20,804 nucleotides of DNA from a virus. The notes below the pieces were generated by a model that worked only from the letters and a program-made list of their open reading frames with translations, made no database searches and was not told the origin of the DNA. Location: positions 1 through 20,804 of the IMG/VR virus record IMGVR_UViG_3300031952_000187; one strand, written 5' to 3'. The first letter of the stretch is position 1. Each line of letters opens with the position of its first letter. The position numbers were made by a program, and so were the translations under genes. This document shows positions 1 to 20,804 of this stretch, one piece after another.

Positions 1-2352
1 CCTTTGGTCTATTAACTTTGATTGCTGCGTATTTTGAATGCTTATTCTTTTGTCCTTAGCTACTTCTTTCTCTTTTTCTCTTTGTGTTGTATTACCAATC
101 TCCATATCGTAAAGTCTTTGGTTATACTGAAACTCTTCTGCCATTAACTGAGATTTCAATTGAGCTTGTTGTTGCATTTTTTGCATATCAAACTGAACTT
201 CCATTTGCTTTATTTTTATCTTAGCATTGGTTTCCATCTCAATTTTTTGCATTGCTGTTTGCCCTGCTAGTTGTTGAGATTGCATTTGTTGTTGAGCAAT
301 CATTGCTTGTTGTTGCATCTTCATCTTCTCTTCTCTATCATTCTTCTTAACTCGCTTCATCTTTAGCAATTGATTAGCAAGCTTTATATTCTTAATCTCT
401 CTTATGTCTATAGCATCTTCAAGGTTTATGTCGCCCTTAGATAATGCCATTTGTATATTGCCTTCAAGTTGAGCTCTTTGCTCTTCGTCAGGAGACAATT
501 CAATAAAAATACCAAAGTCGTATATGTATAAATCAGAGATGTCATTTAGTATAGAAACATTGTACTTGCCTATTTTATTTACAAAGTCATCTTTAAAGTC
601 AGCGTACTCCAATATATCTCCAATCCTGTACGTTAATGCTTCTGCTATTGTTTTGTAAATAAATAAACCACCTTCAAGAATATGTCTTGTTGCGGTATTT
701 GAATTTAATGCTGCCAACTTCTGTACACCAACTAATGAGTTAGGATCAGGCATTGAGCCGTCCCTAGCCTCGTTTAAGCCTGTTACAGCCCTTATCATAT
801 CCATGTAATGATTATAGTTAGTTATAAGCATTTGCGTCTTGCTTGCGCCTGAATTAGACGTAAGCTGTGTAATTGGTATTCTTGCATTATTAAACTCGCC
901 ATCTTGCGTATAACTTCTTCCTATAACACTACCTGTTTGGAAGTACAATCTTAATGCGTCTTCAGGATTGTATGCCGCACCTGTACCCAAGTCAATCTCA
1001 TTTAAACCATCAGCGTCTATAAATACACCATCAGGGACAACACGAGCTATTACTTGCTGTAGTTTCAAATGACTTATCTGAATCAAATCAGCAAATGGAA
1101 TCATTCTACGAACCAACGACTCGATTGCACCCTTGTACATACGAGGAGCACAAGCTACATAGTTTGGTATTGCATGTTGTGACGCTGACTTAGGTCTAAC
1201 CATATTCTCAGACATCTCCCACTTCAATAAGATATTAGAACCCATTACCATTATTCCTTCATACCAAACATCAATTGTCTTTTCTAACTTCTCAAAATTA
1301 CCTTCCTCCATCATTTCGTTTGGAGGATTGAATGTATCGTCTTTCTCAATTACACGAGAACCGCCATTTTCAAGTATTTTTTTCTTGTAAACAACCTTCT
1401 TAGTAGTCTTGTAATTAAAATACATTAATGTACAAGTATCTCTATTGAATAAACTGTTCTCATAGAATCTTGCTACGTTATAGTAATCATACCAACCTTG
1501 ACTTTGTTGTGATATTTGTTGAAGGTCATCTTTAGTTAAAGTTTGATCTATTTTCAAAAGTTCTGTCATTGGAAGCGTTTTAATCTCACCCCAATAAAAA
1601 CAATCCTTAAAGTAAGGGTCTTCAGTATAACTATAAACAATATTAGCAGGATCTACGTAAGATATTTTAACTCCTGCGCCGGGAAGAAATTCATGCTTTG
1701 CTACTCCTATACCAAGTATAGTCATATCATAGTCAACCCTTCTTCTTGTTTCATCATAATGATTCTCTTCAAAAATAGTATTTATAGCAGTCTCTTCGGC
1801 AATCTCAATAGCAGGTTTGTAGTTTAACTGCATGTATAAGTTCAACTCGTCATCAGTTTCAGGAAGCTCATCGGGGTCCATTGTAAATGCATCAACGCCT
1901 GTCTTTTCTTTTATGGTTGTCAAGATTTCTTTAGAAGCCATCTCTGACTCCATTGCATCTTGATACTTGTTTCTTTTAGCTTGAGACATAGCGTCTTGAG
2001 CATATGCTTTTACTTTAAAAAGTCTATCCGACATTCCATTTACTACAATATCAACAAACTTTGGTATAATAGGAATAGGAGTCCAATCTATATTTAAGTA
2101 TGACAAATCTCCATCAATAGCCAATTCATTTTTGTATTTAGCTACAGACTGCTCGCCTCTTGCATATAATCTTAGTCTATGAAATTCTCTCCATTGGCTA
2201 TAATATCTACAAGAAGTTCCGTCTTTTCTAAACCATTCATATTGAATGGCTTGACCTACTTGCAAACCAAAAGAATCAGATGCCTTCTCAGCATCTGTTG
2301 CCATTTGTGTTGGAAAATTTGTAGATACTATGTCTATTAATATATCTTTCAT
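1..2352 (-). CDS. Phage portal protein, C-terminus cut by window edge
   Basis: The minus frame is open from an ATG at 2352 to the window edge: 784 codons without a stop, so the C-terminus is missing. The start overlaps the TerL stop (ATGA). The portal forms the dodecameric ring at the head vertex through which DNA is packaged. The call rests on position directly after TerL, the large size, and composition: a long alpha/beta body with motifs such as MYKGAIESLVRRMIPFADLI and MDMIRAVTGLNEARDGS, followed from about residue 665 by a Gln/Met/Lys-rich predicted coiled coil (many QQQ and MQ runs), as in portals of podovirus-like and crAss-like phages. The MIRAVTGLNEARDGS region resembles the conserved portal segment in related environmental phages. 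I am fairly sure of the portal role but not of the subfamily. Confidence 0.82.
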   Translation of the reverse strand, partial: MKDILIDIVSTNFPTQMATDAEKASDSFGLQVGQAIQYEWFRKDGTSCRYYSQWREFHRLRLYARGEQSVAKYKNELAIDGDLSYLNIDWTPIPIIPKFVDIVVNGMSDRLFKVKAYAQDAMSQAKRNKYQDAMESEMASKEILTTIKEKTGVDAFTMDPDELPETDDELNLYMQLNYKPAIEIAEETAINTIFEENHYDETRRRVDYDMTILGIGVAKHEFLPGAGVKISYVDPANIVYSYTEDPYFKDCFYWGEIKTLPMTELLKIDQTLTKDDLQQISQQSQGWYDYYNVARFYENSLFNRDTCTLMYFNYKTTKKVVYKKKILENGGSRVIEKDDTFNPPNEMMEEGNFEKLEKTIDVWYEGIMVMGSNILLKWEMSENMVRPKSASQHAIPNYVACAPRMYKGAIESLVRRMIPFADLIQISHLKLQQVIARVVPDGVFIDADGLNEIDLGTGAAYNPEDALRLYFQTGSVIGRSYTQDGEFNNARIPITQLTSNSGASKTQMLITNYNHYMDMIRAVTGLNEARDGSMPDPNSLVGVQKLAALNSNTATRHILEGGLFIYKTIAEALTYRIGDILEYADFKDDFVNKIGKYNVSILNDISDLYIYDFGIFIELSPDEEQRAQLEGNIQMALSKGDINLEDAIDIREIKNIKLANQLLKMKRVKKNDREEKMKMQQQAMIAQQQMQSQQLAGQTAMQKIEMETNAKIKIKQMEVQFDMQKMQQQAQLKSQLMAEEFQYNQRLYDMEIGNTTQREKEKEVAKDKRISIQNTQQSKLIDQR

Positions 2353-4598
2353 CGAATTATTTGACTTGTTGTACCATCATTGCTATACCTTGCGAAGTTA
2401 ATACTAATTTTTGATTCTTTTTTTTCAGGAACATACATATGTTTTTGATTAGCCATAATTGCCAATCCTGAACTTATAGCCGCATCAAATTTAGTTCTGT
2501 CGTTAATATCAAACTTTGCCCAATCTTCTAATGTTCTTGTAAATGGCATTGTACCCATTTCATCTGAACCTCTATACGCACCTACTAAATCCATTCCTAT
2601 GTATCGCTCAATGTAAGACTCGATTGCGGATGCATGCGATTGTTTTACATCTTCAGAAGAGTTTGGTATACCACCAAGTTCTCTTTCTGTTTTTGTTAGT
2701 TTAGCATATTGCTTATCAGGTCTATTCATACAAAAATTCCTATAACCTCTATTTTTAAAATGGTATAGTAATCTTGGTTTGTTATTCTCAATAAGCACAG
2801 GCATACCATAAAACACACAAGCCATTAATACATCTTCAAAAAATATCTCAGCCGTCTGAGGTCGTGCTATATATTCTAAAAAAAACTCGTTTGCAGGGCC
2901 TTCATCCATATGAAATTTAGTCATTCCATGTAATGCTCCATTAGAACCTCTACCCCCCACTACTGCAGATATATCATAGGGATCGCAACCAAATGAACCT
3001 ATGTGCTCGTTACCGGGATAAAATAACTCTCCTCTTCTATAAACATTATTTTGTAAATGCTTATTAGGAATCCAACTTACTAAAAATCTACCATTTCTAT
3101 CAGGTGTCCATACTACTGTACTATCCTTGTCTCCATCTTTCCAATGAAAAGAACCTTTTGTTATATAATGTTCTTTAATCATTGAGTCGTTATAATCAAT
3201 CTGTTGGTATATTTTAGTAAGATTAAATAAAGCTTCTTTGCTTTCATCTCTAAACGCATGTGATTCAGTACGTGGAAACTGTCTATAAAACTCATTCAAA
3301 GCATCAGCATCATTTTTTAACGAATCAACCTCTGCTTCCCAATAATCTAATGCGCCATTTTTTATAACCCCCCCATCAACACCTTCTATTTCTTGCAATG
3401 GCTTTCTAAATACAGGCATGCCATATCTATCAATAAAGCCTTCCATGTTCCATTCCATAGGTATAAACAAAGCATATAGCCCTGACTTTGTTTGCCCATT
3501 AGCATTTCTTGAATGTATACGTGAATCTTCGTATAGCTTTTTAAAGTTATCTCCACCCTTGCTTAAAGCATTTGATGTAGAACCCATCATACACTTGCCA
3601 ATCACTTTACTACCTAATCTCAAACAAGTTTTAGTTACCCTCCAATTGTTCAATATATTGTTTGGCTTAATCCACTTACCACTCTCGTCATGAGCCAAAA
3701 ACAACAACTTCTCACCATCATAAGAGTTCTCTTCTGTATTCTTCCAATCTATTGTGGTATCCAATCCATCCATATCATTGTTGCCCACATTGTGCATGTT
3801 CTTTTTAGTAATTTTAGATGCAGGTATCCTAAATGCCAACTCAGCTTTTGGTTTATCCATGCCATCCATAATAGGTCTAAAAAAAAACGGTAATCTGTTA
3901 TTTATTGGAACAACTTTGTCGGTAAACATTTTTTTAGCATCACTACCTGTTTTTGATAGGATACCAATACGAGAGTCCCTTGCAAGTGTTCCTATATTTA
4001 TACACTCTGATGATGACATAAATGAAAATCCTGAACGTCTTATTTTTAAGTATATCATACCAAAAGACCTGTAGTCTGCTCTGCATGCTTCCCAAAAAAT
4101 AAAATATATTCTGTTTGCTTCTCTAAAGTCAGGATAGCCAATATCAATACTTGCCCATTGAAGATACATCCAATGCGAACCTGTTATATAAGTCTTTACA
4201 CCATTGTTCATAAACCAAAATCCATTCTCTCTATAATCAAACTGCTGTTCAATATAGTCTATCCAACGGTCTTTAAATTGAGGAGGCATTTCATTCCAAT
4301 GAAATATTGACTTCATTTTTGACAAGTCTTTTGGTATCTCTTCTCTTTGCCAATACTGTCTTGATTTCTCTGAATCTCTTTGATGTATTTTATCGGGATA
4401 TTCGGGGAGTGCTATAAGCAGACCTGATATATTTATGATTTGACCTATTTGTCCTGTCTTTGAAATGACTATTAAGTCATACTTGTCATTATACCCATAT
4501 ACCCAACTTCTTGCCTTGTTTTTCTTAACAAGTTCATTTGTAGGTACGTATTCATGTGCTACACTATAAATTGTATTATTTAGACCTTCTCTCTGCAA
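2349..4598 (-). CDS. terL: Terminase large subunit (TerL)
   Basis: This 749-aa protein is the ATP-driven packaging motor and DNA-cutting nuclease. The N-terminal ATPase has a P-loop-like segment KIRRSGFSFMSS (about 185-196), which lacks the classic GK[ST] and looks like a deviant Walker A; a Walker B LLFLAHDE (298-305); and a coupling-motif candidate MMGSTSN (337-343). The C-terminal RNase-H-like nuclease shows GCDPYD (D539), VLIENNK (601-607) and a late acidic segment near D697-D704. The reading frame has no early ATG, so a TTG at 4598 is the best start; it overlaps the end of the upstream small gene by 23 bp, suggesting translational coupling. The sequence resembles large terminases of Bacteroidota and other environmental phages. 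The exact start is the main uncertainty. Confidence 0.9.
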   Translation of the reverse strand: MQREGLNNTIYSVAHEYVPTNELVKKNKARSWVYGYNDKYDLIVISKTGQIGQIINISGLLIALPEYPDKIHQRDSEKSRQYWQREEIPKDLSKMKSIFHWNEMPPQFKDRWIDYIEQQFDYRENGFWFMNNGVKTYITGSHWMYLQWASIDIGYPDFREANRIYFIFWEACRADYRSFGMIYLKIRRSGFSFMSSSECINIGTLARDSRIGILSKTGSDAKKMFTDKVVPINNRLPFFFRPIMDGMDKPKAELAFRIPASKITKKNMHNVGNNDMDGLDTTIDWKNTEENSYDGEKLLFLAHDESGKWIKPNNILNNWRVTKTCLRLGSKVIGKCMMGSTSNALSKGGDNFKKLYEDSRIHSRNANGQTKSGLYALFIPMEWNMEGFIDRYGMPVFRKPLQEIEGVDGGVIKNGALDYWEAEVDSLKNDADALNEFYRQFPRTESHAFRDESKEALFNLTKIYQQIDYNDSMIKEHYITKGSFHWKDGDKDSTVVWTPDRNGRFLVSWIPNKHLQNNVYRRGELFYPGNEHIGSFGCDPYDISAVVGGRGSNGALHGMTKFHMDEGPANEFFLEYIARPQTAEIFFEDVLMACVFYGMPVLIENNKPRLLYHFKNRGYRNFCMNRPDKQYAKLTKTERELGGIPNSSEDVKQSHASAIESYIERYIGMDLVGAYRGSDEMGTMPFTRTLEDWAKFDINDRTKFDAAISSGLAIMANQKHMYVPEKKESKISINFARYSNDGTTSQIIR

Positions 4599-4857
4599 AT
4601 CCTTGTTTTGTATCTGTTTTACTAATACCTCTATCCATAGAGTCTATGTTTTCTCTTTCCAATTCAATTCTACTTAGTATTTCAAAAGCATCAAATATTG
4701 CTAACTTTTTTGACATCGCTGCATTCTTAAGCTTGTCGGCAGATAAGTCATCGTCTGAGTTTATCTTTATGATGTCCTCTTCTGCAACTTTTATCAGTTG
4801 CTCAACAGCTTTATGCCCTGCTGCAATTATTTTTAATTTTACTTCTCTAATGTTCAT
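4576..4857 (-). CDS. Candidate small terminase subunit (TerS-like)
   Basis: A 93-aa, mostly helical, charged protein directly upstream of TerL and overlapping it by 23 bp. Small terminases bind the packaging site on phage DNA and load the motor; they usually sit just before terL and are 90-200 aa. The sequence has a helix-rich N-terminus (AAGHKAVEQLIKVAEEDI), a central NAAMSKKLAIFDAFEILSRIE segment like that seen in small proteins next to terL in related environmental phages, and a basic C-terminus (QGFAERRSK). No clear helix-turn-helix is visible, so the TerS call rests on position, size and recalled similarity. It overlaps the preceding dioxygenase gene by 11 bp, consistent with one leftward operon. 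Confidence 0.5.
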   Translation of the reverse strand: MNIREVKLKIIAAGHKAVEQLIKVAEEDIIKINSDDDLSADKLKNAAMSKKLAIFDAFEILSRIELERENIDSMDRGISKTDTKQGFAERRSK

Positions 4858-5323
4858 TTTTTTCTAAAAATATTACTTGTATTAATCTTGAACAGTCACC
4901 TTCTCCAAAGTTTTTAAATATAGTTCTTGAGTGTGGAGCATTTGAATTAAATGCAATCATTCTATTAAACTTTGAAAGCACTCTACATAACTCATTATTT
5001 TCTTTATCGTAAATTGTAGTTCCATCATCAAACGGATGATATTTACTAAGATACAAAATGCAAGTGATATCTCCCATCATATCATCTTTATGTATAAAAT
5101 TTGGCTCTTCTTGATTTAATGGCGACTTTCTTACAAAATTAAATTTCACTTTATATCTTGGATACAATAATTCAATATATCTAGCAAACTCATCATTATC
5201 TCTTGCTTGTATATTTTTAAATACATTGACACCATCTGTTACATCGTAAAATTCTCCTTTTAAAATATCCTCTACATATTGAATTGGATTATCCAACACA
5301 TTGTCAAATGATATTAAATTCAT
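4847..5323 (-). CDS. 2-oxoglutarate/Fe(II)-dependent dioxygenase (prolyl-hydroxylase-like)
   Basis: A 158-aa protein with the ligand set of the double-stranded beta-helix 2OG-Fe(II) oxygenases: H78-x-D80 in NFIHKDDM, a distal H131 in NAPHSRT, and R146 in CSRLIQV, which would bind the 2-oxoglutarate carboxylate. The segment DITCILYLS followed by DDGTTIYD is typical of this fold (compare ITAILYLN and GGET in prolyl 4-hydroxylase-like proteins), and the layout resembles the DUF6445-type branch found in phages and bacteria. These enzymes hydroxylate proteins or nucleic acids; the substrate here is unknown. It lies between the TerS candidate and the GroES-like gene, and close to the collagen-like fibre at 6111-7943. 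It overlaps the upstream gene by 4 bp. Fold confidence is good; substrate is not resolved. Confidence 0.78.
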   Translation of the reverse strand: MNLISFDNVLDNPIQYVEDILKGEFYDVTDGVNVFKNIQARDNDEFARYIELLYPRYKVKFNFVRKSPLNQEEPNFIHKDDMMGDITCILYLSKYHPFDDGTTIYDKENNELCRVLSKFNRMIAFNSNAPHSRTIFKNFGEGDCSRLIQVIFLEKNEH

Positions 5324-5883
5324 AGCTTAATTGTTATTTGATGATCCATAATTCGATACAACTTTTCATCGTCAACAGTAAACTCGTACTCAGAATCAAA
5401 CTTGTAACAAACAACATCTCCTGCTTTTATTCCTTTACTAATCAAGTATTCATTTGGGTACTTCATTATACCCATCAATGGCTCATTAGTAAAACACTTC
5501 TTGATGTAGCATTCAATTGCCGGCAATGGCTTTACAAAACAATACTTGTCATACGCGTTCCACGTAGAACTTTTTTTGTACATAAAAAACTGATCAGTTT
5601 CAATAAAGAAGTTATCATCTCTAAAGAAACTCTTACCACTTTTTTGACGACCCTTCATGTCGTTGTAATACTTAAAAACATTATGATGAACGAGTAATAT
5701 ATCACCCGGAGTAATTGGGCCGTTGTAACCTAAAGGGACTTCTACGACTTCTGCATATCGGTTAGAAAACATGTGGTCTTCCTCTGAAGTACTAACCACT
5801 ATCTCTACTCCTGATATGTCTTTTGTGTTGTCGTATCGTTTCCCCTTCAATGGCTTTGCTATGAAGTAGAATGGTGAACGCAT
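5320..5883 (-). CDS. Double GroES-like phage protein
   Basis: A 187-aa protein that reads as two GroES-like barrels in tandem. In the first half, ISGVEIVVSTSEED followed by AEVVEVP and then PITPGDILLVHH (residues 23-67) parallels the GroES order mobile loop, GEVxAVG strand and VGDxVLF strand. In the second half, FVKPLP (116-121), LMGIMKYP (136-143), IKAGDVVCYK (152-161) and DDEKLYRIMDHQITI (171-185) parallel the GroES C-terminus (GD.V.F...EV.IDGEEYLIL.E.DILA). Related proteins occur in the structural clusters of environmental phages. T4 gp31 is the known precedent for a phage co-chaperonin that helps GroEL fold capsid protein. It is separate from the ordinary groES at 16246-16503. A direct role with GroEL is an inference; it might instead be a virion component. 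Confidence 0.6.
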   Translation of the reverse strand: MRSPFYFIAKPLKGKRYDNTKDISGVEIVVSTSEEDHMFSNRYAEVVEVPLGYNGPITPGDILLVHHNVFKYYNDMKGRQKSGKSFFRDDNFFIETDQFFMYKKSSTWNAYDKYCFVKPLPAIECYIKKCFTNEPLMGIMKYPNEYLISKGIKAGDVVCYKFDSEYEFTVDDEKLYRIMDHQITIKL

Positions 5884-6111
5884 TTAAAAATTTATATTAT
5901 ATTCGATTGAAATTGGTATTGTTGAATTGAACTCTTTCCAAAGCACTATTTCACTTTTTTCATTTATTATATACACTAATATAGAACTTGACTCTTCATC
6001 ATGTCTTATTAGGTGAATCTCGTTAGAATCACCTAATACTTTTTGCCCTACAATATAATGCATTGCACCTCCTTTATAATCAGGACCAACTGATATTTTT
6101 CTTATATCCAT
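5884..6111 (-). CDS. Conserved small phage protein (IRKISVGPDYK type)
   Basis: A 75-aa protein of unknown function. It has a recognisable pattern: N-terminal DIRKISVGPDYKGGAMHYIVGQ, a middle HLIRHDEESSSILVYI strand pair, and the C-terminal block LWKEFNSTIPISIEYNINF. I recall very similar small proteins in marine and freshwater phages beside the GroES-like gene seen here, so it belongs to a conserved structural neighbourhood. It is probably a compact beta-rich domain with no membrane segment. Its ATG abuts the fibre stop at 6111 (1-bp overlap) and its stop lies immediately before the next start. No function is proposed. Confidence 0.72.
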   Translation of the reverse strand: MDIRKISVGPDYKGGAMHYIVGQKVLGDSNEIHLIRHDEESSSILVYIINEKSEIVLWKEFNSTIPISIEYNINF

Positions 6112-7943
6112 TATGGGTAAATTCTTACTTCTATAGTAGTATTAAACAATGTACTATTTATATAGTTATCACTAAAATCTTTTGATGAAACAACAATTGA
6201 ATTAGCTCCTGAAATAGCTGATCTAATAGTAATTGTATCATTTGATGCGCCTGCAGACCCTGCAAGTATAAATGTTTTTGAAGCATTTAAACTTGTAGAA
6301 AATGTAGCAACATATCTTCCTGTATTAAGGTAAGACCAAGTTACAGTTAGTCCTGTTGTATTTTCTAAAACCGTAGCAGTAGGAGCACTTGTTCCACTTT
6401 GTGTTAAAGTAGCTACGTATGAAGTATATTTACTTAATGCTAATGTTCCGCTTTCGTCAGGAAGTTGCCAATTTCTAGCAGCAGTTGGATTATCTGCTAA
6501 TAAATTAGATTGAAAAGAAGAATTATAAAATTGTAAAGCACCTGAGTTTGTAGCAGTAGTGTCAACTGCTAATGCAATACCTCTACCTGTAGTATTAATT
6601 GCTGTAATAAAAACTGATGAACTTTTTTGAACTGTTAAATTGTTTGAAAACAATGTTTGAGAAGAGTATAATCTTATTTGCGCTACATTGTTTCTTTTAA
6701 TAATAACATCAGCATTATCTGTTGTTCCTATAAAATTTGCTACGCCTAATCCTGTATTTCCTAATGTAGACCAACTACCACCACCTGTTATATCCGATAA
6801 CATTGCAAATGTTCCACTCTTATCAGGGAAAGTATAAAGACGGTCTGCAGTAAGTCCTCCATATCCTAATCTAGTCATAAAATTTTCTCCTGCAAATACA
6901 GCCATATTGTTACTTGTAGCTGTAGCATTGTATCCAAATAAATTAACATGACTATAAGAGTTTAATGTACCTGCATCTGCACCAAAAGCATTTACATGAA
7001 AACCCGAATTGCTTACTGCAGCACCACTACCTAAAGCATTTATATGATAACCTGAATTGCTAGTAGCTGCAGTTGAACCTACAGCGTTTACATAAAAACC
7101 TGTATTGCTTAATGCTGCTTGATATCCTAAAGCATTTACTTCATTACCTGTATTACCTTGTGCTGCACCTGCTCCAAATGCATTTACATTATTCCCTGTA
7201 TTACTTAATCCTGCAAGAGTACCTTGATAATTTCTACCATTAGTTAAAGCATGGTCAAAGTCTAAAACTTGTTGTAATGTTTGCGTTCCTGTTGGACCTG
7301 TTGCACCTGTTGGACCTGTTGCACCTGTAGGCCCTTGAGCACCTGTCGCACCTGCAGGACCTTGTGCTCCTTGTGAAGCTAACAACGCCCAATGTGTAGT
7401 ATCTAAATCAGGAGTAATAGTACCTGATGTTGCTAATATACAAAACCATGATGCACCTCCGTAAGCCACAGCGTCATCAATGACATATGACGTACCTGAC
7501 ACCCATGAACTTTGCCAATTTAAACCTGCAGGACCTACAGGACCCGGAACACCTTGTGGACCTATTGGACCTTGTATACCTTGAGGCCCTGTTACAACTG
7601 ATGATGACCATATTGGTATATTCCCTGTACCTTGACTTACAAGGACTTGACCTGATGTACCTGCACTTGAATTTATTAAAAACTGATTTGATATATTTAT
7701 AGTATTTGTTTGAACAATACCATAAAAAACGCCATTAGCAGCATATAAAACTTTATTATTTAAATTAACATCTGCTGTTGCTCCTGTATATGGAACAAAC
7801 CCACCATTTAATCCTATATAAGAAATTAACTGATTAACAGTAAAGTTTTTAGTAGCATTATTATTTGCAGTATCAGTACCAATCATCTTATCATTACCTG
7901 ATATTGTTGATGGTGCTAAAGGATATGATTCTATTTTTGCCAT
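6111..7943 (-). CDS. Collagen-like tail fibre with carbohydrate-binding-type insert
   Basis: A 610-aa tail fibre or receptor-binding protein. Modules in order: an N-terminal anchor (1-65) shared with the 937-aa fibre (KMIGTD, TKNFTV, LISYIG); seven Gly-X-Y triplets (119-139); a compact Trp/Cys-containing domain (141-190) with WVSGTSY, DDAVAY, GGASWFCI and HWALLAS, resembling chitin-binding type 5/12 modules; nine further Gly-X-Y triplets (192-218), mainly GPT and GAT; six 16-residue repeats of the form xxVNAxGxxAAxxNTG (251-346); the segment TFPDKSGTFAML; and a C-terminal beta domain beginning near WQLPDESGTLAL and YVATLTQSGTSAPTATVL, common at the ends of Bacteroidota phage fibres. The architecture suggests a trimer. 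The A-rich leader AAAAAAAACAATG supports the ATG at 7943. Confidence 0.88.
   Translation of the reverse strand: MAKIESYPLAPSTISGNDKMIGTDTANNNATKNFTVNQLISYIGLNGGFVPYTGATADVNLNNKVLYAANGVFYGIVQTNTINISNQFLINSSAGTSGQVLVSQGTGNIPIWSSSVVTGPQGIQGPIGPQGVPGPVGPAGLNWQSSWVSGTSYVIDDAVAYGGASWFCILATSGTITPDLDTTHWALLASQGAQGPAGATGAQGPTGATGPTGATGPTGTQTLQQVLDFDHALTNGRNYQGTLAGLSNTGNNVNAFGAGAAQGNTGNEVNALGYQAALSNTGFYVNAVGSTAATSNSGYHINALGSGAAVSNSGFHVNAFGADAGTLNSYSHVNLFGYNATATSNNMAVFAGENFMTRLGYGGLTADRLYTFPDKSGTFAMLSDITGGGSWSTLGNTGLGVANFIGTTDNADVIIKRNNVAQIRLYSSQTLFSNNLTVQKSSSVFITAINTTGRGIALAVDTTATNSGALQFYNSSFQSNLLADNPTAARNWQLPDESGTLALSKYTSYVATLTQSGTSAPTATVLENTTGLTVTWSYLNTGRYVATFSTSLNASKTFILAGSAGASNDTITIRSAISGANSIVVSSKDFSDNYINSTLFNTTIEVRIYP
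6906..7193 (-). repeat. Six 16-residue fibre-shaft repeats
   Basis: Six tandem copies of a 16-residue unit (residues 251-346) with the core VNAxGxxAA, for example EVNALGYQAALSNTG, FYVNAVGSTAATSNSG and YHINALGSGAAVSNSG. The spacing is exact. The pattern recalls the left-handed beta-roll repeats of YadA-like adhesin heads, so it probably forms a trimeric shaft segment. Confidence 0.75.
7290..7370 (-). repeat. Collagen-like Gly-X-Y block 2
   Basis: Nine consecutive Gly-X-Y triplets (residues 192-218), dominated by alternating GPT and GAT. On the DNA the unit is a 9- to 18-bp imperfect repeat, so the block could expand or contract by recombination. Threonine in Y is typical of bacterial and phage collagen-like proteins. 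Confidence 0.85.
7527..7589 (-). repeat. Collagen-like Gly-X-Y block 1
   Basis: Seven consecutive Gly-X-Y triplets (residues 119-139 of the 610-aa fibre). Proline is mostly in X (GPQ, GPI, GPV, GPA); only GVP places it in Y. Such blocks form a triple helix connecting fibre domains. Confidence 0.85.
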
Positions 7944-7984
7944 TGTTTTTTTTATAAAATTACAAAAAATATCTCAATGATATT

Positions 7985-8317
7985 TTACTCGTCATTTTCA
8001 ATAGCTTTTATGCTATGGTTTTTATCTATTAGTTCTAAAAAGTAATACAATAATCTGCCAATAAATGTCAAAGTATTAGCTAATTTATTTTTACCAATTA
8101 CTGAGCTAATTGTCTCATCCTCATTTCCAAACTTATAAATACTGTAATGTTTTATTAAAGTTGAGTTGAATAATCTACCACACACTACATTTCCCAATTG
8201 ATCTATTGCTCTAGCTATATTATAAAAATACTTTCTTCTTCCTAAATAAAATATTGAAAATATAAATCCTATTGGAAAAATTATAATTGATACTACTATT
8301 GCTATTATAAGAATCAT
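7985..8317 (-). CDS. Conserved phage membrane-anchored protein (GNEDETISSVIGKNK type)
   Basis: A 110-aa protein with one strongly hydrophobic N-terminal segment (residues 1-25, ILIIAIVVSIIIFPIGFIF) followed by a basic stop-transfer region (LGRRKYF), then a soluble C-terminal part. The C-terminal part carries a conserved phage motif, GNEDETISSVIGKNK (64-78), and a Lys/His/Asp-rich ending LIDKNHSIKAIENDE. I recall this motif from small proteins in tail or lysis regions of many phages, but its function is not known to me. It is probably an inner-membrane protein with one TM helix. It overlaps the next gene upstream by 4 bp and lies between the two fibre genes. Confidence 0.72.
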   Translation of the reverse strand: MILIIAIVVSIIIFPIGFIFSIFYLGRRKYFYNIARAIDQLGNVVCGRLFNSTLIKHYSIYKFGNEDETISSVIGKNKLANTLTFIGRLLYYFLELIDKNHSIKAIENDE

Positions 8318-8748
8318 AACTGATCTATAAAAGTTTTTCCTTGTGTTATTGCATTGTCTTTAGTAACTGTATTTAATTCTTTAGCGTATGTTATACCTTG
8401 TGCAATTAATTGCCAATAAGCGTTATTTGGCAAGTTTCCATCTTCATCAGGACCTATTCCATTAGATTGTTCATCTGTCACACCTAATACAATTTGTGGC
8501 AATAGCAAATCATCCATCTCTGTATTTATTTTATTAGCTTGTCCTTCAGGCAAAACTGTCAATGTCTTAAACATATCTATTACCTCTACTACATTAGCAC
8601 TCACATCAAAAAAAGCATCTAAATCATTATTCCCATTTAATGTTATTTTTAATCTATTAATTAATGAGAAATATTGCTGTACTGAACTATTTCGTAAATA
8701 GTGTACTATATAATAATAATGTTTTGCTTTTAATCTAATTTGTACCAT
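8314..8748 (-). CDS. Unknown phage protein between the two tail fibres
   Basis: A 144-aa protein I do not recognise. The N-terminus is basic (MVQIRLKAKHYYYIVHYLRNSS), the middle is helical and acidic (DLDAFFDVSANVVEVIDMF), and the rest contains LLLPQIVLGVTDEQSNGI, GNLPNNAYWQLIAQGI and a polar end. No signal peptide, TM helix or catalytic motif is visible. It sits 12 bp downstream of the 937-aa fibre and overlaps the following membrane protein by 4 bp. That fits a fibre chaperone, an adaptor or a small virion protein; the sequence does not choose between these. Confidence 0.65.
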   Translation of the reverse strand: MVQIRLKAKHYYYIVHYLRNSSVQQYFSLINRLKITLNGNNDLDAFFDVSANVVEVIDMFKTLTVLPEGQANKINTEMDDLLLPQIVLGVTDEQSNGIGPDEDGNLPNNAYWQLIAQGITYAKELNTVTKDNAITQGKTFIDQL

Positions 8749-8760
8749 ATTTTTTGTATT

Positions 8761-11574
8761 TTATTCAATGTAAAGTGTTCCTGAAAATATACTTAATGTT
8801 GGAGCTATTGTATTAGTAGATATTACCTTCATTTCAATATAATTACCTTCAGTAACACTAATTGACAACGCATTATTATTATAAGTCCTAAAAATAGCTG
8901 ATGCTGTTGAAGACGCCACTAATGTATCAGTTGTATTATTTAACCTTATACTAACAGTAATTGAAGTTATCGTTCCAGTTGTAGCTGAGTATGAAGTAAT
9001 GTAAGCTTTTTTTATTATGCCTGTTTTTGGAATATATACTCTTGACTGATCAGCAGTTGTACTATTACTTCTACCAAGATTTCCAAAATAATAAGTCGTT
9101 CCTGTATTTAAATTACTTTGTAATGATGTAAGTGCTAATGTATATCCTTTACTATTAATTTGTGTTTGTATTGCACTTGTAACACCTGATACATATCCAA
9201 GTTCTGTATCTGTAACTGTACTAACAGCCACCTTTCCACTTGCATTACTAATTAATGCTCTTGACACTGTAAGATCAGACGATGTTATTGTTGTAGCAGC
9301 TCCTGTTATAGTAGCCTGTTTGGTTCCTATCTGTGTTTGTATTCCACTTGTAACGCCTTTGACATAGCTCAACTCAGTTAATGATGGATAAGTTGCAGTT
9401 GTAAGACTCCCTATTGTACTACCTGTGCTAGTGAAATACGCTATTTCATTAATAGTTCCTGTTCCTGATACTCCTCCACCTGAAGGAATAGTTTGTGTTG
9501 TTAATTCACCATTTGAACCTGCTACTACCATTCTCGTACCACTTCCTGCTAATCTTGGAAGTATAGTATTGGTATTATCATCTTTAAATCTGATATTACC
9601 ACTACCATCTGAGATTATAACATTATCAGATAATGAAGTACCTAATCCTGTTGCTTTGCCAATAATTGTATTATTAGAACCTGATGTTATAGTATTACCA
9701 ACACCTGATCCTATTAATATATTATTATTTCCACTTACTAAAAATGCTGCAGCTCCATTACCTAATACTGTATTATCAGAACCTGTAGAAAATCCTAATG
9801 CCGAATAACCTATTGCAGTATTATTCTGACCATTAATTAAATTATTAAGCGTATAATTTCCTAATCCAATATTTGAATTACCATTTGTTATTTTTTGTAA
9901 ACTATAATGCCCAATTCCTAAATTTTGATATGAACTAGCAGTACTTGAGTTTAATGCTAAACTTCCAAATGCCAAATTATCAAAATCAGCAACACCTCCA
10001 CCAAAACCAATTGTTATATTTTGAGATGTAGACGATGTTTTTTGAATTAAAATATTATCTCTAAATGTTTTTGAACCTCCGAAAGTTTGTGTTCCTGTTG
10101 TAACAACACCTCTTGCAGATAAGGCAGCATCAGGTACATTAAGTGTTATTACAGGCGTAGTAGTACCATTGGCTACTGTAGAATTTAAATCTGTACCACT
10201 TGTGCCTAATGTCAAAGCAGCTACTGAAGTAACCGTTCCTGTTCCTGCAGGAATTGTAATTTCACCATTTACATCTGCTCCTACTCCATTTACTTTTAAT
10301 GCTAAATTTCCATCTCCTAATGGAAGATAAATAGTATTAGCAGTTATAGTACCATCAGGGACATAATTAGGATAATTTAAATTACCTGTATAACCAAAAG
10401 TTCCTGTTGGATCAGAAAAATTATAATACAATCCTAAATGAGTTAGTTCTACGTTTTTTGGACTTGAACCAAGCAGATTTTTAGAAATAGATACTCTGTC
10501 ACCATTAACTGCCGCTACATCTCCATTTACTAAATCATTAGCATATTGGAATCCTGTAGTTGGAGAAATTGTAACAAAATTGTTTTGTCCTGCAGAATCA
10601 TACAATGTTATATTTAAATTATTCTCAGATATATTACCTGCTGCTAATACTTCTTGCAATGTTGGTGTTGTACCACTACCTGTTGCTGCAATTGTGAAAC
10701 TAGGATAAGTACCTGTAATGTCTATACCTGCACCCTCGTTTAATATAACCACTTGGTCAGGCGCCGTATTTGTTATTGTAATATTTGGAGTTGTAGAAGC
10801 ATCTGCAACAGATGCTGATATTCCTGTTCCCGGAGTAACAGCTACAGATGTAACCGTTCCTAATCCTAATCCACTTAATGTTACATTACCTGTTAAATCA
10901 GCAGGATTACCATTTACCGATGTAACTAAAACTCCGCTATTTGAAGGATATAAAAGTGTTTGATTAGCATAAGTATTTGGATTAATATCTACATTAAATC
11001 CATTGTTTGAATATCTTATACCACTTGCTGAATATGAAGCTGTTTTTTGTAATGAACTTTCTTGAACATCTAATTTATTTGGAAATAATGCAGATGAACT
11101 ATTCAATAGATTATCAAATACATACAATCCTACATTTTGACCATACAACTTCTCTAAATCTAAAGCTATTGTAGATGTTGTGGTATTAGATAATATCAAA
11201 TTCTTATTACCTGTATTGCCTTGATTTAATACATTTCTAAGTGTTTGACTACCAATATTATAAGTCCAAGACGCAGGGCTTCCACTACCATTGCTCATCA
11301 ATACTTGCCCTACCAATCCTGCAGTACCACCTAAAATTAATTGATTGCCAACTATTATACTATTAGCCGTTAGATTAAAAGCACCTAAGTCTACATTTTG
11401 AGAAGCATTTACATAAGGAACAAGTAAATTATTCCCTATTGAATAACCTATATATGCCGCTAAATCACGAACAGTATAGTTTTTGGTAATCATAGAGTTA
11501 TTGGCATCACTACCAATAACCTTATCATCATCAACTATAGTGCCGTCAATTACGTATGTACTTATTCTAGCCAA
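8761..11574 (-). CDS. Large tail fibre with YadA-type head repeats
   Basis: A 937-aa beta-rich, Gly/Ser/Thr/Asn-rich fibre. The first 65 residues (KVIGSD, TKNYTV, LAAYIG) are clearly homologous to the start of the 610-aa fibre and are probably the virion-attachment module. Two TLxxVLxxGN hinge-like motifs occur at 111-120 and 305-314, and AVTPGTGIS and ALTLGTSGTDL repeats occur mid-chain. Residues 535-660 carry YadA/Hep-Hag-like repeats (NIGLGNYTL, NTAIGYSAL, NTVLGNGAA, NILIGSGVG, NTIIGKATG). Two near-identical segments, LSYVKGVTSGIQTQI (735-749) and LGYVSGVTSAIQTQI (792-806), flank a spacer and look like an internal duplication. The C-terminal 125 residues form a distinct beta domain, possibly the receptor-binding tip. 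No chaperone or cleavage motif is recognised. Confidence 0.87.
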   Translation of the reverse strand: MARISTYVIDGTIVDDDKVIGSDANNSMITKNYTVRDLAAYIGYSIGNNLLVPYVNASQNVDLGAFNLTANSIIVGNQLILGGTAGLVGQVLMSNGSGSPASWTYNIGSQTLRNVLNQGNTGNKNLILSNTTTSTIALDLEKLYGQNVGLYVFDNLLNSSSALFPNKLDVQESSLQKTASYSASGIRYSNNGFNVDINPNTYANQTLLYPSNSGVLVTSVNGNPADLTGNVTLSGLGLGTVTSVAVTPGTGISASVADASTTPNITITNTAPDQVVILNEGAGIDITGTYPSFTIAATGSGTTPTLQEVLAAGNISENNLNITLYDSAGQNNFVTISPTTGFQYANDLVNGDVAAVNGDRVSISKNLLGSSPKNVELTHLGLYYNFSDPTGTFGYTGNLNYPNYVPDGTITANTIYLPLGDGNLALKVNGVGADVNGEITIPAGTGTVTSVAALTLGTSGTDLNSTVANGTTTPVITLNVPDAALSARGVVTTGTQTFGGSKTFRDNILIQKTSSTSQNITIGFGGGVADFDNLAFGSLALNSSTASSYQNLGIGHYSLQKITNGNSNIGLGNYTLNNLINGQNNTAIGYSALGFSTGSDNTVLGNGAAAFLVSGNNNILIGSGVGNTITSGSNNTIIGKATGLGTSLSDNVIISDGSGNIRFKDDNTNTILPRLAGSGTRMVVAGSNGELTTQTIPSGGGVSGTGTINEIAYFTSTGSTIGSLTTATYPSLTELSYVKGVTSGIQTQIGTKQATITGAATTITSSDLTVSRALISNASGKVAVSTVTDTELGYVSGVTSAIQTQINSKGYTLALTSLQSNLNTGTTYYFGNLGRSNSTTADQSRVYIPKTGIIKKAYITSYSATTGTITSITVSIRLNNTTDTLVASSTASAIFRTYNNNALSISVTEGNYIEMKVISTNTIAPTLSIFSGTLYIE
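9595..9972 (-). repeat. YadA/Hep-Hag-like repeats in the 937-aa fibre
   Basis: Residues 535-660 contain about six to eight degenerate units of 14-20 residues with the core N(T/I)xIGxxxL. These match the left-handed beta-roll repeats of trimeric adhesin heads. Confidence 0.72.
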
Positions 11575-11581
11575 TGACTTT

Positions 11582-11923
11582 TTAGTTTAATGTCAAAAGA
11601 TACAATGTCTTGTCTATCAATCCCAACATCTCATCCATTATATTCTGAATCTCAGATGGATAATTGTTTCTTTCAGTATCTATAATAGATTGCAACTCCT
11701 TTAAATGAGCAGTAGCATCCATATTTTTTGATTCAGGTATAACAATCTCGCATCTTTTAAATCTACCAAAATAAGCTTCAGTAAAAGTATCAGTCAAGTC
11801 AAGAATGCCATCATAATAACCATTCAATGCTTTATGCTCTGCAAAACTTGTTGTTTGCAAATGCGCAATATGCATTGTGTCTCTTGAATGGAATAATATT
11901 CCAATAAATTTTCCCGGTGTCAT
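11582..11923 (-). CDS. Helical phage protein, Dps/ferritin-like appearance (possibly DUF5856)
   Basis: A 113-aa all-helical protein. The first helix has TPGKFIGILFHSRDTMHIAHLQTTSFAEHKALNGYYDGILDLTDTF when read in pieces: the HIAHLQT, AEHKAL and YYDGILDLTD spacing resembles the first two helices of Dps/ferritin-like bundles (H.WqT.s...H.a...yYd...d..D...E). I recall close relatives in environmental phages under the name DUF5856, but this family name is from memory. The usual diiron or ferroxidase residues are not all evident, so no iron-storage activity is claimed. The gene lies 7 bp before the large fibre and 1 bp after the coiled-coil protein, within the virion and lysis operon. Confidence 0.62.
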   Translation of the reverse strand: MTPGKFIGILFHSRDTMHIAHLQTTSFAEHKALNGYYDGILDLTDTFTEAYFGRFKRCEIVIPESKNMDATAHLKELQSIIDTERNNYPSEIQNIMDEMLGLIDKTLYLLTLN

Positions 11924-11924
11924 A

Positions 11925-12164
11925 TTAATCTTGTTTTTTAGTTACTTCTCCTGTTTGGATATTAATTACTGCATCAGTACCATACTTTTCAATAAGCATT
12001 TGCTCGTTTTTTGCAAACGTCATTCTTAACTCATCAATCTGCTTTAACAATCCTTGCTTTTGAAGTTCTAAATCGCCTAATCCCATCTTTGCTTTTGAGA
12101 AATCAGCGTTCATTCCTTGAATTAATTCTAATTCTTCTTGTGTAATCATTACTTGATCTTGCAT
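11925..12164 (-). CDS. Small coiled-coil phage protein
   Basis: A 79-aa protein that is helical over residues 8-60. Heptad-like spacing (ELELIQGMN, LGDLELQKQGLLKQIDELRM) suggests a coiled coil, and it ends in VINIQTGEVTKKQD. Similar small proteins with an LGDxELQK core and a VINIxTGEV tail are common in Bacteroidota phages; no function is known to me. The start is supported by the A/T-rich leader AAAATCAAATAAAATG, an element that recurs before other genes here. It has no TM segment or signal peptide, so a spanin role is unlikely. Confidence 0.72.
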   Translation of the reverse strand: MQDQVMITQEELELIQGMNADFSKAKMGLGDLELQKQGLLKQIDELRMTFAKNEQMLIEKYGTDAVINIQTGEVTKKQD

Positions 12165-12186
12165 TTTATTTGATTTTTAATTGTGA

Positions 12187-12645
12187 CTAAGTTATGTTTC
12201 TTTTAATTGAGCTTCCGAAGTAGTAACCAAAAATAGATAGTACTACGCCTTCTGAAATTCCAATAAGATGTATCCATATTTCTTTATTTGCTTCAGGTAT
12301 TTGTAAATAAACAATCGCATAAACGATAAAACAAAACACTCCCAACCCTATTATGCCTGTAAGATAAAAAAGAAAATCAAATTTATGCATTTTTGCAACC
12401 TCAATTTCTCTATTTCTTGCAGAAGCTTTGTCCTCAATCTCTAATGAGTACATTTCTTTAAGTTGGTCAAAGGCTATTTGCTTGTCTTCAGGTGATAACT
12501 CCTCAGAACTACCTATTAAATTCTTAACTATACCCAACACACCATTACTTGGCAATACATCTCCTACCACATTCAATATGTTTGGAGCTTTGTCTTTTAA
12601 AAACTTCCCAACCTTTGTTTCGCTAAACTTTTTTTTATCAGGCAT
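12187..12645 (-). CDS. Putative 3TM-family holin
   Basis: A 152-aa protein with a soluble N-terminal half and two hydrophobic helices near residues 90-112 (FDFLFYLTGIIGLGVFCFIV) and 124-145 (IWIHLIGISEGVVLSIFGYY), ending FGSSIKRNIT. The charged linker DKASARNREIEVAKMHKFDF before the first helix and the GYYFGSS ending are typical of the GTA/3TM-type holin family (Holin_3TMs). Holins make inner-membrane holes that release the endolysin. The gene directly follows the M15 peptidase, with a 1-bp overlap, which is the usual lysis-cassette arrangement. One residual doubt is that similar proteins may act as membrane anchors rather than pore formers. Confidence 0.7.
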   Translation of the reverse strand: MPDKKKFSETKVGKFLKDKAPNILNVVGDVLPSNGVLGIVKNLIGSSEELSPEDKQIAFDQLKEMYSLEIEDKASARNREIEVAKMHKFDFLFYLTGIIGLGVFCFIVYAIVYLQIPEANKEIWIHLIGISEGVVLSIFGYYFGSSIKRNIT

Positions 12646-13109
12646 TATTCTAAAATTTCAAAGTGCATGAAATCAAACCCCTTTTCTATTCCTAATGAAA
12701 TAAATCCATGACTATAAAATATGTCAATCATTGGTTTATACTCAGGTCTTGCAAATCTAGCTGTTTTACTTGTTTCTTTTAATGTATTTCTTGCAGGATC
12801 TAAGTCAATCGCTATTCCCCAAGAATGCATTGACCACGCCGACCCGCCTCTCATCTTTCTATAGTTAAAACAACCACCAAACAAGTCAATTCCCAACTCT
12901 TTTATCTTGTCGTACCCATAATGGATAAGCAATGCGTTAAAAACTGCTTTGAACTTATCAGCAACAAGCTTATGACATCTCATTGTATTAACTGTAGTAT
13001 TAGTATCCCAAGCTATTCTCATAGGGTACGGCAAATCAATACTTACTAAGTATCCTTCTCCTGTAATATTTGCAGTACCGTATTTTTTTACAACCTGTTG
13101 TGTAGTCAT
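12645..13109 (-). CDS. M15-family peptidase, endolysin
   Basis: A 154-aa zinc peptidase of the M15 (VanY/L-Ala-D-Glu endopeptidase) type. The zinc-binding signature is SMHSWGIAIDLD (93-104; H95 and D102), and the third ligand is H149 in FDFMHFE (145-151), followed by E151. A preceding basic region FNYRKMRGG (81-89) matches the substrate-side segment of phage M15 enzymes. It would cut the peptide stem of peptidoglycan at lysis. There is no signal peptide, so it needs a holin: holin-like genes lie on both sides. It overlaps the upstream membrane protein by 4 bp and the 3TM protein by 1 bp. Confidence 0.9.
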   Translation of the reverse strand: MTTQQVVKKYGTANITGEGYLVSIDLPYPMRIAWDTNTTVNTMRCHKLVADKFKAVFNALLIHYGYDKIKELGIDLFGGCFNYRKMRGGSAWSMHSWGIAIDLDPARNTLKETSKTARFARPEYKPMIDIFYSHGFISLGIEKGFDFMHFEILE

Positions 13110-13303
13110 TCTTGTTCTTTTTTGTCTTCAGTATACTTTTTATGCACGAATTTCTTCACCTCGTTTGCTATTCTAACTACTGTATAAATTATAGTAGCCA
13201 AAAACAATATACTTTGTAAATCAGTAGGTATACTTGGAATCTGCAATGTAATCATGCATGCCAAATTCGCTCCTAAAACCTTTGCATCATCAAAATGTAC
13301 CAT
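13106..13303 (-). CDS. Small single-TM protein, holin-like
   Basis: A 65-aa protein with a polar N-terminus (VHFDDAKVLGANLA), a hydrophobic stretch from about residue 12 to 44 (strongest SILFLATIIYTVV) and a highly charged tail (KKFVHKKYTEDKKEQE). This is a class II/III holin-like or accessory lysis-protein layout, placed immediately before the endolysin with a 4-bp overlap. I choose the ATG at 13303 because it follows an A/T-rich leader (AAAAAAATATTATATG). An in-frame ATG at 13339 would add 12 residues (MHFGSLFKKKYY) but overlaps the upstream gene by 14 bp. Confidence 0.65.
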   Translation of the reverse strand: MVHFDDAKVLGANLACMITLQIPSIPTDLQSILFLATIIYTVVRIANEVKKFVHKKYTEDKKEQE

Positions 13304-13325
13304 ATAATATTTTTTTTTAAAAAGA

Positions 13326-13811
13326 CTACCAAAGTGCATTTACTAATGTTGCTGTAGTTCCTGTTGCTCTTAATCTTGTTACTTGAATAGGAAGTGTTGT
13401 ACCTGCAGGAACTCCATTAAAAGTAAGCTGATCTCCACCTATTGTAATTACAGATACAGTACCTGTACCACCTATATACAAATAACAACCGGGATTCCCC
13501 ATACTTGTTTGTGGTGACATAGCATAAACAACAAATGCTTGTGATGTTGCAGTAAATATATTTGCATTTAAAGTGAGCTGAGTTTCGCTATCAACCGAAA
13601 CTACAGTAGCTGCCGTTCCTAATGTATCATTATGTACAACATCTCCTTGTCTTACATTATTTGTAATAAATGTAGCAGTAGAATCAATCAATTTGGAAGC
13701 GGTTACTGTTGTAACTGTTCCTGATTCTATTGGTGTAGGATACGCAATATCAGCATCATTTGAAGGATGCGCTCTTAACGCTCTTGTAAATGTTGTTTTA
13801 AATAAAGACAT
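13326..13811 (-). CDS. Beta-rich putative virion structural protein
   Basis: A 161-aa protein, Thr/Val/Gly-rich and predicted all-beta. Recognisable blocks are SGTVTTVTASKLIDSTATF (31-49), VRQGDVVHN, TAATVVSVDSETQLTL and a C-terminal GGDQLTFNGVPAGTTLPIQV with ATGTTATLVNALW at the end. This matches small structural proteins of marine and freshwater phages, where the final segment resembles a decoration or adaptor domain. The gene sits at the junction of the small-protein cluster and the lysis cassette. The virion role is an inference from composition and recalled relatives; the exact location (head decoration, neck or tail) is unknown. Start at 13811 follows an A-rich leader (AAAATTAAACCATG). 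Confidence 0.7.
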   Translation of the reverse strand: MSLFKTTFTRALRAHPSNDADIAYPTPIESGTVTTVTASKLIDSTATFITNNVRQGDVVHNDTLGTAATVVSVDSETQLTLNANIFTATSQAFVVYAMSPQTSMGNPGCYLYIGGTGTVSVITIGGDQLTFNGVPAGTTLPIQVTRLRATGTTATLVNALW

Positions 13812-13814
13812 GGT

Positions 13815-13985
13815 TTAATTTTTTTTGTAGTTATAAGGGAAAGCCTTATTTAAAGCTTCTTTTCTTTTGTTGCATCCGCAATCTTTTTTACCAACCGAAG
13901 TTGCTACTTTATGAACGACTGCTTTTATTCCTGTAGCCGTTGTAAACTTTTCAATTGTGTCGCCTAGTCCTTTACTTTGTTGCAT
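13815..13985 (-). CDS. Small conserved phage protein with CGC motif
   Basis: A 56-aa protein. It has an N-terminal GLGDTIEKFTTATGIKAVVH helix and a KKDCGCNKRKEALNKAFPY segment with a Cys-Gly-Cys pair. I recall this pattern (GLGDTIE..TKATGIK, then CGC.KRKE.LN..FPY) from many phages, always as a short protein of unknown function. The two cysteines may bind metal or form a disulphide. It follows the holin-like gene (stop at 13997) and precedes the beta-rich protein by 3 bp. The leader contains AAAATCAAATCATATG. Confidence 0.75.
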   Translation of the reverse strand: MQQSKGLGDTIEKFTTATGIKAVVHKVATSVGKKDCGCNKRKEALNKAFPYNYKKN

Positions 13986-13996
13986 ATGATTTGATT

Positions 13997-14158
13997 TTAT
14001 TTGTTTTTAATAACCGACCACAAGAACCCAACTGCAGTCATAACAGCGCCAATTGTTTCTTCAACATTAGCTTCAGTTGATAAACCTTTGATAACTAATA
14101 CACCACCAATAAATGTTAATGCATGTCTGATCATTCCTAATACTTGTTCTTTGTTCAT
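13997..14158 (-). CDS. Putative Pam3-gp28-type holin
   Basis: A 53-aa two-helix membrane protein. Residues 8-25 (GMIRHALTFIGGVLVIKG) and 34-50 (ETIGAVMTAVGFLWSVI) are hydrophobic, separated by STEANVE, with a basic KNK end. The order EQVLGMIRHALTFxGG...GxxTEANVEE...GAVMTAVG.LWSV closely matches the small phage-holin family known as Pam3-gp28. It would form inner-membrane lesions at lysis. It sits about 900 bp from the endolysin, with two small genes between, so it is a second holin-type gene beside those at 13106 and 12187. The ATG at 14158 follows AAAAAATAAAACTATG. Confidence 0.78.
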   Translation of the reverse strand: MNKEQVLGMIRHALTFIGGVLVIKGLSTEANVEETIGAVMTAVGFLWSVIKNK

Positions 14159-14169
14159 AGTTTTATTTT

Positions 14170-14508
14170 TTAGATTTTAGATACTCTGTTTCCCATTCCT
14201 ACTCTTGACTTCTCTGCTTTTTTTGAAGCCAATTGAGAAGAAGATAATTCGCTTTTTGTCTTTGGTGTTGCAGATGAAACACGTTTGCTCGGTCTGCAAT
14301 ACTCATTCTTACCTCCTGCCCCACAAGCTTTGCCTGATTTTGTGTCTACCCACTTCTCAGCTTGCCATCTTTTCAATGCACTACCCTCTTCCGTTTTTCT
14401 CACGCTACCTGACGACTTCCTACATTTAGCAATAGCTTGTGAAGCTCTTGCTGATGGAAAAACATCATACTGTGCTTTTACTTTTTTATAACAGGCGTCT
14501 TTAGGCAT
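14170..14508 (-). CDS. Basic Cys-containing protein, DUF5872-like
   Basis: A 112-aa, strongly basic protein. The pattern PKDACYKKVKAQYDVFPSARASQ (read in parts, residues 2-24), AIAKCRK (25-31), LKRWQAEKWVDTKSGK (45-60), ACGAGGKNEYCRPSKR (61-76) and a basic GMGNRVSKI end is one I know from phages and giant viruses under the name DUF5872. Conserved cysteines are C6, C29, C62 and C71. Its role is unknown; high Lys/Arg content and location in the small-virion-protein cluster suggest nucleic-acid contact or packaging with DNA. Start at 14508 lies 3 bp after the previous stop. Confidence 0.72.
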   Translation of the reverse strand: MPKDACYKKVKAQYDVFPSARASQAIAKCRKSSGSVRKTEEGSALKRWQAEKWVDTKSGKACGAGGKNEYCRPSKRVSSATPKTKSELSSSQLASKKAEKSRVGMGNRVSKI

Positions 14509-14511
14509 TAT

Positions 14512-14805
14512 TTACGGTTTTTTTCTTAAAATACTATCTGCTTGCTTTCTTTCTTTATAAGCATTTCCTGCAAAAAAATCTCCAAGTTCTTTTTGTCTTT
14601 GCGCAGGATATCCTTTTAAATTATACTTGGCATTTCTGTACATTTCATTTGCTATAGCCAAATCTTCTCTTGAATTTTTAAGATAAGGAGCAGCTTCTTC
14701 TCCTTTTGGATTTCTTTTACTTACGCGCGTATTATCAGATACAGCTTTAAAAGCAGGAGTTGCAGATAATGGGTAGTCTCTCCCTTTTGATTTCTTTTCA
14801 GGCAT
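14512..14805 (-). CDS. Small basic phage protein, unknown
   Basis: A 97-aa, Lys-rich protein that I do not recognise. It starts EKKSKGRDYPLSATPAFKAV, has a helical middle (NSREDLAIANEMYRNAKYNLKG) and ends with GNAYKERKQADSILRKKP. No TM segment or signal peptide is visible. Its ATG overlaps the stop of the preceding 40-aa gene by one base (TAATG), so the two are likely translationally coupled. The location within a run of small basic proteins suggests a virion or DNA-binding role, which is inference only. Confidence 0.62.
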   Translation of the reverse strand: MPEKKSKGRDYPLSATPAFKAVSDNTRVSKRNPKGEEAAPYLKNSREDLAIANEMYRNAKYNLKGYPAQRQKELGDFFAGNAYKERKQADSILRKKP

Positions 14806-14927
14806 TATTTTTTCTTTTTAATAGGTTTACTTACATTACCTTTCAAAAACTTCATAGCTCCATCTAATGATTTCTTAGACTCAAACTTTGCAGCTTTCTT
14901 AACTATTTTTTTCATTGAAGTTTTCAT
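14805..14927 (-). CDS. 40-aa Lys-rich small protein
   Basis: A short reading frame of 40 aa: start MKTSMKKIVKKAAKFESKK, middle SLDGAMKFLKGNVSK, end PIKKKK. It lies 4 bp after the stop of the 96-aa gene and shares one base with the next start (TAATG), which is the packing expected of a real gene rather than chance. One third of its residues are lysine. Probably a small nucleic-acid-associated or virion protein; function unknown. Confidence 0.6.
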   Translation of the reverse strand: MKTSMKKIVKKAAKFESKKSLDGAMKFLKGNVSKPIKKKK

Positions 14928-14931
14928 AGTC

Positions 14932-15222
14932 TTAATATTTTCCTCTTCTACCTTTTGGATTAGAAGTGGTAGAACCTCCCGGACCTGCCCAAAGATTTTT
15001 ACAAGCCCAATATCTCGGTGTTAATTTATCATTTGCTGTATCGCAACCGTGCCTTGCCTTAAAACTCTTACGAGCCGCAGCAGAGTAATTGTTGCCATAA
15101 CCTGTAGCTCCGAAGTGAAGGAGCTTTTCAACTCCTCCACTACAAGCTTTAACCATTTTTTTCTTTTCCGGCCTATCAGACGGAACAGGATGGTTGCATT
15201 TCATTTTTGACTTATCAGCCAT
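14932..15222 (-). CDS. Conserved Cys/His-containing small phage protein
   Basis: A 96-aa basic protein. I start at the ATG at 15222 (MADKSKMKCNHP) because it overlaps the upstream gene's stop (ATGGCTGA) and matches related phage proteins; an ATG at 15276 in the same frame would overlap that gene by 62 bp. The conserved core runs KMVKACSGG (23-30), LLHFGATGYGNNYSAAARKS (34-53), FKARHGCDTANDKLTPRYWA (54-73) and CKNLWAG (74-80). C9, C27, C60 and C74 with H11, H36 and H58 could bind zinc. I recall relatives of the FKARHxC...YWAxKxLW type in many marine and freshwater phages, all of unknown function. Confidence 0.75.
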   Translation of the reverse strand: MADKSKMKCNHPVPSDRPEKKKMVKACSGGVEKLLHFGATGYGNNYSAAARKSFKARHGCDTANDKLTPRYWACKNLWAGPGGSTTSNPKGRRGKY

Positions 15223-15385
15223 TGTTTTGAATTGGAGTTTTAAAACTTCTACTTGGATGTCCAACTTGATGTTCATACTTCAATCCATTAACTATAACTT
15301 CTTCAGTTTTCACTACTTCCTTAGCAACTACTTCTTGAGTAACTACTTCTTTAGGGATTTCGGTTATAATTTCTTTCTTTGCCAT
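15215..15385 (-). CDS. 56-aa Glu/Val/Lys-rich protein
   Basis: A short gene of 56 aa. It begins AKKEIITEIPKEVVTQEVVA, continues KEVVKTEEVIVNGLKYEHQV and ends GHPSRSFKTPIQNNG. The first 32 residues repeat a (K/Q)EVV element every 6-7 residues, giving a regular charged strand or helix. The ATG at 15385 lies 2 bp after the preceding stop, and its TGA overlaps the next gene's start, so the packing supports a real gene. No family is recognised. Confidence 0.6.
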   Translation of the reverse strand: MAKKEIITEIPKEVVTQEVVAKEVVKTEEVIVNGLKYEHQVGHPSRSFKTPIQNNG

Positions 15386-15387
15386 GA

Positions 15388-15573
15388 TTAGTACCCTCCT
15401 TTTTTTGTCATGCCTTTGCCTTTAGCAGCAGTCATTACTTTTTTAGTAGCTCCTTTCGAACCACCTTTCATGCCACCTGTTTCTTTGATCATTTTACCTG
15501 TTGCTTTTGCACCGCCGCTAGGCATTTGCATTCTTGAAGATGCAGGTAAATTTGGAGTTGCTTTTGTTGCCAT
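15388..15573 (-). CDS. 61-aa Lys/Gly-rich basic protein
   Basis: A 61-aa protein of very low complexity: ATKATPNLPASSRMQMPSGG, then KATGKMIKETGGMKGGSKGA and a tail TKKVMTAAKGKGMTKKGGY. It has about 13 lysines and 12 glycines and no acidic cluster, which resembles histone-like or protamine-like tails and internal virion proteins. Similar Lys/Gly/Met-rich proteins ending in KKGG or GGY occur in head regions of environmental phages. A role in DNA condensation or inside the virion is inferred from composition only. The leader is AAAAAATAAAACAATG. Confidence 0.6.
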   Translation of the reverse strand: MATKATPNLPASSRMQMPSGGAKATGKMIKETGGMKGGSKGATKKVMTAAKGKGMTKKGGY

Positions 15574-15591
15574 TGTTTTATTTTTTAAGGT

Positions 15592-15768
15592 TTATAATGT
15601 TTGCAATGTTTGTAATTTGCCTAATTGTTTTGGTCTGTTTGAATTGGCAGGACCTCTAGATGACTTCTTTTGAGTGATAATCTTCTTAAGCATTGTGTTG
15701 TCACTCTTTAATTTAGCAACCTCAGCTGCAATAGTTTTAGTGTCGTCTACTTTTTTATCTTCTGCCAT
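15592..15768 (-). CDS. 58-aa coiled-coil protein, first gene of leftward operon
   Basis: A 58-aa protein: MAEDKKVDDTK, then a heptad-like helix TIAAEVAKLKSDNTMLKKII and a basic tail SSRGPANSNRPKQLGKLQ. The end LQTLQTL comes from a short direct repeat in the DNA (TTTGCAATG/TTTGTAATT). I choose the ATG at 15768 instead of one at 15789 (MFCKVNKM): a Bacteroidota-type minus-7 box lies at 15787-15794, so the longer start would overlap the promoter and be upstream of the probable transcript. No function is recognised. Confidence 0.6.
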   Translation of the reverse strand: MAEDKKVDDTKTIAAEVAKLKSDNTMLKKIITQKKSSRGPANSNRPKQLGKLQTLQTL

Positions 15769-15786
15769 TTTATTAACTTTACAAAA

Positions 15787-15794
15787 CAAAGATA
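15787..15794 (-). promoter_or_regulatory. Bacteroidota-type minus-7 box for the leftward small-gene/virion operon
   Basis: TATCTTTG on the minus strand matches the TAnnTTTG box exactly and lies 18 bp from the ATG at 15768. The minus-33 element is weak (TTTTC around 15811-15815). It would drive the small-protein, lysis and fibre genes. Confidence 0.55.
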
Positions 15795-15808
15795 ATAAAT
15801 TTAATTAA

Positions 15809-16276
15809 ATGAAAATAAGAAACTACGACTACATGAAATATTGGAGAGTTATCCGATATTACTACAAGAAAAAAACAGGACTAACTGAACCCGATTTGGA
15901 TTTGATGTTCTTCCTGTACTCTGAAGATGAGTTTAGCAAAATGAAATTTGAAGAGTTTGATACCATTCTCGGATGGAAGGTTACAAGATTTCAAGACCTT
16001 TTGAGAGACGGATGGATATCAGTTTTTAGAGAAAGAAAACGCAAAGAAAAGACACTATACCAACTTTCGCCAAGAGGGAAAAGATTAATAACAACAATCT
16101 ATAAAAAAATGAATGGGGAAGAAATACCTATTAGCCTAAACAATGACAACATATTCCACAAAGAAAAGCTTGGCTTTAATGACAAGAGATATATCATCAT
16201 GATTAAGAACATGAATGAGCAAGTTAGAAAGAAGTGGCACGAAGCTCACAGTACAACCACAACATCGCGCTCCTGA
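15809..16276 (+). CDS. Winged-helix DNA-binding regulator
   Basis: A 155-aa protein on the opposite strand to its neighbours. The N-terminal half is helical (YMKYWRVIRYYYKKKTGLTEPDL in parts, then DLMFFLYSEDEFSKMKFEEF), followed by ILGWKVTRFQDLLRDGWISV (54-73), a typical recognition-helix region, and RKRKEKTLYQLSPRGKRLIT (76-95), the wing plus final helix of MarR/PadR-like domains (LS.RGKRLI). It probably binds DNA and regulates phage transcription. It is divergent from the leftward operon that starts at 15768, with only 40 bp between starts, so it is well placed to control that promoter. Its end overlaps groES by 31 bp in convergent orientation. The operator is not identified. Confidence 0.78.
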   Translation: MKIRNYDYMKYWRVIRYYYKKKTGLTEPDLDLMFFLYSEDEFSKMKFEEFDTILGWKVTRFQDLLRDGWISVFRERKRKEKTLYQLSPRGKRLITTIYKKMNGEEIPISLNNDNIFHKEKLGFNDKRYIIMIKNMNEQVRKKWHEAHSTTTTSRS

Positions 16277-16503
16277 ATAATGGTAAACTGAGTATCGTTG
16301 ATAATCATCGTGAACCCATGACCTTTATCATAGTAGATGGTATCACCTTCATTGATAACAGTCACATCTGTTCCGGGCTTCTCAACGATACCCTTTTTAT
16401 ACCTTAGCTGATTGGCATCATCTCCTGATAAGTATAACCCTGATTCAGTTTTGATGTCCTCTTCAATTGTTTTAACAACTATATATTTCCCGATGGGTGT
16501 CAT
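16246..16503 (-). CDS. groES: Co-chaperonin GroES
   Basis: An 85-aa GroES (cellular forms are about 95 aa). The typical order is present: IGKYIVVKTIEED (4-16), a mobile loop IKTESGLYLSG (17-27) carrying the GLYL version of the GroEL-binding GIVL tripeptide region, KKGIVEKPG (36-44), INEGDTIYYDK (50-60) and a final FTIIQERDVVVVL (73-85) matching the ..LI..ESDILA.V ending. It caps GroEL and helps release folded proteins. It is the fourth gene of the groEL operon, two genes downstream of groEL, and its 3' end overlaps the winged-helix gene on the other strand. Confidence 0.9.
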   Translation of the reverse strand: MTPIGKYIVVKTIEEDIKTESGLYLSGDDANQLRYKKGIVEKPGTDVTVINEGDTIYYDKGHGFTMIINDTQFTIIQERDVVVVL

Positions 16504-16507
16504 GTGT

Positions 16508-16744
16508 TTAGTATTTAAGTGTTAGAACTTTTACCACATTCATCTGCGCATTTAATATCTCACCTATTGCGTGGTCGTATAGTGTCGATGAAAGATACGT
16601 AGGTTCTTTAGTCATAGAGTCTTCTTTTAACAAGTCAGCCAACTCTGCACAAAGTTGTTTTGCTTTTGCAACCTTATCATCTGCTGATGGATTGAATGTA
16701 ATTCCTACTAATTTTTCTCCAAATGTCATTTCTCTTGAATCCAT
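16508..16744 (-). CDS. Acb2/Tad1-type cyclic-nucleotide sponge candidate (anti-CBASS/anti-Thoeris)
   Basis: A 78-aa two-helix protein. MTFGEKLVGITFNPSADDKV (6-25), AKAKQLCAELADLLKE (26-41), then a loop (EDSMTKEPTYLSST) and LYDHAIGEILNAQMNVVKVL (56-75) match the Acb2/Tad1 hairpin family: an N-terminal FGEK..G..FNPS..D.V signature, a helix rich in K/A/L, and a final helix of the A....E...AQM..VKA.T type. Acb2 proteins bind the cyclic di- and trinucleotides made by CBASS, and Tad1 proteins bind the Thoeris signal, so both block host suicide. The assignment is from recalled sequence pattern. It lies between groES (4 bp) and the 85-aa gene (11 bp). The start follows AAAATCAAATAATATG; an internal ATG (M6) would give the shorter MTFGEK form. 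Confidence 0.75.
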   Translation of the reverse strand: MDSREMTFGEKLVGITFNPSADDKVAKAKQLCAELADLLKEDSMTKEPTYLSSTLYDHAIGEILNAQMNVVKVLTLKY

Positions 16745-16755
16745 ATTATTTGATT

Positions 16756-17013
16756 TTAAAATTCAGTATTTGCCCATATTACTAACTGCTCATCGTCATC
16801 GTCTTGACTACGCATCTTCTCCTCAAAGTACTCAACTGCGTCCTCTTCGTCCATACCGTCAGTATATACCAAGATGTCCAAGCACTTTGTAACTGAGTAG
16901 ATTAGTCGTGATGTGTCTAGGTCCAACCCTATAACAGCCTCATCAAATCCCTTGACCGTATCGAACACAACGTCAGGGTACGCTTTTTGTATTTTACTTA
17001 GTGTTTGACTCAT
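16756..17013 (-). CDS. Small acidic phage protein (GFDEAVIGLD type)
   Basis: An 85-aa acidic protein common in tailed phages of many hosts. The pattern is an N-terminal helix, then GFDEAVIGLDLDTSRLIYSV (22-41), TKCLDILVYTDGMDEEDAVE (42-61) and YFEEKM (62-67), followed by an acidic DDDDEQLVIWANTEF end. I recall many phage proteins of the form FDEAxxGxxxxxRLxYs...L...MxxEEAxEyF, all without a known function. The start at 17013 overlaps the groEL 3' end by 20 bp, so it is probably coupled to groEL translation. There is no TM segment. Confidence 0.75.
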   Translation of the reverse strand: MSQTLSKIQKAYPDVVFDTVKGFDEAVIGLDLDTSRLIYSVTKCLDILVYTDGMDEEDAVEYFEEKMRSQDDDDEQLVIWANTEF

Positions 17014-18613
17014 AACTTCTTGCCATTGTGATTATTGCATTAGTGCTAAGAATTGTAACTGCCACACTCACCGCATTTTGTAAAGCTGACCTTGTAACCT
17101 TCAACGGGTCAATAACACCCATCTCAATCAAGTCACCCATCTCTCCACTCTTCAAATTGTATCCATGACCCTCCTGCTCATTGCCATCGTAAATGTCTTT
17201 AACATGTAGCCCTGCGTTCATAAGTATTTGATTTAGAGGCGATAAGAGTGCGCTATATAAAATTAAACTTGCAACAATCTCATCGTTAGTATAGTCAGAC
17301 TCGTCAATATGCGCAATAGCTATCTCAGCCAATGCCTTGCCTGCACCTGCAAGTATGCCCTCTTCAAGTGCTGAGCGAACTGCACACACCGCATCATCAA
17401 CTCTATCGTATAGCTCCTTCTGCTCTAGGTCAGTTTGACCACCAACGAAGATTACACCAATACCACCTGTTAGTGAAGCGATGCGCTCCAAGATAAAGTC
17501 TTTGTCTGCTTTGCGCTTTGCCTGAGCATGTGCGTCCCAAAGCTGTGCAACCCTTTGGTCAATCTCTTCTTTCTTTGATTTAAGTGCTGACTTGATGATA
17601 ACAGTCTTGTCTTTGCTAACAATTATTTTGGCAGCGTGACCAAGATTGCCAAAGTTAATATGGCTTAGGTCATCACCTGTCTTCTCGCTAAAATATGTAG
17701 CACCAACACTTGTTGCAATGTCTTGCATAATCTCGTGTTGCTTGTATCCAAAATTTGGAGGAGCAACCGCACAAACCTTCAAGTTCCCCTTCATCACATT
17801 CGCAGCCAACGTGTTCACCACGTTCCCATTGCACGGAGAGATTATCAAAAGCTTCTTACCCTCGCTGATAATTGGCTTAAGCACGTTCTCAATTTGCAAT
17901 ATGTTAGCTATCTCAATGTCAGCCACAAGTATCATCACGTCCTCAAGCACGCATTCGTCCTTTTTTTGGTCGTTAATGAAAAGTGGACTAAGATATCCTC
18001 TATCAAATTTTAAGCCCATAGTGGTCTCCGCATACGTCTCAGAGGACTGACTCTTCTCCACCGTCACTATACCATTCTTGCCAACGTCTTTGTACACCTC
18101 TGAAATTATTGAACCAATGCTCTTGTCATTGTTCGCAGATATAGTCGCCACATCCAACAACATCTTTTTCGTAACCTTTTTACTCTTCTCCTTCAACTTC
18201 TCCACCACCTCGTTTGACATCTCCACCAAATGTCTCAACACCGCAGTCCGATTATGGTGCTCCTTTATCAGCTCATTGCCACCCAACACCAATGCCTCAG
18301 TCAAGACAATCGCGGTAGTTGTACCATCACCGGCACTCGTTGCCGTCCTGTCCGCTGCCTCCTTCATCATCCGAACCGCAAGGTTCTCGACAGGATCAAG
18401 TAAGTCAACAGACTTTGCCACAGTTACACCATCCTTTGTAACCGTTATGCCATGCGTATGATTTGTGGATTCTATCAAAACAGTATTGCCGTTAGGCCCC
18501 AAAGTGCTCTTAACAGCCCTTGACATTTTCATAACACCATTGATAAGCTTTTGTCTACCCTGCTCACCAAATTGCAAGTCCTTTGGACTGTACCCTGAAT
18601 TGTCTAACATCAT
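16994..18613 (-). CDS. groEL: Chaperonin GroEL
   Basis: A 539-aa chaperonin of near-normal length (usual 530-550). Key residues are kept: VTKDGVTVAKS (58-68; D61 is E. coli D52), AGDGTTTAIVL (94-104; D96 is D87) and RVDDAVCAVRSALEEGI (404-420; D407 is D398). The apical segment is KFDRGYLSPLFINDQKKDEC in parts (202-221), and the typical IDPLKVTRSALQNA lies at 501-514. The usual Gly-Gly-Met C-terminal tail is absent; the protein ends ARSYESNTK. It is the first gene after a strong promoter and is followed by an overlapping acidic phage gene. Complete phage-encoded GroEL is uncommon. An adjacent ATG at 18610 could also initiate. Acquisition from a host is likely but was not tested. Confidence 0.95.
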   Translation of the reverse strand: MMLDNSGYSPKDLQFGEQGRQKLINGVMKMSRAVKSTLGPNGNTVLIESTNHTHGITVTKDGVTVAKSVDLLDPVENLAVRMMKEAADRTATSAGDGTTTAIVLTEALVLGGNELIKEHHNRTAVLRHLVEMSNEVVEKLKEKSKKVTKKMLLDVATISANNDKSIGSIISEVYKDVGKNGIVTVEKSQSSETYAETTMGLKFDRGYLSPLFINDQKKDECVLEDVMILVADIEIANILQIENVLKPIISEGKKLLIISPCNGNVVNTLAANVMKGNLKVCAVAPPNFGYKQHEIMQDIATSVGATYFSEKTGDDLSHINFGNLGHAAKIIVSKDKTVIIKSALKSKKEEIDQRVAQLWDAHAQAKRKADKDFILERIASLTGGIGVIFVGGQTDLEQKELYDRVDDAVCAVRSALEEGILAGAGKALAEIAIAHIDESDYTNDEIVASLILYSALLSPLNQILMNAGLHVKDIYDGNEQEGHGYNLKSGEMGDLIEMGVIDPLKVTRSALQNAVSVAVTILSTNAIITMARSYESNTK

Positions 18614-18625
18614 ATTGAATTAAAT

Positions 18626-18739
18626 TTATGAAACCAAAGATACCAACTTCCAACAAACAACCAAAAAAAATATATATGCTAGTAGCGAAGCTATTAGCAT
18701 CAAAACCATAAACCATTCCTCATTGCTTTTGTTTCCCAT
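18626..18739 (-). CDS. Possible 37-aa membrane peptide overlapping the groEL promoter
   Basis: A short frame: MGNKSNEEWF followed by a strongly hydrophobic run (MVLMLIASLLAYIFFLVVCW) and KLVSLVS. The run is long enough for one TM helix after a charged N-terminus, and it ends 12 bp before groEL. Against it: the groEL promoter lies inside its 3' half and no family is recognised. It may be chance. Confidence 0.3.
   Translation of the reverse strand: MGNKSNEEWFMVLMLIASLLAYIFFLVVCWKLVSLVS
18635..18665 (-). promoter_or_regulatory. Bacteroidota-type promoter for groEL operon
   Basis: On the minus strand TTTG (18665-18662), a 19-bp spacer and TATCTTTG (18642-18635) match the Bacteroidota consensus TTTG-N19/21-TAnnTTTG in both boxes and spacing. 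The ATG of groEL follows 21 bp beyond the minus-7 box, giving a short leader. Confidence 0.75.
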
Positions 18740-18827
18740 ACCGAAATGTCATTTTATTTTTCCCTATTCTCTCTATATATTTATCTCCTTTTATTATATT
18801 TTTATGGCTACAGTTTCTCTTTTAAAT

Positions 18828-18894
18828 CGACATTTTCGACATTAGTATTGATAATCAATACTTTATAGTATTATTTTCGACATAAAAACGACAT
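18828..18894. promoter_or_regulatory. Operator-like palindrome flanked by CGACAT repeats
   Basis: A perfect 9-bp palindrome, AGTATTGAT-A-ATCAATACT (18844-18862), is bracketed by paired CGACAT hexamers at 18828 and 18837 on the left and 18878 and 18889 on the right. A further GACAT is at 18911. The 3' side is A/T-rich. Candidate regulator-binding or replication-initiator site. Confidence 0.55.
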
Positions 18895-18962
18895 AAATAA
18901 ATAAATAAAAGACATAAAATACTAGATTATTAGTGATATTAAAAAATAAATTAATAAAAGAA

Positions 18963-18980
18963 GGGGTGTAAAAACACCCC
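18963..18980 (-). terminator. Rho-independent terminator for the 19013-19255 gene
   Basis: A perfect 7-bp stem, GGGGTGT/ACACCCC with an AAAA loop, is followed on the minus strand by TTCTTTTATTAATTTATTTTTT. It lies 32 bp past the stop of the 80-aa gene. Confidence 0.75.
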
Positions 18981-19012
18981 CTCGACCCAATATTCATAAG
19001 AACACAATAAAC

Positions 19013-19255
19013 CTAATATCCACATCCTCCCATCATATCCTCCTTCATCCCCCCCAAAGCTACCGCCTCTGACATGGTTGAAATCTTCTCCGCTCTCCTA
19101 ATACTCTTCTTCATATCCACCATCTTCTGAATACCCGATGAGCTATCAGGTCTGTTGTTAATTTGCATACCGGCACTCATGCCTAATCCACCAACTTCGT
19201 TTTTAAATCCTCTCTGTTGGTAAATACTGTTTGATAAATCTAATGGTTTTCTCAT
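19013..19255 (-). CDS. 80-aa protein of unknown function
   Basis: An 80-aa, Gly/Met/Ser-rich protein: RKPLDLSNSIYQQRGFKNEV, GGLGMSAGMQINNRPDSSSG, a helical MVDMKKSIRRAEKISTMSEA, and the end VALGGMKEDMMGGCGY. I do not recognise a family. The tail is Gly/Met-rich, as in GroEL tails, but that alone does not link it to chaperonins. It is a single-gene unit: its terminator is at 18963-18980, and a weak minus-7-like TATCTTTA lies about 15 bp upstream of the start. The ATG at 19255 follows an A-run. Confidence 0.6.
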   Translation of the reverse strand: MRKPLDLSNSIYQQRGFKNEVGGLGMSAGMQINNRPDSSSGIQKMVDMKKSIRRAEKISTMSEAVALGGMKEDMMGGCGY

Positions 19256-19300
19256 GGCTTTTTTTTAGTAAAGATACAAAAAGATTTAAATAATTGTAGT

Positions 19301-19318
19301 ACGGGGGTTCCCCCCCGT
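19301..19318 (+). terminator. G/C-rich hairpin with short T-run
   Basis: Stem ACGGGGG/CCCCCGT with a TTCC loop, followed by TTTT on the plus strand. Plus-strand genes do not end nearby, so it may instead be a structural element of the control region. Confidence 0.45.
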
Positions 19319-19483
19319 TTTACGTTCACGATCCGTGTATAGAAACCGATATTTAAAAAAGGGGTGGGGTATTGAATTTAGAAATTTGTTGTAGATATTT
19401 TGGCGTTTTCGTGTATCGGTCCCCGTTATAACGCTGATGCGTACACGCTACTTACTAACGTACACGCATATACGCATAACTCA

Positions 19484-19664
19484 CTAACGCTCAAGCATAT
19501 ACGAAGGTTACCTCAACTTCGTATATAGGTAGACGTTAGTAGTAACTAACATTCAAGCATACACGCAAACTATCTAAACTTCGTCTACACATAACCGTTA
19601 TAACAAACTAACAATCAAGCATATACGAAGGGCGCTCCCTTCGTCTATCCTTCTACGTTAGTAA
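19484..19664. repeat. Three tandem imperfect 57-62 bp repeats with internal hairpins
   Basis: Units start CTAACNNTCAAGCATA at 19484, 19546 and 19608 (lengths 62, 62, 57), share CTTCGT near the middle, and end near GTTAGTAA or a variant. Units 1 and 3 hold perfect inverted repeats: ATATACGAAG/CTTCGTATAT (19497-19526) and ACGAAGGG/CCCTTCGT (19625-19644). A half-unit at 19455 and a degenerate one at 19665 flank them. Confidence 0.75.
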
Positions 19665-19681
19665 CTAATTAGAACCAAAAT

Positions 19682-19701
19682 AAACTAACAAACGTTAGTT
19701 T
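19682..19701. repeat. Hairpin AAACTAAC/GTTAGTTT
   Basis: Eight-bp perfect stem with a 4-nt AAAC loop, followed by TTT on the plus strand. It contains the CTAAC/GTTAG element of the neighbouring repeat units and could act as a weak terminator or protein-binding dyad. Confidence 0.5.
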
Positions 19702-19805
19702 TTATAGTGTAAAATAGCCAAATTAGATAAAATCTAACATAAAACGTAAAGTATTAGATATTATTCAATAAAATAGCCAAAAATTTAGAAAAGATTTATT
19801 ATTTT

Positions 19806-19840
19806 TTTGTTCTAAAATCACCTGCATTGCACTATCTTTG
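19806..19840 (+). promoter_or_regulatory. Putative Bacteroidota promoter for the 20041 gene
   Basis: TTTG (19806-19809) and TATCTTTG (19833-19840) match both boxes; the 23-bp spacer is slightly longer than usual. It predicts a leader of about 190 nt before the ATG at 20041, containing a short 10-codon frame (19863-19895) and an operator-like dyad. Confidence 0.5.
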
Positions 19841-19862
19841 AATTCGAAAGGGAGTTAAGGTA

Positions 19863-19895
19863 ATGCCATATATGGTAACCTTTACTACTATGTAG
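19863..19895 (+). other. Possible 10-codon leader frame
   Basis: ATG at 19863 and TAG at 19893-19895 encode a short peptide (MPYMVTFTTM) over a CCATATATGG palindrome (19866-19875). A leader-peptide role is speculative, but the position inside the predicted transcript leader is notable. Confidence 0.2.
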
Positions 19896-19966
19896 TTATT
19901 TGAAATATGTTAAAAAAATCAACTATGAAATGAGAAGGGGAGACGTATGTCAAAAAATTAACAAGT

Positions 19967-19982
19967 GTCCGCTCAAGTGGAC
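19967..19982. promoter_or_regulatory. Operator-like dyad in the leader of the 20041 gene
   Basis: GTCCGCT-CA-AGTGGAC is a near-perfect dyad about 58 bp before the ATG. A 15/16-identical copy (perfect dyad) occurs inside the gene at 20451-20466. This suggests a common binding site. Confidence 0.5.
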
Positions 19983-20040
19983 GATACAAAAAAACAAGTA
20001 TTTTTTTTAATCATTTATAACAATTTAAACCAAAAAAAAC

Positions 20041-20685
20041 ATGTCAAACGTAAATGAAATTAACGCGCAAAATTTAACACAATTAAAAACAGATTTGAGC
20101 TTTCAAACAGATTCAAAGTATTTAATCATTAAAAGTTTAACGGCTGAAAATGTCGAACTTTTGCAAAAAAGTTGGGAAAAGACAAAAGAGCAAAACTGCG
20201 AAGTATTACAAAGTTATAACTACTTCAAAAGTGAAAAGTACAAAGACATTGCCAAAAAGTTTAACGTTACACTAACTACGGAAACCTACGCAAAATTATT
20301 CGGTATGTCTAGAAGTAATTTTTTAGAATGCGTACAATCTGCAAAAGTGGACGCAAACAATATCGTAAAGTATGAAAAACATTGCATAGCTGAAAATATC
20401 GGGCTAAGCCGTAAAGGTTTATTGAAATTTGTTGCCGATTTAAATAAGCCGTCCACTCAAGTGGACACGTCAAAAGACAATGATACGGATACGGATACGG
20501 ATACGGATACGGATACGGATACGGATACGGATACGGCTATAATAACTAAAAAATTGTCGATTAAGATTGATAAAAACGACAAAATAAGTGTGGACGGGAA
20601 AGCTACCTTAAAGCAATTAACTTTAATAATGGAAGAGGTTAAGCGATTAATGGAAGAAGCAAAAGTAAAAGAAGAAAAGAAATAA
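20041..20685 (+). CDS. Unknown protein with Asp-Thr repeat linker, possible DNA-binding
   Basis: A 214-aa protein that I cannot assign. The N-terminal 135 residues are helical, basic and polar; YKDIAKKFNVTLTTETYAKL (62-81), FGMSRSNFLECVQSA and IGLSRKGLLKFVADL (each of the pattern xGxSRxxLLxxV) look like repeated helix-turn-helix-type helices. A linker contains nine Asp-Thr pairs, encoded by the GATACG repeat. The C-terminal 50 residues (LSIKIDKNDKISVDGKA, then LTLIMEEVKRLMEEAKVK) are charged and partly coiled. It has its own promoter and a strong terminator, and is the only rightward gene at this end. A replication or regulatory role is possible, given the repeat-rich region upstream, but is not proven. 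Confidence 0.5.
   Translation: MSNVNEINAQNLTQLKTDLSFQTDSKYLIIKSLTAENVELLQKSWEKTKEQNCEVLQSYNYFKSEKYKDIAKKFNVTLTTETYAKLFGMSRSNFLECVQSAKVDANNIVKYEKHCIAENIGLSRKGLLKFVADLNKPSTQVDTSKDNDTDTDTDTDTDTDTDTDTAIITKKLSIKIDKNDKISVDGKATLKQLTLIMEEVKRLMEEAKVKEEKK
20451..20466. promoter_or_regulatory. Intragenic copy of the dyad
   Basis: GTCCACT-CA-AGTGGAC has perfect 7-bp arms and a 2-nt centre. It lies in the coding region about 470 bp from the ATG-proximal copy, just before the GATACG repeat. Confidence 0.5.
20482..20535 (+). repeat. Nine tandem copies of GATACG
   Basis: A perfect 54-bp run of the hexamer GATACG (9 copies) in frame, encoding Asp-Thr pairs. Copy-number change would alter linker length without shifting the frame. 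Confidence 0.9.
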
Positions 20686-20687
20686 GG

Positions 20688-20713
20688 TAAGGGGTTCGCC
20701 CCTTATTTTTTTT
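20688..20713 (+). terminator. Rho-independent terminator with UUCG loop
   Basis: A stem TAAGGGG/CCCCTTA with a TTCG tetraloop, followed by eight T residues (20706-20713), just after the stop at 20685. UUCG loops give very stable hairpins. Confidence 0.9.
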
Positions 20714-20724
20714 GCGCCGTACTA

Positions 20725-20804
20725 TCATCATTGGTGGTGGCTCGGTGGCTCGTCACGAGGTGGCTCGGTGTATCGGTTCGACTCCGAGCCACCACCAATG
20801 ATGA
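20725..20804. repeat. Perfect 21-bp inverted repeat at the window end, with tRNA-like T-loop
   Basis: Arms at 20725-20745 and 20784-20804 are perfect complements, separated by 38 bp. The loop region holds GGTTCGACTCC (20775-20785), which matches the tRNA T-loop consensus, a small CTCG/CGAG hairpin, and three copies of GGTGGCTCG. It is G+C-rich compared with the rest. A complete tRNA does not fold (the acceptor-to-T-arm distance and length are wrong). It may be an attachment-site remnant, a structured element or an assembly-end artefact. Confidence 0.6.

Follow-up and report, generated by a model that had tools for sequence, protein, structure and literature searches.

Our results point to a Bacteroidota phage that carries a self-contained groEL-groES operon with interchangeable small cargo genes, which here probably include a candidate nucleotide sponge of the Acb2 branch. 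The operon lies in a 20,804-nucleotide stretch of viral DNA (IMG/VR record IMGVR_UViG_3300031952_000187, positions 1 to 20,804), which we call the window. Related groEL-groES loci have repeatedly taken up genes of the same family (acb genes, below), and GroES homologs recur beside acb genes in other phages.

The chaperonin operon and its promoter

The operon reads groEL (16994..18613), a gene for an 85-aa acidic protein (p85; 16756..17013), a gene for a 78-aa protein (16508..16744) and groES (16246..16503), all on the minus strand. The ORFs confirm exactly the order and coordinates given in the first-pass annotation, including the 20-bp overlap of groEL with the p85 gene and the gaps of 11 bp between the p85 and 78-aa genes and 4 bp between the 78-aa gene and groES.

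Both chaperonin components are unambiguous. The 539-aa GroEL scores 188.6 bits against Pfam Cpn60 (PF00118; cut-off 34.3), matches phrog_5725 (E 7.9e-135) and aligns with GroEL proteins in the PDB. Its ATPase motifs (TLGP, TKDGVTVA, GDGTTT and RVDDAV) are intact, and its C terminus is without a Gly-Gly-Met (GGM) tail. The 85-aa GroES co-chaperonin scores 44.7 bits against Pfam Cpn10 (PF00166; cut-off 21.1) with the domain spanning the whole protein, matches Cpn10 structures 1wnr and 4v4o in the PDB, and contains a mobile-loop-like sequence, ESGLYL. The first-pass view that complete phage groEL/groES pairs are uncommon holds for phages at large, as 230 of 50,697 records contain a GroEL match covering at least 80% of the query, but not for this lineage, where the pair occurs at every locus examined.

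The remaining neighbors are small. The p85 protein, with 21 D/E against 7 K/R residues, belongs to phrog_13182 (E 2.7e-11), a widespread phage family without known function that has the pattern GFDxAIIGxD..LVYSVxKCIDIL. Relatives of p85 lie inside the groEL-groES gap in about 38 loci, and p85 is optional cargo of the chaperonin operon. On the plus strand, a convergent gene (15809..16276) encodes a 155-aa putative regulator with weak HTH-like character (phrog_12817, E 8.2e-4; its Elemovirus counterpart, E 5.7e-25), and the 3′ end of this gene overlaps groES by 31 bp.

The strong promoter that had been proposed at 18635-18665 is real and of Bacteroidota form. Promoters of Bacteroidota follow a consensus of the TTG/TAnnTTTG form. 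Upstream of groEL, on the minus strand, we found TTG-N19-TATCTTTG, consisting of a -33 element TTG (18662..18664) located 19 nt upstream of a -7 element, TATCTTTG (18635..18642), that ends 21 nt before the groEL start. The motif is conserved upstream of related groEL genes: TAnnTTTG is present at 70 of 79 distinct related loci, and a stricter form, TTG-N18-22-TAnnTTTG, at 34 of them. Mononucleotide shuffling gave a mean of 9.1 loci for the first motif and 0.8 for the second. Of the nine regions lacking TAnnTTTG, six (L003, L018, L022, L045, L051 and L100) have acb immediately before groEL, which is what co-transcription of the two genes there would predict. A scan for E. coli-type sigma-70 promoters gave matches at chance level only. 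From the promoter consensus, together with a 65% relative in a Bacteroidia MAG, we infer that the host belongs to the Bacteroidota. The one strong promoter would drive groEL, the p85 gene, acb and groES as a single transcript.

Family membership and predicted fold of the 78-aa protein

The first-pass annotation had called the 78-aa protein an Acb2/Tad1-like sponge from its sequence patterns, including FNPS and AQM..VK. Searching 16508-16744 directly against the Acb2/Tad1 hairpin family (Pfam PF24729; curated cut-off 27 bits) did not bear this out, as the score was 12.5 bits (E 0.17); several close relatives likewise fell below the cut-off. Instead, the assignment to the family was borne out through intermediate sequences. 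BLAST against 50,697 records matched the protein over its full length to a protein of phage DSL-LC05 (39% identity, E 1e-7), with further matches in phages EcP1, PS3 and Pmp11. The DSL-LC05 protein passes PF24729 with 40.4 bits. Also above the cut-off are the proteins of EcP1, Pmp11, FCL-2 and Elemovirus, T4 Vs.4 and the metagenomic proteins L075, L079 and L072, with the PS3 protein narrowly under it. The L079 protein, which passes directly with 30.5 bits, comes from a relative that has a groEL-acb-groES-HTH cluster itself.

A model built from six phage proteins, all of which pass PF24729 and lie outside the groEL lineage, retrieved the 78-aa protein (E 1.7e-14). None of 20,000 shuffled copies did better than E 0.45, and among 9,180 ORFs the model matched acb ORFs alone. 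Profile-profile comparison (hhalign) of the window subfamily alone with characterized Acb2 (T4/p26) gave 3.6%, compared to 95.3% (E 2.2e-8) when intermediates were included and 0.7% for an unrelated control. The linking intermediates match PHROG 717, the family that Jenson et al. took for Vs.4 homologs (PMC10097602). PDB sequence searches with the 78-aa protein or the family profile had no Acb2 among their matches; the designed helical proteins that topped the list for the family profile were rejected as composition matches. Thus, sequence comparison places the 78-aa protein, via intermediate sequences, in the Acb2 branch of the Acb2/Tad1-hairpin family as a divergent member. This assignment extends the Acb2 family to a large number of genes in Bacteroidota phages that go undetected in standard Pfam searches.

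The predicted structure agrees with the assignment. In an AF2 model (pLDDT 94.2), residues 8-13 form a short N-terminal helix, residues 23-43 and 50-75 form two long antiparallel helices, and an N-terminal β sheet is absent. The Acb2 protomer likewise consists of a short N-terminal helix and two long helices (PMC12043709). In BFVD, the best fold matches of the model carry the name Acb2/Tad1 hairpin (probability 1.00, E 6.5e-4, TM 0.77/0.92). A fold search of the PDB, which includes solved Acb2 structures (such as 7uq2 and 8h2x), returned no match at E < 1, in a search that had no positive control for a small two-helix protein.

To compare ligand and interface residues, we aligned the protein to T4 Vs.4 through L075 and the family alignments. 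In Vs.4, Y8, H11, K23, R79 and F82 contact cGAMP, while A66, A73 and A77 form hexamer contacts (PMC10097602). The ligand positions correspond to F17, S20, K29, K72 and T75 of the window protein, with K29 lying 12 residues after the aromatic rather than the 15 of Vs.4. Among 45 relatives, these residues are conserved in 43 (F17), 43 (S20), 44 (K29, offset), 45 (K72) and 39 (T75), and the position after T75 is F or Y in 18. The interface positions correspond to A59 (Ala in 37 of 45), A66 (Ala in all 45) and V70 (Val in 37 of 45). Thus, the aromatic, the helix-1 lysine, the helix-2 base and two of the three small interface residues are kept, while H11, F82 and A77 of Vs.4 are not. Since the ligand residues are only partly kept, specificity may differ from that of Vs.4 or binding may be lost. 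A sponge with a specificity of its own is likeliest; the protein may instead have lost binding.

acb genes at chaperonin loci

To ask how often acb occurs in this setting without bias toward it, we used a groEL search of viral contigs that was blind to acb and returned 80 loci. All 80 have the order groEL, groES and then the convergent HTH gene, making the HTH gene a constant marker of the module. In five (L089, which is nearly identical to the window, L094, L127, L134 and L140) acb lies between groEL and groES, and in one (L100) it lies directly upstream of groEL. A search with acb as query, whose loci come partly from the same contigs, added L015, L016, L021, L032 and L079 with acb between the two genes and L003, L017, L018, L019, L022, L045 and L051 with acb upstream of groEL. 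The gene order of the window therefore does occur in related phages, as the first-pass annotation had asked (L015, L021, L016, L032, L079 and L134), but acb is optional cargo of the operon rather than a fixed part.

Phylogenies revealed that the association has arisen or been lost repeatedly. On the GroEL tree, the state with acb between groEL and groES needs at least seven changes (gains or losses). On the acb tree, in which DSL-LC05 was scored as "none" rather than as GroES-linked without affecting this result, the groEL-linked acb genes do not group into a single clade, and at least four changes are forced. The acb of L079 belongs to a very different subfamily, and among 53-65 kb records without acb in the cluster, acb was present elsewhere in 1 of 18. 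Together, these data reveal that acb has repeatedly landed at the groEL-groES site and that it is an optional gene here, gained or lost several times and drawn from different Acb2 subfamilies. Because the tree splits the acb genes of the groEL lineage, we rejected their inheritance as a single copy. We likewise rejected a fixed functional pairing between acb and groEL, since acb is absent from most related groEL loci and has been repeatedly gained and lost.

An operon that accepts cargo so readily may be a neutral, permissive insertion site, in which case the location would be uninformative about function, though compatible with a sponge. The groEL-groES gap ranges from -44 to 2,095 bp and, in addition to p85, houses HNH, MazG-like pyrophosphatase, class II tRNA-synthetase-like, RyR-domain and crAss001_48-type genes. 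However, acb genes from several subfamilies entered independently, acb is found elsewhere in just the one of 18 records, and GroES neighbors recur in an unrelated lineage. We regard neutrality as a serious possibility, but lean against it.

The recurrence of GroES emerged from acb loci without groEL, where the commonest neighbor is a family of 90-130-aa proteins. We identified this family as divergent GroES: its L020 member passes PF00166 (24.5 bits), a family model retrieves no ORFs at E < 1 other than those of true GroES, and an AF2 model of the family resembles GroES structures and T4 gp31 (probability 1.00 for most top matches). No member of the divergent family was found in isolated phages. 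Counting both kinds of GroES homolog, a same-strand copy lies within 2.3 kb of acb in 52 of 80 acb loci, within 1.2 kb in 45 and within 50 bp in 23. Clustering of acb genes at 80% identity gave 37 clusters, 19 of which had a GroES link, always on the same strand and often with gaps of 2-6 bp; GroES lies downstream of acb in some loci and upstream in others. No more than one or two flanking families are common to the groEL lineage and this second acb-GroES group, so a single syntenic block behind both was rejected and at least two lineages have direct acb-GroES linkage. A third linked lineage is represented by DSL-LC05, with groES 0.8 kb from acb. Linkage was not seen in the stretches read of T4, PaMx41, FCL-2, EcP1, PS3 and Pmp11. 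A rough binomial estimate, for which we set 16 lineages and a 3% chance for each by hand, gave about 0.01 and is biased by retrieval with the window protein; it is suggestive, not decisive. A literature search for Acb2 and GroES together found no paper in the collection searched, and the recurrent acb-GroES setting is, as far as we could find, undescribed.

The hypothesis that folding takeover and counter-defense are functionally tied draws some support from this repeated linkage in other phages. On a broader reading, phages would repeatedly assemble a chaperonin-sponge module, with GroES/GroEL and an Acb2-family gene side by side and co-expressed, either because folding or capsid assembly coincides with the triggering of nucleotide-based defenses or because the sponge works on the chaperonin or by way of it. 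We consider this broader proposal unlikely, but if it is true, new counter-defense genes could be found by looking beside phage co-chaperonin genes.

The same linkage, with its often short gaps, could also be explained if the 78-aa protein is a hairpin-family member that has given up cyclic-nucleotide binding and now targets the chaperonin, for example as a GroEL/GroES adaptor or stabilizer. Such a role would fit the known ligand residues being only partly kept. However, acb is absent from most groEL-groES loci, the nearest Pfam-passing relatives (EcP1, Pmp11 and FCL-2) and PS3 occupy other settings without adjoining groEL or groES, as mobile counter-defense genes do, and the conserved aromatic, Ala-x-Met and Lys positions correspond to pocket and interface positions of T4 Vs.4. 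We therefore consider a chaperonin-acting protein improbable. Finally, a helical hairpin unrelated to Acb2, with FNPS and AQM..VK patterns that arose by chance convergence, would fit the direct Pfam E value and the lack of fold or sequence matches in the PDB, but is highly improbable given the full-length BLAST match, the fold match to named Acb2/Tad1 hairpin proteins and, above all, the independent six-protein model and its shuffled control, which strongly disfavor it.

Proposed role and comparison with known systems

The likeliest model is that the operon provides a chaperonin that would serve phage proteins, while its interior and upstream edge take in interchangeable small cargo genes. The helical hairpins of the 78-aa protein would assemble into an oligomer, as does T4 Acb2 (Vs.4), and sequester a cyclic oligonucleotide or related nucleotide signal from a CBASS-like host defense. 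The suicide effector would thus stay untriggered while the phage folds its proteins. Under this model, the chaperonin location would provide strong co-expression, and contact between sponge and chaperonin is not required. Acb2 blocks CBASS through sequestration (PMC10097602, PMC12043709) and also triggers Panoptes, which senses loss of its decoy nucleotide (PMC12657218). The patchy presence of acb would fit opposing pressures of this kind. More generally, phage chaperonin operons are a recurring landing site for Acb2-family genes, and the acb-GroES neighborhood offers a handle both on the discovery of counter-defense genes and on the joint expression of folding takeover and defense suppression.

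Among characterized proteins, the closest counterpart is Acb2 (T4 Vs.4 and Acb2 of Pseudomonas phage p26; PF24729). The window protein resembles it in size, in the arrangement of one short and two long antiparallel helices, in the aromatic that precedes the long helix, in the conserved lysine of the first long helix and in the Ala/Ala-x-Met/basic pattern of the last helix; both are phage-borne and mobile. Unlike Acb2, the window protein has FNPS in place of GYKPH/GYRDL, a helix-1 lysine closer to the aromatic, and Lys for Arg79, Thr for Phe82 and Val for Ala77; it also scores under the Pfam cut-off, and its gene lies inside a chaperonin operon. With Tad1, a gcADPR sponge, it shares the hairpin domain by family definition. 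However, Tad1 has an N-terminal antiparallel β sheet (PMC12043709) that the AF2 model of the window protein lacks.

Among phages, the Gammaproteobacteria phage DSL-LC05 differs from the window in that groEL was not found and the genes sit between terminase and portal, but it carries an acb-family gene that matches ours over the full length and, downstream on the same strand, groES. Podoviridae sp. ctfjg026 (MW202828) has the closest GroEL in the phage collection (62%) and the same groEL-groES-HTH order with the HTH gene convergent, but its groEL-groES gap is without an insert. The Flavobacterium phages of Elemovirus (elemoA-F) also have an uninterrupted groEL-groES pair, with acb about 11 kb away. 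Like the window, however, they combine groEL-groES and the same convergent HTH gene with a PF24729 gene in one genome, and since these phages are cultured and have both modules, the question is open to bench work.

Other proteins of the window

Outside the chaperonin operon, the window encodes a tail-fibre-like protein (6111-7943) with collagen-like Gly-x-y repeats (GPQGIQGPIGPQGVPGP...) and an Asp-Thr-repeat protein (20041-20685) containing a long DTDTDT stretch. A weak match to 2OG-Fe(II) oxygenases at 4847-5323, which scored 23.0 bits and fell under the cut-off of 27, adjoins the terminase region.

Cargo between groEL and groES

In the related loci L137, L153, L156, L159-L161, and L164, the groEL-groES gap holds a set of cargo genes whose products are a MazG-like pyrophosphatase, a protein resembling class II tRNA synthetases (phrog_29758), and one that is putatively exported. 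The gap of L051 carries a RyR-domain protein as cargo (1969-2424; PF02026, 45.6 bits). RyR-domain cargo also occupies this gap in L032, L094, L096, and L100, and several loci with such cargo also carry acb, the Acb2/Tad1-hairpin-family gene.

Relatives of acb in other records

In a second group of phages, with contigs of ~100-125 kb, acb (loci L053-L081 and L004-L050) is directly adjoined by a divergent GroES family, most members of which receive no name from Pfam. Further acb-family relatives occur in L217 and L218, metagenome-assembled-genome contigs labelled Bdellovibrionales and Anaplasmataceae that may be wrongly binned phage contigs. In phage PaMx41 (L206), the Acb2 match at 2483-2755 spans 85 codons, while the annotated ORF24 has only ~37; thus, this gene looks interrupted or misannotated.

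A convergent gene beside groES

A putative HTH protein of 155 amino acids is encoded at window 15809-16276, convergent to groES, with which its 3′ end overlaps by 31 bp. This gene neighbours groES in all groEL loci examined, and its counterpart in Elemovirus, the Flavobacterium phages elemoA-F, also adjoins groES (E 5.7e-25). Because of this constant position, the protein may regulate the chaperonin operon.
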